From Sphingobium aromaticiconvertens (GTDB lineage Bacteria; Pseudomonadota; Alphaproteobacteria; Sphingomonadales; Sphingomonadaceae): a stretch of 64,000 nt of DNA. The stretch spans positions 124,001 to 188,000 of the forward strand of contig NZ_JBANRJ010000002.1 of NCBI RefSeq assembly GCF_037154075.1, read 5' to 3'. The notes beneath the pieces were generated by a model, which saw nothing but the letters and a program-made list of their open reading frames with translations, was not told the origin of the DNA and ran no database searches. The position numbers and the translations under genes were made by a program. Positions 1 through 64,000 of the stretch are shown here, one piece after another. Position 1 is the first letter of the stretch. The number at the start of each line of letters is the position of its first letter.

Positions 1-2
1 TT

Positions 3-434
3 CTAGGGCGAGGAAGGTCCCACCTTCACAAGTGTCGCTGGGTCCGCGGCACCGTCGAACCACCGATCGAGCGCCGCGACAAAGAGCGGGCCTCCGCCCG
101 CTTCGGCGAACAGGGTCAGGCAGGAGCGGAGCTTCATCGCATCGACCTCGCCGAACACCGCGATCGCGGACGTCCCAATCAGATCCTGCAGCGCGCCGAC
201 ACAATCGCGAAGTCGGAGCCCAAGAAGGGGATGCGCCAGATAGGCGCGCGCTTCGGTCAGCGATCCGATGGCATAGCGCCGCGCCATGTCGCTGGTGCCG
301 AGACCGGCGATCTGCGGAAAGATGAACCACATCCAATGACTGCGCTTGGCGCCGCGCCGGATCTCGGCGAGCGCTGTGTCATAGGTCGTCGCCTGTGCCG
401 TCACGAATCGGTCGAGGTGGAAATCCGCAGCCAT
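3..434 (-). CDS. DUF1810 family protein
   Basis: Small soluble protein of about 143 residues. The N-terminus (FHLDRFVTAQ) followed by a SHWMWFIFPQ motif and an SDMARRYAI segment is the signature of the DUF1810 family, whose biochemical role is unknown. I chose the ATG at 434 because it gives the family's usual N-terminus; an upstream in-frame ATG at 536 would add 34 unrelated residues. The stop codon lies 3 bases from the window edge, so the gene is complete. It is divergent from the SOS cassette to its right, with about 190 bp between them. No function should be inferred beyond the family name. Confidence 0.8.
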   Translation of the reverse strand: MAADFHLDRFVTAQATTYDTALAEIRRGAKRSHWMWFIFPQIAGLGTSDMARRYAIGSLTEARAYLAHPLLGLRLRDCVGALQDLIGTSAIAVFGEVDAMKLRSCLTLFAEAGGGPLFVAALDRWFDGAADPATLVKVGPSSP

Positions 435-579
435 CACTCTCCCATATCCTCCTGGCACCCAGGACGCGTCGCTTCGCACAATTTTTTTGCGGCCAGCAAA
501 AGCCCGGCGGAGGCCGTTATCCACCGCCGGAGGCAAAGTCGATACGCCCCCAACGCTTGACTCTCGGGCGGACTGAATA

Positions 580-594
580 GAACAAATAGCGAAC
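580..594 (+). promoter_or_regulatory. LexA (SOS) box upstream of imuA
   Basis: The sequence GAAC-AAATAGC-GAAC is an exact match to the alphaproteobacterial LexA operator, two GAAC half sites separated by 7 bases. It lies 30 bp before the imuA ATG, where a LexA operator would block the promoter. imuAB-dnaE2 cassettes are known LexA regulon members, so context and motif agree. Confidence 0.8.
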
Positions 595-623
595 TAATCA
601 ACCGCCCGAGTCTTTTGAATGTT

Positions 624-1355
624 ATGCGCGAAGCCAGCGTCATCGAAAATCTGCGAGCGCGCATCGCGCAGATCGAAGGCGTGGGCGCCCGCCATGGATC
701 GATTCCGTTCGGGCTGGAGGCTATCGACGCCAGGCTGCCGGGCGGCGGCATAGCGAGTGGCGCGCTGCATGAAGTCGCCGGCAGTCCCGATCTTGCCGAC
801 GATGCGAGCGCGACGATCTTTCTCGCCGGAATCCTGGCGCGGGTGGAAGGCCCGGTCCTCTGGTGCCTGCGGTGGCGCGACCTGTTCGCGCCCGCGCTCC
901 ATCTCGCGGGGCTCCACCCCGATCGCGTAATCTATGTCGAGGCGGGCAGCGACGCGAATGTCCTGCTCGCCATGGAGGAATGCCTGCGCCATCCCGGCCT
1001 TGGCGGCGTGGTTGGCGAGGTCACCAAATATAGCACCACGGCATCGAAGCGGCTCCAGCTCGCCGCCGAGGGATCAGGCGTCGCCGCCTTCGTTTTTCGG
1101 CGCGCGTCCAAGCCCGAGCAGGCCGCCGAGGGAACCGCCGCTGTCACGCGGTGGCGGATAACAGCCAGCCCCAGCGAAGATCTCGGCATCCCGAGCCTCG
1201 GCCGCGCGCGCTGGCACGTCGAGCTGGAGCGGGTGCGCGGGGGGAATCCGCACGCATGGATAGTGGAGGGCTGCGATGCGACGGGTCGTATCGGTCTACC
1301 TGCCGCACTGGTCGACAGACCGGCTGCGGCGGCAGACCGCCAAGTCGCCGCCTGA
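624..1355 (+). CDS. imuA: ImuA, RecA-like SOS mutagenesis accessory protein
   Basis: About 243 residues, first gene of the SOS mutagenesis cassette. The N-terminal region has the ImuA pattern IPFGLEAIDARLPGGGIASGALHEV, a RecA/SulA-like fold in which the Walker A loop is degenerate. ImuA proteins support the DnaE2/ImuB error-prone lesion bypass complex. It overlaps imuB by 80 bp in another frame, so the two are translationally coupled. The ATG at 624 is preferred; a TTG three codons upstream (615) is also possible. A LexA box sits 30 bp upstream, so damage induction is likely. Confidence 0.82.
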   Translation: MREASVIENLRARIAQIEGVGARHGSIPFGLEAIDARLPGGGIASGALHEVAGSPDLADDASATIFLAGILARVEGPVLWCLRWRDLFAPALHLAGLHPDRVIYVEAGSDANVLLAMEECLRHPGLGGVVGEVTKYSTTASKRLQLAAEGSGVAAFVFRRASKPEQAAEGTAAVTRWRITASPSEDLGIPSLGRARWHVELERVRGGNPHAWIVEGCDATGRIGLPAALVDRPAAAADRQVAA

Positions 1356-2835
1356 CCGGCGCGACACACCAACCCCTACACGCCCGCTCGTCACGGCGAT
1401 CCCCGATCATGGCCGGCGTATCGTCGCGGCGGTCGATGCCGGCGCACGCGCGCTCGGCATTGCGGCCGGCATGACCATCACCAAGGCGCGCTCGTTCGCG
1501 CCGGAGCTCGACGTCGTCGACGCGCAACCTGAAGCCGATGTCGAGGGATTGCGCCGCCTGGCGCTATGGGCGGGCCAGCGATACTCGCCGATCGTCGCGC
1601 CCGATGCACCTGACGGTCTGTGGCTCGACATTACCGGCTGCGCCGCCCTGTTCAGCACCGAGGCGGCCTTGCTCAAGGATCTCCACCGCCGCGTGGCCGC
1701 CTTCGGCGTATCGGTCCAGATCGCCGTGGCCGACACCGCGGGCTGTGCCCATGCGGTAGCGCGGCATGTTCCCGCCGGTCGGCCGGTGACGATCGAACCT
1801 AGTGATCATCGTAAAGCGATCGCACTCCTTCCTATAGCGGCGCTGCGGCTCGAAGCCGATGTCGTTGAGGGACTGCGAAAGCTCGGCTTCGAACGTGTCG
1901 AGCAATTGATCGGCGCTCCGCGCGGGCCGCTCGCCAAGCGGTTCGGCCGCAGCCTGCACCGCCGGCTCGATCAGGCGCTCGGCGCTGTGGCCGAACCGAT
2001 CGAGCCGATATTCCCCGAGCATCTGCCCCGCGCGCGCCGCGGCTTCATGGAGCCAATCGCGACAGCCGAGGCCTTTGGACAAGTGATCGGCGATCTGGTC
2101 GCCGATATCGTCGATCAGCTTGGCCGGGTGGGCAAGGGTGCGCGGCGCCTCGATTGCTATTTCCACCGGGTGGACGGGCATACGCAGGTCATCCGGGTCG
2201 GCACGGCCACGCCGAGCCGCGACCAGGCCCATCTGTCGAAACTTCTTTGCGCGAAGATCGAGACCGTCGAGCCAGGTCTTGGGATCGAATCGATGACCTT
2301 GCTGGTCTCGCTGATGGAGCCCGTCGCCGCGCGACAGGGCGAGAGCCTGGAGCGCCTGGGCAAGCCCGGGCCGGATCTCGCCGCTCTGGTTGATACCCTC
2401 TCCAACCGCTTCGGCAGTCGGTGCCTGCACCGCATGGCGCCGCACCCGAGCGAGATGCCCGAGCGCTCGGCGACGAGTTCACCGGCGCTCGATACCGCGC
2501 GGGGCGCGGGATGGGACGATGATCTGCCGCGCCCCGCACGGATGCTGGCGCGGCCCGAAGCGATCGAGGTCATCGCCCTTCTGCCCGATGACGCGCCGAG
2601 GATGTTCATCTGGCGGGGCAAGCGATACCGGGTCACGCAGGGCGACGGACCCGAACGGCTGCACGGCGAATGGTGGCGTGACGCCGGGATCGAGAGCGAG
2701 CGGCCGCTCAGCATCCGCGACTATTATCAGGTCGAGACCCTGAGCGGTGGCCGTTACTGGCTGTTCCGGGCAGGCGATGGAGAGAGCCCGTCGACCGGAT
2801 CGATGCGCTGGTTCCTGCACGGGGCGTTCGCGTGA
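1276..2835 (+). CDS. imuB: ImuB, Y-family polymerase-like protein
   Basis: A 519-residue Y-family polymerase homologue. It opens with RRVVSVYLPHWSTDRLRR, has palm-like segments (WLDITGCAALF, VQIAVADTAGCAHAVAR) and a long C-terminal extension with a GKRYRVTQGDGPERL region typical of ImuB. ImuB members are usually non-catalytic hubs joining ImuA, DnaE2 and the beta clamp in translesion synthesis. It overlaps imuA at its start, and its TGA overlaps the GTG start of the dnaE2 remnant (GTGA), so the three genes form one SOS operon. The gene appears intact, but its normal partner DnaE2 is destroyed. Confidence 0.88.
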   Translation: MRRVVSVYLPHWSTDRLRRQTAKSPPDRRDTPTPTRPLVTAIPDHGRRIVAAVDAGARALGIAAGMTITKARSFAPELDVVDAQPEADVEGLRRLALWAGQRYSPIVAPDAPDGLWLDITGCAALFSTEAALLKDLHRRVAAFGVSVQIAVADTAGCAHAVARHVPAGRPVTIEPSDHRKAIALLPIAALRLEADVVEGLRKLGFERVEQLIGAPRGPLAKRFGRSLHRRLDQALGAVAEPIEPIFPEHLPRARRGFMEPIATAEAFGQVIGDLVADIVDQLGRVGKGARRLDCYFHRVDGHTQVIRVGTATPSRDQAHLSKLLCAKIETVEPGLGIESMTLLVSLMEPVAARQGESLERLGKPGPDLAALVDTLSNRFGSRCLHRMAPHPSEMPERSATSSPALDTARGAGWDDDLPRPARMLARPEAIEVIALLPDDAPRMFIWRGKRYRVTQGDGPERLHGEWWRDAGIESERPLSIRDYYQVETLSGGRYWLFRAGDGESPSTGSMRWFLHGAFA

Positions 2836-3412
2836 GCGAGAGCGAAGCCCGTTATGTCGAGCTACAGGTCCGCTCGCTTTCCTGCGCGACGAACTCAAGG
2901 CTCGCAAGATGATCACCTGCGAGGCGCTGCGCACCACCAAGGATGGGCGCTGGATCGAACTCGCCGGCATCGTTCTCGTCCGGCAGAAACCGGGGAGTGC
3001 GAAGGGCGTCATGTTCATCACGCTGGAGGATGAGACCGATGTTGCCAACCTCGTGGTGTGGACCAAGGTCTTCGAAGCCAACCGCCGCACGGTGCTTGGC
3101 GCGTCGATGATGGCCGTGCGTGGCCAGGTGCAGCGCGAAGGCGAGGTCATCCATATCATCGCTCAGCGGCTCGACGATCTGTCGGGCATGCTGGCGAGCG
3201 TCGGCCGCCGCGCGGACGTCGCCGATATCTATCGGGTCAGCAGGGCAGACGTGGTCAGAAACCCGATGTCACCGGACCCGCGCGATCCCGAGCATCAGCC
3301 TCTGGGGCGGGCCGCGAGGGAAATCTACATTCCCGATCTGCGGCTCGGGTCCGGGATCATCCCCGGCCAACCGACCGAGGGCATCAAGATTAAGCCGCGT
3401 GATTTCCGCTGA
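2832..3412 (+). pseudogene. dnaE2: dnaE2 remnant with large internal deletion
   Basis: The GTG at 2832 starts VSESEARYVELQV, the usual N-terminus of error-prone DNA polymerase DnaE2. At about 2870 the sequence switches to another frame reading GPLAFLRDELKARK and continues to a C-terminus ending in PRDFR, the typical DnaE2 tail with the OB-fold region (LAGIVLVRQKPGSAKG, FITLEDETD). The family is about 1,050-1,100 residues long; here about 13 N-terminal and 180 C-terminal codons remain. The whole PHP and polymerase core is missing and the joint is out of frame, so no polymerase can be made. The fragments sit exactly where dnaE2 should be in the imuA-imuB-dnaE2 operon. Confidence 0.85.
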
Positions 3413-3438
3413 CCGCAGACATGGAAAAAGGCCCGGTG

Positions 3439-3692
3439 GCTCGGCTCCAGCGTGCGCGCGATCGAGAAGGCGACCCAGGCGCCCCGGGCCTCGTCGTCGA
3501 GCGCCCGAAAGGCGTCAAAGCGCTCGGTCATCGTCGTGTGACCCGCCCAGCTCGTGTCGAGCCGCTGGCGCTGATCGTCGATGGTCTGCGACGCCATGGA
3601 GCCTTCGTCCCGGAACCCGAAGATCGGGAAGCCCGCGGCGCTCGACTTCAGCGTCGAGTGGTTGGGAACATGGTGCTGCTCGACGGTGTGGG
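3439..3692 (-). pseudogene. Fragment of a large ParB-like plasmid gene
   Basis: On the minus strand this stretch encodes NHSTLKSS, FPIFGFRDEGSMASQ and DTSWAGHTTMTERFDAF, closely matching an internal part of the intact 684-residue ParB-like protein at 20932-22986 (its 22300-22536 part). Homology stops abruptly at both ends: towards the dnaE2 remnant after the residues RTLEPS, and towards the next parB fragment near 3692. It is a second, diverged copy reduced to about 85 codons by rearrangement, with no start or stop of its own. Confidence 0.7.
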
Positions 3693-4460
3693 GACTTGAT
3701 CGAGAGCATCAAGGCACAAGGCCGGCAGGAAATGCCAGCCATCGTCCGTCGCGTTTCAGGCGATCCCGATTTCGACTTCGAGGTGATCTGCGGAGCACGC
3801 CGTCATTGGACGATCAGTTGGCTACGATCGCACAATTACCCGGACTTTAAGTTTCTCGTCGACATCCGAGAAATCGGTGACGAAGAGGCGTTTCGGCTCG
3901 CAGACATTGAGAATCGAGCGCGCGATGACCTGACCGATCTCGAGCGCGCCCGCGATTACCTCAGGGCACTTGATGCCTATTATGATGGCCGTCAGAAAAC
4001 GATGGCAGAGCGGATTAACGTCAGCGAAAGCTGGCTGACGCGGTATCTTGATCTGGCTCGGCTGCCCGAACCTTTGATGGCAGCATTTCCCGAACCACAA
4101 TCGCTCACAATCCGAAATGTCATTGCGTTGAAGCCACTCCTCAAACCGGAGGACAAGCGAGCGCGTGTGTTCAAGGAGGCCGCGGCGCTTGGCAAGCAGC
4201 AAGCCGATGAAGGCAGGCCGATGGCTGTGCTGGATGTCATCCGCGCACTGACCACGGCCGCAGCCTCCCCCAAGAAGTCAGGTTCCCCCAAAAGGTCAGG
4301 ATCGCCCCAGACCATCTCGTCGTCTGCCGGGAAGGCGGTGCTCCGGATCGAGGGTGCTGATCGCAAAGGCGTCCGCCTGACGCTGCTACACAAAAGTGGT
4401 GCCTCACGTGAGGATGCCGAGAAAGCGATGCGGGAGGTGCTCGATCATCATTGGGCGTAG
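3693..4460 (+). pseudogene. N-terminally truncated ParB partition protein
   Basis: About 255 codons of a plasmid ParB/RepB-type partition protein. Residues such as EMPAIVRRVSGDPDF, EVICGARRHWTISWL and DEEAFRLADIENRARDDL are the ParB nuclease-like N-domain, and QKTMAERINVSESWLTRYLDLARLP is the helix-turn-helix. It aligns along its length with the intact ParB at 6799-7773 but lacks roughly the first 85 residues, having been cut where it meets the reversed fragment at 3692. There is no plausible start codon, so it is probably inactive. Its stop lies 53 bp from the convergent HTH gene, mirroring the arrangement of the intact parB. Confidence 0.75.
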
Positions 4461-4512
4461 AGCCTCGCTTGCAGGCCGGTACGATTCCACTAGGCCTAGC
4501 GGAGACTTCGTC

Positions 4513-5562
4513 TCACGCCTGAGCGTCAATCGATAAAGCCGCGTCGTCCGCGAGCTTGAGCACGCCTAATTTCACGAGCACCTCATCCAGCGCCGCCATC
4601 TCTTGGTCGAATGCTGTCAGCGCGGGCTCAAGGTCTTTTAATTGTCGAGCCGCAGAGCGGGGTCGTCCCACCGGCCGCGCAACGAACCCGAAGGAAACCG
4701 CGAGATCCGGCGCCATGTATGTTCGCCAGGCCCTACGACCACTAACCTCGGTCAGCAGTTCGAGGTCCTCGGCTCGCATGAGCAGCTTGCCGGCTCCAGA
4801 CAGGGTCACACCCAATTTCTGCGCGATCAGGCGCGGACTAACAACTGGGGCGAACTGGACCAGCGCTAGGAGCTCGAGAAGCTTCCCTGGGCGATGGGCA
4901 TCGGAGATGGCCGCTGCCGCTCGCAACCGATGATCTTCGAGCGCCTGGAGCCGCTGGAGCCCCTCTTCGGCTCGATCGGCGAGGGTACGGAGGTTTCGTA
5001 CGATGATGGCCTGACTTTCGCTTGGCGCGAGGCGGAACGCCTTGTCCGCGATGGTCAGGCATGGGAGCATTGCATGGGTGATTTTCATCGATCGCAGCAG
5101 GGAGGGGATCGTGAGCCAGGGCGTGATGGTAGCGTCCGCCCTTGCATGACGGGCGGCCACCTCGAGTGCGCGAAGCAAAGCCGGGCGCCGGTTCCAGTCT
5201 TCGGCTACATCAGTCGGTATCGCAGCTACATCCCGCCAATAATTTGGTTCCCGTTGCCTCAGCCGCCCTTGCCATGCCTGAAGAGTGCCCGGATCATCTA
5301 CGTGGGTCGGCATTGCGGGCCGACCGGGCAATTTGACCCCACTTTCCCGGCCAAAAATATCGATTTCGTCGATTTCTGCGGACTGACCCCGGAGCGCGGC
5401 GGTATAGCCGGTCCACGAAGCTCGTAGAGACCACGGCGCGGCGGCAGGACTGACAGAAACACGGGCATCGAGGCGGCCGATCGATGCCGCCGCCCGCTCA
5501 AGAGCGGAGACCAGTTTGGACGTCCAAACCGGCTCCGAAAGGTCAGGTATCGGGCGTGTCAT
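4513..5562 (-). CDS. DUF1612/HTH (RHE_PE00001-type) putative DNA-binding protein
   Basis: A 349-residue soluble protein of the plasmid-borne DUF1612 plus helix-turn-helix family. The N-terminal half contains SWTGYTAALRGQSAEIDEIDIF, and the C-terminal third carries a winged-helix-like segment (SPRLIAQKLGVTLSGAGKLLMRAEDLELLTEV). Function is not established; the family is often found near plasmid partition or replication genes. It is paralogous to the divergent gene at 5715-6743 and convergent with the broken parB at 3693-4460. The ATG at 5562 gives the same N-terminus (RPIPDLSEPVW) as its paralogue. The 152-bp divergent gap should hold both promoters. Confidence 0.65.
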   Translation of the reverse strand: MTRPIPDLSEPVWTSKLVSALERAAASIGRLDARVSVSPAAAPWSLRASWTGYTAALRGQSAEIDEIDIFGRESGVKLPGRPAMPTHVDDPGTLQAWQGRLRQREPNYWRDVAAIPTDVAEDWNRRPALLRALEVAARHARADATITPWLTIPSLLRSMKITHAMLPCLTIADKAFRLAPSESQAIIVRNLRTLADRAEEGLQRLQALEDHRLRAAAAISDAHRPGKLLELLALVQFAPVVSPRLIAQKLGVTLSGAGKLLMRAEDLELLTEVSGRRAWRTYMAPDLAVSFGFVARPVGRPRSAARQLKDLEPALTAFDQEMAALDEVLVKLGVLKLADDAALSIDAQA

Positions 5563-5689
5563 CGGCCAATTATATCCCGAAGATGTGACTTCAGTCTATG
5601 GCGACGATGCTTCTAATAATCGGACCTATGATAATTGCACTTATCGAGGGTTGGGTTGCACGAAGCACCTCCATGGTAGACTGAGATAT

Positions 5690-5710
5690 GCACTTCAGGA
5701 TATGAAGTGC
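5690..5710. promoter_or_regulatory. Palindrome at the start of the second HTH gene
   Basis: GCACTTC and GAAGTGC arms (7 bp, perfect) are separated by 7 bp. The site ends 4 bp before the GTG start of the HTH gene at 5715 and lies in the divergent gap between the two paralogous HTH genes. Position and symmetry suggest an operator for autoregulation; this is inference. Confidence 0.4.
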
Positions 5711-5714
5711 CACT

Positions 5715-6743
5715 GTGCGACCACTTCCCGACCTTTCAACGCCCGCATGGACTGCAAAGTTGGCCCAGCGGATCGAACGCGCCTCTGCGTCGATTGCCCG
5801 CCTAGACGCCCGTGTTGCCGTCAGCCCTGTCGCGAATGCATGGCGCCAACGCTCGGTCTGGACAGGCTATGCGGCCTCGCTTCGGGGTCAAAGCGCAGAA
5901 ATCGAAGAAATTGACATTTTTGCTCGCGAATGCGGTGTCTCTATCCCTGGTCGGATCAGTCCGCCGTCCATTTCAGAAGACGCTGGCGACCTGGCGCGGT
6001 GGCAGGCCGATCTGAAGGATCGCTCCATTCACCACTGGCGAGATGACGTAGCCTATTCGACAGCCACGCCGGACGATTGGCGCAACCGCCCTGCCCTCCT
6101 GCGTGCGCTCGAGATGCTCGGTCGCCATGCTCGCGCGGACCGATCAATCACAAGTTGGCTGAACTTGCCCCGGCTACTTCATTCGATGGAGGTAACGGCC
6201 ACTCCCCTCCCCTGCCTCGCCATTGCTGACAAAGCGCTTCGACTGACGCCGCGGGACAGTGAGGCCATCGTCGCGCGCTTTCTTCGCCAGATTGCCGAGG
6301 CCGCGGCAACGGGCCTCCAACGGCTCGATGCCATGGAGGAACATCGCCTTCGCGCCGCGGCCGTAGCGGGCAACACCCTTCGCCCCGGCAAGCTTTTCCC
6401 ACTTCTCGCGTTCTTGCAGCTTCGACCGGTTACGAGTCCGCGAGTTGTGGCTCGGCAGCTCGAGTTGAGCATATCTGGAGCGGGGAAACTTCTGGCACGC
6501 GCCGCCGATGCCGGGTTGCTGGTGGAAATCAGCGGACGGCAGGCTTGGAGGACTTATCTCGTCACAGACCTTGCAGTAGCATTCGGCTTCGCGCGCCGTC
6601 CCGTCGGTCGACCGGTGGAGCCTCCCAAAGTGAGCGAGGCGCTCGATCCGTCTCTGTCCCGCTTTGATGCCGAGATGGCTGAGGTCGACGCCATGCTCGC
6701 CCGCCTCGGCGTAGTTTCGCACGTCGGCGATGAGCAAACGTAG
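5715..6743 (+). CDS. DUF1612/HTH (RHE_PE00001-type) putative DNA-binding protein, paralogue
   Basis: A 342-residue paralogue of the gene at 4513-5562, sharing the order of segments: RPLPDLSTPAW at the start, VWTGYAASLRGQSAEIEEIDIFARECGV, LRALEMLGRHARAD, and a winged-helix-like C-terminal part (VARQLELSISGAGKLLARAADAGLLVEISGRQAWRTYL). The start is a GTG; it was chosen because it aligns with the paralogue's ATG and follows a palindromic candidate operator. Its stop is 55 bp from the convergent stop of the intact parB. The role is unknown, but the partition context points to a plasmid maintenance or regulatory function. Confidence 0.65.
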   Translation: MRPLPDLSTPAWTAKLAQRIERASASIARLDARVAVSPVANAWRQRSVWTGYAASLRGQSAEIEEIDIFARECGVSIPGRISPPSISEDAGDLARWQADLKDRSIHHWRDDVAYSTATPDDWRNRPALLRALEMLGRHARADRSITSWLNLPRLLHSMEVTATPLPCLAIADKALRLTPRDSEAIVARFLRQIAEAAATGLQRLDAMEEHRLRAAAVAGNTLRPGKLFPLLAFLQLRPVTSPRVVARQLELSISGAGKLLARAADAGLLVEISGRQAWRTYLVTDLAVAFGFARRPVGRPVEPPKVSEALDPSLSRFDAEMAEVDAMLARLGVVSHVGDEQT

Positions 6744-6798
6744 CCAATCTCCCCGAAGCGCGGCATGCGCCCAGGCCCATCGGTCTCGTTCGACCCAG

Positions 6799-7773
6799 TC
6801 AGAGAAGGCCTTCAATGGCCTTGAGCACTTCGGCGGGACTCGCACCGGACTTGGCAGGCACCTTGATCGTGAGGCCCCCTCCCCTCGCCTTCGTGTAGCG
6901 TAAGATCACCTTACCCCCCTTCCCCATCACTTCCTTCTCGCCGGCGGGCTTTGGGAGGGGCGCCACCGTGGCTTTGACCAGACGCTTCGCGACTTCAGGC
7001 CCGCTTAGATTCAACCCCTCGCGCGAGCGCTGCTCCGCGATCCGATCGGCCTCGTCTCGCATCTTGACAAAGGCTTGGGGATCGCCGGCGAGGGGCTTGA
7101 TGTCCCGCGCTACCCGGACCGTGATGTCGTGCGTGTCCGAAAATGCTTTGACCAGTTCCTCCGGCAAACGAGCGACGTCGAGCATCCGGCTGAGCCAAGA
7201 CTTAGACAGGTTGAGATGCTCGGCCATTTGCGATTGCGACCCGTCATAAAACTCGGCTAGCGCGACGCTGTATTCCTTTGCGCGCTCCCAATCTGAGATG
7301 TCCTTGCGCGACCGGTTCTCGACGTCGGAGACGCGAAACGCTTCCTCATCGGTGACGTTCTGAATCGTGATCAGATAGTCATATTCGGGATGGTGATGGT
7401 CGCGCAGCCACCGCACTGTCCACCAGCGTCGGACCCCGGCGATGATCTCATATTCGTGGTCGGGATCATCCTTGAGGCGGCGAACGATCGCCGGGATTCT
7501 CTGCTTCTTGGTGGACAGGAACGAGTCGATCAGGTCGCGGCAACTGTCCTCGGTCAAATGGTCCAGATCGCGGTTGTGCATCCGCCACGGGCGGCATTTC
7601 GCGGGATCAATCCACTCGGTCCTGTCTGCCACAGACTTCCCGGTCGCCAAGCGTGCAAGGGTCTGGCTACGGCTTGCCATGATGCCTTCGGCCGGCGCCG
7701 ATTTGTCGAGCGATTCCTCGTCGTCGAGTCCCTCCGTGAACATGGCGCCGAAGCCCTTGTTACCCTTGCTCAT
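6799..7773 (-). CDS. parB: Plasmid partition protein ParB
   Basis: A 324-residue ParB/RepB-type centromere-binding protein. The ParB N-domain spans about residues 50-130 (PAIVRRLKDDPDHEYEII, AGVRRWWTVRWL, DEEAFRVSDVENRSRKD), followed by a helix-turn-helix (QMAEHLNLSKSWLSRMLDVARLP) and a C-terminal dimerisation part. It loads at parS and is segregated by ParA. It is co-directional with parA, with about 250 bp between them carrying three palindromic parS-like sites. The ATG at 7773 lies downstream of a GGAGC-type ribosome site. A truncated relative lies at 3693-4460. Confidence 0.88.
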   Translation of the reverse strand: MSKGNKGFGAMFTEGLDDEESLDKSAPAEGIMASRSQTLARLATGKSVADRTEWIDPAKCRPWRMHNRDLDHLTEDSCRDLIDSFLSTKKQRIPAIVRRLKDDPDHEYEIIAGVRRWWTVRWLRDHHHPEYDYLITIQNVTDEEAFRVSDVENRSRKDISDWERAKEYSVALAEFYDGSQSQMAEHLNLSKSWLSRMLDVARLPEELVKAFSDTHDITVRVARDIKPLAGDPQAFVKMRDEADRIAEQRSREGLNLSGPEVAKRLVKATVAPLPKPAGEKEVMGKGGKVILRYTKARGGGLTIKVPAKSGASPAEVLKAIEGLL

Positions 7774-7826
7774 AGGCTCGCTCCTTCTTGGATTTGCGCC
7801 GGCATCAGACCATCCTAAATGCAGGA

Positions 7827-7842
7827 GTTGCCACGTGGCAAC
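7827..7842. promoter_or_regulatory. parS-like site 1
   Basis: GTTGCCACGTGGCAAC, a perfect 16-bp palindrome extended to 20 bp by flanking GA/TC. The CACGTG centre resembles the parS consensus of chromosomal ParB proteins (TGTTTCACGTGAAACA). Located just upstream of the parB start, so it may also autoregulate parB. Confidence 0.75.
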
Positions 7843-7938
7843 TCACCGGACGCTGGCCCGTTACAACGGGAAATATCTGATCGGCGGCGTTGCATCTCTG
7901 ATGTCTCAATATCTTGTTTTTATTTGATTTAGTTCTCG

Positions 7939-7954
7939 GTTGCCACGTGGCAAC
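7939..7954. promoter_or_regulatory. parS-like site 2
   Basis: Second exact copy of GTTGCCACGTGGCAAC, with one further symmetric base pair on each side (GG...CC), in the parA-parB gap. It lies 112 bp from site 1. Confidence 0.75.
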
Positions 7955-8007
7955 CAACATTCGCGCAGGGGCCACATCGGCACTCTGATGGCTTCCTCTG
8001 ATGCACC

Positions 8008-8023
8008 GTTGCCACGTGGCAAC
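8008..8023. promoter_or_regulatory. parS-like site 3
   Basis: Third exact copy of the 16-bp palindrome, ending 1 bp from the parA stop codon and 69 bp from site 2. Three identical sites clustered between parA and parB form a plausible centromere. Confidence 0.75.
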
Positions 8024-8024
8024 T

Positions 8025-9227
8025 TCAGACTTGGTCCCCTGCCCTGCTGGCCCAAGTCCGCAGAACATCTTGTTCGATGTCGCGGCAAACCTCGTTCAAG
8101 TGCTTCATGCACCGGTTATAAACCTCGTGCGAGGTCACTGGTTTTTCGAGTTCAAACACCGTCTTCATCCGCGAGCTCGCATTGTCGATCTCCGCGCTGG
8201 TGACCATCACCGACTGCGTCATCGAGCCGCCGAAAACCTGCCGCATCATCGACAGGATTTCCCGATGCATCGACTTAGTCTCATCCACTCGGCTGCCCAC
8301 GAGTCTAATGAAATTATAGGCGGGGCGCCCCCGCCCCGCGAGCTTCTCAAGCTGCTTCATAGTCGTGCGGGTCATATCAATGAAGGAGACTGTCGATGCG
8401 AAATCGACGAGGCTGGGCGGCACCGGGATGACCATCGAATTCGCAGCCTGCAGCACGGCCATCGACACCATGCCGAGCGCGGGTGGCGGGTCCATGATCA
8501 CGATGTCGTAGTCGTCGACCACCGTATCGATCGCTTCAGCAATCAAATCGATAATTTCCATGTTTTGGTTCTTCGCCATGTAACCGGCGATTTCATATTC
8601 CAGATTGTAAAGCCTCAGGTTCGACGGAATGAGGTCGAGGCCGTGGAAGTGTGTCTTGCGGATGATCTTGCGCACGCCGAGCAGCTCGGGGTTATGGAAG
8701 TGCCCGTAGAGCGTGTCTTCCTCCTCAAGATCGACGTCGGGCCGGTACCCGAACATCATCGTCGAGGACGCTTGGCTATCGCAGTCGATGAAGAGCACCC
8801 GATAGCCATTGATCGCAAAGTGCTGCGCCAGATGCAGCGCAATCGTGGATTTTCCGACACCACCTTTAAAGTTGCACACCGAGATGATCGCCGGCGTATC
8901 GGTCGGCTCCCGCCAGGGGCGGGTGCCGAATACCTCACGCATATGGTCAAGTTCTTCCAAGGTATATTGCACCCTGTGGCCGGAGGCGGTGCGATCACGG
9001 CTAGGCAAGCGTCCGTCGCGCTCAGCTTCTCTGATCGCCGAGGCGGTGCGGCCGACGAGCGCCGCAGCTTTCGAGATCGGAAAAGTTGGGCCGCGTTTGC
9101 TGCCGGTCTCGGGGTCGACCGCGCTGTCGCGAATCCGTTTAAGGATCGTCAGCGCTTTTCGATGCAGGACGTCCAAGCCGCCCTCGATCAGGTCTTCCGG
9201 TTGAGCTAAGGTTGCATCAGTGGCCAT
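8025..9227 (-). CDS. parA: Plasmid partition ATPase ParA
   Basis: A 400-residue type Ia ParA/SopA-like ATPase. Residues about 48-95 form a MerR-like DNA-binding helix-turn-helix (PISKAAALVGRTASAIREAERDGRLP), consistent with autorepression. The deviant Walker A motif KGGVGKST is at 121-128, followed by FIDCDSQAS (Walker A') and IVIMDPPPALG (Walker B). It segregates the plasmid together with ParB bound at parS. It is divergent from repA across the iteron origin, the classic repA-parAB organisation. The ATG at 9227 was chosen; the gene looks intact. Confidence 0.9.
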   Translation of the reverse strand: MATDATLAQPEDLIEGGLDVLHRKALTILKRIRDSAVDPETGSKRGPTFPISKAAALVGRTASAIREAERDGRLPSRDRTASGHRVQYTLEELDHMREVFGTRPWREPTDTPAIISVCNFKGGVGKSTIALHLAQHFAINGYRVLFIDCDSQASSTMMFGYRPDVDLEEEDTLYGHFHNPELLGVRKIIRKTHFHGLDLIPSNLRLYNLEYEIAGYMAKNQNMEIIDLIAEAIDTVVDDYDIVIMDPPPALGMVSMAVLQAANSMVIPVPPSLVDFASTVSFIDMTRTTMKQLEKLAGRGRPAYNFIRLVGSRVDETKSMHREILSMMRQVFGGSMTQSVMVTSAEIDNASSRMKTVFELEKPVTSHEVYNRCMKHLNEVCRDIEQDVLRTWASRAGDQV

Positions 9228-9313
9228 AGGGGTCCGCTTCTGTGGGTTTGATGAGCTTCAATAGCCGCGTTGGCAGTTTTGATCAACGAATTGGCCATCA
9301 AACTTGCAAGTTG

Positions 9314-9654
9314 ACCGATGATCTCCGAGCCATTGGCCGATTTGCTAGTGCAGCGGCCAACGCAAAGGGTGCCGCGACCGATGATCTCGGAGCGCTTCTG
9401 ACTGGCGGCGTTGTTCGGTGCCGAAAAACGATGCATCGCAACCCACCTGTGGATAACTACCGATGATCTCGGTACTTTCCGATGATGTCGGTGCGAGAAA
9501 TAGATGATGTCGGTGCGGCTCGACCGATGATCTCGGAGCCCATACCTATACTTAGAATCAACCTATAAAAATCCGATTCGCGAATCGCTTTGATTTTCAG
9601 ATTTTGAAGAGCGAGGAGTGAGCAGAAGGCGAAAACGGCACCGACATCATCGGT
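9314..9654. repeat. Replication origin with iterons
   Basis: Direct repeats of the 17-bp unit ACCGATGATCTCGGAGC or close variants start at 9314, 9377, 9459, 9478, 9500 and 9523, and one copy is inverted at 9638-9654. A perfect DnaA box (TGTGGATAA) sits at 9448-9456. An AT-richer stretch at 9541-9610 holds a 14-bp palindrome (CGATTCGCGAATCG, 9574-9587). Iterons, a DnaA box and AT-rich DNA beside repA define an iteron-controlled origin. The rest of the parA-repA gap contains no gene. Confidence 0.82.
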
Positions 9655-9775
9655 AAGTTTGCAAGTCTCGGGCCCTATTTCCCGTCTAAACTGCCAACGG
9701 GGTTGATTTACCTCACCAAACCTGATGAAACCTGCCTATCACAGCCCCCGGCAGATTCGGGGGGAAGGGCAGACC

Positions 9776-11080
9776 ATGAATGGGGATCAGCATAAGCCGC
9801 TAGGGCACCAGTACGCATTAGCCATGCTCACCGGCGGAGAAGAAGGCGTGCGTAAGCTCGCCACTTCCGCTGGCACCCAGCTAACAATCGACGCCTTTCT
9901 CCGCGTTCAGGACGAGGAGCCTGTACCAGCGTTCCTCCATTCCGCGCTTTGCGCAATGTCGCTGCCAACGAAGCGGCCCAAGGACGACACCCAGCCGATC
10001 GTTCGGGAAGACGGCAAATACGCGCTCGCTATCAATCCGAGGCCCGTGCTCCAAAACATTGATGGCAAGTCGGTCATGCGCAGCCTCGGCGTACCCTATG
10101 GCGCTTATCCTCGCGTCGCCTTGATCTACCTCTTGTCGCAAGCGGTCATGAAGCAGTCGCGCGACGTTTATCTCGGCAGAAACTTCACCGAATGGATGCG
10201 TCGCCTAGGCTACCAAACCGTATCATATGGTCCACGCGGTACGGCAAACCTCATGCGGGAGCAGGTCGATCGGCTGCTGGCGTGCGAATGGCAGATCCGC
10301 TGGGACGGGACCGAAGCCGACGGTAATGCTTTTGCGGTGCGGGACGTCAAAATCTCCAACGAATATGCCGGGTCACTCGACAAGAATGGCTCTTTTGCTC
10401 GCGAAATCCGCATGTCGGAAGCGTTCTACAGCCATCTCATCGATCACGCGGTCCCGCTGAACGAGGTCGCGATCCGGGAGCTCAAGGGCACGCCGACGGC
10501 GCTAGACCTTTACACCTATCTTGCCTACCGTTTGCCGCGGATTGGGTCCGACAAGGGCCAGGTGATTTCGTGGGACCAGCTCGCCAAACATCTCGGCAAC
10601 GAGGCTGACAGCAAACGCTTTCGCCAAACCGTTCGTGAGACGATGCAGATCGTATCGGCGGTGTACCCGAATGCAAACGTTGACCTATCGGGCCGGAAAG
10701 TAGTTCTACACCCGTCGCCAGCGCCGATGGAACGCAAGCTCGTGGGACCCCACCTACGGCTGATCGGCGCTGCTGCTGATGAAACGGCACTGAGATCATC
10801 GGTCAAGGGCGGTCGCGAGCCTGCAGTAGCCGCTGCAAAGGACGCTGAACCTCTGCTCGGATTCCCATCGGGGTCTCTCAGTTTTGGCACTCGCGAATCA
10901 GTGTTCCGAGAGATCGGCCTCACAAAGGGAAAACCGTGGTCCGTCGATACGATGGCCGATGCGTTCCGCGCCGGATTTCCCGATATCAAGAGACCGCGTT
11001 CAGAAAAGGAGTGGCTTCGCGTCTGGGACGCTTTCGTCGTACGGTACGCTGAGCGGAGGGCGAGTCGGCCGGACGACTGA
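9776..11080 (+). CDS. repA: Plasmid replication initiator RepA
   Basis: A 434-residue initiator of the plasmid RepA family. Visible features include PVLQNIDGKSVMRSLGVPYGAYPRVALIYLLSQAV, a winged-helix-like part (FTEWMRRLGYQTVSYGPRGTANLMREQVDRLL) and a second winged-helix-like region (PTALDLYTYLAYRLPRIG). It should bind the iterons at 9314-9654 and recruit host DnaA and helicase. I prefer the ATG at 9776, preceded by GGGGGGAAGGGC, over the ATG at 9725. One iteron-like copy lies inside the gene (10787-10803, inverted) and another at its stop codon. Confidence 0.85.
   Translation: MNGDQHKPLGHQYALAMLTGGEEGVRKLATSAGTQLTIDAFLRVQDEEPVPAFLHSALCAMSLPTKRPKDDTQPIVREDGKYALAINPRPVLQNIDGKSVMRSLGVPYGAYPRVALIYLLSQAVMKQSRDVYLGRNFTEWMRRLGYQTVSYGPRGTANLMREQVDRLLACEWQIRWDGTEADGNAFAVRDVKISNEYAGSLDKNGSFAREIRMSEAFYSHLIDHAVPLNEVAIRELKGTPTALDLYTYLAYRLPRIGSDKGQVISWDQLAKHLGNEADSKRFRQTVRETMQIVSAVYPNANVDLSGRKVVLHPSPAPMERKLVGPHLRLIGAAADETALRSSVKGGREPAVAAAKDAEPLLGFPSGSLSFGTRESVFREIGLTKGKPWSVDTMADAFRAGFPDIKRPRSEKEWLRVWDAFVVRYAERRASRPDD
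10787..10803 (-). repeat. Iteron-like repeat inside repA
   Basis: GCACTGAGATCATCGGT is an inverted variant of the origin iteron (reverse complement ACCGATGATCTCAGTGC), lying within the repA coding sequence about 280 bp before its stop. It could titrate RepA or take part in handcuffing. Confidence 0.5.
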
Positions 11081-11096
11081 CCGATGATCTCCGAGC
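11080..11096 (+). repeat. Iteron copy at the repA stop codon
   Basis: ACCGATGATCTCCGAGC is identical to the first origin iteron (9314-9330). It begins on the last base of the repA stop codon. An iteron so far from the origin may act in copy control. Confidence 0.6.
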
Positions 11097-11482
11097 CGTT
11101 CACGTTGAAAATGCTCTTGGACGATTCTGTCTCATTTATCGGCAGGAGGAAAAAGGGGAGGGGGCTGAACACCTGAGCATGAGGTGAATTCGGTCGCTCC
11201 CTACTGTCAGCGAATTCAGCGTAAGCCATTGTTTTATTGGCGATAAAGTGTCGGCGTCACGCGGACAATCCTCCAAAGCGCATCGTGCAGCTTGGGGTAG
11301 CATCAAGAGTTGGCTCTGAGACCTGCCTTCCCCCTATCCAGGGGGATACCATGCATATCACCTTTCGAGATAGCATGCGTGTCTCGCTCGCAGCTAGGAT
11401 CCACTTTGCGACCAAAGGCTCGGCGCAACAGCAGCGGGATCACCGCTTTGCCGTAGACAGGTAGACCCAGTGAGGAGGCCGC
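11097..11482. other. Intergenic region between repA and ssb
   Basis: About 385 bp with no convincing gene. A 37-codon reading frame (11351-11464, starting MHITFRDSMRVSL) follows a GGGGGATACC stretch but has no recognisable relatives. The stretch just before 11483 holds GTGAGGAGGCCGC, the ribosome site of the ssb-like gene. Confidence 0.4.
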
Positions 11483-11803
11483 ATGATCAATTTTGCCAAA
11501 TTCGAGATCATCGGACGGATCGGTGAGATCGACGCCAAGCCCAAGGTCACGAACATCTCGGTTTGCGCGAACTATCGCCGCCGCGGAGAGGGCGACCAGT
11601 GGATCGAGGATAGCTACTGGAACCGCGTCGTCATTTTCAGCGACGGCCAGCGGAAATATATCGATGAGAAGGCCCAGGTTGGCGATCTTGTGCGGATCGC
11701 CGGACGGCTCCGTGACACCTCCTACGAGCGCGATGGCACCACCCACTACACGACCGACCGGATCGTCGAAGAGTTCGGCTTGCTCGCGGCAAAAGCGGCA
11801 TAG
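11483..11803 (+). CDS. Short single-stranded DNA-binding (OB-fold) protein
   Basis: A 106-residue SSB-family protein: NFAKFEIIGRIGEIDAK opens the OB fold, followed by VCANYRRRGEGDQWIEDSYWNRVVIF and VGDLVRIAGRLRDTSYERDG, the strands seen in SSB. It lacks the acidic DDDIPF tail of the other SSB at 36288, so it probably does not recruit the usual SSB partners. Plasmid copies commonly protect single-stranded DNA during conjugative entry or replication. The ATG follows a GGAGG site by 5 bases. It lies upstream of the Toprim primase-like gene. Confidence 0.75.
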   Translation: MINFAKFEIIGRIGEIDAKPKVTNISVCANYRRRGEGDQWIEDSYWNRVVIFSDGQRKYIDEKAQVGDLVRIAGRLRDTSYERDGTTHYTTDRIVEEFGLLAAKAA

Positions 11804-11885
11804 GTCGTAGGAGGCAGCGCCGATCGCGCAAGAGGGGAGGGGGCATGCGCGGAGCGAACCAAAATCTTCGATAGGAGTTTCGCTT

Positions 11886-12785
11886 ATGTCAGTCACCATC
11901 GACGCAGCGGTTCGCGCCAAGCAGATCGTCGAGAGCCTGGGCGGACGCTGGTCTGGATCGCGCGGCGAGTGCCGCTGCCCCGCCCATGACGATCATTCCC
12001 CCAGTCTTTCGGTCCGCCTCGGCACCAAGGCGATCCTGTTCAAATGCTTCGCCGGATGCACATCGACCGATGTCCTCAAGGCTCTCGATCGTCAGGGTTT
12101 GCACGATCGAGAGCCGGTCCATGTCGAAACGCGCGCGGCGTCACGCGATCTGAGCGGTTTGGCCAGGTCATTATGGCAGCACAGCATCCCCATCGCCGGC
12201 ACACCGGCTGAAGCCTATCTTCATGCTCGGGGCCTTTATGCGCCGACGCCCGACCTTCGCTTCAATCCACAGACGATCATAGGAAAGGGGAAGGATCGGC
12301 GCAGCCTTCCCGCAATGATCGCCGCAGTGAGGAATGAGCTCGGCCTGGTCGCGGTCCACCGGACTTTTCTTGATACCACCGAGATTTTGCGCCGCCCCTT
12401 CCGCAAGCCCAAGCTCGCGCTGGGTCTGCTCGGTTCGGGCAGCGTGCGGTTTGGTGAGCCGGATGACGTTCTGGGCATCGCCGAAGGGATCGAAGATGCC
12501 CTGTCGGCCATCGACTGGTTCCAATTGCCGGTTTGGGCTGTGCTTGGTGCCGAGCGCTATGCTCATGTCGGCATACCGTCCCATGTGAAGCGCGTCATCG
12601 TGTTTGGTCAGCGGAACAAGGCGGCGAAGATCTGCTTGAAGAGGGCAGGGGAGCACCTCAGCGCCAACGGGCGAAGGGTCGAGGAGTGGCTCCCATCCGA
12701 CCATGACGACTGGAACGATGCTCTGCGCGATCGGCTTGCCCGCAACGCCGTTCCTCGCACCGTGATCCAGACACACGCCCACTGA
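11886..12785 (+). CDS. Toprim/CHC2 zinc-finger primase-like protein
   Basis: A 299-residue plasmid primase-like protein. The N-terminus holds a CHC2-type zinc finger (CRCPAHDDHSPSLSV ... FKCFAGC, about residues 35-60). The middle has TPAEAYLHARGL and PAMIAAVRNELG segments typical of DUF7146-like plasmid primases, and the C-terminal half a Toprim core (GIAEGIEDALSA, then VIVFGQRNKAAK). It may prime the complementary strand after conjugative entry, as known for plasmid Toprim proteins. A TAGGAG site precedes the ATG. The purine-rich tract at 11831-11843 lies 43 bp upstream. Confidence 0.75.
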   Translation: MSVTIDAAVRAKQIVESLGGRWSGSRGECRCPAHDDHSPSLSVRLGTKAILFKCFAGCTSTDVLKALDRQGLHDREPVHVETRAASRDLSGLARSLWQHSIPIAGTPAEAYLHARGLYAPTPDLRFNPQTIIGKGKDRRSLPAMIAAVRNELGLVAVHRTFLDTTEILRRPFRKPKLALGLLGSGSVRFGEPDDVLGIAEGIEDALSAIDWFQLPVWAVLGAERYAHVGIPSHVKRVIVFGQRNKAAKICLKRAGEHLSANGRRVEEWLPSDHDDWNDALRDRLARNAVPRTVIQTHAH

Positions 12786-12854
12786 AGAGAGGAGAGGAGG
12801 CCTCCGGCTTGTTGATCCGGTGATGGGCACCGGACGACACGATGGAGTCCTACA

Positions 12855-15437
12855 ATGCACACCTCAGCCGCTGCTCTCGAACTCGATTTCACTGAACCAT
12901 CCATTACCGCCGCAAACGCGGTCTATGCCGAGCTCCGCAAAGGCGACAGCGTGGACCGGCCTGGCCTGCTCCGGGCGATGGAAACGGCCTATCGCTCAAC
13001 CGCTGCCGATGGGCATTGGTCACTCCGCGATGCTTATGATGTGCTGGAGCTGGCCCAGGTTCTGCACCTCGCCACGCTTGACCTGTCGCAAGAGCCCGCC
13101 GAGTGCCTTGCGGCCCTGACCGCGCTCACCGCATCCCTGCCGACGCATAATGTGCGCAGCGAAGAACAGATCGCACTCCAGCAATTTTCGACACCGGCCG
13201 CGATTGGCTACCTTGCCGCACTCGCCGTCCGCATCACCACAGCCGATACCGTCCTGGAGCCCTCCGCCGGCACCGGGCTCCTCGCCGTTTTCGCCGCGCG
13301 CGCTGGCGCCAAGCTTGTCCTCAACGAGATCGATCCGGGGCGCGCTGCCATGCTCCAGGCAGCATTCCCCACTGCACCGGTCAGTCGCCATGATGGCGAA
13401 CTCATCGACGATCTGCTGCCGCTGTCGATCCGCCCGACCGCCGTGCTCATCAACCCGCCCTTTTCTCGCAGCATCGGTCGACATGCCGACCCGCTTGCCG
13501 CGCTCCGCCACTTGCGCGCCGCCCTGAAACGGCTTGATGCCGGGGGGCGCTGCGCCGCTATCCTTCCCGATCGCGTGGATACATCGAGCCGCGCCTGGGC
13601 GAAGGTGACCGACGGCTGTGCGATCACGATCCACGTCGAACTGCCCGCCAATGCCTATGCCAAACACGGCACCAGCCAGATCGTGAAGCTCATCGTTCTG
13701 GAAAAAGGTTTCCAGGATCACGTCGCCATCGTTCGGTGCAACTCACTCGCCGAAGCGCTCGCGACGATCATCGCTTCGCCTGCCAGCGTTACGGAAACCC
13801 CGCGACTCTCCCCAGCGAGTCTTGCACCAACCCGAGCGCGCGCATCCCTACTCGGCGGTCTCTCGAGCAGACCCCGGCTTTCGGCCCCGATCGCGACGAC
13901 CGCCCAATCTCTCGGAGCGCTTGATATCGGCTACACTGTCTTTGCTGAACCCGTACCGACCGGTGAGGCGGTGGGGGTGTACCTGCCGTATCGGCCAAGC
14001 CGCATCGCCATTCCCTGTGCATCCGCGCATCCGACCGCTCTGGTGGAATCGATCGCCATGGGCTCGATTACGGCACCGCGGCCGTCTTACGTTCCGAAGC
14101 TGCCGGCCGGTGTAGTCGACAACCGGGTGCTGTCCGACGCTCAGCTCGAAACGCTGATCTACGCCGGGGACGCTTTCGAGCGCGACATCTCCGGTCTGTT
14201 CAAGGCGGCCGAGGAAGGGTTGTCGCTCGCGCCGGACCAGGACGGTCGCCCTTACCGGACCGGATTCTTCCTTGGCGACGGCACGGGTGCCGGCAAGGGC
14301 CGTCAGGTTGCCGCCATCATCCTCGACCAGTGGCTACGCGGGCGCCGCAAGCACATCTGGATATCCAAGACCGAGACACTGCTGGAGGACGCACGTCGCG
14401 ACTGGACCGCGGTCGGCGGTCTCGCGCTCGACATCCAGCATCTCAACCAGTGGAAGCTGGGCTCGGCCGTAGGCGCGGCCGAGGGTGTGCTCTTCCTCAC
14501 TTATGCGACGCTCCGCTCCAACCGGGGGGACAAGGGTACTCGCCTTCAGCAGATCCTCGACTGGGTCGGCGATGATTTCGACGGTATGATGGTGTTCGAC
14601 GAGGCGCACGAAATGGCGGGTGTCGCCGGCGGCGAAGGCCGTTTCGGCACCAAGGACGGCTCCGATCAAGGCATCGCCGGCGTGCGCCTGCAGAACCTGC
14701 TGCCTCGCGCCCGCGTCCTATACGTGTCGGCGACCGGCGCATCGGACGTCAACAATCTCGCTTATGCCACCCGGCTTGGCCTGTGGGGTCCGACCACCGC
14801 CTTCGCCGATCGCCGCGCATTCGTCGACAGCCTGCGGCGTGGCGGGATCGCGGCGATGGAATTGATCGCCCGCGACCTGAAGATGCAGGGCCTCTATGTC
14901 GCCAGGGCGCTCAGTTTCGCCGGTGTCGAATATGACATCCTTGAACATCGCCTGACGCCCGATCAGGTCGAGGTCTACGACGCCTATGCCGATGCGTGGG
15001 CGATCATCCACGCCAATTTGCGCACCGCGCTCGATGCCACCCGGGTGACGGACAGTTTCTCCAACGACACCTACAACAGCGGCGCGAAGGCTGCGGCACT
15101 GTCGATCTTCGAATCCACCAAGCAGCGATTCTTCGGCCAGATCCTGATCGGCATGAAGCTGCCCTCGCTGATCCCGGCGATCAGAGCGGATCTGGCCCGG
15201 GGCGAGAGCGTCGTGATCCAGCTCGTCTCGACGTCCGAGGCGATGCTCAACCGGGCACTGGCCGCGCTGAACGCCGAGGACCGGGCGAATCTGGATATAG
15301 AGCTTTCACCCAAAGAGTATGTCTTATCTGGAGATCCAGATAAGATGTATTCTTTGCAGTCGAGATTTATGTCGAGCGGTTCGCGTGCGGGCGCGGATTT
15401 ACGTGATGAAGACATAGTTTCTACTCCAGATAATTAA
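12855..15437 (+). CDS. N-terminal part of a methylase-helicase (strawberry-notch/DarB type), cut by a RIT element
   Basis: An 860-codon frame, of which about 823 are native. Residues 134-141 (LEPSAGTG) and 200-203 (NPPF) form an N6-adenine methylase domain. From about residue 440 a strawberry-notch-like NTPase follows, with Walker A GDGTGAGKGRQ at about 474 and DEAH at 582. Native sequence ends near LDIELSPKEYV (about 15323); the last codons derive from the RIT terminus. The C-terminal half continues at 18988-20808. Phage P1 DarB and plasmid relatives protect incoming DNA from type I restriction, so an anti-restriction role is plausible. The split protein probably lacks helicase activity unless the halves reassociate. 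Confidence 0.8.
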   Translation: MHTSAAALELDFTEPSITAANAVYAELRKGDSVDRPGLLRAMETAYRSTAADGHWSLRDAYDVLELAQVLHLATLDLSQEPAECLAALTALTASLPTHNVRSEEQIALQQFSTPAAIGYLAALAVRITTADTVLEPSAGTGLLAVFAARAGAKLVLNEIDPGRAAMLQAAFPTAPVSRHDGELIDDLLPLSIRPTAVLINPPFSRSIGRHADPLAALRHLRAALKRLDAGGRCAAILPDRVDTSSRAWAKVTDGCAITIHVELPANAYAKHGTSQIVKLIVLEKGFQDHVAIVRCNSLAEALATIIASPASVTETPRLSPASLAPTRARASLLGGLSSRPRLSAPIATTAQSLGALDIGYTVFAEPVPTGEAVGVYLPYRPSRIAIPCASAHPTALVESIAMGSITAPRPSYVPKLPAGVVDNRVLSDAQLETLIYAGDAFERDISGLFKAAEEGLSLAPDQDGRPYRTGFFLGDGTGAGKGRQVAAIILDQWLRGRRKHIWISKTETLLEDARRDWTAVGGLALDIQHLNQWKLGSAVGAAEGVLFLTYATLRSNRGDKGTRLQQILDWVGDDFDGMMVFDEAHEMAGVAGGEGRFGTKDGSDQGIAGVRLQNLLPRARVLYVSATGASDVNNLAYATRLGLWGPTTAFADRRAFVDSLRRGGIAAMELIARDLKMQGLYVARALSFAGVEYDILEHRLTPDQVEVYDAYADAWAIIHANLRTALDATRVTDSFSNDTYNSGAKAAALSIFESTKQRFFGQILIGMKLPSLIPAIRADLARGESVVIQLVSTSEAMLNRALAALNAEDRANLDIELSPKEYVLSGDPDKMYSLQSRFMSSGSRAGADLRDEDIVSTPDN

Positions 15438-15442
15438 TGTGG
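15349..15442. repeat. RIT left inverted repeat (94 bp)
   Basis: Reverse complement of 18961-19054 with one mismatch. It contains the motif TTATCTGGA (inverted, 15425-15433). The adjacent 15324-15343 segment has CTTATCTGG and CCAGATAAG arms around AGAT. Confidence 0.85.
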
Positions 15443-15476
15443 TGGGACGATGCCCGGAGGCGTGAGGCCTCCGGAG

Positions 15477-16481
15477 TTATGCTCGTTTCCGGACGTCGTT
15501 GAGCATCATGATCAGCGGGTCAGCCGGAGGTCTGAACTTGCCTGGTTTGATAGCCGGCGCCCCGTGCGCAGCGAGGATTTGCAGCTTTTCTTGGGGGTCA
15601 GCGCGCAGATAGGCTTCCGTGCTCTGGATGCTGGCATGCCCGAGCCAGAGCGCCACTTTGCGGATGTCGCCGGTCGCAGCAAGCGTGTGCATTGCGCAGG
15701 AATGCCGGAGCACGTGAGGCGTGACCCGCTTGCGTAGCAAGGACGGCTGCTTCTTCGCGGCCGTGGCCACATGCTTGGCCAGCCTGAACGCAAATCCGTC
15801 ACGGCTCATTGGTTCGTCGTTGGCGTTGAGGAATATCTCTAGCGCGTGACATCGCGGCCTGACGGCGAGCCAGGCCCGCAGGGCTGCCTGCGTTTCGCGC
15901 CAGAGGGGTAGGACGCGCTCGCGTCGGCCCTTGCCGACGATGTGGACCGTGGCGAGCGAACGTTCCGGAAAGTCTTGCATTTGTAGCGACAGCAGTTCGG
16001 CGACACGCAGGCCGCCAGCATAGGCGAGATGTAGCATAGCGCGATCCCTCGTACCCAGGCGGGAACGGGGATCCGGTGCATCCAATAGCGCGGTGATCTC
16101 GTCCCGTGTCAGATAATCGATCAGGGTCGTGTCGGTCCGCTTAGTCGGCACGGAACGGATACGTAGCGCGAGGTCGAGGCAGACGGGGACGCGATACTCG
16201 ATGTAGCGGAAGAACGCCCGGATCGCCGCGAGCCGGGCGTTGCGGGTTCTGGGACTGTTCTTACGTGCATTTTCCGCATGGTCGAGGAAGGCCATGATCA
16301 ACTCAGGGTGAAAATCCTCGATCGTCAGATCGGTGGGCCGTCGCTTGAGCCGATCGGCCGCGAAGCGGACCAGCAGCGCGAAGCAGTTCGCATAGGTCGT
16401 CACCGTGTGCGGGCTGACATTGCGCTCGCGGGGCAGATGATCGCGCAGGAACGCGGCGAGATGGGAAGCGAGCGCGGTCAT
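15477..16481 (-). CDS. RIT tyrosine recombinase, third gene
   Basis: A 334-residue XerD-like integrase. The N-terminal SAM-like domain (SPHTVTTYANCFALLVRF) is followed by a catalytic domain with the first arginine in GGLRVAEL, HVLRHSCAMH (HxxR), LGHASIQST and the tyrosine in EAYLRAD, so the full catalytic set is present. The ATG at 16481 overlaps the stop of the middle recombinase (ATGA), indicating translational coupling and fixing the start. It is the last gene of the trio operon and ends 35 bp inside the left inverted repeat. Trio proteins are thought to act together to move the element. Confidence 0.85.
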   Translation of the reverse strand: MTALASHLAAFLRDHLPRERNVSPHTVTTYANCFALLVRFAADRLKRRPTDLTIEDFHPELIMAFLDHAENARKNSPRTRNARLAAIRAFFRYIEYRVPVCLDLALRIRSVPTKRTDTTLIDYLTRDEITALLDAPDPRSRLGTRDRAMLHLAYAGGLRVAELLSLQMQDFPERSLATVHIVGKGRRERVLPLWRETQAALRAWLAVRPRCHALEIFLNANDEPMSRDGFAFRLAKHVATAAKKQPSLLRKRVTPHVLRHSCAMHTLAATGDIRKVALWLGHASIQSTEAYLRADPQEKLQILAAHGAPAIKPGKFRPPADPLIMMLNDVRKRA

Positions 16482-17392
16482 GCTGCGTCTCCCAGGAAAA
16501 GCTGCTCGCCGGCGACGGCAATGTCGCGAAGCAGGACCGGTGTTGCCTCGAGATACCAATATGTGTTGGCGACATCGGCATGACCCAGATAAGCGCTGAG
16601 CGCCGCCATATGATGGCGGATCGCCTCCCGATCGCGAGAACAGGACTCCAGTGACCGGACGGCGAAAGTGTGCCGCAGATCGTGGATGCGGATACCCGGC
16701 GTTCCGGTTGGTCCACGGAAGCCTAGCTTGCGAGCCAATCTGACGAAGACGATGTGAACAACAGTCTGGTGGGGTGCCCGCCCTCTCGTAGTGACGAACA
16801 GGTCATCACCGCTGGCGCCCAACCTCCTGCGGATATCCAGATATGTGTCCAGAGCCTCGCGCGTCGATGATAGGATCGGCACGAGACGTTGCTTGCCGAA
16901 CTTGCCGTTGCGGACGATAAGACCATCGTCTGCGATATCCCCGCGCTGGAGTGCCAGAGCCTCGGATATCCGCAGCCCCGTCGTTGCCAGCAGGCCAAAC
17001 AGATAGTGGTAGGTATATCGGCTGATTTTGCCTTCCGGCGGAAGATCCAGGGCAGCCTGCATAATCGCTCCAAGCTGCTCGGGCTCGATGATGTGGGGCG
17101 TCGGGCGACGACGCTTCCCACTCCCGAATACGCCCGCTGGCGGCACCTCATGCTGCTGATCCTCGGCATGGGCATAAAGGCAAAAGCGGCGCAGATGGTC
17201 GAATCTGTCCCGGGCGACGTTCTGGGAACTGGCTGACCGGCACCAATCATATAGCCTCTCGGCTTTGATGTGCCGATCGCCAAAACCATCAGCATAGCGG
17301 GCAAATTGTCGAAGCAACCGGTCCTGCACGTCGAACTTGCGGCCGAAACTGCGATGCAACGCGACATAGCGTTCGATCTGAGTGTTCATCAT
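16478..17392 (-). CDS. RIT tyrosine recombinase, second gene
   Basis: A 304-residue tyrosine recombinase. Catalytic residues are visible in TTGLRISEALAL (Arg I), IHDLRHTFAV (HxxR), YLGHADVANT (His) and YWYLEA (Tyr). The ATG at 17392 overlaps the TGA of the upstream recombinase (ATGA at 17389-17392), and its own stop overlaps the next start, so all three are one translationally coupled operon. It is shorter at the N-terminus than the first gene product. It appears fully intact. Confidence 0.85.
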   Translation of the reverse strand: MMNTQIERYVALHRSFGRKFDVQDRLLRQFARYADGFGDRHIKAERLYDWCRSASSQNVARDRFDHLRRFCLYAHAEDQQHEVPPAGVFGSGKRRRPTPHIIEPEQLGAIMQAALDLPPEGKISRYTYHYLFGLLATTGLRISEALALQRGDIADDGLIVRNGKFGKQRLVPILSSTREALDTYLDIRRRLGASGDDLFVTTRGRAPHQTVVHIVFVRLARKLGFRGPTGTPGIRIHDLRHTFAVRSLESCSRDREAIRHHMAALSAYLGHADVANTYWYLEATPVLLRDIAVAGEQLFLGDAA

Positions 17393-18930
17393 GCCGCGTC
17401 CCCCGGCCATTCCTGAGCGACCTTAAGCAGCATCGGTATGTCGACCTTGGCGTAGATGGCGGTCGTCGCCGGGGAACGGTGACGCAGGATCGTGCCGACC
17501 GACTCCAGACCGGCACCGGCGCGCAGCATCCGTGTGGCCAGCGAATGTCTAAAGGCGTGGGCACCCGTCGGCACGCCCTCAATGGCGCCTCGATCAAATA
17601 CACGGGCTACGATACCGGCGATCTCCGCTGACGAACTGAACGGTCGGAAAGGAGGTTGCACGCGCACGAACAACCGCTCCTCGCTAATCGGCGGCCGTGC
17701 CTGCTCCAGATAGTCGAGGATCGCATCCCCGACATCCTGGGGAAGCGGCAGGCGGTCGGGCCGCCTGCTCTTGCCACAAACCCGTAGATATCCTTCGTTC
17801 CAGTCGATATCCGTCAGGTGTAGCTGCCAGATATCGCCCGCTCGCAGGCCGAGCCTGGCCAGCAGCAGGATGATGGCCTTGTCGCGGATCTCCACCGCGG
17901 TGCCGGTCTGGCAGGATGCGATGATCTTCTCGATCGTGGCCTCATCCATGTAGCGTGGCAGGGTGCCGAGTCGATAGCGCCTTATGGGCGGAAAGGCGTG
18001 CTGGAGAGCTGGGGCGCACTCTCCGCGTGAGACGAGAAAGCGCACATAGCTCCGCATGATGCCGGCGATGGTCGATGCGGAACCGGGTGCCTCAGTGATG
18101 CGGTGGCTGACGATCCGCCTGATAACGGCCGCGTCAATATCCGACGGTGGGTCGAGCATGGGAAGCCATCGCTTCACCTCTCCGCAGTAGCGCCGGATCG
18201 TCCCGGCAGAGCTGCCGCAATGAGTCGTTAGCCATGCCTTGTAGGCGGCCAGATCTTCGTCTTGATGTTGCCGGCTATGCGCCTGCGAAAGGATATGCCG
18301 ATCACGCAGAAAACCGAGGAAGCGCCGCGCGCCTTTGCTGCGTCGTAACGGTCCGTGGCGGCCGATCAGCGTTCCGCGCTTGCGGTATACCGGGCACCGA
18401 CAATCGTGGCCGGCGTACTGGATGACATGTTCGTCAGTGACATCATCCCAACGCAAGCGGGAGATCCGAACCCAGGCAGCAAAGTGTGCTGCCTCGGATC
18501 GATAGCTCTTGATGCTTGCTGCGCTGTAATGCTCCTGGACGAGAAATGGCGCGTACTCCGCCAACAGTGTGTCCATCTGATCGACATCATCGGGTACGTC
18601 GACAATGCCCAGATCCTCCAGGAAGCGGACGAAACGCCGGACCTTGCTGGTGAACTTTGGTCGGTTGGGCTCATGCCGAGAAAAGCCCTGACAGCGACAC
18701 TGATGCTTCTCGAAACGTCGTACGACGGGGTCATCGACCGCCGACACTGCAACGTCCTGTTGCCCGATCCAGAACAGGAAATGGCGAGCGGCGGCTTTGT
18801 AAAGCGCAGCTGATCCCGCCGCGCTCCCCAGAAGAGAAGAGTGGAAGGCGGTGGATAGAGCTTCTGAGGTGGGAGTGACTCCGGCCCAAGGTTCTGGGCG
18901 TCCGAATGAAACAATCGTCTTTGGCAACAT
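17389..18930 (-). CDS. RIT tyrosine recombinase, first gene
   Basis: A 513-residue recombinase, the longest of the trio. The N-terminal half has a cysteine/histidine-rich stretch (HQCRCQGFSRH; HDCRCPVYRKRG) that may bind metal. The C-terminal catalytic domain shows LGLRAGDIW (Arg I), AHAFRHSLATRM (HxxR), ILRHRSPATT (His) and AIYAKVD (Tyr). The ATG at 18930 is preceded by GGAGG at 7 bases and is preferred to the ATG at 18966. Transcription starts just inside the right inverted repeat and reads through all three genes. Confidence 0.82.
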   Translation of the reverse strand: MLPKTIVSFGRPEPWAGVTPTSEALSTAFHSSLLGSAAGSAALYKAAARHFLFWIGQQDVAVSAVDDPVVRRFEKHQCRCQGFSRHEPNRPKFTSKVRRFVRFLEDLGIVDVPDDVDQMDTLLAEYAPFLVQEHYSAASIKSYRSEAAHFAAWVRISRLRWDDVTDEHVIQYAGHDCRCPVYRKRGTLIGRHGPLRRSKGARRFLGFLRDRHILSQAHSRQHQDEDLAAYKAWLTTHCGSSAGTIRRYCGEVKRWLPMLDPPSDIDAAVIRRIVSHRITEAPGSASTIAGIMRSYVRFLVSRGECAPALQHAFPPIRRYRLGTLPRYMDEATIEKIIASCQTGTAVEIRDKAIILLLARLGLRAGDIWQLHLTDIDWNEGYLRVCGKSRRPDRLPLPQDVGDAILDYLEQARPPISEERLFVRVQPPFRPFSSSAEIAGIVARVFDRGAIEGVPTGAHAFRHSLATRMLRAGAGLESVGTILRHRSPATTAIYAKVDIPMLLKVAQEWPGDAA

Positions 18931-18960
18931 GGTGGTTCCTCCAGCTGGTTGGGGCTGGGG

Positions 18961-19054
18961 CCACATTAATTATCTGGAGTAGAAACTATGTCTTCATCAC
19001 GTAAACCCGCGCCCGCACGCGAACCGCTCGACATAAATCTCGACTGCAAAGAAT
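18961..19054. repeat. RIT right inverted repeat (94 bp)
   Basis: Mirror of 15349-15442. It carries the ATG at 18988 in frame with the downstream half of the interrupted gene, and its last codons read LDINLDCKEF, resembling the native LDIELSPKEYV on the other side. Confidence 0.85.
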
Positions 19055-20808
19055 TCGTCATGTCCTATCTCACGGCCGCCTTTCCCGTCCGTCAGATGAA
19101 GACCTTCGTCGACGACACCGGCAAGACGCGCTCCGAGCCTATGTCCGACGAGGAAGGGCGTCCCATCTTCAGCCAGGAAGCGGTCGAAATGCGCGACAAT
19201 CTCGTCGAGCGGTTCTGCTCCCTGCCGATCGTGGGGTCCGCCCTTGACCATATCATCGGGCACTTCGGGACCGATGCGGTCGCCGAGGTGACGGGACGCA
19301 GCCGGCGCATCGTCATCGACGCGCACGGTCGCCAACGAATCGAGAGCCGTTCGCCGCGAACAAACCTTGCCGAGACCGACGCCTTCATGCGGAACGAGAA
19401 GAAGATCCTGATCTTCTCCGATGCAGGCGGCACCGGGCGCAGCTATCACGCGAGTCTCACCGCCGAGAACCAGTCGCGCCGCAACCACTATCTGCTCGAA
19501 CCCGGTTGGCGCGCTGACGCGGCCATCCAGGGTCTCGGCCGCACCCATCGCACGCACCAGGCAACCGCGCCGCTGTTCCGTCCGGTATCGACCGACTGCC
19601 GCGGCGAGCGGCGCTTCATCTCGACGATTGCCCGCCGCCTCGATAGCCTTGGTGCCCTGACACGGGGCCAGCGTCAGACAGGCGGCCAAGGTCTGTTCGA
19701 CCCGCGGGACAATCTCGAAAGCGACTATGCCAAGGAATCCCTCGAAACATGGTTCCGCCTGCTTGCCGACGGTAAACTGCGCTCGACCACACTTGGCGAA
19801 TTCCAGACCCTGACCGGACTTGAGCTGGAGGGCGAAGGCGGAGGGCTGAAGGAGGAACTGCCGCCCATCCAGCGCTGGCTCAATCGTATTCTCGCGCTGC
19901 GCATCGCGTTGCAGAATGCGATCTTCGATGAATATCTTGGTCTGATCGAGGCCCGGATCGAGGCGGCGCGCGAAGCCGGCACGCTCGATCTCGGCGTTGA
20001 AAGCATCAATGCCGAACGCATCACGATCCTTGATCGCACGATCATCCGGCGCGACCAGACCAGTGGCGCCGAAACTGAGATTCTGCGCCTGGAAACAGAG
20101 GAGCGCTACAAGCCGCTCCCGCTCGACCGTGCGTTGCGTATCCTGGGCGATGACGCGCGTCCGATCGTCAATCGCAAGTCCGGGAGGGCCGCGATCCGGT
20201 GCAGCACCTATTCGCTCACCGATGACGATGGTGAGATCGTTCGCCGTTACGAGCTCGTTCGGCCGACCCGTTCCGAGCGGATGCGGCAGGATTTGCTGCT
20301 CGAAACGATGTGGGAAGAGACCAGCGAGGAGGAATTTTCGGCGCTGTGGCAGGCCGAGGTCGAAGAGATGCGGGACAAGACCCGCACCAGCACGCTCTAT
20401 CTGGTCGCGGGCCTGCTCCTGCCGGTCTGGGATCGCTTGCCCGATGATCATGTTCAGGTCTGGCGCCTGAACACCGATGACGGTCAGTCTTTCCTCGGCC
20501 GGATCGTTCCTGCACCGCTGGTGTCGAAGCTCGCGGACGCGTTCGGGATCAACGCCGCCATCACCGTGTCAGGCGACGATACCGCAAAGCATGTGATGAC
20601 CAGCGGCGAGATATCGTCCGTTGGAGCCTACCGGCTCAAGCGCAGCTTGGTCGCCGGCCAGCAGCGCCTCGAACTGCTCGATTGGCCGCACACGCGGCTT
20701 GCCGAACTCAAGGCAGCCGGCTGTTTCACCGACATCATCCAGCACAGGACGCGGATGTTCGTTCCCGTCGCGAATGCCGCTGCCGTCATCGAGCGCATCG
20801 CCGCTTGA
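18988..20808 (+). CDS. C-terminal half of the split methylase-helicase
   Basis: A 606-codon frame. Its first 22 codons lie in the RIT inverted repeat, which supplies an ATG (MSSSRKPAPAREPLD), and native sequence starts at about FVMSYLTAAFPVRQMKTF. The helicase C-terminal region of strawberry-notch proteins is clear: FSDAGGTGRSYHA, RNHYLLEPGWRADAAIQGLGRTHRTHQ and RRFISTIARRLDSLGALTRGQR. Together with 12855-15323 it rebuilds a protein of about 1,400 residues. It may be expressed as a separate polypeptide from the element-provided start; no clear ribosome site is visible. Confidence 0.75.
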   Translation: MSSSRKPAPAREPLDINLDCKEFVMSYLTAAFPVRQMKTFVDDTGKTRSEPMSDEEGRPIFSQEAVEMRDNLVERFCSLPIVGSALDHIIGHFGTDAVAEVTGRSRRIVIDAHGRQRIESRSPRTNLAETDAFMRNEKKILIFSDAGGTGRSYHASLTAENQSRRNHYLLEPGWRADAAIQGLGRTHRTHQATAPLFRPVSTDCRGERRFISTIARRLDSLGALTRGQRQTGGQGLFDPRDNLESDYAKESLETWFRLLADGKLRSTTLGEFQTLTGLELEGEGGGLKEELPPIQRWLNRILALRIALQNAIFDEYLGLIEARIEAAREAGTLDLGVESINAERITILDRTIIRRDQTSGAETEILRLETEERYKPLPLDRALRILGDDARPIVNRKSGRAAIRCSTYSLTDDDGEIVRRYELVRPTRSERMRQDLLLETMWEETSEEEFSALWQAEVEEMRDKTRTSTLYLVAGLLLPVWDRLPDDHVQVWRLNTDDGQSFLGRIVPAPLVSKLADAFGINAAITVSGDDTAKHVMTSGEISSVGAYRLKRSLVAGQQRLELLDWPHTRLAELKAAGCFTDIIQHRTRMFVPVANAAAVIERIAA

Positions 20809-20931
20809 CGATCCAGGTCCTCTCTCCGCGCCCAGCGCAGGAGAGGGGAGGGGGCCCTCGGCTTTGTGGGCCTGATGAGCAGGCTCGCGTGACCGTCGAG
20901 GCGGCGCGCCAGTTCCAGATGGAGACGAAAG

Positions 20932-22986
20932 ATGATCCAGTCCGTGAAGGTCAAGAACCTCTCGCTGTCGAAGGACAATGTCCGTAAATCGAGCCGTGAG
21001 GCCGGTATCGATGCCCTAGCCGCCAGCATCGCAACGCAAGGCTTGTTGCAGAATCTCATCGTTACCCCGCTCAAAAAGGCGGGTCATTTCACCGTCAAGG
21101 CGGGCGGGCGCCGGCTGCGCGCACTTCAGAGCCTGATCGAACAGGGCACTCTCCCCGTGGACCATGTCGTGCCCGTCCTCGTCCTTACCGACGACGACAA
21201 CTCGGTCGAGGCGAGCCTCACCGAGAATTTCCAGCGCGTTCCGATGAACCCGGCGGATGAAAGCACCGCGTTCAACTTCCTCATCCAGAAGGGGATGACC
21301 GCCGAGGACGTTGCCAAGCGACAGGGTGTCACCACCCGCTTCGTCGAGCAGCGGGTGCGGCTTGCCGAGCTTGCACCAAGCGTGTTCCAGGCTCTCGCCG
21401 CCGGCGAAATCACCTTGGGGGTCGCTCAGGCCTATGCCGTGACGAGCGACATCGATCGTCAGGCTCGCGTGTTCGCACAGATGAGCACCTCCTATTACGG
21501 CGATCAGCCCGACAACATCCGGCGTGCGATCCTCAACGGCACGATCAAGGCGAACGATGCCAAGGCGCGGTTTATCGGTCGCGATGCCTATGTCGCCGCA
21601 GGCGGCCGCATCGAGAATGATCTCTTTGCCGCCGAGGGGGACGAGAACTGGATCGACGTCGATCTTCTCGAAGATCTTGCCGGCAAAAAGCTGGAGGCGG
21701 CCGCCGCCGAACTCGCGCAGGCCGAGGGCCTCGCATTCGTGACGCCGATTGCGGCCACCCACGTTCCCTACGATCTCGAGCGCCAGCTTCATGAGTTTCA
21801 CGCGCCCGCGCGGCCGCTTAGCGAAGCGGAAAGCGCGCGCGTCGAAGCGCTTTCTGCCGAGAATGACCAACTCATCGAACAGCTTGAGGGCGAATTGACC
21901 GAGGGGACGCCGGAGGCCGAGGTGGCGAACGATCGCCTCGACGAAATCGAACGGGAGCTTGAAGGCATTGAGGATTCCCGTCGCGAGATCGATCCGGCGG
22001 TCCGGGCGCAGATCGGGACGTTCGTTTATATCGGTGGCGATGGCGAAGCCCGCGTTCACACCCGCATGTTCAGTGAGAAGCCGGTTGTCGATCCGAATGC
22101 TCCGCCCAAGGTGACGGGCGGTGGCAATGGTGACGACGGCGCCGGCGACATCGACCATGGACCCAAACTCAGCGCTACGCTGATCGACGAACTGGCGACC
22201 CAGCGCCGGCAGATCCTCGTCGCCCACATCGCCAGTCATCCGGCGTTGGCGCTGGATCTCACCATCTTCCTGATGGCGCAGAATGTCGTCTTCGAGCAGA
22301 ACTACGTCCGCAATCACTCGACGCTCAAGTCCAGCGGTGCGCAATTCCCGATCTTCGGCTTCCGCGACGAAGGGTCGATGGCGTCGCAGGCCATAGAGGA
22401 TCAGCGCCAGCGTCTCGATACGAGCTGGGCCGGTCATAAGACCATGTCCGAACGTTTCGATGCCTTTCGTGCGCTCGACGACGAGGCCCGCGGCAGTTGG
22501 GTGGCCTTCTCGATCGCACGCACGCTGGAGCCGAGCCTGAACGTTGCCGAGGGCGGACGGTCCAACGGGTTCCATGACCATCTTGGTCGCGCGCTCGACA
22601 TTCAGGTTGAGCATTGGTGGCGCCCCACGGCTGAAAACTTCTTCGGCCGCGTCAAGAAGGACGTCATGCTCGACGCGCTCGAGGCCATCGGCGGGCCGAT
22701 CCTGCGCGGGCGATACAAGGACGCCAAGAAGGGCGACCTTGCCGCAACCTGCGCCTCGCTCTGCAACGGACAGGGGATCGTCGAGGCCGAAGTCCGCGAA
22801 AAGGCAGCCGCCTGGCTGCCGGATGCCATGCGCTTCGACGCCATCGAAAAGCCCGAGACCATCGCGCTGCGCTCGACCTTCATCGACGAGGGCGATGATG
22901 TCGATCCCGGCGACGATGGTGACGACGAGTCCGACCCTGATGACGCGACGCAAGACGGTCAGGAGGATTTGAGTGAGGCGGCCTGA
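20932..22986 (+). CDS. Large ParB-like nuclease-domain protein
   Basis: A 684-residue protein. Residues 1-110 are a ParB/Srx-like domain (KVKNLSLSKDNVRKSS, VKAGGRRLRAL, EASLTENFQRVPMNPADE), followed by a KorB-like helix-turn-helix (TAEDVAKRQGVTTRFVEQRVRLAELAP). A charged, probably coiled middle (about 300-360) and an acidic C-terminus (DEGDDVDPGDDGDDES) follow. Such proteins occur beside DarB/strawberry-notch and ArdC genes on large plasmids; their job is not settled and partition is unlikely here because two parAB loci exist. The ATG follows GGAGACGAAAG. A diverged fragment of the same family lies at 3439-3692. Confidence 0.75.
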   Translation: MIQSVKVKNLSLSKDNVRKSSREAGIDALAASIATQGLLQNLIVTPLKKAGHFTVKAGGRRLRALQSLIEQGTLPVDHVVPVLVLTDDDNSVEASLTENFQRVPMNPADESTAFNFLIQKGMTAEDVAKRQGVTTRFVEQRVRLAELAPSVFQALAAGEITLGVAQAYAVTSDIDRQARVFAQMSTSYYGDQPDNIRRAILNGTIKANDAKARFIGRDAYVAAGGRIENDLFAAEGDENWIDVDLLEDLAGKKLEAAAAELAQAEGLAFVTPIAATHVPYDLERQLHEFHAPARPLSEAESARVEALSAENDQLIEQLEGELTEGTPEAEVANDRLDEIERELEGIEDSRREIDPAVRAQIGTFVYIGGDGEARVHTRMFSEKPVVDPNAPPKVTGGGNGDDGAGDIDHGPKLSATLIDELATQRRQILVAHIASHPALALDLTIFLMAQNVVFEQNYVRNHSTLKSSGAQFPIFGFRDEGSMASQAIEDQRQRLDTSWAGHKTMSERFDAFRALDDEARGSWVAFSIARTLEPSLNVAEGGRSNGFHDHLGRALDIQVEHWWRPTAENFFGRVKKDVMLDALEAIGGPILRGRYKDAKKGDLAATCASLCNGQGIVEAEVREKAAAWLPDAMRFDAIEKPETIALRSTFIDEGDDVDPGDDGDDESDPDDATQDGQEDLSEAA

Positions 22987-23119
22987 CGCCTGCTTGCACG
23001 GTTCGAGGCGACTTGGGGGCGGCACTCTTCGCGGAGTGTCGCCCCTCCTTTTGTGCCCTGGCGGCAATCTCTCTGAGGGGAGGGTGCTGGTCCGGGCCCG
23101 CCTCTACCAGATCAGGAGA

Positions 23120-23866
23120 ATGACCGTGGCAAAGACCACCGATAAACCGTCGCCCGCCGACACCATCACCAATGCGATCATCGACAGACTCGAAGCGGGC
23201 GTACGCCCTTGGGCGAAACCATGGCGGCCGGGCCTTGGCGGCCGTCCCCTTCGTGCGACCGGCGACCCGTATAAGGGCATCAATTGCTTCTGGCTGTGGC
23301 TCTGCGCCGAAGGCGCCGGCTACCATTCTCGCACCTGGATGACGTATAAACAGTCACAGGCGCTGGGTGGCCAAGTCCGCGAAGGCGAGCGGTCGCAGAT
23401 CGCCATCTTTTACAAATCGTACAGCAAAACCGTGGAGTCGCCCGTTACCGGCGACACGACCGACGAAATGCGACGCGTGCTGCGATCCTACGCTGTCTTC
23501 AATGCCGATCAGATCGAGGGGCTGCCGGAGAAATTTTATCCAAGCCCCCTCAGCGTGGTGGCTCCCGACGACGATCTGCCGGATCGCGCAGAGCGCTTCC
23601 TCGATGCCTTTCCGGCGAGGGTTCACCAGTGCGGCGATCGGGCCTTCTACGACCGTGTTGCCGACAGCATCACAATGCCGCCCGTCGCGTTGTTTTCCAC
23701 CCGTGCCTATTTCGCTTCGACGTTAGCGCATGAGGCAGGGCATTGGACCGGCCATCCTGACCGGCTAAACCGAGAGTTTGGCAGGAAATTCGGCGACAAC
23801 GCCTATGCTTTCGAAGAGCTTTGCGCCTTATCTGGACAGTCTGCGCCGCCCGCAACATTGCAGTAA
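23120..23866 (+). pseudogene. ardC-like gene, 5' part, interrupted
   Basis: Encodes the N-terminal ssDNA-binding part (ADTITNAIIDRLEAGVRPWAKPWRPG, NCFWLWL) and the zincin active site HEAGH (about residues 204-208) of an ArdC-like antirestriction protein. Native sequence ends at FEELCA (23827); the remaining 12 codons come from the inserted element. The missing C-terminus (EMTSALLGADLG onward) is at 30732-30953. The ATG at 23120 directly follows AGGAGA. ArdC proteins protect incoming DNA from restriction. The truncated protein retains the metal site but lacks the last helical region, so activity is doubtful. Confidence 0.8.
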
Positions 23867-23890
23867 GGTCGGCGATGGACGCCCACGGTA

Positions 23891-23954
23891 GGCAGTAATC
23901 AGGCTGGCCGTAGCGCTGACCCAAGAGCTGGCGGAGGCCAGCCTGATAACTGCC
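23891..23954. repeat. 19-bp inverted repeat near the left end of the element
   Basis: GGCAGTAATCAGGCTGGCC (23891-23909) and GGCCAGCCTGATAACTGCC (23936-23954) are inverted with one mismatch and a 26-bp spacer. They lie between the left terminus and the first recombinase gene, so they could be recombinase binding arms or an operator. Confidence 0.65.
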
Positions 23955-24022
23955 GGGCCATAGAGCGCATCGGTGTGAGGTCAGCTTCCGGGTGGGGGGT
24001 CCGGGGGGAGGGTTTCGCGCCG

Positions 24023-25372
24023 GTGTCGATCATTACTGTTTGCGAGCGCCGCGAGGCCAAGGGTCTCGATGCGCATGTGCCGCTGATCCTGCGCGGTGAC
24101 GCGCTCTATGATCCCGATCTGGATCGCTTCTTTCTCGACCTGCCGCTGTCGGGGGTCCGCTCGCGGCACTCGCTTCGCGCCTACGCCTATGATGTTGCGG
24201 TCTGGCTTCGCTTTCTCGATGCCTGCGGCAAGACCGTGTGGGCTGCGACCCGCGACGATGTCGATGCCTATCATCGTGAGCGACGCCGCGACGAGGCCGA
24301 TCACCGGATCACGGCGGCAAGCTGGAACCGGGCTGTCGCCAGCCTCGATCGCCTCTACCGCTGGGGCGAGCAGCAAGGGCTGATCGCCGACGCGCCGTTC
24401 AGCCGCCGCGCCGTGTGGCAACCGGCGCAGGGCGGCGGTCGCGGCATGATCGCGGCGCGCAACGACGCCTATGAACGTGTTGCCAGGCGATCGGATGTGC
24501 GGTTCGTCACGATGGACGACTACCACATTTTCCGCGAGGTCGGCCTGCGCGGCCTCACCCCGGACGGCACCGAGCGCTCCGGCGCTCGCGATCGCAACGG
24601 GCTGCGCAACGCGCTGTTCGCCGACCTTCTCGTCACCACTGGCCTGCGTCTTGAAGAGGCGTCGGGCCTGCTCGCCGATGAGCTTGCGGCCATCGATCAC
24701 GACCACGATCAGGCTCAGCAGCTTTGGCTGCGCCTGCCGCCGCCGCTCACCAAGGGCGACCGGGGACGCAGTGTGCTGGTCCCGCGTCGGCTGCTGCGTC
24801 AGATCGCCGCCTATGTCGCCGTCGAACGCGCCGCAGGCGTGACCAAGTTCGCCGCGCGCGACGGCGCGGCCAAGCTCGAACGACCGATCCCTGTCACCCG
24901 CGCCGGTCTCGACCGCATGCGCGATGTCTGCACCCCGGAGGAACGATGCCGCCTGATCCTGTGCGACGAGGATGGACCGCCCCACGAGCCGGCGGCGCTA
25001 TGGCTGACCGAGGTCGGGCAGCCGGTTCGCCCCAACTCGTGGGAGGTGATCTTCACCCGTGCCTGCAACCGGTGCGCAGAGAACGGTTTGCCGCTGTCGA
25101 TCAGCCCACACCAGCTTCGCCACACATTCGCAGTTCATATGCTCGCCTTGTTGATCCAGCAGCGACTGCGCGAAGCGGCATTGCCGGCGGGGCCGGCGGA
25201 GAGCTATCGGCTGATCCTCGGCGACCCGCTGCAACAGGTGCAACGCCTGCTCGGCCACGCGAGCCTCACCACCACCTATATCTACCTCGATCATATCGCG
25301 ACGCGCGCCGATACGGTGGACGCGGCCGTCGAGGAGCTGCTCGCGCTGCTGCCGGGACCGCAGGGCGCATGA
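24023..25372 (+). CDS. Tyrosine recombinase 1 of the ardC-borne element
   Basis: About 449 residues. The N-terminal core-binding domain (SRHSLRAYAYDVAVWLRFL) precedes a catalytic domain with all usual residues: TTGLRLEEASGL (Arg I), SPHQLRHTFAVHM (HxxR), LLGHASLTTT (His) and YIYLDH (Tyr). The GTG at 24023 follows a GGGGGGAGGG tract; a GTG at 23975 is also in frame, so the start is uncertain. The stop overlaps the next start by ATGA. This is the only member of the trio with a canonical active site and probably performs strand cleavage. Confidence 0.82.
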   Translation: MSIITVCERREAKGLDAHVPLILRGDALYDPDLDRFFLDLPLSGVRSRHSLRAYAYDVAVWLRFLDACGKTVWAATRDDVDAYHRERRRDEADHRITAASWNRAVASLDRLYRWGEQQGLIADAPFSRRAVWQPAQGGGRGMIAARNDAYERVARRSDVRFVTMDDYHIFREVGLRGLTPDGTERSGARDRNGLRNALFADLLVTTGLRLEEASGLLADELAAIDHDHDQAQQLWLRLPPPLTKGDRGRSVLVPRRLLRQIAAYVAVERAAGVTKFAARDGAAKLERPIPVTRAGLDRMRDVCTPEERCRLILCDEDGPPHEPAALWLTEVGQPVRPNSWEVIFTRACNRCAENGLPLSISPHQLRHTFAVHMLALLIQQRLREAALPAGPAESYRLILGDPLQQVQRLLGHASLTTTYIYLDHIATRADTVDAAVEELLALLPGPQGA

Positions 25373-27156
25373 GCGGGCATCCCCGCAAGGGCCGGCCTGT
25401 CGCTTTCGCGCCGATCACGCCGGAGTCCGTGCAGCCCGATCCTGTGCTCGGCCTCAAGTTCACGATCGAGGCACGGCATGGCGGAACGGTCCTGATCGAT
25501 ATGACTGGGCTCGTTCCTCGCCCACTCGCCATCGCCTTCGCGGGCGCGCTACGTCGGTCAGCGGCGCTCGGCGGCCCCATCGGTGCGGCCAGCGTCATCA
25601 AGCAGTATGTAAATGCCTACCGCCTGTTCTTCGCCTGGCTTGGCGATGACGCGCTGAACGTGGCTGGCGTCAGCGACCTGCGCGCAGTCCATATCGATGG
25701 GTTCGCCTCCGCGCTCGAACAGCGCGGGATGGGCGCGATCCACCGGCACATAACGGTCGGCAAGATCATCAACACATTGCGCGCGATCGAGGCAGACCGG
25801 CCCGATCGGATCGCGTCCGACCTGCATGAGCGGCTGCGCTACACGCTGGCCACATCGGCGGGCCGCTCGACCCCGCGCGATGCTTATAGCCCCTTCGTCG
25901 CCCGCGCGTTGCGCGACGCCGCGAGGACCGATGTCGAAGCGATGTTCCGCCGTCTCGGCGCCGACGACCGGACCGATGAGGGCGACCCGGTCATCGCCAG
26001 CGCGCGCGCCGATGTCGAAGCGATCATCGCGCGGCAGGGCTTTATCGTCGCAGACCAGCCCGCGCTGAAGAGCCTCTATTTCATGCGCATGCGGCGCGCA
26101 TTGCCGATCAGCACGCTCATCGACGACCTGCATGGCCGCCATCACCTGCTTGCGCGCGATCTGCCGGCGCTGCTCGTGTTGCTCACGCTCGATACCGGCC
26201 TCGAGCCCGAGTGCCTGAAGACGCTGACCGTGGATTGTCTCACCAACCCCCATGCCGGCACGGTGGAGCTGCGCTATCTCAAGCGCCGCGCTCGCGGCGC
26301 CGAGCATAAGAGCATGCGCGTCCGCGACGGCGGTGGTGGCACGCCTGGCGGTCTTATTCGTCGCCTGATCGAGGTCACGGCGACTGCCCGCACGCATCTA
26401 AACGACGATCGTATTTGGGTTTATCACAACGCTGGCGGCCTGCGGGCAGGTATCCGCCACCCGACGGAACGGATCGATGCCTGGGTGGCGCAGAACGATA
26501 TTGTCGATGACGACGGCAAGCCGCTCCACCTGCTGCTCTCCCGGCTCCGCAAGACCCACAAGGCGCTATGGTACACCAAGACCGAGGGGCATATGGCCCG
26601 CTTCGCGGTCGGCCACTCGCGCGAGGTAGCGGCGCGCCACTATGCTGATCTGCCGTCGCTCCGGCCCCTGCACGAGACGGCCGTCGCCGACGCCTTCCGC
26701 GCAGCGGTCGCCGCCGCGATGCCGACCGTGCTTCCGCCCACCGCCGAGCAGGCGTTGCGCAAAGCGCCCGATCAGGCCGAGCCGCTGATGCCGCTGGCTA
26801 CCGTGGGTCCGTTGCTCGACGGCGAACAGGATGTCTGGCTCGCCGCCTGCGCGGGCTTCCATAACAGTCCCTTCGCCGAGGCCGGTTCGCCCTGTGCGCA
26901 GCCCTTCTGGGGCTGCCTTGATTGCCCTAACGCCGTCATCACCGCGCGCAAGCTCCCCGCGATCCTGGCTTTCCTCGTCTTCGTCGAAGAGCAGCGGCTG
27001 AGCCTGCCCGCGACCGACTGGGCGGCCAAGTTCGGCCGCGTCCATGCCCGCATCACCGCCCAGGTCGTGCCGGCCTTCTCCGATGCCGTCATCGCCGATG
27101 CGCGCCGGCAGATGGAGAGCGAGCGGCTTTATCTGCCGCCGGAGGCACGCGCATGA
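25369..27156 (+). CDS. Tyrosine recombinase-like protein 2 of the ardC-borne element
   Basis: A 595-residue integrase-fold protein. It has an N-terminal SAM-like region and a catalytic-like domain, but box I reads DTGLEPECLKTL where the family has TGLR, so the first arginine appears replaced. Later motifs are SRLRKTHKALWY, VGHSREVAA and RHYADL, with His and Tyr in place. The C-terminus has a cysteine cluster (CAQPFWGCLDCPNAVI) likely to bind zinc. Start ATG at 25369 overlaps the upstream stop (ATGA) and its stop overlaps the third gene, so expression is coupled. It may be a partner subunit. Confidence 0.78.
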   Translation: MSGHPRKGRPVAFAPITPESVQPDPVLGLKFTIEARHGGTVLIDMTGLVPRPLAIAFAGALRRSAALGGPIGAASVIKQYVNAYRLFFAWLGDDALNVAGVSDLRAVHIDGFASALEQRGMGAIHRHITVGKIINTLRAIEADRPDRIASDLHERLRYTLATSAGRSTPRDAYSPFVARALRDAARTDVEAMFRRLGADDRTDEGDPVIASARADVEAIIARQGFIVADQPALKSLYFMRMRRALPISTLIDDLHGRHHLLARDLPALLVLLTLDTGLEPECLKTLTVDCLTNPHAGTVELRYLKRRARGAEHKSMRVRDGGGGTPGGLIRRLIEVTATARTHLNDDRIWVYHNAGGLRAGIRHPTERIDAWVAQNDIVDDDGKPLHLLLSRLRKTHKALWYTKTEGHMARFAVGHSREVAARHYADLPSLRPLHETAVADAFRAAVAAAMPTVLPPTAEQALRKAPDQAEPLMPLATVGPLLDGEQDVWLAACAGFHNSPFAEAGSPCAQPFWGCLDCPNAVITARKLPAILAFLVFVEEQRLSLPATDWAAKFGRVHARITAQVVPAFSDAVIADARRQMESERLYLPPEARA

Positions 27157-29315
27157 CCATACCCGCCCATGCCCAAGAGCCTGCCTTCGACGATCGCCCC
27201 GTGCTGGCGAGCGCGCCGCTCAAGGAGGGCCACGCCCGCGAGGAGCTGTCTCGCGTCGGCGACCCGAGCTGGGATCTCGGTCTCGCCGTATTCCGCGAGA
27301 ACGCCCGGCGCTGCCACGTCACCGTGCATTTCGACGTGCTCGAACATGCCGATGTGCAGGCGGCGATGCGCGCCTATCTCTACGCCCGTCTCAACGTCGA
27401 TCTTCCCGGCTACCGCCCGAAGCTGCCGCCGGCGAGCATTCGCCAGGCATTCAACCGTGCCCGCCGGTTCTTCGCTTTCGCCCGTGAGCGGCTCGGACGG
27501 CTCGACGTTTCCCGTATCGATCAGGCATTGGTCGATGCCTATGCCCGGCACCTTCGTGCCGATCCGGCCCGGCGACCCGTCATCGTCGGCCACCTCCTCG
27601 AAGTGGTCCCCGATCTCTATCACTATCGTGACCACCTCGCTGGCGGAGGCCTTGCATTCGAGCCCTGGGCCGGACAGGCGCCCGCCCGCGTCGCGGGCTA
27701 CCGGCATGTCCGGGAGAACCGCACGCCGCGGTTCCCGGAAGAGGTCATCGCCGCGCTGCTCGCATGGTCGTTGCGCTACGTCACCGTCTTCGCTGACGAC
27801 ATTCTCGCAGCCCGTCGCGAGCTTGATCGGCTCGAAGCGCGCCGGGATCGTCTCGTCGCCGCCGACTCCGGCCTCCCGGACGCTGATCGCCGGCAACGTC
27901 GCCGCACCCGCCTGAAGGCCTATTTCGGTCGCCGACGCCGCGAGGGGCGCGGCGCACCGATCTGGGGCACCGCTCATAACGGCAAGCTGCGCGTCGACCC
28001 CAACACCGGCGCCGTGACCCCACCGATCAACGCCCATCTCCTGCATCTCCATGCCGGGATCGACGTGCAGGCCGAGCCAGGCGCGCATCTCCTGCTGACC
28101 GGCGGTGAAGCGAGGTTGATCGACGCAGTGGCGGCCGAGCTGGGGGTAGAGGTCGGCGGCATGGACACGCCGATCTCGATCGATCCCGAGAGCGGTCGGC
28201 CATGGCGCGAGCGCTTCGACGCGAAGACTCTCGCACACGAGGAACGGGTGCTCCAGGCCGCCGCCTATATCGTGTGCGCCTACCTGACCGGCATGCGCGA
28301 CTGCGAGGTGCAGGCGATGCGGCGCGGGTGTCTCTCTATCGCGCGCAGTGAGGACGGCCTGATCGAGCGGCATCGCATCCGATCGACCATCTACAAGCGC
28401 CGGGCGGCCGTGGGCGAGGCGGCGAGCTGGGTGACGATCGAGCCGGTCGCCGATGCGATCACGGTGCTCGAACGCCTGTCGGCAGGACCGGCGCGCGCCA
28501 GCGGCAGCGATACGCTCTGGCCGGTGCTGCGCGCGAGCGCCGTCTCCAAGACGCATCTGTCGAGCGAGGTGGTCCGTCAGCTCAACACCTTCCGCGATCA
28601 CCTCAACACCGCCTTCGGCAGCCCCGATATGCCGGTCATCCCGCCCGGTCCCGATGGCAAGCCGTGGCGCATCACGACGCGGCAGTTCCGGCGCACGATC
28701 GCGTGGCACATCGCCAACCGTCCGTTCGGCACCATCGCCGGCATGATCCAGTACAAGCACGCCTCGGTCGCCGCGTTCGAAGGCTATGCCGGGACCAGCG
28801 CTTCGGGGTTTCGCGCCGAGGTCGAGGCGCAGCGCCGGCTCGGTCGGACTGATGACCTGCTGGACTATTTCGACCGGCGTCAGGGCGGCGCATCGCTTGG
28901 AGGGCCGGCGGGACCGCGTATCGGGCGGACGCTCGACGATGCCGCCGTTCAACTCGGGCCATTGCCCGCCATGATCGCCGATCGCGCCCGCCTGCGCGTC
29001 ATGCTCGCCAGCGTCGCGCGCACCTTCCATGTCGGCCCGCTCGCGGATTGCTTCTTCGATCCCGCGACCGCGCTCTGCCTCAAGCGCGTGACGACCCCCG
29101 ATCCCGCGCAGCCACTCACCGCCCTGTGCGAGCCGACCCGCTGTCCCAACGCCTGCATCACCGTCCGCCACAGGCCGGCCTGGGAACGCGCGGCGGCCGA
29201 TGCCAGGGCGCATCTACGCGAACGGCGCATCTCCGATCTCCAGCGTCAAGCTCTCCAGCGCGAGCTCGATCGCCTGACCGCGGTGATTGCCGGGATCGAT
29301 CCTCCCGCGCCGTAG
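27153..29315 (+). CDS. Tyrosine recombinase-like protein 3 of the ardC-borne element
   Basis: A 720-residue protein, largest of the trio. Box I arginine is present (LTGMRDCEVQAMR). The usual HxxR is QFRRTIAWHI, a Gln for His change, followed by IQYKHASVAAFEGYAG, which supplies His and the likely Tyr. The C-terminus has a cysteine pair set (CFFDPATALC, CEPTRCPNAC) similar to that of gene 2. The ATG at 27153 overlaps the stop of gene 2 (ATGA). The altered active site and size set it apart from RIT proteins; it may serve in target choice or assembly. Confidence 0.75.
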   Translation: MTIPAHAQEPAFDDRPVLASAPLKEGHAREELSRVGDPSWDLGLAVFRENARRCHVTVHFDVLEHADVQAAMRAYLYARLNVDLPGYRPKLPPASIRQAFNRARRFFAFARERLGRLDVSRIDQALVDAYARHLRADPARRPVIVGHLLEVVPDLYHYRDHLAGGGLAFEPWAGQAPARVAGYRHVRENRTPRFPEEVIAALLAWSLRYVTVFADDILAARRELDRLEARRDRLVAADSGLPDADRRQRRRTRLKAYFGRRRREGRGAPIWGTAHNGKLRVDPNTGAVTPPINAHLLHLHAGIDVQAEPGAHLLLTGGEARLIDAVAAELGVEVGGMDTPISIDPESGRPWRERFDAKTLAHEERVLQAAAYIVCAYLTGMRDCEVQAMRRGCLSIARSEDGLIERHRIRSTIYKRRAAVGEAASWVTIEPVADAITVLERLSAGPARASGSDTLWPVLRASAVSKTHLSSEVVRQLNTFRDHLNTAFGSPDMPVIPPGPDGKPWRITTRQFRRTIAWHIANRPFGTIAGMIQYKHASVAAFEGYAGTSASGFRAEVEAQRRLGRTDDLLDYFDRRQGGASLGGPAGPRIGRTLDDAAVQLGPLPAMIADRARLRVMLASVARTFHVGPLADCFFDPATALCLKRVTTPDPAQPLTALCEPTRCPNACITVRHRPAWERAAADARAHLRERRISDLQRQALQRELDRLTAVIAGIDPPAP

Positions 29316-29484
29316 ACCACCCCGGCTGTTGGCGGAGTCCTGCGCCGGTCGGCGCGCCCGCGCAACGGCTTCGCCGTCCTTCGCTTCGCTGCGGCCCTGA
29401 CGGGTGCGCGAGCCCCCCTGTGCCCGGCGCGAACGGGCCTCCGCCGCCGGGGATGGTCCCCGGCGCGAGAACGGAGAACAGATC

Positions 29485-30351
29485 ATGTCAGCCTCACCAC
29501 GCTCAGACGTCTACGCTCGCGTCACGCAAGCGATCGTCGACGCCATCGAAGCCGGCACCGGCACCTGGCGCATGCCGTGGCATCATTCCGGCGCCGACGT
29601 CACCCGCCCGACCAACGTCGCCAGCGGCAAGCCCTATCGCGGCATAAATACGGTCTCGCTCTGGGCGGCCGCCTATGGCAGCGGCTATGCGAGCGGGGTC
29701 TGGGGCACCTATCGCCAGTGGCAGGCGCTCGGCGCGCAGGTCCGCAAGGGCGAGCACGCCAGCCTCGGCGTCCTCTGGAAGGAGTTTCGCGCGAAGGGTG
29801 ACGAAGCCAGCGACGATGATGGCGACCACCGACGGCTTTTCGCCAAGGCGTTCAGCCTGTTCAACGCCGATCAGATCGATGGCTATGCGCCCGAACCGGG
29901 GCCGGTCCTGCCCGAGAGCGAACGCCTCGCCGCCGCCGAAGCCTTCATCGCCGCGCTCGGCATCGATACCGTCTACGGCTCGGCCAGCGCCTATTATCAC
30001 ATCGCCGAAGACCGCATCCACATGCCGGATTTCAGCGCCTTCCACGACGCCCACGGCTTCTACGCCACCCATATTCACGAGGCAGCTCATGCCAGTGGCG
30101 CAGCCCATCGGCTCGACCGGGGTTTCAGCACCAAGTGGACCAAGCACGCGCTCGCCATGGAGGAAGCGACCGCCGAGCTGACCGCATCGTTCCTGCTCGC
30201 CGATCTCGGGATCGCGCACGAACCGCGACCCGATCACGCGGCCTACATCGCCTCCTGGCTGCAACTGCTCAAGGACGAGCCCCGGGCGATCTTCACCGCG
30301 GCGAGCAAGGCGCAGGCGGCGGCCGACTGGATGCACACCCGGCAGCCATGA
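29485..30351 (+). CDS. ArdC-like antirestriction protein (element cargo)
   Basis: A 288-residue full-length ArdC-like protein: an N-terminal ssDNA-binding domain (YARVTQAIVDAIEAGTGTWRMPW, KPYRGINTVSLW) and a C-terminal zincin-like domain with HEAAH at about residues 198-202 and a downstream MEEATAELTASFLLADLGI helix supplying the third ligand. ArdC proteins bind ssDNA and protect entering plasmid DNA. It lies in the same direction as the trio and 169 bp downstream; the ATG follows CGGAGAACAG. It is only distantly similar to the resident ardC it interrupts, so it is cargo rather than a duplication. Confidence 0.82.
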   Translation: MSASPRSDVYARVTQAIVDAIEAGTGTWRMPWHHSGADVTRPTNVASGKPYRGINTVSLWAAAYGSGYASGVWGTYRQWQALGAQVRKGEHASLGVLWKEFRAKGDEASDDDGDHRRLFAKAFSLFNADQIDGYAPEPGPVLPESERLAAAEAFIAALGIDTVYGSASAYYHIAEDRIHMPDFSAFHDAHGFYATHIHEAAHASGAAHRLDRGFSTKWTKHALAMEEATAELTASFLLADLGIAHEPRPDHAAYIASWLQLLKDEPRAIFTAASKAQAAADWMHTRQP

Positions 30352-30731
30352 TCCAGCAGCGACCAACGCTGAGCGGCCGATCCCTCGCGGGCTCGGCCGC
30401 TTCGTCGCGCATGGCGATGCGCGGGCTTCGCCCGCTCACCAGCGGACGCCGCTGGCGCGGCGGCGCTGATTTTTCGGGCTCCCTCGATGCGGGTCTGGTC
30501 GGCGCTCCCTGCTAGGCCCGCCACGGCGCGCCGCAAGCCCGGCTTCGCCGAGCTGCTCCATTTCATTTCGCCCCTCCGGGTGCGGCCCGCCGCTTGCGCG
30601 GGCCTCTCCGGTCGTTCTCGCCGCCCACCCCCGCCTCGGGGGAGCCATGGGGTTTTTGGGCAGTGCTCGAGGCACCGATGGTTTTCACCTTCCAACCGCC
30701 ATTTTTCGCTGGACTGTCAGGATATATCGCA
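30352..30731. other. Non-coding right end of the element
   Basis: About 380 GC-rich bases with several short hairpins and no convincing gene, ending in the imperfect terminal repeat at 30712-30725. I see nothing else in it. Confidence 0.5.
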
Positions 30732-30953
30732 GAGATGACGTCCGCCCTGCTTGGCGCGGATCTGGGCCTCCCGACCGCCCATATCGACGATCATGCTGCG
30801 TATATCGGCTCGTGGCTCGCGGTGCTGCGCAAGGATTCCCGCGCCATCATGACGGCTGCGGCAAAAGCCGAAGCGGCGGCGGCCTTTCTGCTCCGCGCAA
30901 CTGGCCTCGCCACGTCGGACGAAGCCCAGGAACAGATCCGTGAAGCAGCATGA
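30732..30953 (+). pseudogene. ardC-like gene, 3' part
   Basis: Seventy-three codons (EMTSALLGADLGLPTAHIDD ... YIGSWLAVLRKDSRAIMTAAAKAEAA) that complete the ArdC-like protein begun at 23120. Reading continues from the element sequence without a start of its own except an ATG at 30735. It is the displaced C-terminal helical region including the glutamate-bearing helix. Confidence 0.8.
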
Positions 30954-31085
30954 TCGCGGCGATCGCCTGCCCCGACCCCGGCGCCTCCCGCCGGTTCGCC
31001 GTAGCGTTCTGCCGCCGCAAGGAGGGGGGAGGAGAGGACGCCTTCGGCCTTTTGAGCGCGCCAGAGCGCTCAGAAGGAGGCTCCC

Positions 31086-31721
31086 ATGTTCTACGATACG
31101 CTCTACCGCCACAATCAGGCCCTTTCCCCCGCCGGTCTGGACCATCTGCCTGCGGCGCTCCACGCCCTCAACGCCGCCGTCGATGACTGTCAGCGTGCTG
31201 GCAAGCCTGTCGCCAGCGACGCGGCAATCCTTCTCCTTATCCGCCATCTGGCAGACGTTGCCGAACGCGATGCGCCCAGCATGAACGTCCTTCGCCTTCG
31301 TTGCGAAGCGGATCGCCTGGCGGTCGACACCGCGCCAGCGCTGCTCGACATTGGCGGGAAGAGCGTCGGCGGAAACTACCACGCCAAACGTACCTTCCAC
31401 TATCAGGCGCGCCGCGCGCTTACACGCCTCGCGACGGCAATCGGCCTCGACGCGGACGACGCCCGTATCAACACCATCATGGGGGCCGATCACGAAGACG
31501 GCACGACGGAGCTGCGCCACGCGGAACTCGCCGTTCGCGTGGTCCCGCGCGGCTTTCTTCCGGACAGCGAGGTCTCGATCAGCCGCTGTCGTGACGGGCA
31601 GGAGATCGGCAAGCTCCACCGCGCGCCGATCACCGAGTTACTCGACGTGGCCGCGTTCCAGCGCCGGCTTGCCGGCATGCTCGGCGATATCGGCGCGGTG
31701 CGTTTCGCGGCTGCCGCCTGA
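31086..31721 (+). CDS. Conserved plasmid hypothetical protein
   Basis: A 211-residue soluble protein with no family I can name. It starts MFYDTLYRHNQALSPAGL, has a helical N-terminal half and a more beta-rich C-terminal half (AELAVRVVPRGFLPDSEVSISRC). No signal peptide or membrane segment is visible. The ATG follows AAGGAGGCTCCC, a strong ribosome site, and a purine-rich tract (31021-31038) lies upstream. It lies in the backbone block between ArdC and DUF6927. Confidence 0.55.
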   Translation: MFYDTLYRHNQALSPAGLDHLPAALHALNAAVDDCQRAGKPVASDAAILLLIRHLADVAERDAPSMNVLRLRCEADRLAVDTAPALLDIGGKSVGGNYHAKRTFHYQARRALTRLATAIGLDADDARINTIMGADHEDGTTELRHAELAVRVVPRGFLPDSEVSISRCRDGQEIGKLHRAPITELLDVAAFQRRLAGMLGDIGAVRFAAAA

Positions 31722-31746
31722 ACCCCGCTATTGCAGGAGATCTCTC

Positions 31747-32358
31747 ATGGGTTGGCTCTTCATGCGCGATATGGGTGGCTACGCCACTCCGCGCTCTTAT
31801 CTCGACAACCAGTTTACCTATGCGCACGCCGACCATCGTCTCACGGTTCTCGCGTCTTCGATGGTCGGTTCGACCTATTACGCGGCGTGCGAACGGATCG
31901 AGGCGTCCGGCGCTCGGGCCGTCTTCGCTGTCGTGTGCCTGACCAGGCAAAGCACCGGTGCGCGCGACGGCTGCACGTTCGGCTACAAAGACATGACGGA
32001 AACGATGGGACCGTGCGAAAGCGACTGCCCTGCTGCAATTCTCGATGAATTGACCGAGACCGACAACGACTACGCCTCCGAATGGCGCGCACGCTGCCGT
32101 GCCAACCTGGTTCGCCGCAAGCTCGAACGCGCGAAGCCAGTCCCGAAGCCGGGACAGACCATCGTCTTCGACGAGTCCATCCGTTTCAATGACGGCGAGG
32201 ATCGCAACCGCTTCACGGTCATTGCCAATCCGAAGGGCAAGGCCCCGCTATTTCGCGATCCCATAACCGGCGCCGTGTGCCGGATTGCAAAGCTCAGGAC
32301 GCGCGCATACCGGCTTATCAACCCGGCCATTGTCCCGAAGGACTCGACCGATGGCTGA
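31747..32358 (+). CDS. DUF6927 family protein
   Basis: A 203-residue protein beginning MGWLFMRDMGGYATPRSYLDNQFTY, the hallmark of DUF6927 plasmid proteins. It has a cysteine-containing middle (DGCTFGYKDMTETMGPCESDCP) and a basic C-terminus. Function is unknown; the family recurs in the ParB-like/ArdC/strawberry-notch neighbourhood of large plasmids. The ATG follows CAGGAGATCTCTC. It overlaps the next gene by 8 bp, so the two are co-translated. Confidence 0.65.
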   Translation: MGWLFMRDMGGYATPRSYLDNQFTYAHADHRLTVLASSMVGSTYYAACERIEASGARAVFAVVCLTRQSTGARDGCTFGYKDMTETMGPCESDCPAAILDELTETDNDYASEWRARCRANLVRRKLERAKPVPKPGQTIVFDESIRFNDGEDRNRFTVIANPKGKAPLFRDPITGAVCRIAKLRTRAYRLINPAIVPKDSTDG

Positions 32359-33274
32359 GCGCGCGCCGGTGATCGCGGCCTGGGGCGCGGGCGTCGATTC
32401 TACCGCCATGATCATCGAGCTTGTCGAACGAGGCGAGCCCATCGATATGGTCCTGTTCGCCGATACCGGTTCCGAGAAGACCGACACCTATGCGTTCATA
32501 CCGGTCTTTCGTCGTTGGATGGACCGTCACGATGTCGCGTCCGACATCGTCCGCTACGAACCGCGAAATTTCAAGCATTGGCCGCCCTATGACAGCTTGG
32601 GCACCAACATGCTGACCAACGCTACGCTGCCATCCAAGGCATTTGGGCGGGGGTCGTGTTCGCTCAAATGGAAGGTGTCGCCGCAGGACAAATGGACGGC
32701 GCAATGGGCACCCGCGATACGGTGCTGGGGAGAAGGCGGACGTGTCGTCAAACTGATCGGCTTTGACTGTTCCAGTGCCGATCAGCGTCGTTACGCGCAT
32801 GCCGAGGGATATGCAGACCCACGCTATGACTATCGTTATCCCCTTCGCGAACTGGGCTGGACCCGGGCGGATTGCATTGCACGTATTGAGCGTGCGGGCC
32901 TGCCTGTACCGCCCAAATCCTCCTGTTTCTTCTGTCCCGCGATGCGGCCGCACGAAGTGGATGCGCTCTCTAAGGATGAACTGCGCACCATCGTTCTGAT
33001 GGAGGCTCGCGCAAAACCTCGCTTGCGTACGATCGATGGCCTCTGGCGCAAGCCCGTTGTCGGGCGAGGCGGGGCGATACCGAGACCGGGCAATATCACC
33101 GCCTATATCCGTCAGCACGGCCTTCTCTCGCCGAGCGAGGTTGATCGGATCGTTGCGGATGCACCGCTCGCGCTGGTCGCGTTCCAGGCGGCGCAAGCCT
33201 GCAAGCCCGTCGAGCAGCGCATGTCGATGGCGCGCTGGCTCGACGCATTCCACCGTGGTCAGTCCGCAGACTGA
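32351..33274 (+). CDS. PAPS reductase-family (PP-loop) protein
   Basis: A 307-residue protein with an N-terminal PP-loop nucleotide-binding motif (AAWGAGVDSTAMI), then FADTGSEKTDTYAFI, as in phosphoadenosine phosphosulfate reductase and DndC-like enzymes. Cysteines in GRGSCSLKWK and in SCFFCPAMRPHEV could bind a metal or cluster. PP-loop enzymes activate substrates with ATP; the true substrate here is unknown, and assimilatory sulfate reduction is unlikely on a plasmid backbone. It overlaps DUF6927 by 8 bp, which suggests a joint function. Confidence 0.75.
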   Translation: MAERAPVIAAWGAGVDSTAMIIELVERGEPIDMVLFADTGSEKTDTYAFIPVFRRWMDRHDVASDIVRYEPRNFKHWPPYDSLGTNMLTNATLPSKAFGRGSCSLKWKVSPQDKWTAQWAPAIRCWGEGGRVVKLIGFDCSSADQRRYAHAEGYADPRYDYRYPLRELGWTRADCIARIERAGLPVPPKSSCFFCPAMRPHEVDALSKDELRTIVLMEARAKPRLRTIDGLWRKPVVGRGGAIPRPGNITAYIRQHGLLSPSEVDRIVADAPLALVAFQAAQACKPVEQRMSMARWLDAFHRGQSAD

Positions 33275-33300
33275 CCCCCTCACTTGCTACGGAGACTCTC

Positions 33301-33747
33301 ATGGCCGATCGCGCTTCTGTCGCGATCCGCATCGGCGGATCGCTGTCCCCTGACCTCCTTCCCGGCTTTTGCGCTGCCGTCGAGAGCGACGGCGCCTTCA
33401 CGGATTGGGAGGGCACCGCGTTCGACCCGGACGATCTCGATCCGAGCGTTCCCCTGTACCTGGCCGACCATGAGGTTGCCTGGGGCCGGTTCGAAGCGAT
33501 CGAGACTTTCTGTGTCGATCATGCCCTTGTCTTCGCCCGCTGGGCGGGCGGCGCTTCTGGGGCGTTTGGCCCGGAGCGGGTGGTCTTTGACGGCACGACC
33601 GTTCGGAGTTTCAGCGCCTAGGACGATGACGAGATCCTAATTTCGGCGGAAACGGTGCGCCGTCTCGGCAGCTACGCGGCGGTGCTCTCGCATCTCGCGG
33701 CGGCGGAATTGGAGATATCCCCGTTCCGGATCGACGGCGCAGGCTGA
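33301..33747 (+). pseudogene. Plasmid hypothetical gene with an in-frame TAG
   Basis: An ATG at 33301 opens a 106-codon frame ending at TAG (33619-33621). The same frame then continues for 41 more codons with protein-like composition (DDDEILISAETVRRLGSYAAVLSHL) to TGA at 33745. The second part reads like a helical C-terminal domain, so the TAG probably interrupts a 148-codon gene. No family name can be given. A short 106-residue protein could still be made. Confidence 0.5.
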
Positions 33748-33839
33748 GGACAAAGCGAAAACCGGTCTGTGACGACACCTCCCCGCCACAGGATGCTGCA
33801 TATGGGCGCCCGCGAGGCGCTGGCAACCCGCGAACGGCA

Positions 33840-33882
33840 GGCCGAGTTGCCGTGTGCCACGGCTGCCCGCACCACCCCTTGT
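33840..33882 (+). repeat. 43-bp intergenic repeat, copy 1
   Basis: Identical to 36129-36171. It contains the hairpin GCCGTG-TGC-CACGGC at 33849-33863. It ends 109 bp before the DUF2493 start codon. Confidence 0.7.
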
Positions 33883-33991
33883 TCGCGAGTTTCCCTCGGC
33901 TGTGCCTCGGTGCCAGCCCCTCTTTTGCGAGCGCCCGGAGGATGCGCATCCGGCGGAGAGGCCGCCGGCAAAGACAGAAAGGCTCGCCATC

Positions 33992-34939
33992 ATGACCACA
34001 TCGCTTGCAGCCGCACTCGCGGCACTGGAGCTAGGGCACCTCGAACCCCGCGCTGAAGACGTCAGTGGCATGGCGCCGCCACCAACCGAGGCGCTGGAGC
34101 AGACCGTCACCGCAATCTGGAGCGATCTCTTCACGACGATGAGCAACACGTCGATCGAGCGTGACATCTAAGATCTGGGCTGGGGGCTGGTGAACCTATT
34201 CCACCGCGCCGCCGCCAAGAAACACGGGCTGGTCGACCGGTTGACCGACGACATTCGCTTGCTCCTCGCCGAACAGGACGGCTCCGAAATCAGCACGGCC
34301 AATCTGGAGGAAAAGATCGATCTCGCCAAGAAGGTCGAGGAATCCGCGGGTGCCTTCGAGATCATGCGCGATATCGCCGCCGCGCACTATATCCGGGAGA
34401 CCGGGAGATCATGGGTGCCATCGTCCGGCAACCGCATTTCGCTCGGTGTCACCGCCGGGATCGTCGACGGCCACGCCTTCCTGCGGGCGCGCCGCGAGCG
34501 GGCTCTGAACGCCAACACCGCGCAGGGAACACCCGTTGTGTTCGCGGGTGGCCGCCTCACCTTCGCCAACGACGAAGATATGAAGACGTTCGCCGATAAC
34601 CTGCTGGCCACCCTCAACAAGGTTCGTGCCCATGTCGGCGACATGTATCTCGTACACGGCGGCGATATGAAGGGTATCGAGCGGCTTGCAGCGTCCTGGG
34701 CCGAGCAGAATGGCATCCAGCAGGTGCGGTTCGGTCTCGATCGCAAACTCGGAGATCGCGCTGGCTTCCGTCGCAACGAGCAGATGCTCTCGCTCAAGCC
34801 GCGGTTCGTGGTCGCCTTCCAGGGCAACGGCGTGACGGAGCGGCTTGTCATCGAAGCCAAGGCTCGGGGACTCCGTGTCGTTGATCGCCGCGGCCCATTG
34901 GGAAGCCCTCCTTCCGCTGCCAGTCGCGGTGCGGGCTGA
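33992..34939 (+). pseudogene. DUF2493 (SLOG-like) gene with an in-frame TAA
   Basis: ATG at 33992 starts MTTSLAAALAALELGHLEP, and the frame is cut by TAA at 34169-34171. It resumes in the same frame as DLGWGLVNLFHRAAAKKHG and continues to the DUF2493 core (GTPVVFAGGRLTFANDEDMKTF, DMYLVHGGDMKGIERLAASW), a Rossmann-like nucleotide-binding domain of the SLOG type. A full-length gene would be about 315 codons. A GTG at 34190 could start a shortened 249-residue product. A terminator follows at 34946. Confidence 0.68.
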
Positions 34940-34945
34940 AGCCGC

Positions 34946-34975
34946 GGGCCGCCGGTTTTCCGGCGGCCCTTTTTT
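34946..34975 (+). terminator. Rho-independent terminator
   Basis: GGGCCGCCGG and CCGGCGGCCC arms around TTTT, followed by six T. It lies directly after the DUF2493 gene. Confidence 0.8.
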
Positions 34976-35165
34976 GCTCCGATAACCGTCGGCCCCTCGA
35001 AATTCCCGCAGGCGAGAGGGGAGAGCGCCGAGGCCGTTTTTGGTGTCGCTGAGCAGCACTGGAATCCGGCGGCCGTTTTGGCGGCCGGGACGCGGTTCAG
35101 AGTCCGCCGACCATCCGCGTTGCCCATGCTGCGCCGGCTGTCGCCTTTCCACCAACTAGAAAGAT

Positions 35166-35795
35166 ATGATGATGCGCGATTTGCATGACGAGGAACTGCG
35201 CGCTCTATTGGCCTTCCGGCAGCGTCACGGGCGCTGCTGGAAGGCCGCGCTGCTGCTACGCTGGTCGGCCGGCACGGACACCGATGAACCGGGTTCTGCG
35301 CATTTGCGCCATCTGCGCAATATCGCAGGGCCGCGCTGGTTGATCGGGCTTCCTGCCGCAACGCTCGATGACGTCGCGCGCCGTTTCGCCGGGATAGCCG
35401 ATCCGGCGCTGGTCGCCACTTTCATGGCGAATGCTGTGGGATTTTCCCGCGGTGCGGCGGGTAGCGTGGAGATCGCCCCCGCGAGTGCCGCACATTCGCT
35501 GGCGATCGCGATCGAACTCGCTCTCAAAGCCTTTCTGATGAAGGCCGGCTATGCCGACGACTGGAACCGTGTCCATGTCCGTCACGACCTCGAAAAGGCC
35601 CTGGCGCTTGCTATGGAGGCGGGCCTGTCGGGCCTGCCTCCGGAATTGCCGGAACTCGTAGCGATCCTTTCGCCGGCCTATCGCCGCCACCAGATCGACG
35701 CCTTGTTCCGGGCCGGAGCGTCACCCTTCGCTGTGGCCGACGCCTCTCGCTGCGTCGACCGTCTCCTTGCCGTAATCAGCGTGCATATCGCGTGA
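35166..35795 (+). CDS. Hypothetical protein with a HEPN-like C-terminal part
   Basis: A 209-residue soluble protein. The first 60 residues (HDEELRALLAFRQRHGRCWKAALLLRWSAG) look like a separate small plasmid domain. The C-terminal part (AAHSLAIAIELALKAFLMKAGYADDW ... RHDLEKALALAMEAGL) resembles a HEPN helical bundle. HEPN proteins include RNases and abortive infection or toxin components, but the RxxxxH active motif is not clear to me, so no activity is assigned. Several ATG codons lie together at 35166-35174. A purine-rich tract is upstream at 35014-35024. Confidence 0.5.
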   Translation: MMMRDLHDEELRALLAFRQRHGRCWKAALLLRWSAGTDTDEPGSAHLRHLRNIAGPRWLIGLPAATLDDVARRFAGIADPALVATFMANAVGFSRGAAGSVEIAPASAAHSLAIAIELALKAFLMKAGYADDWNRVHVRHDLEKALALAMEAGLSGLPPELPELVAILSPAYRRHQIDALFRAGASPFAVADASRCVDRLLAVISVHIA

Positions 35796-36287
35796 CGGCG
35801 CACCACCGCCTCATCCTGTGCGCGGTTCGAAAAGGTGCTCGCCAATCGCATGAAGCCGGGGATGGGTGGGCCTGCGGCGTACCGTGCGTCAGACGGCCAT
35901 TATGTCTGTTGCCGTGAGAGTTGCGGTCGCTTCGCTGCGGACGACAGTCCAAGGAGGGAAAAGCGCTGACGGCCGGTTGTGGGGTCTCTGCCTGGCGAGG
36001 ACATGCCGCGGCGATAGGGGAAGGTTTCTGCACCGGTTCCTGGGTTTCATAGAACCAAAGCCACCATCCCTTCTTTTTGACCTGATCCCTAAGTCGGTCG
36101 TTCGGTCCTTCCAACCCGCTCCCCTTCGGGCCGAGTTGCCGTGTGCCACGGCTGCCCGCACCACCCCTTGTGTCGGGGTTCCCCTGCGCGGCTGACGCGC
36201 TCCGGTGGAAGCACCGCCCATGCCCGCCTTTTTCGGGGGTCAGTCGAAGGGACGGTCCCTTCGGCACCCAAAAAAAGGAACCTCGAC
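35796..36287. other. Intergenic region upstream of ssb
   Basis: About 490 bp with no convincing gene on either strand. Its right part holds the 43-bp repeat (36129-36171) and a GGAACCTCGAC ribosome region before ssb. Confidence 0.5.
36129..36171 (+). repeat. 43-bp intergenic repeat, copy 2
   Basis: Exact copy of 33840-33882, with hairpin arms GCCGTG and CACGGC at 36138-36152. It ends 116 bp before the ssb start. Confidence 0.7.
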
Positions 36288-36701
36288 ATGCAGAACCTCG
36301 TCATCCTCGCCGGCAATGTCGGCGCCACACCGGAAGCCCGCACCACCCAGGGCGGCACCAAGATCACCCACTTCAGCCTCGCGAACTCGCGGCCCAAGCG
36401 CGACAGCAACGGCAAGATCGTCAAGGACGACAATGGCCGGCGGATCGAAGATACCGAATGGCACCGGATCACCTGCTTCAACGGCGTCGGCAAGACCGTC
36501 GAACAATATGTCGACAAGGGGATGAAGGTGATGGTGCGCGGTCGCATCCACTACACCCGCTGGACCGACAACGAGAATATCGAGCGGTACGGCGTCGAGA
36601 TCATCGCCGACGAGGTGACCTTCCTCACCCGCGCCAAGCCCGCCAGTGGCGACCAGGGCGGCAATGACAGCTCGGTCGATGACGACGAAATTCCCTTCTG
36701 A
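36288..36701 (+). CDS. ssb: Single-stranded DNA-binding protein SSB
   Basis: A 137-residue SSB. The OB fold opens MQNLVILAGNVGATPEARTT and has ITHFSLANSRPKRD and EWHRITCFNGVGKTVEQYVDKGMKVMVRGRIHYTRW. The C-terminus ends DDDEIPF, the acidic tail that recruits SSB partner proteins. Plasmid SSBs often support conjugative DNA entry and dampen SOS. The ATG at 36288 follows AAAAAGGAACCTCGAC. The 43-bp repeat lies upstream and a strong terminator follows. Confidence 0.9.
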   Translation: MQNLVILAGNVGATPEARTTQGGTKITHFSLANSRPKRDSNGKIVKDDNGRRIEDTEWHRITCFNGVGKTVEQYVDKGMKVMVRGRIHYTRWTDNENIERYGVEIIADEVTFLTRAKPASGDQGGNDSSVDDDEIPF

Positions 36702-36707
36702 GACCGG

Positions 36708-36742
36708 CAAAGGCCCGGCGGCTCACGCCGCCGGGCCTTTTT
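36708..36742 (+). terminator. Rho-independent terminator after ssb
   Basis: AGGCCCGGCGGC and GCCGCCGGGCCT arms with a TCAC loop, preceded by A and followed by T5. Confidence 0.85.
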
Positions 36743-36831
36743 GCTGTTTCCTCAGTACGGTTCGGGATCCAGGAAAATCCGGGACATGACTCTGGAAAAG
36801 CGCGGTTACGATGGTGCCCTTCCTCTTCCTC

Positions 36832-37260
36832 TCAGCGGCAACGGCCCGCCGCATAGCGGTCCCATCGCAGCACCGTGCCGGTCGCGATCATGGCGCAGCT
36901 GATATCGCCGATCGCCGGGGCTACGCACCAGGCGCCGGTGCGATCCCCTTTCGCGTTGCCGGTCGATCGGCATTGGAGCCTCGGGCCTGTGACAAGGATA
37001 TGGCCTGTGCCAGCAAGGCCTCTGGCGCCGCCCAGCAGCCGCACCAGCGTATCGCGCGCGACAATGCCGCTGGCGCGCGGGCAGGGCTGCCCTCTGCGGC
37101 ATGAGCCGTCGATTTCCCGCGCCGCGATCCCCGCGAGCCGGATCCGTGGTCCCTCGCGGCACCAGATCGGCCCATCGCCGTCCCACACCCTGACCGGTGT
37201 GCAGATGAAAGCCTGGCCGCTCGGCACGACCGCGACAGCCAGCAGAAATATAGCGAGCAT
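36832..37260 (-). CDS. Thermonuclease-like secreted protein
   Basis: A 142-residue protein with an N-terminal hydrophobic signal sequence (MLAIFLLAVAVVPSGQAF) and a staphylococcal-nuclease-like pattern: TPVRVWDGDGPIWC, then RIRLAGIAAREIDGSC. Nucleases of this type cut DNA or RNA with calcium; the normal C-terminal catalytic segments are partly recognisable. Several cysteines (six or more) suggest disulfides outside the cytoplasm. It is convergent with ssb and followed on the same strand by nothing closely coupled. Confidence 0.6.
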   Translation of the reverse strand: MLAIFLLAVAVVPSGQAFICTPVRVWDGDGPIWCREGPRIRLAGIAAREIDGSCRRGQPCPRASGIVARDTLVRLLGGARGLAGTGHILVTGPRLQCRSTGNAKGDRTGAWCVAPAIGDISCAMIATGTVLRWDRYAAGRCR

Positions 37261-37288
37261 CAGCGTTCAACCGGGGCGGTAGCGTAGG

Positions 37289-37864
37289 TCATGCGTCAGG
37301 AAAGAGCGGCAATGTATCGGACGGCGCCGTGGCTTCATCGGCGAGGATATCATAGCAGCGCAAACGCAACCCGGTGGCCACATCATAGACCAGCCCCGTG
37401 ACCGTAAATGTCGCCGGCAGTTTGGGATTGGCCTTGAGCGCGGCGACGTCGATCGTGACGGCTGCATAGGGGTCGGTGATTGCAAGCGCGTCCAGCTCCT
37501 CGAGCTTGACTCCCATATAGGGCGCAAGGAGTTCGGGAGCGTGATGATAGCAGCCCTTGATCCCGCAATCGGTGTGATGAAGCACGATCAAGGTCCAGCC
37601 TTCGCCGATGTCCTGCCCAGCGGCGTGCGACACCGTGCGCAGGATCGTCATGGTTTCGAGCAGGGCCGGGTTGATGCGGCCGCCGACATTGCGGATGACC
37701 ACCGCTTCGCCTGGCTCGAGGCCGAGCACGTCCATCGGATCGACGCGGGGATCGACACATCCGATTATCATGGTCTTCCTGGAGGGTATGATCTTGAGGT
37801 CGGGCGAAAAGCCGTGGGCGGCAAAGTCGGCGTTGCGCGCGGCGATGGTTTCGAGAAAGTCCAT
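37289..37864 (-). CDS. Beta-carbonic anhydrase
   Basis: A 191-residue beta-class carbonic anhydrase, reversible hydration of CO2. Zinc ligands are visible: Cys36 with Asp38 and Arg40 in GCVDPRVDP, and His97/Cys100 in VLHHTDCG. IRNVGGRINPALLETM is the usual structural segment. It is somewhat shorter than the 200-220 residues common in the family. It is a single gene; spacing to the SDR gene on its right is 33 bp in the same direction, so the two may be co-transcribed. Confidence 0.85.
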   Translation of the reverse strand: MDFLETIAARNADFAAHGFSPDLKIIPSRKTMIIGCVDPRVDPMDVLGLEPGEAVVIRNVGGRINPALLETMTILRTVSHAAGQDIGEGWTLIVLHHTDCGIKGCYHHAPELLAPYMGVKLEELDALAITDPYAAVTIDVAALKANPKLPATFTVTGLVYDVATGLRLRCYDILADEATAPSDTLPLFPDA

Positions 37865-37897
37865 GTTCCTATCCTTCTAGCGAGAGTGGCGGCGGCG

Positions 37898-38668
37898 TCA
37901 GGCGGCCTTGGGCTGGGCGGCATTCCGCGGGATGGGGAGGCGGGTCGACATCATCGCCTGCACGGCCTTGGGGTTGGCCGTGAACGCCTCATGGATTGCG
38001 CGCGTCTGGGCGCCGGCGACGACATCGTCATTGCTGCCGGCCTCAAGCGCATTGAGGGCGTCGCTGACGACCTCATGGGGGGTCATACGGGGCTCGGGCA
38101 GTTTGGCGCCCATCGCCGTATCGGTCTGGACAGCCAGCACGCCGATCACCTGCGTGCCCTGTGCGCCCAGTTCGGCACGAATGCTGCGGGTAAGCGAGAG
38201 CGCCGCGGCCTTTGACGCGGCATATGTGCCGGCCACCGGCAAGCTGACGAGAGCCAGCATCGAGAGCATGTTGATGGTCGCACCACCACCCGCTGCCGCG
38301 AGCGCCGGGGCAAAAGCGCGGGTCATCGCCAGCGTGCCGAAATAATTGACGTCCATCTCGCGGCGGGCGTCGTCGATGGCCGGCGCGGCGATCGCGCCTT
38401 CGAACGCTGCATAGCCGGCATTGTTGATGAGCAGGGTTACATCGCTGGCGACGCCGGCTGCGGCCGCGACCTGATCGGGATCGGTGACATCGAGGGGAAG
38501 CGGCACGAGGCGGCGGTCAGCGCCCTGCAGGAGGTCGCGCAGCGACGCGGTGTCGCGGGCGGCAACATAGATTTTCGCGGCGCCGCGCTTCAGCAACTCG
38601 GCGACGAACGCGCGGCCGATGCCGCCATTGGCGCCCGTGACGAGGGCGATCGAACCGTTGATCTGCAT
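37898..38668 (-). CDS. Short-chain dehydrogenase/reductase (SDR)
   Basis: A 256-residue classical SDR: glycine-rich cofactor motif VTGANGGIGRA, NNAGYAAF, and catalytic YAASKAAAL. The NAD(P)H-dependent oxidoreductase substrate is unknown. The ATG at 38668 follows GGAAGGATAGTCTG and gives the standard N-terminus; a longer reading to 38791 is unlikely. It is divergent from a LysR regulator, a common arrangement in which the regulator controls the enzyme and itself. Confidence 0.85.
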   Translation of the reverse strand: MQINGSIALVTGANGGIGRAFVAELLKRGAAKIYVAARDTASLRDLLQGADRRLVPLPLDVTDPDQVAAAAGVASDVTLLINNAGYAAFEGAIAAPAIDDARREMDVNYFGTLAMTRAFAPALAAAGGGATINMLSMLALVSLPVAGTYAASKAAALSLTRSIRAELGAQGTQVIGVLAVQTDTAMGAKLPEPRMTPHEVVSDALNALEAGSNDDVVAGAQTRAIHEAFTANPKAVQAMMSTRLPIPRNAAQPKAA

Positions 38669-38824
38669 CAGACTATCCTTCCAGGTTGACCGGCCCAGGG
38701 TTGAGCCGTTTCGGGGAAGGGCGGTGCGACTGCGCTTCGGATCCGATGCCGCAGAAATGGCGGATGTTCGGTTCACTCGGTAGCCGTTCAAATCGGCTAT
38801 GACCTATGCTAGGTCAGCATCAAT

Positions 38825-39718
38825 ATGAAGGACATCCAAACACTGCGTCTCTACACCCGTGTCGCCCGGCTCGGCAGCTTCTCGGCGGCGGCTCGGGAGA
38901 GCGGCCTTGCCCAGTCGCAGGTCTCGCGCATGATCGCCGAACTGGAGGCGGGGCTGGGGACGCGACTATTGTCGCGCACGACCCGCGCCGTCGTGCCGAC
39001 CGAAGCGGGCCAGGAATATCTGGTTCGGATCGAACCGATCCTGGCGGCGCTGGAGGATGCCGAGAACAGTATCCGAGAGACCGGCGAGCTGCGCGGGCTG
39101 CTGCGCATCGGGATGCCCTCGACCATGGGCATCCGCATTGTCATGCCGCGATTGTCGGGTTTCGCCGAGCGGCACCCCCAACTCCAGATCGAACTGCTGC
39201 TCGACGACAGCTGGCAGGACATGGTTCGCGAGGCGGTCGATGTTGGTATCCGTGTCGGCAATCTGCCCGAGGGCTCAGGCACCGCCAAGCTGATCGGCCA
39301 GATGCACCGGGTGATCGTCGCAGCACCAGCCTATCTCGCCCAATATGGCGTACCCGAAATGCCGGGTGCGCTGGATGCGCACCGGATTGTCGGTGGTCCG
39401 GCCTCGACCCAATCCTCGTCCTGGCGGTTCGAGAAGGATGGCGAGACAGTATCGGTTGATGTGCATCCGCATATCGCGACCAACGATACGGCGGGCGCGC
39501 TGGCCGCCGCCGCAAGCGGTCTCGGCGTCACGTCCACCACATCCTGGGCGTGCCGGCTTGAGCTGGAGAACGGCGCGCTGGTCCAACTCTTCCCCGAGTG
39601 GCAGACCGCCTTGTTGCCGGTCCACGCTTATTATCCAATGGGGCGCGCGACCCGCATCGCCGCGCGGGCGTTCGTCGAGTTTCTCAGCGCCGATCTGCTG
39701 CAAAATCCGCCAGCATAG
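38825..39718 (+). CDS. LysR-family transcriptional regulator
   Basis: A 297-residue LTTR. The N-terminal winged helix reads MKDIQTLRLYTRVARLGSFSAAARESGLAQSQVSRMIAELEAGLG, followed by TTRAVVPTEAG; the remainder is the effector-binding domain. It is divergently oriented to the SDR gene with 156 bp between the starts, where TATGACCTATGCTAGGTCA may form part of an operator. The likely role is control of the SDR. Confidence 0.88.
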   Translation: MKDIQTLRLYTRVARLGSFSAAARESGLAQSQVSRMIAELEAGLGTRLLSRTTRAVVPTEAGQEYLVRIEPILAALEDAENSIRETGELRGLLRIGMPSTMGIRIVMPRLSGFAERHPQLQIELLLDDSWQDMVREAVDVGIRVGNLPEGSGTAKLIGQMHRVIVAAPAYLAQYGVPEMPGALDAHRIVGGPASTQSSSWRFEKDGETVSVDVHPHIATNDTAGALAAAASGLGVTSTTSWACRLELENGALVQLFPEWQTALLPVHAYYPMGRATRIAARAFVEFLSADLLQNPPA

Positions 39719-40077
39719 GTGCCGATCGAGGGTGTGTCGCGATCGGTCACGCTGATGCCACGCCATAATGACAGCCGGTTCGACCGGGTTGGCGATCACA
39801 ACAGCTGACGCAGATCCATGTCTCCGCTGAGGCCGACCCACGCATCGCATGATGTCCGTCCGGTGGGGCCATGACCTCTTCTGGCCAGCAGTTTCACCCC
39901 GCTCTTTGAGGCGCAATCCTTGGTCCGGCGCGCGGCCTAATGCGATCAACCCGTAAAGGGTCCGGTCGCTTCGCTACGGCTTTTGGCCTGCGGCAAAAAG
40001 TGATCGCGGCCACCCACCGAACACTTCGGGCGCCAGTCGAGCGGGGATGAACCCGCCGGCTTTCAAGGAGCCTCGAC
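39719..40077. other. Intergenic region
   Basis: About 360 bp without a gene. Its right end holds TCAAGGAGCCTCGAC, the ribosome site of the small gene at 40078. No repeat or clear promoter was found. Confidence 0.5.
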
Positions 40078-40242
40078 ATGTTCACCGACATCAAGATCGC
40101 CCGCAGACACGCGCTCGGCCTCTCCAAGACCCTCATGATCGCAACGATGGTCATCGGGATCGGCAACCAGTTCGCCGTTATCACCGCCGACGACTTTGAC
40201 GGCGACGTGGTCGTCATCAACGAATATGATCCGTTCAGCTGA
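40078..40242 (+). CDS. Small conserved-looking plasmid protein (54 residues)
   Basis: A 54-codon gene (MFTDIKIARRHALGLSKTLM ... EYDPFS). The central segment MIATMVIGIGNQFAVI is moderately hydrophobic. The ATG has an excellent ribosome site (AAGGAGCCTCGAC), nearly the same leader as ssb at 36288, and a terminator follows 9 bp after the stop, so this is very probably a real single-gene unit. No function can be assigned. Confidence 0.65.
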   Translation: MFTDIKIARRHALGLSKTLMIATMVIGIGNQFAVITADDFDGDVVVINEYDPFS

Positions 40243-40250
40243 AACCTTCC

Positions 40251-40278
40251 GGCGGGGGCATTCGCCCCCGCCTTTATT
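40251..40278 (+). terminator. Rho-independent terminator
   Basis: GGCGGGGGC and GCCCCCGCC arms with an ATTC loop, followed by TTTATT, after the small gene. Confidence 0.75.
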
Positions 40279-40291
40279 GTGCGAGCGCTGA

Positions 40292-40825
40292 TTGGACGAT
40301 CTTACCGAGGAAGCGAGCCCGCATTTCATCCACTCGACGCTGCGTGAGCGCATCGTCGAGCATGTCTTTGTCGGGGAAGCGCTGCGCCGCCTGTGGCAAC
40401 TGGGTGTAACCGACGTCGAGGTATTGCGCTCCGAATTCGACGCGGGCGGCTATGATCTGGTAATGGCCCGCGGCGGCGTGACCCGCCATATCCAGTTCAA
40501 GACCAAAATCGTCGGCGGCAAGACCGACGAGGTCAAGATCAGTCTCAAGCTGATGGAGAAGCCGAGCGGCTGCGTGCTCTGGATCGTGGTGACGCCGGAC
40601 CTCCTTTTCGATCATTATCTGTGGTTCGGCGCGGGGCCGGGCGAGCCTTTGCCGGACATCAGTGCTTTCGCCGTTGCCAAACATAGCAAGGGGACGGCGG
40701 AGGGCGAGAAGAATGCGCGGCCGGGTCATCGCAAGGTCCGGATAACCAGGTTCGAAAAGCTCTCAACCTTGGACGCGATATTGCTTCGCCTGTTCGGTGA
40801 TCTCAATGGTGCGAAAGCGGATTGA
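40292..40825 (+). CDS. PD-(D/E)XK nuclease-like hypothetical protein
   Basis: A 177-residue protein. The segment SEFDAGGYDLVMARGGVTRHIQFKTK matches the PD-(D/E)XK nuclease-like core (YD followed by QFK). A TGA lies immediately upstream in frame, so the TTG at 40292 (MDDLTEEASPHF) is the earliest possible start and is assumed. Such proteins include nucleases of restriction or mobile-element systems, but no target is known here. Confidence 0.55.
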   Translation: MDDLTEEASPHFIHSTLRERIVEHVFVGEALRRLWQLGVTDVEVLRSEFDAGGYDLVMARGGVTRHIQFKTKIVGGKTDEVKISLKLMEKPSGCVLWIVVTPDLLFDHYLWFGAGPGEPLPDISAFAVAKHSKGTAEGEKNARPGHRKVRITRFEKLSTLDAILLRLFGDLNGAKAD

Positions 40826-40931
40826 GCGGTCAGGCGGCTCCGGTTGCACCGGACCGGGCTCTAGGCTGACGCCCCGAGCCCCGTGCCGGGTCTCGGCCCA
40901 TCCGGGTCACGATCCCTGCCGTGGTAAGGCA

Positions 40932-41318
40932 TCAACGGCGCCCAGGTACCAGTACCCCTGCGATATCGGCTGAAGGGGCTGGTTGCCCACGGGCGAGATG
41001 CGCTGGCGGGCATATTGTCAGCCCCTCGCGCAGGGCCGCATCGTCCAGCAGAACGCGCCATGGTCCACCGTAGCGCCGGGAGGCCAGGTAGAATGTCGCG
41101 CCATCGCACGCCACCATGCGGCATCGCTCTTGGCGATCGATCAACGACGCATTCCCGCCATAGCGGGCGACCAGCTCGTCGAGATCGGCGCGCATCAGGG
41201 CGCCGCAGCGACGGCACTGGGTACGAACCTGGATCTGCAGCCGCTGCATCGCGTCTACGCTCGATGTCCAGCGTGGCCAAAGGGCAATGATCCGGGCGGT
41301 GTCTGTCATGATCGACAT
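40932..41318 (-). CDS. Hypothetical protein with zinc-ribbon-like cysteines
   Basis: About 128 residues. TQCRRCGALM and RCRMVAC could form a treble-clef or zinc-ribbon pair. No family can be named. The ATG at 41318 is chosen; another lies at 41309, and the frame is open to 41474. It is transcribed towards the nuclease-like gene and away from the DUF3768 gene. Confidence 0.5.
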   Translation of the reverse strand: MSIMTDTARIIALWPRWTSSVDAMQRLQIQVRTQCRRCGALMRADLDELVARYGGNASLIDRQERCRMVACDGATFYLASRRYGGPWRVLLDDAALREGLTICPPAHLARGQPAPSADIAGVLVPGRR

Positions 41319-41584
41319 GATAGCGAAGCCCTCGTTCGTGCGTCCAGTAGCAGGTCTGAAAAGTCGGCCATGCCGTTCCTTATTCCCTCTGACCGCCGCA
41401 CCGATGGTCCCTTCCTGGCTTGGCGTCCTCGCCGCGGCACTTGCCAGCGCAAGCCCGGTGCCGGGCTTCTCCACATCCGTTGCGACCCTGTCGGGTGCGC
41501 GGGCGCGCTATGCCCCGGCGGTCCGGTCGCCTGTCGGAAGGCCCCGATCGGCGGGGTCTGACACAGTTTGGAAAGTCGAACGTC

Positions 41585-41980
41585 ATGACCGACCCCCAGA
41601 ATGACAAACTCCTATCCGCAGACCAGCGCATCGCGACCATCGCGCAGCTCAATGATGCCCTGCGCCAGTCCATCCATAACCCGGGCGTCAACCAGGTGGT
41701 CATGACCGCCGGGGTCGCCGACCTGATCGGCGATACCAGCCTGTTCCGCGGGTTCCAGCGCCGCGCCGAACTGCTGCGCACCGTGCGCGACTATGACGCA
41801 TTTGGTCCCGACGTCGATCCGCATGGCGAGCGCGATTTCGGGCGCTTCGAGTTTGTGGGCGAGGCCCTATACTGGAAGATCGACTATTATGATCGCGCGC
41901 TGACCTTTGGATCACCCGATCCGGCCGATCCTGATGTCACCATCCGCGTACTGACACTGCTTCTCACCCACGAATATTGA
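41585..41980 (+). CDS. DUF3768 family protein
   Basis: A 131-residue protein of the alphaproteobacterial plasmid family DUF3768, with IAQLNDALRQ near the start, TAGVADLI, and DPHGERDFGRFEFVGEALYWKIDYYD. Function is unknown. The ATG at 41585 follows GAAAGTCGAACGTC. A terminator hairpin follows at 41989. Confidence 0.75.
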   Translation: MTDPQNDKLLSADQRIATIAQLNDALRQSIHNPGVNQVVMTAGVADLIGDTSLFRGFQRRAELLRTVRDYDAFGPDVDPHGERDFGRFEFVGEALYWKIDYYDRALTFGSPDPADPDVTIRVLTLLLTHEY

Positions 41981-41988
41981 GCCATCAT

Positions 41989-42017
41989 GGCCCCGACCGT
42001 GTCGGGGCCACCTTTTT
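41989..42017 (+). terminator. Terminator after DUF3768
   Basis: GGCCCCGAC and GTCGGGGCC arms around CGT, then ACC and five T. Confidence 0.7.
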
Positions 42018-42119
42018 ACTGAAGGAATTCGCCGTTGCCGCCCGCGCGGATCGCTTTGCGTCACCCGGTTGCGCCCGGCGCAGGCCTGACCAGATTTCCC
42101 ATCCCTGGCGAGTGATCCC

Positions 42120-42147
42120 GGCCATCCCCCTGACCGGGGGGATGGCC
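42120..42147. promoter_or_regulatory. Strong hairpin upstream of the second parAB locus
   Basis: GGCCATCCCCC and GGGGGATGGCC arms (11 bp, perfect) with a 6-base loop; no T-run follows, so it is not a typical terminator. Confidence 0.5.
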
Positions 42148-42151
42148 GAAA

Positions 42152-42169
42152 AGTCTGCTTGAGCAGACT
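42152..42169. promoter_or_regulatory. Candidate parS palindrome, left of parAB-2
   Basis: AGTCTGCTTGAGCAGACT, 8-bp perfect arms around TG. A near copy lies at 44416-44433 on the other side of the parAB genes. Confidence 0.5.
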
Positions 42170-42308
42170 GTCGGCGGTGCCGCCCAGACGTCCCATCGAC
42201 CCTTGCTCTCCGGCACGAGAGGGGAGGCTGCGCGGTGAGAGCGGCCGCGTTTTGCTGCGCGGTGAGGGGACCGATCGGTGTCCCTGGAACATGCCAAGGA
42301 GACCCGCA

Positions 42309-42488
42309 GTGGCCGACTATTTTTCCCGTCATCCAGACCATGCGTTCGTGTTCGCATTCGTCTGCTTCGCGATCACCGTTTACCTGTTTCGCTATGTCGG
42401 TCCGGGGATCGGCGGTGGTGGCGACTGGTCGTCGCGCGACCATTATGAGCGCGATCTGCGTGATGGTCCCCAAGACTATGAATCGTGA
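42309..42488 (+). CDS. Small single-pass membrane protein
   Basis: A 59-residue protein with one clear transmembrane segment (AFVFAFVCFAITVYLF), then a glycine stretch and a charged tail (SSRDHYERDLRDGPQDYES). I chose the GTG at 42309, preceded by AAGGAG at 7 bases; an ATG at 42291 would not have a ribosome site. It is 13 bp upstream of parA-2 and so part of the same operon. Function is unknown. Confidence 0.5.
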   Translation: MADYFSRHPDHAFVFAFVCFAITVYLFRYVGPGIGGGGDWSSRDHYERDLRDGPQDYES

Positions 42489-42501
42489 GGATCCGGCGAC
42501 C

Positions 42502-43266
42502 ATGAAGACGATCGTCGTCAGCCTGCTGAAGGGCGGGGTCGGCAAGACCTTTCTCGCCACCCACCTCGCCTGGTATCTGGCCGAGCAAGGGGGCAATCGC
42601 GTCGCCTTTCTCGACCTCGATCCGCAGGGCAGTTCCACCCGGCGGCTCGCCAGCGAGCGAACCGGGTGGTTCTCGGCCGATCTGTTCGATCCCGAGGCGC
42701 GGCTCGCGCTTACCGACGCGCCCGGCATCACGGTCTTCGCCGCGGATCCGCGCCTGCAGATGGTCAAGGCAGCTGCGGATGTCCGCGATTTCCTCGGCCG
42801 GTTCCCTGCGCTTGGTGCCCATTTTGACCATATTGTCATCGACACCGGTCCCAAATGGGACGAGCTGACCTTGAGTGCGATGGCAGTGGCCGACGCAGTG
42901 ATCGCGCCGGTCCAGGTCGCCGAGGATTCGATCGAATGCGCCAAGATGCTGCTCACCGCGCTCAAAAAGGCGGAAGGGGCGCGCGGCGGGCGCAAGGTCG
43001 ATTTTCTCGGGCTGTTGCCCTCGATGGTCAATCCTTTCGACCGACGCGAAATGGACAATGCGGTCAAGCTCGCCCGCGCGGTTGGCGAGAAGCTCATGTT
43101 TCCCGCCTTCATCAAGGCGCGGCCGACCTACAAGCATTCGGCCGAACAGCATCATCCGGTCTGGCGCGAAACCGGCAGCGGCGCCAAAGCGGCCGCTGAC
43201 GAAATCCGGCCGATCCTGGCGGAGATCGTTCGCCGGATGGACGTCCGCCATCTGAGTGCGGCGTGA
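42502..43266 (+). CDS. ParA-family ATPase (second locus)
   Basis: A 254-residue ParA/Soj-like ATPase. The deviant Walker A is KGGVGKTF at about residues 10-17 (Phe where Ser/Thr is usual in the final position), followed by FLDLDPQGSS and IVIDTGPKWD. It lacks the N-terminal helix-turn-helix of the other ParA, so it is a smaller type Ib-like protein. It overlaps parB-2 by one base and lies between two matching palindromes that may be its centromere. Confidence 0.8.
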   Translation: MKTIVVSLLKGGVGKTFLATHLAWYLAEQGGNRVAFLDLDPQGSSTRRLASERTGWFSADLFDPEARLALTDAPGITVFAADPRLQMVKAAADVRDFLGRFPALGAHFDHIVIDTGPKWDELTLSAMAVADAVIAPVQVAEDSIECAKMLLTALKKAEGARGGRKVDFLGLLPSMVNPFDRREMDNAVKLARAVGEKLMFPAFIKARPTYKHSAEQHHPVWRETGSGAKAAADEIRPILAEIVRRMDVRHLSAA

Positions 43267-44201
43267 TGGGCAAGTTCGATCAACGCGCCGAAGAGTTCGG
43301 ACTGCTTGTCGGCCTCCATGACAGCGCGCGGCGTGTCGAGGATCTGCCGCTCGACTGGATCATGGCCGATCCGGAAAATCCGCGGCGCGTGTTCGATGAG
43401 ACGGAGCTCAAGGATCTTGCTGCCTCGATCGCCGCGCGCGGCGTCCTGCAGCCGATCATCGTCGCCCCGAAGAATGGCGACGGCCTTCATGTCATCCGTG
43501 TCGGCGAGCGGCGCTTTCGGGCATCGCGCCTTGCCGGGCGCGAGACCATCCCAGCGATCGTGATGGCGGTGGTGAACCGCGCCGACACGCTCGCCGATCA
43601 GATCGTCGAGAATGACCAGCGCGCAGGCCTGACCCCCCATGATCTGGCGACCGGGATCGAACGCATGCTGAGCGCCGGTGTCACACAGGCGGAGATCGCC
43701 CGCGCGCTCGGCCGCTCGAAGCAGTTCGTATCGCTCTATGCCGCCTGTGCCGACATGGCGCCGTGGCTGCGTGCGGCGATTGACCAGATGCCGATCCGGT
43801 TGCTCTACGACCTGCACCGGGCTGCCCGCATCCATGGCGACGCGGTGCGTGCCTATATTGAGCGGCTTGGTGATGAAAACGTGACCCTGGCCGAGGGTGG
43901 CCGGTTCATCGCGGGACTCAAGGTATCCGAGAATCTGCCGGATGGCCGTCTGCGCGATGTGCCCGCGCTCTCGGACGGACAGGGCACAGTGCGCGCCGCA
44001 CCGAGCCGGCCGGTTCGTGCCAGTGCCGGTTTGCGGTCGATGTTCGAAACGGGGGTGCCGCCGCAGCCTCGGCCGCTCGATGCGGTGCGGGTGACGGTGG
44101 GCGGGCGGACAGGACGTTTGATCCTGCCCGAGCGCGTTCGGGTGGTGTTCGATGACGGCAATGAGGTCGAAGCGCCCATTGCCGAGATCGCCATGGAGTA
44201 A
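43266..44201 (+). CDS. ParB/RepB/Spo0J-family protein (second locus)
   Basis: A 311-residue ParB. The ParB domain is at about residues 25-120 (PLDWIMADPENPRRVFDETELKDLA, IRVGERRFRASRLAG, IVENDQRAGLTPHDLA), then a KorB-like helix-turn-helix (VTQAEIARALGRSKQFVSLY). The ATG at 43266 overlaps the last base of the parA stop. It lacks clear similarity to the ParB at 6799, so this is an independent partition module. The right-hand palindrome lies 214 bp downstream. Confidence 0.82.
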   Translation: MGKFDQRAEEFGLLVGLHDSARRVEDLPLDWIMADPENPRRVFDETELKDLAASIAARGVLQPIIVAPKNGDGLHVIRVGERRFRASRLAGRETIPAIVMAVVNRADTLADQIVENDQRAGLTPHDLATGIERMLSAGVTQAEIARALGRSKQFVSLYAACADMAPWLRAAIDQMPIRLLYDLHRAARIHGDAVRAYIERLGDENVTLAEGGRFIAGLKVSENLPDGRLRDVPALSDGQGTVRAAPSRPVRASAGLRSMFETGVPPQPRPLDAVRVTVGGRTGRLILPERVRVVFDDGNEVEAPIAEIAME

Positions 44202-44415
44202 ACCATCGGCGGGGCAGGGCGGGGGGCGCATCCATTCACCCCTCACTCCGCGTCGAAACGATCGAGCTTTTCAGACAATTTTGACAGCCGTGCCCCTTTC
44301 TTCAGGTGCGCGGCTGTCTTCATTTTCGCGGGCGGAGGGCATTGGTTCGCTCGGAGATATTCTCTTTTTCCACCGAGGCCAGGCCGGGTTGGATACGTGG
44401 CTTGAAGACGGTCGG

Positions 44416-44433
44416 AGTCTGTTTGAGCAGACT
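44416..44433. promoter_or_regulatory. Candidate parS palindrome, right of parAB-2
   Basis: AGTCTGTTTGAGCAGACT; 17 of 18 bases match the copy at 42152-42169. It lies 15 bp left of the IS21 element. Confidence 0.5.
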
Positions 44434-44560
44434 ATAAGATGAGTGGTTGTTGATTGCCGTTGAGAAGTGACCCGGGGAAGCCAGTAATTTCCACTGAGAA
44501 GTGACCCATGTTTGAACACGTCCCTGGCTTTGACGAGCGGGGGACCATGGAGTGTTGGAC

Positions 44561-46084
44561 ATGGCATTATTGAGCGTTATCCGGCGGTGGCATTACCGCG
44601 ATCATCTATCGATCCGGGAGATAGCCAGGCGCACCGGTCTTTCCCGCAACACCGTTCGTAAATATCTGCGGTCGGACACGATCGAGCCGCAGTTCAAGGT
44701 GCCGGAGCGACCGAGCAAGCTGGACCCGTTCGTCGAGCGGCTGACAGCCTGGCTGAGGCGGGAGATGGGCCGTCCGCGCAAGCAGAAGCGCACGGTCAAG
44801 CAGTTGTATGCCGATCTGGTGAGCCTCGGCTTTGACGGTTCCTATGGCCGTGTCGCGGCCTTTGCCCGGGACTGGCGTGATGATTATCGCCGCCAGCAGC
44901 AGATGAGCGGCAGAGGCACCTTCGTGCCGTTGTCCTTCGCACCGGGTGAGGCGTTCCAGTTCGACTGGAGCGAGGACTGGGCGATCATCGATGGCGTGCG
45001 CACCAAGCTGCAGGTCGCGCACTTCAAGCTCAGCTACAGTCGCGCCTTCTTTGTGCGGGCCTATCTACTGCAGACCCACGAGATGCTGTTCGACGCCCAT
45101 AATCATGCGTTCCGCGTGCTGGGCGGCGTGCCGCGACGCGGCATCTACGACAACATGAGGACTGCCGTCGACAAGGTCGGGCGCGGCAAGAGCCGGACCG
45201 TCAACGCCCGCTTCCTGACGATGGTGAGCCATTATCTGTTCGAGGCCGAGTTCTGTAATCCGGCCGCTGGGTGGGAGAAGGGCCAGGTCGAGAAGAACGT
45301 GCAGGATGCACGGCATCGCCTGTGGCAGCCTGTCCCCCAGACTCAGAGCCTCGACGCTTTGAACATCTGGCTGGAGGAGCGCTGCAAGGCGCTATGGCAG
45401 GATATTCCGCACGGAATCGAGCCCGGGTCTGTCGCTGATGCCTGGGCGGATGAGGTGGCGAGCCTGATGCCGACAGGCAGGGCGTTCGATGGCTTTGTCG
45501 AGTATGGCAAGCGGGTCTCACCGACCTGCCTCGTCCATCTCGAGCGCAACCGCTACAGCGTGCCGGCGTCGTTCGCCAACCGCCCCGTCAGCCTGCGCGT
45601 CTATCCCGACCGCTTCCTGGTGGTCGCCGAGGGACAGTTGCTGTGCGAACACCAGCGTATCATCGAACGATCCCACGATGGGCCGGGGCGCACCGTCTAT
45701 GACTGGCGCCATTATCTGGCGGTGGTGCAGCGCAAGCCAGGTGCCCTGCGCAATGGGGCGCCGTTCCTTGAACTGCCTGATCCCTTCCAGCGGCTGCAGC
45801 GGCATCTGTTGCGGTCTCCTGGCGGTGACAGGGAGATGGTCGAGATCCTGGCCCTGGTGCTGCATCATGACGAGCAGACCGTGCTGACGGCCGTCACGAT
45901 GGCGTTGGAGGGGGGCGTTCCAACCAAGACCCATATCCTCAACCTCCTGCACCGTCTGCTCGACGGCAAGCCGCTGACAACGCCGCCGGTCACGGCGCCA
46001 CAGGCGCTGAGACTGGTCAGCGAGCCGATGGCCAATGTCGAGCGCTATGACGCTCTGCGTCGGGAGAGCCGCCATGCGTCATGA
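44561..46084 (+). CDS. istA: IS21 transposase IstA
   Basis: A 507-residue DDE transposase. The N-terminal helix-turn-helix reads [23 protein letters not shown]; the catalytic region begins FQFDWSEDW (first Asp) and includes a QVEKNVQ segment (Glu). It cuts and joins the IS ends with the ATPase IstB. The ATG at 44561 is used; a GTG at 44552 is also possible. The gene is complete and overlaps istB by 11 bp. Confidence 0.9.
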
Positions 46085-46856
46085 TCCCGCCAGCGGCGCT
46101 ATTATCGTCATGCTGCGCAGCCTCAAGATGCACGGCATGGCGCAGGCCGTTACCGATCTCATGGAACAGGGTGCACCGGCGTTCGATGCCGCCATCCCGA
46201 TCCTGTCCCAGCTCCTGAAGGCGGAGACTGCTGAACGAGAGGTGCGATCGGTATCCTATCAACTCAAGGCTGCGCGGTTCCCGGCCTATCGCGACCTGGC
46301 AGGCTTCGACTTCGCCAGCAGTGAGATCAACGAAGCGCTGGTGCGCCAGCTTCACCGCTGTGAGTTTATCGACGTTGCCGACAACATCGTGCTGGTCGGC
46401 GGCCCCGGCACCGGCAAGACCCACATCGCGACAGCGCTGGGCGTTCAGGCCATCGAGCATCATCGAAAACGGGTGCGGTTCTTCTCCACCGTCGAGTTGG
46501 TTAATGCGCTCGAACAGGAGAAGGCCCAGGGCAAGGCAGGCCAGGTCGCCGGAAGGCTCGCCCACGCCGATCTCGTGATCCTCGATGAGCTCGGCTATCT
46601 GCCGTTCAGCGCCTCAGGCGGTGCATTGCTGTTCCATCTGCTCAGCAAACTTTACGAGCGCACCAGCGTCATCATCACCACCAACCTCAGCTTCAGTGAA
46701 TGGGCCACCGTGTTCGGTGATGCCAAGATGACCACAGCGCTGCTCGATCGGCTGACCCATCACTGCCACATCCTTGAAACCGGCAACGACAGCTTCCGGT
46801 TCAAAAACAGCTCTGCTCAGCAGCCCACAGCGCGAAAGGAGAAAACCTCATCTTGA
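46074..46856 (+). CDS. istB: IS21 helper ATPase IstB
   Basis: A 260-residue AAA+ ATPase of the DnaC/IstB type. Walker A is GGPGTGKTH at about residue 110, followed by a Walker B ([13 protein letters not shown]) and an [11 protein letters not shown] sensor segment. It assists IstA in target capture. The ATG at 46074 overlaps the end of istA. Intact, so the element may be active. Confidence 0.9.
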
Positions 46857-47003
46857 CCCAACGGTGACATCCGAAACATAATCGCAAGGTGGGTCACTTC
46901 TCGATGAAAACCCCGGGTCACTTCTCAACGGCAATCAACAGTGAGGCGATCATTCGATCAGCTTGTCATGATCTGCGTTATCCCCAGAACTGGGGAGGGA
47001 TCG

Positions 47004-47747
47004 TCAGCGCAGGATATCGGTGAAGCTAATGGCGCCGTCGAAGAGCGCACGAATGGCGAGCATCGTGCGTTTGGTTACACCGTAGCGATCGCGTGCATCC
47101 TTGAGATGCTGCGTTACGGTTTCGGCGCCGACTCCGAGAATTTTGGCGATTTCCCAATCGGTTTTACCCCGCGCAACCAGCGCGACGCATTCGATTTGAC
47201 GCTCGGTAAGTTGCGGCGCGGCCGCGATAGGAGCGATCGTGGCGCGCGCTATCTTGCGGGCGGCTTCGAATGCGAAACTGCCAACAAGCTGGACGAGCGG
47301 CAGTTGCTCTTCGTCGAGTTCCTCCCCATTGCGCATGGCAAAAGAACAGGAGCCGTTCACCTCGCCGGGGACGTGCGCAGGGATCGTGAATCCATCTCCA
47401 AGGCCCGCGGAGTGAGCCGCTGCCAATACCGCGTGGTCCCGCGGGTGGAGTGAGATCATAGCCTCCACCGACCAGGCGAAACCTATGGTAGTCGTATGGC
47501 TTGCACGATGGATCGGGTCAGCAGCGTACAGTCGGCCCTCCTCGAACGCATCAACCCAGTTTCTCGGATAGTTGACGAGGCGAACGGCTGTGCTCCCCGG
47601 GTTCAGCAGGTCGATGTGATGCACAAGCGCGAAATAGCGGAAACCCATCGATGCCGTGATTTCTTCGACAGCCTGCAGGAGGGCGTGAGAGCTCGAAGCG
47701 CCGCGGGCCACAGCGCAGAACGCCTGCACTTCGGCAAGGGTGATCAT
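47004..47747 (-). CDS. LuxR-family regulator with autoinducer-binding-like domain (second gene)
   Basis: A 247-residue quorum-sensing-type regulator. The N-terminal two thirds is an autoinducer-binding-like fold (GFRYFALVHHIDLLNP, YPRNWVDAFEEGRLYAADPIHRAS), and the C-terminus is a LuxR helix-turn-helix (LTERQIECVALVARGKTDWEIAKILGVG). No luxI is adjacent, so it is a solo regulator here. It follows the paralogous regulator at 47766 in the same direction with an 18-bp gap. Confidence 0.85.
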   Translation of the reverse strand: MITLAEVQAFCAVARGASSSHALLQAVEEITASMGFRYFALVHHIDLLNPGSTAVRLVNYPRNWVDAFEEGRLYAADPIHRASHTTTIGFAWSVEAMISLHPRDHAVLAAAHSAGLGDGFTIPAHVPGEVNGSCSFAMRNGEELDEEQLPLVQLVGSFAFEAARKIARATIAPIAAAPQLTERQIECVALVARGKTDWEIAKILGVGAETVTQHLKDARDRYGVTKRTMLAIRALFDGAISFTDILR

Positions 47748-47765
47748 AAGCCGCCGATCTGCTTG

Positions 47766-48542
47766 CTACACGAGAGCCTCGATATCGAGATGTCCGTCGC
47801 GAACGGCGCGAAGCACGAGTTGTGTCCGACGGCGGACGCCATAACGCCGGCGCGCGCCTTCGACATATTCGTGCACAGTGTCGCGGCTCAGACCCAGTAT
47901 CTGTCCGATCTCCCAGTCGCTTTTGCCCTGTGCCACCAGATCAATGCAGTCGATCTGGCGTGGGCTGAGCGCTATCGGCACGTTTACCAGTTCATCGGGA
48001 CCAAGAAGGGTTCGAGCCTGGTCGAACGCGACCGTGCCAATCAATCTAGCAGAGAGAAGGTCCGGGCTTGAGATCTTGTCATCGCCCCGACGCGCTATGG
48101 TGAACATAGCGTCGGGCTCGTTGCGCATCCTGATCGGCATGGTGAACCCAGATGCCAGTCCATGTGCGCGACCCCGTTCAAGGATCGAACGCTGGCGAGC
48201 ATTGGGCGAGATATAATCGCCGATATGATCCCAGGTGAGCCCAGAGACGGTCTTGGCGCAGGCGACGTGGACTGGATCGTCAAGATGGAGGCGCGCGTCT
48301 ATTACCTCCTCGACCCAGCGCACCGGATAGGTGGTTATCAGCAGGGCTTTGCGGGTGGTGCGTTTCAGGTCAACATTGTGCACCAATGCGAACCAGCGGA
48401 ATCCGAACTGGCGCACAATTGCATCGAGCAAGGATTTGAGCTGGTCGAGCGTCGTCGCCTGCCGGCATTCGGCTTCGAATGCGGTGATATCGCCCAAGCG
48501 GCCAGCATCTTCGAGACTGCTCATATTGCAAACGATTCGCAT
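47766..48542 (-). CDS. LuxR-family regulator with autoinducer-binding-like domain (first gene)
   Basis: A 258-residue paralogue of the next gene. It has the ligand domain (GFRWFALVHNVDLKR, YPVRWVEEVIDARLHLDDPVHVA) and a C-terminal helix-turn-helix (LSPRQIDCIDLVAQGKSDWEIGQILGLSRDTVHEYVEGA). The ATG at 48542 gives MRIVCNMSS; a later ATG at 48524 is equally possible because neither has a strong ribosome site. It is first in a two-gene operon of related regulators. Ligand unknown. Confidence 0.85.
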   Translation of the reverse strand: MRIVCNMSSLEDAGRLGDITAFEAECRQATTLDQLKSLLDAIVRQFGFRWFALVHNVDLKRTTRKALLITTYPVRWVEEVIDARLHLDDPVHVACAKTVSGLTWDHIGDYISPNARQRSILERGRAHGLASGFTMPIRMRNEPDAMFTIARRGDDKISSPDLLSARLIGTVAFDQARTLLGPDELVNVPIALSPRQIDCIDLVAQGKSDWEIGQILGLSRDTVHEYVEGARRRYGVRRRTQLVLRAVRDGHLDIEALV

Positions 48543-48682
48543 TTTGATTGCAGTTTCGTCCAGTCACTATTCGGCGAAGCCATTGAAAAACAAGACCGGC
48601 TGCCTCCAGCGCCCAACTCCCCGCAAGAAAAGCACAGGTCGTCTTTGGCACGATTCGACGGTGGTATGATGAAAGGGCACGC

Positions 48683-48712
48683 GTGACACTTTACCTTCGG
48701 GCAAAGTGTCAC
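48683..48712. promoter_or_regulatory. 10-bp inverted repeat upstream of the LuxR pair
   Basis: GTGACACTTT and AAAGTGTCAC, perfect arms with a 10-base spacer, 141 bp upstream of the first LuxR gene and 75 bp upstream of the rightward hypothetical gene. Candidate operator. Confidence 0.45.
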
Positions 48713-48787
48713 AGCCGACAAAATGATGAAAATCTGCGGCAAAGGGGATTCACTTCACCCCCCATATGTGCTTGATTCAATCCCGTT

Positions 48788-49354
48788 ATGTTGCACGCTC
48801 CGATTATTGGCGACGGCCGCCCGCAACTGGATATGCCCTGCTTGCTGGAAATGCTTGCGCGGTCATCGTCTCGACCGCGATATGCCTTCATGGTGCTCAA
48901 CCTGATTGCACAGGTTTCCCGATCCGACGGCAGCGCCGGGCCGCTGGTAGCCAAGGGCGGCGGCCTCATTCCCTTGCGCGACTGGCTTTGTGATGCGCTA
49001 ACCCCGATGGGGCAGCGTGACCCCCGGCGCGTTGCCCTGGAAGAGCGGATACGCAGCGATCTGGCAATGTCGGGCGCATTGCCCGCCAATGTCGGTCAGG
49101 CCACGGCAATCGTCGACGACGCCATCCGTGAGCAGGTACGGGCGTCGGGAAAAACGAATGTGAGCCGGGCGGTATCAGAACTCGTGCGCGCTGGCTTGCT
49201 CAAGCGGCACTATCAGGGCTATTGTGTCGATCATCATAATCGCGGTGCGCAGCGCCAAGCCGTCTACGTTCTGGCAGGGTGCGCGCGCGGTCTGATCGGC
49301 GGCCGCCAAGAGCAGCCGAGAGCGGTTCCAAGGCAGGCAGAACTGTCGTTCTGA
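48788..49354 (+). CDS. Hypothetical protein
   Basis: A 188-residue soluble protein I do not recognise. The C-terminal half (NVSRAVSELVRAGLLKRHYQGYCVDHHNRGAQRQAVYVL) looks like a winged helix. The ATG at 48788 has no clear ribosome site. It is divergent from the LuxR pair and is followed by an IS element, 57 bp away. Confidence 0.45.
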   Translation: MLHAPIIGDGRPQLDMPCLLEMLARSSSRPRYAFMVLNLIAQVSRSDGSAGPLVAKGGGLIPLRDWLCDALTPMGQRDPRRVALEERIRSDLAMSGALPANVGQATAIVDDAIREQVRASGKTNVSRAVSELVRAGLLKRHYQGYCVDHHNRGAQRQAVYVLAGCARGLIGGRQEQPRAVPRQAELSF

Positions 49355-49411
49355 TCGCCACGGAACTGGCCAAATTTAACATAACTATTATTATCAAACC
49401 GGCTGATTGTA

Positions 49412-51080
49412 GCAGCAACGTTCAAATGTCACAGTTGCGCAAAGTAGAGATGTCTCACTTGGGCTACCGTGCCCTCCGGCTGTTCGGAGGTATTGAGCAT
49501 GGCGGTGTTGCGTATGAGTACCGAGGAGCTTTCGCGGGTCGAGACGCTGATGCATGTGGTTTCAGGTCGCATGACCGTCACCCAGGCCGCAAGGCTGATG
49601 AGCGTCAGCCGCCGCCACGCCCATCGACTGCTGACGCGTTACCTTGACGATGGATCATCCGGGCTTTTGTCGCGCCGCCGTGGTCGACCAAGTAACCGGC
49701 GCTTGGATGATGCCATCAGAGATCAGATTGTCGCACTGGTTCGGACCCATTATCATGATTTTGGGCCTACATTGGCTGCGGAGTATTTGGCCGAACGGCA
49801 TGATCTCCGGATTTCGCGTGAGAAGCTGCGGCAGATGATGATCGAGGCCGGGATTTGGAAGGATCGTCAGGCTCGCCGTCCTCGCCCATATCAGCCGCGC
49901 TACCGCCGGGATTGTCGGGGCGAACTGATCCAGATCGACGGCTCAAAACATTGGTGGTTCGAAGACCGCGGCCCGCAATGCACATTGCTGGTCTATATCG
50001 ACGACGCGACCAGCGAACTGATGCACCTCAGGATGGTCGAGAGCGAGAGCACCTTCGCTTACATGGAGGCGACCCGCGCGTATATCGAACGGCACGGCAA
50101 GCCGGTGGCCTTTTATTCCGACAAGCACAGTGTTTTCCGGAACGCGCGGGCCAGCGCCGCGCGTGGCGACGGGATGACGCATTTTGGCCGTGCGCTGGAT
50201 GCCCTGAACATCGAGATCATCTGCGCCAACTCGCCACAGGCCAAGGGCCGCGTCGAGCGGGCCAACGCCACCTTGCAGGATCGCCTGGTGAAAGCGATGC
50301 GACTGGAGGGTATCTCGTCGATCGCGGACGCAAACGCTTTCCTCGACAGTTATATGGCCAGGCACAACGAGCGGTTTGCCCGCCCTGCCTTCGATGTCCG
50401 CGATCTGCACCGCCCGCTTGCACCGCATGACGATCTGCGCTCGATCATGGTCTGGCGGGAGCAGCGAACGGTGACGGCAGCGCTGACGCTGCACTACAAC
50501 AAGGCGATGTTCATCCTGGAGCCGAACGATGTCAGCGAAAAGCTGGCGCGCAAGCGGGTGACGGTCTGCGAATATCCCGACGGTCGACTGGAGATCGAGC
50601 ATGAGGGCCATGTCCTGCCCTATCGTCAGTTCGACAAGATGCGGCAGGTGAACCAGCCTGCCATTGTCGAGAACAAGCATCTGGACGCAGCGTTGCTGCT
50701 GGCCCGGCAGATGCAGGCGATCATGCCGCATCATCGCAAACGCAACAATGACGCCCCTGCCCGCCGTGACCAACCCATGCATCTGTTCCCCGAGCCGGAA
50801 CCACCCGCGAAGATCGATCGCCGCAAACTGGGCGGCTCGAAGCTCAAGCGCGGTCCCAGGCTCAGTGATGAGGCGTTGCACGAACGCGGCACGCTCAGGT
50901 TCGTGCAGAGGACATGACCGGGCCCACTGCAGGGCAGCGGGTCCATGGCCACTACCCCAAGATCAGCGCATCAGCAGGGTCTGCGCTGCGCTATCCCGAG
51001 GGCTCCACGCAGCCCCTGCTTTCCTCAACGTGTGACATTTCTATATGGCAGAAATTGTGACTTCTCTAAATGGCAGGAAC
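49412..51080. mobile_element. ISNCY-type insertion sequence, copy 1
   Basis: Boundaries are inferred from GATTGTA (49405-49411) on the left and ATTGTA (51081-51086) on the right. Internal ends hold GTCAC/AGAGATGTC boxes on the left and GTGACATTTC, GTGACTTCTC boxes on the right. It carries one transposase gene. Confidence 0.65.
49499..50917 (+). CDS. ISNCY-type transposase, copy 1
   Basis: A 472-residue transposase of the IS1202/ISNCY type. It has an N-terminal helix-turn-helix (MTVTQAARLMSVSRRHAHRLLTRY), then a DDE catalytic domain: LIQIDGSKHWWF (Asp), FYSDKHSVFR (Asp) and NSPQAKGRVERANATLQ (Glu). The ATG at 49499 lies 8 bases after a CGGAGG site. The gene is complete. The last two thirds is almost identical to copy 2, whereas the first ~110 residues are clearly different. 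Confidence 0.85.
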   Translation: MAVLRMSTEELSRVETLMHVVSGRMTVTQAARLMSVSRRHAHRLLTRYLDDGSSGLLSRRRGRPSNRRLDDAIRDQIVALVRTHYHDFGPTLAAEYLAERHDLRISREKLRQMMIEAGIWKDRQARRPRPYQPRYRRDCRGELIQIDGSKHWWFEDRGPQCTLLVYIDDATSELMHLRMVESESTFAYMEATRAYIERHGKPVAFYSDKHSVFRNARASAARGDGMTHFGRALDALNIEIICANSPQAKGRVERANATLQDRLVKAMRLEGISSIADANAFLDSYMARHNERFARPAFDVRDLHRPLAPHDDLRSIMVWREQRTVTAALTLHYNKAMFILEPNDVSEKLARKRVTVCEYPDGRLEIEHEGHVLPYRQFDKMRQVNQPAIVENKHLDAALLLARQMQAIMPHHRKRNNDAPARRDQPMHLFPEPEPPAKIDRRKLGGSKLKRGPRLSDEALHERGTLRFVQRT

Positions 51081-51086
51081 ATTGTA

Positions 51087-52775
51087 AGCGCAATTTAGAG
51101 ATGTCACTCCCCGCAATTTAGAGATGTCACAACCGGGACGTCTTGCGGTTCCGGTGGCATGTTCTCCTGCATGCGGGAGGACACGCTTATGACGGTGGTG
51201 GCAATGAGCCATGGCGAGCTTTCACGGTACGATACACTGCTTCGTTTCGACCGTGGTGAACTGAGGGTCGAGGATGCAGCGATGCTGCTTGGGGTATGTC
51301 GCCGCCAGGTGTACCGGTTGCTCGACCGATTACATACAGACGGCCCTGAAGCACTTGTGTCTTGGAAGCGCGGCCGCCCTAGCAACCGCGCCTTCAAGGA
51401 GGACCTTCGCACACGCGTTCTCGACCTGGTGCGCCAGCACTATCATGATTTCGGTCCGACGCTGGCGACCGAATATCTCGCCGAGCGGCACCAGATCACG
51501 ATTTCGCACGAGACTTTACGCAAGTGGATGATTCAGGCCGGATTCTGGAAGGACCGTGACGCCCGTCGCCCTCGCCCGTATCAGCCTCGCTATCGCCGAG
51601 ATTGCCGTGGCGAGCTGATCCAGATCGACGGCTCGAAGCATTGGTGGTTTGAAGACCGCGGCCCGCAATGCACCCTGCTCGTCTATATTGACGACGCGAC
51701 CAGTGAGCTGATGCACCTGAAGATGGTCGAGAGCGAGAGTACCTTCGCCTATATGGAGGCGACCCGCGCGTACATCGAGCGACACGGCAAGCCGGTGGCG
51801 TTCTATTCCGACAAGCACAGTGTTTTCCGCAATGCCAAGGCCAGTGCGGCGCGCGGAGACGGTATGACGCATTTTGGCCGCGCACTCGATGCACTGAACA
51901 TCGATATCATCTGCGCCAACTCTCCGCAGGCCAAGGGCCGGGTCGAACGGGCCAATGCCACCTTGCAGGATCGCCTGGTCAAAGCGATGCGCCTGGAAGG
52001 CATTTCATCGATCGAGGACGCTAACGCTTTCCTCGACAGTTATATGGCCAGGCACAACGAGCGGTTCGCCCGACCCGCCTTCGATGCCCGCGATCTGCAC
52101 CGCCCGCTTGCACCGCATGACGATCTGCGCTCGATCATGGTCTGGCGTGAGCAGCGGACCGTGACGGCGGCGCTGACGCTGCACTACAACAAGGCGATGT
52201 TCATCCTGGAGCCGAACGATGTCAGCGAAAGCTGGCGCGCAAGCGGGTGACGGTCTGTGAATATCCCGACGGCCGACTGGAGATCGAGCATGAGGGCCAT
52301 GTCCTGCCCTATCGTCAGTTCGACAAGATGCGGCAGGTGAACCAGCCTGCCATTGTCGAGAACAAGCATCTGGACGCAGCGTTGCTGCTGGCCCGGCAGA
52401 TGCAAGCGATCATGCCGCATCATCGCAAACGCAACAATGACGCCCCTGCCCGCCGTGACCAACCCATGCATCTGTTCCCCGAGCCAGAACCGCCACCAAA
52501 GATCGACCGTCGCAAACTGGGCGGCTCGAAGCTCAAGCGCGGTCCCAGGCTCAGTGATGAGGCGTTGCGCGAACGCCGCACGCTCGCCTTCGTGCAGAGG
52601 AAATGACCGGGCCCACTGCAGGGCAGCGGGTCCATGGGTTCTCTACACCATGGTCAGCGCAGCAGCAGGGTCTGCGCTGCGCTGTGTCGATGGCTCCACG
52701 CAGCCCCTGCTGTTCCCCACCCTGTGACATTTCTATATGGCGGAAATAGGGACTTCTCTAAATGGCAGGAACAAC
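51087..52775. mobile_element. ISNCY-type insertion sequence, copy 2
   Basis: Sits directly against copy 1 in the same direction. The left end has two units of CGCAATTTAGAGATGTCAC (51088 and 51110), the right end matches that of copy 1, and GATTGTA follows at 52776-52782. Transposase frame is broken. Confidence 0.65.
51189..52606 (+). pseudogene. ISNCY-type transposase, copy 2, frameshifted
   Basis: The ATG at 51189 (after GGGAGGACACGCTT) starts MTVVAMSHGELSRYDTLLRF. The protein follows copy 1 through the DDE motifs, but at about 52229 the run AAAA of copy 1 is AAA, shifting the frame and stopping at 52250. The remaining 119 codons continue in the next frame to 52606. A single-base loss in a homopolymer could be a true mutation or a sequencing error. 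Confidence 0.75.
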
Positions 52776-52945
52776 GATTGTAAGCGGGTGGATTCTAGAT
52801 CGAAGTGCGAAATCCCAGGATTTATAGGGGTTTGATCTCCTCTCCTCTGCATCCGGTTGTTCGTTGGCCCCGCGCATCAGCACGCGCCCAATGGTATCAA
52901 CCGTATCCCCCTGATTTGCATGTCCGCCAGGCCTAGCCTGCACTA

Positions 52946-53787
52946 AGGTCTGTGGACAATTACCGACAAGCGATGAGTGTAGCGGTCAGATTGATGTTGG
53001 CGCGAAAGCTGTCGTCGGTTTTGTCATATCTGGTCGCAATGCCACGGAACTCCTTGATTTTGGCGAAGTAGTTTTCGACCAGATGGCGCCATTTATACAT
53101 CTCGGCGTCGAAGTCGATTTGAGTTTTGCGATTCTTTCGCGAGGGGATCACGGCTTTTGCGCCACGTTCAAAGATGGCTGCGCGCAGCCAGTTGGCATCG
53201 AAGGCTTTGTCCGCGAGCAGGGCATCGAACGAAATGCCATCGATCCGCGGCCTGACGCCCATGAGGTCGTTGCGTTGCCCCGGCATCAGGACAAAGCGCA
53301 CCAGATTGCCCAGCGCATCGACCATGGCCATAATCTTGGTGGTCAGTCCGCCTTTCGAGCGCCCGATGGCCTGATTTTGAGTGCCCCTTTAGCGCCGGTC
53401 GCCTTCTGGTGAACGGAACCAACCGTGCCATCGATCAGGGCATATTCCATGTCGGGATCGCCCGAAACTGCCTCGAAAAGCCGGTCAAACACCCCGTCGC
53501 GCGCCCAACGCCGGAACCGTCTGAAAACACTGTTCCAATTACCGAACCCGGTTGGCAGGTCGCGCCAAGGTGAACCCGTGCGGACCCGCCAGAACACCGC
53601 TTCCAGAAACAAGCGGGTATCAGCCGCCGTCACACCCCGGTCTACCGCCTTGCCGGGAAATATCCCCTCAAGCCGAGACCACATCCCATCACTCACAACA
53701 AAGCGGCTCGCGTCCATCACAGCGCTCCCAAAAGGAAGCAGGAATCACATTCTCCCGAAAATGTGATTCCCTATTGTCCACAGACCT
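52946..53787. mobile_element. IS5-family (IS427-like) insertion sequence
   Basis: 842 bp with inverted ends AGGTCTGTGGACAAT (52946) and ATTGTCCACAGACCT (to 53787), flanked by TA on both sides (52944-52945, 53788-53789). Contains a two-frame transposase. Confidence 0.8.
52960..53720 (-). CDS. IS5/IS427-type transposase with a -1 frameshift
   Basis: The first frame (53720-53343, MDASRFVVSDGMWSRLEGIFPG ... DGTVGSVHQKATGAKG) and the second frame (to 52960, QNQAIGRSKGGLTTKIMAMVD ... YKWRHLVENYFAKIKEFRGIATRYDKTDDSF) together form one IS427-type DDE transposase of about 250 residues. A -1 slip on the GGGG run near 53390 would join them as AKGGTQNQAIGRSKGG, the family consensus. The group uses programmed frameshifting, so this is probably normal rather than a mutation. 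Catalytic Asp and Glu regions are present. Confidence 0.8.
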
Positions 53788-53916
53788 TAGGAATCTATCA
53801 CGATAGGCCTGCCCGATAAATAACTCACCGTGCCGAACCCGGTGTGTCCTGGCGTACGGCTGCACTTGTTTGCAGCGGAGTCGTGAGGTTGGGCCCAAAA
53901 AAACCGAACTCCGCGT

Positions 53917-55416
53917 TCAACCCATGGTCGGAATGACAAAGCTCTGGTCCATCACCGCGCCGCCGCTGGGCCAACGCTGCGTGATAGTCTTGACCCGGGT
54001 GTAGAAGCGCACGCCCTCCATGCCATATTGGTTCATGTCGCCAAAGCCCGACCGCTTCCACCCGCCAAAGCTGTGATAGCTTACCGGCACCGGGATCGGC
54101 ACGTTGATGCCGACCATGCCGACTTCGACATTGGCGCAGAATTTCCGCGCATAATCGCCATTGCGGGTGAAGATCGCCACGCCGTTGCCATATTGATGCT
54201 TCGTCGGATAGCTCAGAGCTTCTTCGAACGTCTGCGCCCGCACCATCTGCAGCACCGGGCCGAAAATCTCTTCGTTATAGCTTTGCATGTCCGGCTTCAC
54301 ATGGTCGAGCAGCGTGGGCGCCAGAAAGAAGCCGTCCTCATAGCCCTGGAGTGCGAACCCGCGCCCATCGACGACCAGCTCAGACCCTTCATCGACCGCC
54401 AGTTGGATATAGTTTTCGATCCGTGCCTTGTGCGCCGAACTGACCACCGGGCCGTAATGGGCGTCAGGATCGCTCGGCACGCCGACCCGCAAGCCTGCGA
54501 TGCCGGTCTCCAGCTTTGCCCGCAGCGCCACCGCAGTCGCTTCGCCCACCGGCACGACCACCGGCAACGCCATGCAGCGTTCGCCCGCCGAGCCATAGGC
54601 AGCGCCCAGAATGTCGGCGACCGCCTGATCCAGATCGGCGTCTGGCATGACGATGCCATGATTCTTCGCCCCGCCCATGCACTGCATCCGCTTGCCGTTC
54701 GATGCGCCGCGTCCATAGACATATTGGGCGATATCGGACGATCCGACAAAGCTGACCGCGCGGATCGCAGGATTGTCGAGAATAGCGTCCACGACCTGCT
54801 TGTCGCCATGGACGACATTGAGGATGCCTGCTGGCAGCCCCGCTTCCATGGCCAGTTCGGCCAGCCTGACCGGTACCGACGGATTGCGCTCTGACGGCTT
54901 CAGGATAAATGCGTTGCCGCACGCAATTGCGGGCGCGAACATCCACATCGGGATCATTGCAGGAAAGTTGAACGGCGTTATGCCCGCCGCGATGCCGATC
55001 GGCTGACGCATCGAATACACGTCGATCCCCGGCCCTGCCCCTTCCGTATATTCGCCTTTCAAAAGATGCGGAATGCCACAGGCGAACTCCACTACATCGA
55101 GGCCGCGCTGGATATCGCCCTTGGAATCCGAATGCACCTTGCCATGTTCGGCCGACAGCATTTCGGCCAGTTCATCCATATGCTTTTCGATCAGGGCCTT
55201 GAGATTGAACATCACCCGCGCGCGGCGCTGCGGGTTCATCGCTGCCCAGGCAGGCTGGGCCGCCTGCGTATTGGCGACGGCTGCGTCCAGTTCGGTGGGG
55301 TCGGACAGGCGAACCTGCGCCTGTACCCTGCCGGTCGCCGGATCGAACACATCGCCCAGCCGGGTGGAAGTCGATGCCTGATGATGGCCGCCGATGAAAT
55401 TGTCGATAATGCGCAT
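53917..55416 (-). CDS. mmsA: Methylmalonate-semialdehyde dehydrogenase (CoA-acylating)
   Basis: A 499-residue aldehyde dehydrogenase of the MmsA type. Motifs include ITPFNFPAMIPMWMFAPAIACGN, the nucleophile in GSAGERCMALPVV, and C-terminal [28 protein letters not shown]. It oxidises methylmalonate or malonate semialdehyde to acyl-CoA in valine, myo-inositol or propanoid catabolism. The ATG at 55416 gives the family N-terminus (MRIIDNFIGGHH); a longer frame reaches 55596. It is divergent from a LysR regulator, whose start is 95 bp away. Confidence 0.88.
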   Translation of the reverse strand: MRIIDNFIGGHHQASTSTRLGDVFDPATGRVQAQVRLSDPTELDAAVANTQAAQPAWAAMNPQRRARVMFNLKALIEKHMDELAEMLSAEHGKVHSDSKGDIQRGLDVVEFACGIPHLLKGEYTEGAGPGIDVYSMRQPIGIAAGITPFNFPAMIPMWMFAPAIACGNAFILKPSERNPSVPVRLAELAMEAGLPAGILNVVHGDKQVVDAILDNPAIRAVSFVGSSDIAQYVYGRGASNGKRMQCMGGAKNHGIVMPDADLDQAVADILGAAYGSAGERCMALPVVVPVGEATAVALRAKLETGIAGLRVGVPSDPDAHYGPVVSSAHKARIENYIQLAVDEGSELVVDGRGFALQGYEDGFFLAPTLLDHVKPDMQSYNEEIFGPVLQMVRAQTFEEALSYPTKHQYGNGVAIFTRNGDYARKFCANVEVGMVGINVPIPVPVSYHSFGGWKRSGFGDMNQYGMEGVRFYTRVKTITQRWPSGGAVMDQSFVIPTMG

Positions 55417-55510
55417 GATCGCCTCCGGATTAATGTCTGGCGTGGCGAATATCCTATGGCGTTGCACGCAAAAATGCGCATATCTGCGTATCTGTTGTGC
55501 GTAGGTGTAT

Positions 55511-56395
55511 ATGCTCCATTGGGATGATCTTCGCCTGTTTCTGGCCGTCGCACGCGCTGGCCGCCTCACCAAGGCGGGGCAGGCCCTGGGCATCAATCAC
55601 ACCACCGTCGCCCGCCGCCTGACCGCGCTGGAGGAAGCACTGGGCGCGCATTTGTTCGACCGCACCTCGCGCGGGGTGGCTATGACTGCGGCAGGCACGC
55701 TGTTGCTCGATCATGCCGAACGCGCCGAACGGGAATTTGAGGCAGCGGCAGCGGCGCTGTCCGGCCGGGCCGAAGCGATCGCGGGGGAAGTCCGCCTCGC
55801 CACGCCCGAAGCCTTCGGCACCTATATCGTCGCGCCTAACATCGTGGATTTTCACGCCCGCTATCCAGGCCTGTTGCTGGAGCTGATGCCCGAGTCCCGC
55901 GCCGTCAGTCTCGCCAACCGAGAGGCCGACATCGCCATCACCGTCGATCGACCGCCACGGGGCAAGCTGGTGGTGCGCAAATTGTGCGATTATCGGCTCG
56001 GCCTTTACGCTTCGGCTGATTATCTCGCCTGCCACCCGCCTATTCGCAACGCGCAGGACGTCGCTGCGCAGCCCTTTGTCGGCTATATCGACCAGATGAT
56101 CGACATGCACGGCCTGCGCTACCTGTCCGAAGTCGCGGACGAGACACGCCCCGTATTCCGCTCCAGTTCGATCGTCGCGCAGCAGAAGGCGGTGGCGTCC
56201 GGCGTAGGCCTGGGCTTGCTCCACCGCTTTTCCGCTGACAGCGAACCGGGCCTTGTCCGCATCCTGCCTGAGCAAGTGGAAATCACGCGCAGCTACTGGC
56301 TCGTCCTTCGCCCCGAGCACCAGAAGTCGCCTCGGACCCGCGCCGTCATCGACTTTATCGACGACCTGCTGGCCAGATACCGCACGCGCCTTTGA
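55511..56395 (+). CDS. LysR-family transcriptional regulator
   Basis: A 294-residue LTTR. The winged helix is MLHWDDLRLFLAVARAGRLTKAGQALGINHTTVARRLTALEEALGAHLFDRT. It is divergent from mmsA with the start codons 95 bp apart, so it probably regulates mmsA. The region between carries TGCGCATATCTGCGTAT, which may contain operator half sites. ATG at 55511 is preferred over the GTG at 55505. Confidence 0.87.
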   Translation: MLHWDDLRLFLAVARAGRLTKAGQALGINHTTVARRLTALEEALGAHLFDRTSRGVAMTAAGTLLLDHAERAEREFEAAAAALSGRAEAIAGEVRLATPEAFGTYIVAPNIVDFHARYPGLLLELMPESRAVSLANREADIAITVDRPPRGKLVVRKLCDYRLGLYASADYLACHPPIRNAQDVAAQPFVGYIDQMIDMHGLRYLSEVADETRPVFRSSSIVAQQKAVASGVGLGLLHRFSADSEPGLVRILPEQVEITRSYWLVLRPEHQKSPRTRAVIDFIDDLLARYRTRL

Positions 56396-56479
56396 ACGAC
56401 TGTTGGGCGCTACGGCGCGTTGCTGCTGTCCAATTTTCGTAGGTCACTTCCTTGTAGCTCGACCCATCGAATGACGGGG

Positions 56480-57682
56480 TCATGCGCGCTCCAGTAAAAC
56501 AGCCACACCCTGACCAACGCCCACGCACATAAACGCCAGGGCGTAACGCCCCTGAACTCGATGCAACTCTTCGACAGCCGATAACGCGATACGTGCTCCT
56601 GACATGCCGAGCGGATGACCAAGAGCGATGGCACCGCCATTGGGGTTGACGCGCGGATCCAAGGGGTCGATGCCCAGCGACGACAATGTGGCTATGGCCT
56701 GGCTTGCAAAGGCTTCATTGAGTTCGATCACGTCCAATGCGTCCGTCGTGATACTATGGCGTGCCATCACACGCCGCGCCGCTTCGATCGGGCCAGCGCC
56801 CATGATCCGCGGCGCTATCCCGCTGGCGGCCATGCCGACCACGCGCGCCCGAGTGACCAGTCCCTGCGCCGCTGCCGTGGCTTCCGTCGCCACGAGCATC
56901 GCGGCGGCCCCGTCATTAAGGCCCGACGCATTACCGGCCGTTACCGTCCCGCCTGGACCTGTAACAGGCTTCAGCTTTGCCAGAATATCAAGGCTGGTTG
57001 CACGCAGATGCTCGTCGGCTTCGAACAGCACATGATCGCCCCTATGCTGCGGCACCGATACCGGAATGATCTCAGCGGCAAAGCGCCCGCCCGCCTGTGC
57101 ACGTGCCGCTTTCTCCTGACTGGCGAGCGCGAAGCGGTCCTGCGCTTCGCGGCTGACACCCCACTCCTGCGCGACATTTTCGCCGGTCTGCGGCATGGTA
57201 TCTACGCCGTATGCTGCCTGCATCGCCGGATTGACGAACCGCCAGCCCAGCGTCGTATCCTCGATCTTCTGGTCACGACCGAAGGCGCTGCCCGCCTTTC
57301 CCAGCACATATGGCGCCCGCGTCATGCTCTCCACGCCGCCCGCGATCATGAAATCTGCGTCTCCGCTACGGATCGCCTGTGACGCGATACCAAGCGCATT
57401 GAGCCCGGAGCTGCACAGACGGTTTACAGTCACGCCCGGAACGCACTCTGGCAAACCTGCCAGCAGCACGGCCATACGCGCGACATTGCGATTATCTTCA
57501 CCGGCCTGATTGGCGCAGCCCAGGATCACATCGTCCAGCGTCGACCAGTCGGTATCAGGGTTGCGATCCATCAACGCCTTGATCGGCAGCGCAGCAAGAT
57601 CGTCGGCGCGCACGGTTGCAAGCGATCCGTTGAGCTTGCCGATCGGGGTGCGAATAGCATCGCAGATGAAGGCTTGCGCCAT
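56480..57682 (-). CDS. pcaF: 3-oxoadipyl-CoA thiolase
   Basis: A 400-residue thiolase. Catalytic Cys is in VNRLCSSGLNALG (about residue 90), His in GGAIALGHPLGMSGAR and the second Cys in AFMCVGVGQGVAVLLE. It cleaves 3-oxoadipyl-CoA to succinyl-CoA and acetyl-CoA, the last step of the beta-ketoadipate pathway. The assignment over a general acetyl-CoA acetyltransferase rests on its position after pcaI, pcaJ and pcaD. The start is 4 bp from the pcaD stop, so it is in the same operon. Confidence 0.85.
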   Translation of the reverse strand: MAQAFICDAIRTPIGKLNGSLATVRADDLAALPIKALMDRNPDTDWSTLDDVILGCANQAGEDNRNVARMAVLLAGLPECVPGVTVNRLCSSGLNALGIASQAIRSGDADFMIAGGVESMTRAPYVLGKAGSAFGRDQKIEDTTLGWRFVNPAMQAAYGVDTMPQTGENVAQEWGVSREAQDRFALASQEKAARAQAGGRFAAEIIPVSVPQHRGDHVLFEADEHLRATSLDILAKLKPVTGPGGTVTAGNASGLNDGAAAMLVATEATAAAQGLVTRARVVGMAASGIAPRIMGAGPIEAARRVMARHSITTDALDVIELNEAFASQAIATLSSLGIDPLDPRVNPNGGAIALGHPLGMSGARIALSAVEELHRVQGRYALAFMCVGVGQGVAVLLERA

Positions 57683-57686
57683 GATA

Positions 57687-58457
57687 TCAGGTCTCCAGAA
57701 ACAGGGTAATTGTGTCCGCCAGTGCGTCGGACGCTTCAAGCGGTGCCAGATGCGCGGCTTCCAACTCGACATGAGCTGCGCCGGGTATTTGGGCGAGCAG
57801 ATGGTCGCCATGGCCCTTAAATGGAGTCGACGTGTCGCGAGTGCCGGTGACGATCAGGGTTGGGCATGCGATACCGGTGATCCGGTCCGCCAGAGCCATA
57901 TCGCGGATCGCCGCGCCGCAACCGGCATAACCCTCGCGATCCATCGCCAGCAATTGGCGGAGCACCGCCTGAAACACCGCCGGTTCGGCCGCGTCCGACA
58001 AGAAGCGTCCCATAACCAGATCGACTATGGCGGCCATGCCATCGCGCCTGACTGTGGCGATGCGGTCATCCCAGGATGCTGCATCCATCGTCGCAGATGT
58101 GCAGACGGGCATCAGCTTTTCGATCCGCGTGGGTGCACGCAACGCCATCTCCATCGCGATCATCCCGCCCAAGGATACGCCCGCAACGGAAAAGCGGTCG
58201 AACCCGGCGTCATCGGCGATGGCAAAGACGTCGTCCGCCAGCATCGCCAGTGAATAGTCGCCCGCCCCTGCTACAGACGCTCCATGCCCGCGGGCATCAA
58301 TGCGCAACAGCGCAAAGCGGTCGCGCAGGCGTGGCAACAGCCCGTCCCACAAGTCCATGTCGGTGCCGATGGAGTTAAGCAGAACCAGCGCAGGCCCGTC
58401 ATCCCGGCCGTCACGCTTCCAATAAAGATGCGCTCCGGGGCGCTGGGTGAAGGCCAT
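57687..58457 (-). CDS. pcaD: 3-oxoadipate enol-lactonase
   Basis: A 256-residue alpha/beta hydrolase. LVLLNSIGTDMDLWDGLLPRL and FALLRIDARGHGASV are typical of PcaD, the nucleophile is in AGVSLGGMIAM, with late Asp (GTRDTST) and His (EAAHLAPLE). It hydrolyses beta-ketoadipate enol-lactone to beta-ketoadipate. It precedes pcaF by 4 bp and follows pcaJ by 73 bp in the pca operon. Confidence 0.87.
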   Translation of the reverse strand: MAFTQRPGAHLYWKRDGRDDGPALVLLNSIGTDMDLWDGLLPRLRDRFALLRIDARGHGASVAGAGDYSLAMLADDVFAIADDAGFDRFSVAGVSLGGMIAMEMALRAPTRIEKLMPVCTSATMDAASWDDRIATVRRDGMAAIVDLVMGRFLSDAAEPAVFQAVLRQLLAMDREGYAGCGAAIRDMALADRITGIACPTLIVTGTRDTSTPFKGHGDHLLAQIPGAAHVELEAAHLAPLEASDALADTITLFLET

Positions 58458-58530
58458 TTAAATCTCCGGCGCGATATCTGTGTGCAGACCATCAAGGCAT
58501 GGGGCGATCATCGTTCGGGAAGTCCTGTCT

Positions 58531-59161
58531 TTAAGCGGCTTCAAGCACAGCAACAGGCGCCCCCGTCTTTTCCATCACTTCGGCCTCGCTCACGCCGGGC
58601 GCGAGTTCCACGAGCGTCAGCCCACCCATGGCACGATCGACTGCAATAACGGCAAGGTCAGTTATGATCAGATCGACCACTGCCTTGCCGGTCAGCGGCA
58701 ATGTGCATTGGGAAAGAATCTTGGGATCGCCGTTCTTCGATACATGATCCATAACCACGACCACGCGCTTGACGCCGGCAACAAGATCCATTGCGCCACC
58801 CATGCCCTTCACCATTTTGCCCGGAATGGTCCAGTTGGCCAGATCGCCATTGGCGGCAACCTCCATCGCACCAAGGACCGCCTCGGATCATCGCGAAGCT
58901 GTCGGCCGAGGAAAAGAAGCTCGACGTTGGCAGCGCGGTGATGGTCTGCTTGCCTGCGTTGATAAGGTCGGGGTCTGCCTCACCCTCATAGGGAAAAGGT
59001 CCGATGCCCAGCATGCCATTCTCGCTCTGCAGCGTCACGTTCACGCCTTCGGGCACATGGTTGGCGACCAGCGTCGGGATTCCGATGCCAAGGTTCACGT
59101 AGAAGCCATTGCGCAATTCCTGCGCGGCGCGCGCCGCCATTTCATCGCGGTTCCAACTCAT
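58531..59161 (-). pseudogene. pcaJ: 3-oxoadipate CoA-transferase beta subunit, frameshifted
   Basis: The start [19 protein letters not shown] (59161) and [21 protein letters not shown], with [19 protein letters not shown], is PcaJ/ScoB. After [11 protein letters not shown] the frame changes; the tail resumes in another frame as [21 protein letters not shown] down to 58531. The missing residues (about HIDLAV) imply loss of 17 bp between two GTC triplets near 58878. PcaI without PcaJ has no CoA-transferase activity, so the pathway is blocked here unless complemented. It overlaps pcaI by ATGA. Confidence 0.85.
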
Positions 59162-59868
59162 GCCGCAATTTCCTTCGGACGGGTGGTCAGCTTTTCGATC
59201 CGCTTTTCGTTGATCGTACTCAGTACGATGCGGTCGACATAGATACCGGGCGTATGGATGCAGTCAGGGTCGAAACTGCCTTCGGCCACGATTTCCTCGA
59301 CCTCCACGACGGTAACCTTACCCGCTGTCGCCATGTTCGGATTGAAGTTTCGCGCGGTCTTGCGGAACATCAGATTGCCTGCGGCGTCCGCCCGCCACGC
59401 CTTGATGATCGACAGGTCTGCGCGCAGCCAGGTTTCGCGGACATACTCCTCGCCCTCGAACGTCTCGACCGGTTTTCCTTCAGCGACGACGGTGCCTACC
59501 CCGGTCTTGGTGTAGAAAGCCGGAATGCCTGCGCCGCCAGCGCGAATGCGTTCGGCCAGCGTCCCCTGCGGGTTCAGTTCCAGTTCGAGGTCGCCCGACA
59601 GATACTGGCTCTCGAACAGTTTGTTCTCCCCGACATAGGAGGAGATCATCTTCTTAACCTGCCGGCTTTCCAGCAGCATCCACAGGCCAAAGCCGTCGGC
59701 GCCCGCATTGTTCGAAATGATCGTCAGGTCTTTCACGCCGCTCGCGCGGATTTCCGGGATCAGGCTTTCGGGATTACCCGACAGACCAAAGCCGCCGGAC
59801 ATGATCGACATGCCATCGAACAGGAGTTCGTCCAACGCGGCGGCGGGACTGTCAAATATTTTCTGCAT
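59158..59868 (-). CDS. pcaI: 3-oxoadipate CoA-transferase alpha subunit
   Basis: A 236-residue subunit A of 3-oxoadipate:succinyl-CoA transferase. [22 protein letters not shown] is the glycine-rich CoA-site segment, followed by [21 protein letters not shown] and [15 protein letters not shown]. Its stop overlaps the pcaJ start, the usual coupled pair. It looks intact, but the partner is frameshifted. It lies 10 bp downstream of the benD remnant. Confidence 0.87.
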
Positions 59869-59878
59869 TCTCGTCCCT

Positions 59879-60448
59879 TCAGCCTAAATCCCCGCCCGCG
59901 ACGGGCAGAATCGATCCGGTAATATAGCTTGCCTCGTCCGACGCGAGGAACAGAATGGGCGCGATCTGCTCGTCAAGCGTGCCATAGCGTTTCATGAACG
60001 CAGAAGACGTCACCTGACCTACGGCTTCCGCCATCCACGCCTGTTCCTGTTGATTGTCGCCGTCAGGATTGCGAGGAACCCTTCGCGACGGAGCTTGTGT
60101 GCCGCCCGGTGCGGTGGCAACGACCCGGATGCCATCCTGCGCATATTCCATCGCCAGCGCCTGCGTCAGGCCGTTAATGCCGCCCTTCGCCGCCGAATAG
60201 GGCACTCGCCGGATACCACGCGTGGCGTTGGATGAGAGGTTGACGATCGTCCCGACGCCCTGCTTCAGCATGGTAGGCAGGACTGCATGGCAGCAATATA
60301 GCGTCGGCATCAGCGAGCGGCGGATTTCCGCATCGATCTGTTTAGGCGTGAACGCAGCATAGGGACGCATGCGGATCGCGCCGCCGACATTGTTGATCAA
60401 TATATCGATGCGTCCAAAGGTCTCGACCGCGACCCCGTCGGTTCGCAA
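59879..60448 (-). pseudogene. benD: Truncated benzoate diol dehydrogenase (BenD-like SDR)
   Basis: Encodes the C-terminal two thirds of an [24 protein letters not shown], the catalytic VPYSAAKGGINGL and GSILPVAGGD. The pattern is that of benzoate 1,2-cis-diol dehydrogenase, which gives catechol. The N-terminal cofactor motif is missing because the gene is cut near 60449, where it meets an opposite-strand mmsA fragment. The frame can start at 60448 only by chance. Confidence 0.75.
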
Positions 60449-60453
60449 CGACG

Positions 60454-60663
60454 GTCGAGGTAGGCATGGTCGGTATCAACGTCCCGATCCCGGTTCCGGT
60501 ATCCTATTACAGCTTTGGCGGGTGGAAGCGTTCGGGCTTCGGCGACCTCAACCAATATGGGACCGACGGCATCCGGTTCTATACGCAGACCAAGACGATC
60601 ACGCAGCGCTGGCCGACCGGTGGTTCGGTCGTCGATCAGAGTTTCGTCATCCCGACGATGTGA
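60454..60663 (+). pseudogene. 3' fragment of a second mmsA
   Basis: Sixty-nine codons reading [20 protein letters not shown] ... FVIPTM and a stop: the C-terminus of MmsA. It is similar to, but clearly diverged from, the end of the intact mmsA at 53917, and lies in the opposite direction. It abuts the cut benD. Confidence 0.82.
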
Positions 60664-60810
60664 CACGGATGGCTCGATCGATCTTGCGATCGGTTTAGCG
60701 CCGATCGCCATTAAGTCCGGTTGACCGGGGCATGATCGGAGAAGCGGCCGCGCTGCCCTCTTGCGGGTGCGCGCGCCGGTTCGACTTGAATGAATACCCG
60801 GCATGCACGA

Positions 60811-63195
60811 TCAAAACTTGACCTGGGCGCGCACGCCATACGTGCGCGGCGGTCGCAGTGTCTGGGCGACCAAGGGAAAGTAGATCGGGAACGGGATCGA
60901 TTGTGCGACGATCTGCTTGTTCGTCACGTTGTTCACATAGGCGGCGATCGTGAAACGGTCTCCGACCGGATGATAGCTGATTTCACCATCCCCTATCCAG
61001 TAAGCACGCTGGATCTCTGAATTCAGCAGTTCCGATCCCGTGAAGGTGCGGCTCTGGTGTCGTGCCTGGGCGTTGAACACCAGCTTTCCGGCGCTACCGA
61101 GTTCCACTGTTTGCTGCGCGCCCAGCGTGATGAGCCACTTGGGCGCCTGCGCTGGTGTGAAGCCGCTGCAGTTGACCGTATACGTGCGAACATCCGTCGA
61201 CAGCGTCGCCGGGCAGCCCGTCGCTGGCGGGGAGGGCGGCGACCCGGGCGGGCTTTGATTGGCGGAAGTATAGACGAACGACGTGTTGCGCGCATTCAGA
61301 TACTGCGCATTGACCGTCAGCAACGTCGTCGGCGTTGCAAGGATGTTCGCATCCGCCTCCAGTCCATAAAAACGGGCCTTGCCCACGTTCTGCGTGACGA
61401 ACTCCGTCCCGCCAATTGAATTGGTTCGGAACGTCGACACCTGCTGGTTCCGATAGTCCCAGTAGAACGCCTCAAGGTTCAGCTGGAGTCGATTGTCGAG
61501 AAATCGGTTCTTCGATCCCACCGTGTATGCGGTGATCGTCTCCGGTTGATAGGTAGGATCGTCTATGCTCGAAAAGAAACCGCCCGCCTTGAAGCCGGTC
61601 TCCACGGTCGCATAAATCAGCGAGCGCTGCCCTGCGTCGAATTCCACGCCGCCGCGCCAGGTCAGCTTCTTGAAGGTCCGTTCGGCATTGACGATCGGGT
61701 GGGTGATGGACACGAAGTTGCCCGTCGTTCCGAACGGCGTCGGAAAGGCTGGACGGGCACTGGCGAACTGCTCGAACGCGCCATAGTCTTCCGGCAGTGA
61801 TGGTCCGCCGATGCAGAGATGATTTGGCGAGAAGCATAATACGTTCGCTTGATACGAATCGGTCATCACCGATTTGCGATCTACGGTATAGCGTGCACCG
61901 GCGTTGATACGAAAACGATCCGTCAGGGCAAACGTGAGCCGGCCGAACGCCGCTATACTGTCGGTATTGGCGTTGTTGGTGCCGTTGGCGCCGAAATATT
62001 GCTCATTGAACAGGTACTTGGATCGGATGTCTTCGTGGATGCCGTATATTCCGACGAGATAGCGGATCAGTCCCCGATCGGGCGATGCCAGCCGCAATTC
62101 GCCCGAGACCTGATCGTCCTTCTCCTGCTGGGTATTGACGAGGCCCGACGCAATCGAGAGCAGGTCAAGCTCGCTGCGTCGATAGGCCGGCAGGAAGGTC
62201 AGTGTGCCGATGCTGGTATCAAGGTCGGCCTGTACGCTTGCGCCGTAATATCGGTTGTTGAAATATGGCCTGGTCGTCAGCGGCTTCAAGAAGTTCCCGG
62301 CAAACCCGATGAACGTAGAGGCGGCGATGGCGCCTGCGCGTGGATCGAGGAACCCGATCTGGCGGTCCTTGTTGATGAGATCGGGGTACGTGCCCCCCGG
62401 CCCAAGGCCACCTTGATGCGAGTAATCGAACGAGACGCGCAGGCGCAACGATTGCGATGACCGAAGCGCGATCTGCATGCGTCCGGCTTCGCTGCGCTCG
62501 TCACCCGTGCCATCCGAATAGAATCCGTCGCGCCGCGTGACCTGCCCCGCCACCCGCACGGCCCCGTCGTTACCGACCGGCACGTTGATGGCCGCCTGCA
62601 GCTGGCGTCGATCGTAATTGCCGTACTCGCCGATCAGGTAACCACCAAACTCGCCCAGCTTAGGCTTGGCGGTAATGATGTTGATCGCGCCGCCAGTGGC
62701 GTTGCGCCCGTAAAGGGTTCCCTGCGGCCCCTTGAGGACTTCGATCCGCTCGAGATCGTAGAAGACCCCCGTGCTGGACGAAGGACGCGCGATAAATACG
62801 CCGTCGACGCTGAAGGCGATCGCAGCATCGTTGAGAGCTGTGGTGGCAAAGTTACCGACGCCCCGCAGGTAAAACGAGTTATAGGCGCCCGTGACTGTTC
62901 CTACCTGAAGCGACGGCGCGACGGCGGTAAGTTTGGTCGCGTCGGTTACCCCCGATCGGATCAACTGGTCCGAGGACACGGCGGTCACGGCTATCGCTGC
63001 ATTCTGGAGATTTTCGCTACGGCGCTGGGCGGTGACGATGATGTCCTGGAGGCCCGCCACGGTCGTTTCCTGCGGCTGCGTTGAGTCGACGACGGTCGAT
63101 GCGGGCGTCTTGGCATCCTGGGAGGCCTGCGCCCATACGGGAGACGCAATCATCATGACGCTCAACGACACCGATGTCTTAAGACAGGCTTTCAT
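60811..63195 (-). CDS. TonB-dependent outer membrane receptor
   Basis: A 794-residue receptor. The N-terminal signal peptide is MKACLKTSVSLSVMMIASPVWA. The plug domain starts at LQDIIVTAQRRSENLQNAAIAVTAVSS (TonB-box-like ETTVAG before it) and contains LKGPQGTLYGRNATGGAINII. The rest is a beta-barrel ending RTYGVRAQVKF. It imports a substrate using TonB energy; FecA/cirA-like ligands cannot be told apart, but sphingomonads use such receptors for aromatic compounds. The ATG at 63195 follows a CAGGGGGGAT ribosome site. Confidence 0.9.
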   Translation of the reverse strand: MKACLKTSVSLSVMMIASPVWAQASQDAKTPASTVVDSTQPQETTVAGLQDIIVTAQRRSENLQNAAIAVTAVSSDQLIRSGVTDATKLTAVAPSLQVGTVTGAYNSFYLRGVGNFATTALNDAAIAFSVDGVFIARPSSSTGVFYDLERIEVLKGPQGTLYGRNATGGAINIITAKPKLGEFGGYLIGEYGNYDRRQLQAAINVPVGNDGAVRVAGQVTRRDGFYSDGTGDERSEAGRMQIALRSSQSLRLRVSFDYSHQGGLGPGGTYPDLINKDRQIGFLDPRAGAIAASTFIGFAGNFLKPLTTRPYFNNRYYGASVQADLDTSIGTLTFLPAYRRSELDLLSIASGLVNTQQEKDDQVSGELRLASPDRGLIRYLVGIYGIHEDIRSKYLFNEQYFGANGTNNANTDSIAAFGRLTFALTDRFRINAGARYTVDRKSVMTDSYQANVLCFSPNHLCIGGPSLPEDYGAFEQFASARPAFPTPFGTTGNFVSITHPIVNAERTFKKLTWRGGVEFDAGQRSLIYATVETGFKAGGFFSSIDDPTYQPETITAYTVGSKNRFLDNRLQLNLEAFYWDYRNQQVSTFRTNSIGGTEFVTQNVGKARFYGLEADANILATPTTLLTVNAQYLNARNTSFVYTSANQSPPGSPPSPPATGCPATLSTDVRTYTVNCSGFTPAQAPKWLITLGAQQTVELGSAGKLVFNAQARHQSRTFTGSELLNSEIQRAYWIGDGEISYHPVGDRFTIAAYVNNVTNKQIVAQSIPFPIYFPLVAQTLRPPRTYGVRAQVKF

Positions 63196-63412
63196 TCTAT
63201 CCCCCCCTGAAAACGCCGTTTTTCCGACGTTCATCGTTGCAGATCATTTTGATCTTGGTGGCCTTGATAGTCTTCAGTAGTGGCTCGACCCATTCCTGAT
63301 TTCAGCCTGACCCATGCGTTCTTCACATGGCGGTCTGAGTGGACGGCGTTGGCATCTGCGCGCTGGATCTCGTTACGCGCGACGGGCGTGTGCAGGCGGG
63401 CGGGACCTGCCG

Positions 63413-63622
63413 GTCCTGGTCGAGCGCTACGAGATCGACCAGTTCGACGACGCGCATGCGCGCTACCTGATCCTCGCCGATGCCGACCAGAGCCACCTCG
63501 CTTCGGCACGGCTGTTGCCGTCGCAGCGGCGGCACCTGCTGGCCGACCTGTTCGCCGACCTGTGCGACGTGGCCCCGCCCGCCGGCCCCGACATCTGGGA
63601 GATCACACGCTGGCGCCGCGGC
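63413..63622 (+). pseudogene. Fragment of an acyl-homoserine lactone synthase (LuxI)
   Basis: About 70 codons reading LPVLVERYEIDQFDDAHARYLI, ASARLLPS and DIWEITRW. These are the core of LuxI-type enzymes: the ERYEIDQFD and D-x-x-x-ARYL segments, and the WEITR end. The N-terminal ~30 residues and the C-terminal half are missing, and no start fits, so it cannot be functional. It lies about 15 kb from the two LuxR regulators. Confidence 0.6.
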
Positions 63623-64000
63623 ACCTCGGGAACAGGCCATCAACACTCCTTGCGCCGCTCCGCAGCGGCCAGGTGCGTTACGCAGATGTCCAATATATGT
63701 GTCGGAATCGAAATTCTAAGCCGCATGCCGCGACGCCTTGCCGCTGAGCGATCACCCTCAGCAAACCTATGACCGCCCGCGGTGCGACCTGATCCAATCC
63801 TTTGGGCATCCAACCCGAATAATTCCGTTCGATCAGTTTCCATCGATCTATCCTGGAGTGCCGCGACAAGCCGGTTCGGCAAGTCTCCCCCCATGTCTCG
63901 AACCATCGAGCGCCCACTCACCGGCGCAGTCGCGGTGAAGGCATTGCCCTTGCGCGACCATCAACCGAAGCGCGATGCCCGGATGACCCTGCTGAAGGGT
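63623..64000. other. Right edge, no clear gene
   Basis: About 380 bp in which I see no recognisable gene on either strand. An ATG at 63893 opens an unfinished plus-strand frame (MSRTIERPLTGAVAVKALPL) to the window end, which might be a real gene start but cannot be judged. Confidence 0.35.

Follow-up and report, generated by a model that had tools for sequence, protein, structure and literature searches.

The window analysed here, a 64,000-nucleotide stretch of a Sphingobium aromaticiconvertens contig, contains an ardC gene interrupted by a small transposon that carries another ardC as cargo. We conclude that this element is a D-less variant of the GInt-like transposons with an unusual coupling between target and cargo. 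Systematic transposition from one ardC to another is strongly supported by the sequence comparisons, and compensation of the target damage by the cargo ArdC is plausible. As a whole, the explanation of an ardC-specific small transposon that uses a D-less GInt-type A-B-C operon, would move from ardC to ardC and would compensate with its cargo ArdC seems very probable to us.

When compared with the empty site at base level, the insertion in the resident ardC is 6,904 bp long (window 23828-30731) and consists of the element (23828-30725) and a 6-bp footprint. The first-pass annotation had described a 6.9-kb segment that splits the resident gene after FEELCA, and this is exact, as the empty-site orthologues fit to the base. 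All features lie on the forward strand. The 5' part of the interrupted ardC (23120..23827) encodes the ssDNA-binding domain and the HExxH helix, ends with ...FEELCA, and continues in frame for 12 codons inside the element; the interrupted gene matches ArdcN at E 5e-33. Its last six bases are the attL spacer TGCGCC (23822..23827), the same as in the empty site. The element begins with the left terminal repeat TTATCTGGACAGTC (23828..23841), followed by a conserved stem-loop (23891..23954) and by gene A (24023..25372; 449 aa), for which an upstream start at 23975 is also possible. Gene B (25369..27156; 595 aa) and gene C (27153..29315; 720 aa) follow with ATGA overlaps at both the A/B and the B/C junction, and then comes the cargo ardC (29485..30351), which encodes an element-type ArdC of 288 aa with the motifs HEAAH and EEATAE. 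The element ends with the right terminal repeat GACTGTCAGGATAT (30712..30725), an imperfect inverse of the left repeat. Beyond it lie the attR footprint ATCGCA (30726..30731) and the 3' part of the resident ardC (30732..30953), which begins EMTSALLGADLG... and was recognized by its open frame and the empty-site comparison. Elements of the ardC lineage span 5.7-11.1 kb. Elsewhere in the window (15591-17952, reverse strand) there are three more tandem PF00589 recombinase genes (open frames of 441, 314 and 526 aa) that look like a RIT element, with an equal-scoring copy on contig C6.

An intact ardC with an empty site, which the first-pass annotation had proposed to look for, was found as an orthologue of the interrupted gene on pBAR4 (L110) and on pTSSC1 (L111), both plasmids typed as conjugative. 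Over the junction these orthologues read FEELCAEMTSALL, with TGCGCC as the spacer. Of 960 bases, the joined flanks agree with them at 914 when the attL spacer is kept and at 911 when the attR spacer is kept. Thus, the left 6 bp are the target's own and the right 6 bp (ATCGCA) are foreign to it. The orthologous ardC of S. baderi (L112) has been interrupted independently, with the same left spacer and a different footprint (GTTGCC). In Tn554 and in the strand-biased circularizing integrative elements (SEs), the 6 bp to the right are a footprint taken from the left side of the preceding insertion, according to the available parts of two reports (PMC10214605, PMC10782965). By the SE rule, the attR sequence ATCGCA would stem from the bases to the left of the element at its preceding site.

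The lineage was studied in 89 loci with protein C at least 62% identical, four from the window's genome and the others from relatives. These loci were recruited through protein C, as own-genome copies or, in the case of L112, through the target ardC, one scan for relatives contributing the best 80 of 160; as recruitment was mainly by protein C, the set is biased to relatives. The left junction has the form GARGAR-6N-GCN in 57 of the 58 loci where it is readable and the right junction the form NNNGCN in 56 of 57, the single exception at both being L024, which has an IS nearby. An ArdC HMM matched in the junction's own frame in 51/53 left and 52/54 right flanks of the lineage, the misses being L024 and L035 (N in its flanks). 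The same HMM matched 18/18 left and 15/16 right flanks of 18 further genome copies. The failing right flank is that of L154 (G114:C1:3341300-3355300), where the left flank is ardC and the right flank is not ArdC (IAEVGKPFVEARPG...), possibly through rearrangement between copies. The exact left-end pattern occurred 22 times in 8 of 298 genomes of the family, the window's included, each time (22/22) inside the ardC motif. Some strains have apparently been sampled twice (L167 is probably L041, L168 is probably L033, and G114 and G017 are probably strains of the plasmid records H7/H8 and H2-H4), and thus the 298-genome and multi-copy sets overlap the other sets. The metal ligands of R388 ArdC are H201, H205 and E229, the last in a helix with the motif Exx(A), according to the part of the structural report available (PMC7213743). 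By residue count in the alignment of cargo and R388 ArdC, E229 corresponds to the second Glu of EEL, and residues 231-232 (x-Ala) are encoded by the spacer. The alignments thus show the insertion site to be the codons E-E-L-(xA)-E in what corresponds to the glutamate helix of ArdC, which provides the third metal ligand. In pNL1 (L027, 2314-5623) the annotation indicates that the interrupted ardC is also split by an insertion resembling a group II intron reverse transcriptase. The element was also met in metagenome-assembled genomes labelled Microbacterium and Bacillota (L055, L105), where binning errors seem likely.

The target preference is repeated within single genomes. The window's genome holds four copies, each with an ardC cargo and each at the same codons of a different ardC; two of these have the same sequence, 98.9% identical to that of the copy in the window, and the fourth is about 82% identical to it. 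Nine ArdcN genes were found in this genome, four of them cargo, four interrupted and one intact on contig C6 with an open EELVAEV site, so that 4/5 of the resident ardC genes are filled by the element. The first-pass annotation had allowed that the pairing of an ardC target with an ardC cargo could be chance, and the three additional copies at the same codons of other ardC genes speak against this. Copies with zero mismatches were found in G114 (six), G017 (four), S15-1 (three), G122 (two) and G000 (two), and in the multi-copy genomes the identity extends over 6.5-9.4 kb, L152 sharing 8,886 of its 11,597 bases with the rest. Two Primorskyibacter copies are one base apart, and L009 and L010 are 72 bases apart. 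Six draft contigs (L030, L045, L059, L073, L076 and L090) consist of almost exactly one element each, as would be expected if identical copies are merged by the assembler. The presence of identical copies in different ardC genes of a single genome points to recent amplification, and replicative movement is likely, judged from these sequences; copy number alone is compatible with both replication and cut-and-paste.

The edges of the copies give further information on this movement. Left and right spacers differ in 37/47 lineage loci with both junctions readable, and almost all right-hand 6-bp spacers likewise code for xA, as if they came from an ardC. In the multi-copy genomes the right spacer equals the left spacer of another copy of the same genome in 13/21 cases, compared with a mean of 7.3 when the right spacers are shuffled among the 21 copies (P 0.0019). 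The clearest chain runs through rare hexamers from L038 to L037 to L039. Some links are ambiguous: left and right spacers are equal in 5/21 copies, the donor is absent from the genome for 8/21, L162 and L163 each name the other as donor, and common hexamers such as GTCGCC fit several copies. Together, these traces suggest that the element hops from ardC to ardC.

The three overlapping genes were originally all taken for tyrosine recombinases. The overlaps were confirmed, but by profiles alone only A scores, and B and C are included through their homology to a GInt-like operon. Gene A encodes a normal tyrosine recombinase according to NCBIfam, Pfam and PHROGs, with R209, K244, H363, R366, H412 and Y421 invariant in 10 sequences. 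B and C gave zero matches in Pfam, NCBIfam or PHROGs. B appears to be a degenerate relative, having Glu279 at the expected position of Arg I (motif assigned by eye) and retaining R394, H416 and Y425 in 15 sequences, and in the large protein C the residues R382, R510, R513, H536 and Y545 are invariant in 15 sequences (motifs also by eye). In blastp comparisons with the four-gene operon of Pseudomonas aeruginosa p3796A (L119; 377/556/616/170 aa), which we infer from its layout to be a GInt, A matched its counterpart at E 2e-14, B at E 8.5e-25 and C at E 3e-13, and B and C of L119 exceed the PF00589 cut-off. The kinship of B and C to recombinases rests on these two results, since hhalign was unsupportive (probabilities of 0.2 for A against B and 1.1 for A against C). 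The predicted structures of B and C (mean pLDDT 58.9 and 59.9) were too poor for use, and a PDB sequence search with C gave zero matches. A small fourth gene, D, is present in L119 and in the relatives L114-L118 and L175 (C 30-47% identical), and D of L115 has weak helix-turn-helix matches. A tblastn search with five D proteins (E <= 1) placed no match inside the elements of the window and 12 other loci, the few matches falling outside elements; the 13 loci comprised nine of the ardC lineage, three of the Agrobacterium type and one from Phaeobacter. A weakly supported branch (67/87) in the C tree has the D-less rows on one side.

The element had been thought to fit no known family. A, B and C are, however, homologous to the GInt-like ABCD operon, and the ends obey the 6-bp footprint rule of SEs and Tn554. 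With GInts the element shares the A-B-C order with homologous proteins (via L119), site specificity, a 6-nt exchange region and cargo between the operon and the far end. Unlike them, it lacks a ginD homologue in the loci searched, is only 5.7-11.1 kb long, has its target inside ardC, carries an element-type ardC and occurs in several identical copies in some genomes. In addition, GinC is without the first catalytic Arg, whereas C of the element keeps R382 and it is B that has Glu279. The available portion of the GInt paper describes ginD as essential in the GInt tested, the cargo as varied, the 3' end as AT-rich and the intermediate as circular (PMC5385486). That paper reports homologues in Alphaproteobacteria, where the SE survey, as far as its text was available, counts zero ginC-ginD blocks (PMC10214605). 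The element resembles SEs, which were compared by description, in its imperfect inverted C/C' ends, its 6-bp spacer and the recurrence of left-flank 6 bp at the right flank of another copy, and its partly degenerate second gene B is somewhat Tfp-like. SEs are described as having intA-tfp-intB-srap genes and a donor site that is not emptied by circularization (PMC10214605, PMC10782965, both in part). In contrast, our element occurs in Alphaproteobacteria, in which the SE authors state zero Tfp/Srap homologues in the available part of their survey (PMC10214605), and the fourth gene was not found in it. With Tn554, also compared by description, it shares a 6-bp footprint and target specificity (PMC10214605, in part), but it has three large genes and the small fourth gene was not found. 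Like RIT elements it has three overlapping recombinase genes; the RIT archetype, however, has proteins of 315-410 aa and 34-bp terminal repeats (PMC10214605, in part), compared with 449/595/720 aa and ends of about 14 bp here. Among the matches listed in the open-access literature, no title or abstract mentions an ardC-specific transposon. As TnpB, one of the Tn554 proteins encoded by tnpA, tnpB and tnpC, has about 630 aa, the original statement that the three proteins are far larger than those of Tn554 was probably exaggerated.

Between the left end and gene A the leader has a stem of 19 bp, 64-127 nt from the left end, in which compensatory changes keep 97.4% of cells paired (25 rows, 18 distinct). 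Eight pairs have two-sided changes, and the covariation score is 0.387 compared with 0.168 after shuffling; there are 43 cells with two-sided changes, compared with 16.4 after shuffling and no more than 6 in the slid controls. Of five stem measures, one (further pair types) was reached by 48/500 shuffles. Single-strand folds of six leaders gave z values from -7.7 to -1.3, L028 being the weakest, and Rfam at gathering thresholds gave zero matches. The alignment omits L012, L092 and L104; in L092 and L104 the longest inverted repeat is elsewhere or weak. As a guess, the stem-loop may block read-through from ardC into A.

The first-pass annotation had recognized a complete and distinct ardC as cargo, and this was borne out by the domain matches (ArdcN E 4e-37, MPTase-PolyVal E 3e-42), by the match of the cargo ArdC to R388 ArdC (6i89) at E 4e-56 and by a clade separate from the targets. 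The 55 distinct cargo ArdCs stand on one side of a 100/100 branch and all 31 targets compared outside it, although some targets have long branches, and cargo-type ArdC was found in 0/31 of the targets. The split was recovered in a second, faster tree from which L033_target and two partial cargos had been left out. Compared with eleven other cargos, the cargo of the window has dN/dS values of 0.16-0.35, somewhat similar to the recombinases (0.12-0.39); these ratios are rough because dS exceeds 1 in six of the eleven comparisons. Tree and ratios show the cargo ArdC as a separate ArdC lineage, by all appearances under purifying selection. That the trio and ardC move as a unit, which had been put forward for checking, is supported by the presence of the cargo ardC in 63/69 lineage loci with the right end identified. 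The opposite finding, the two apart, was partly made. Six of the 69 loci (L024, L043, L046, L087, L091 and L096) are without cargo ardC, L046 having no cargo gene and L024 being IS-disrupted. Conversely, among 82 plasmid records that encode a cargo-like ArdC we inspected six cargo-type ardC loci, picked because C was not listed for them: in L170 the element has suffered an internal deletion, in L174 a remnant of C is left, in L175 and L172 the ardC lies beside a trio, and L171 and L173 have it without a trace of the trio. The ArdCs of all six group inside the cargo clade. L170 (pEP2 of Sphingobium EP60837, 3818-7767) lies in ardC and has lost A, B and most of C, with the cargo ardC and a mutated right end remaining; it is possibly a non-autonomous form. 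In L084 (C 85%, cargo 58% identical to the window) and L051 (C 86%, cargo 95%) the cargo and the recombinases have diverged from the window to different degrees, so that elements seem to swap cargo modules. An altered site as a general basis for immunity of the cargo was rejected; most listed cargo sites differ at base -8, but L026, L027 and L104-L107 keep it.

A second, independent case of a cargo resembling its target was found in an Agrobacterium/Sinorhizobium lineage, hereafter the Agrobacterium lineage (L028, which is pTiBo542, L029 and L120). Here the element is inserted in a small plasmid gene at a related DNA core (EELRA|RAE), has neither D nor cargo ArdC, and carries a 57-aa ORF that resembles its target, with local alignment scores that, in four comparisons, 0 to 2 of 3000 shuffles attained and, when the core is masked, 2 to 45 of 2000. 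The 105-119 bp upstream of the target and of the cargo ORF are 77-88% identical in the three loci, and no third strong copy of this leader was found in the loci compared. In Bosea (L175, C 47%) the element has both D and a cargo-type ardC and is inserted in ardC at the same codons. The relative on Phaeobacter pP51_d (L113, 4109-16750) is 12.6 kb long, lies in ardC and carries metabolic genes, among them those for agmatinase and acyl-CoA synthetase; it extends 7 kb beyond C, and neither a cargo ardC nor D was found in it. L114 has an element-type ardC cargo, yet by its putative ends it lies in another gene. Clear homologues of the target were found in none of the cargos of L113, L115 and L116, and the cargo ArdC of L114 does not resemble the gene that the element apparently targets; the weak matches seen in L113, in L115 and in other frames were taken for GC-rich noise. 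In Mesorhizobium NZP2077 (L172, 7895-13114, reverse strand) a GInt-sized A-B-C-D operon (380, 569, 621 and 152 aa) adjoins a cargo-type ardC. We propose only tentatively, at somewhat less than even chances, that a lineage of recombinase transposons repeatedly acquires a homologue of the gene it breaks, and could in this way breach a conserved gene of its vehicle without loss of function.

In the mechanism that we favour, A, B and C would nick and join the ends to give a copy, as a figure-eight or a circle, that carries the left 6 bp of the donor, by copy-out and copy-in as proposed for SEs, and this copy would then be joined to a new ardC. A conservative cut-and-paste integrase element, with multiple copies arising from gene conversion or repeated arrival, is compatible with the sequences, and L009 and L010 do differ at 72 bases, but zero-mismatch copies in different ardC genes and chain-like footprints such as L038 to L037 to L039 make it unlikely. 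Targeting of ardC would put the element on travelling vehicles, since ardC often lies on conjugative plasmids (of 55 plasmid records with a target ardC, 36 are typed as conjugative). Finally, the cargo ArdC would supply an intact antirestriction or ssDNA-binding function impaired by the insertion, so that vehicle and element would keep the cargo. The earlier view that the element removes one antirestriction gene and supplies another holds in that the exchange of ardC for ardC is systematic, whereas removal is unproven: the cut is in the metalloprotease domain, and the E229A mutant of R388 ArdC still supports conjugation into P. putida, as stated in the available part of PMC7213743. As this mutant retains the effect on conjugation, compensation may be unnecessary.

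The same mutant, together with the ArdcN domain and HExxH retained in the interrupted gene, favours a safe site, where the cut after the third metal ligand spares the ssDNA-binding domain at low cost and the cargo protects the entering DNA of the element and does not replace the target. E229A is, however, a point mutant, whereas the interrupted gene loses roughly the final quarter of its product, and this may unfold the domain; nor does a safe site explain why the Agrobacterium lineage has a target-like cargo, and we regard this reading as somewhat unlikely. The cargo is not obligatory, which counts against our preferred explanation: 6/69 loci are without ardC, and L113 targets ardC without an ardC cargo. 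In another reading the element would be an ordinary GInt-like island with a random passenger, and ardC would coincide as cargo and target only through being common on alphaproteobacterial plasmids. The varied cargo reported for GInts (PMC5385486, in part), the other cargo of L113, L115 and L116 and the apparently different target of L114 with its ardC cargo favour this, but a random passenger would hardly be present in 63/69 loci as one ArdC clade under purifying selection, or have a counterpart in a sister lineage that carries the homologue of its own, different target, and we find this quite improbable. A role for the cargo ArdC in the transposition machinery, as an ssDNA-binding SprT-like protease that clears covalently stuck recombinase in place of D, is the most doubtful. 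ArdC does bind ssDNA and resembles Spartan (PMC7213743, in part), the cargo directly follows C in the window and D in L175, and elements that usually have an ardC cargo lack D; yet L043, L046, L087, L091, L096 and L113 are without cargo ardC, the Agrobacterium lineage has neither D nor cargo ArdC, and L175 has both. Replacement of D by ArdC is thus unsupported, given L175 with both and L028, L029, L120 and L113 with neither.

It seems that the element ties transposition to the conflict between restriction and antirestriction, and by homing on an antirestriction gene of conjugative plasmids it can ride them. The attR footprints record earlier hosts and can be read, if with some ambiguity. As a compact, D-less and multi-copy relative of GInts, it offers a system for studying replicative transposition of the kind proposed for SEs. 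The general idea at stake is that mobile elements may pay for the damage to their target by carrying a substitute.
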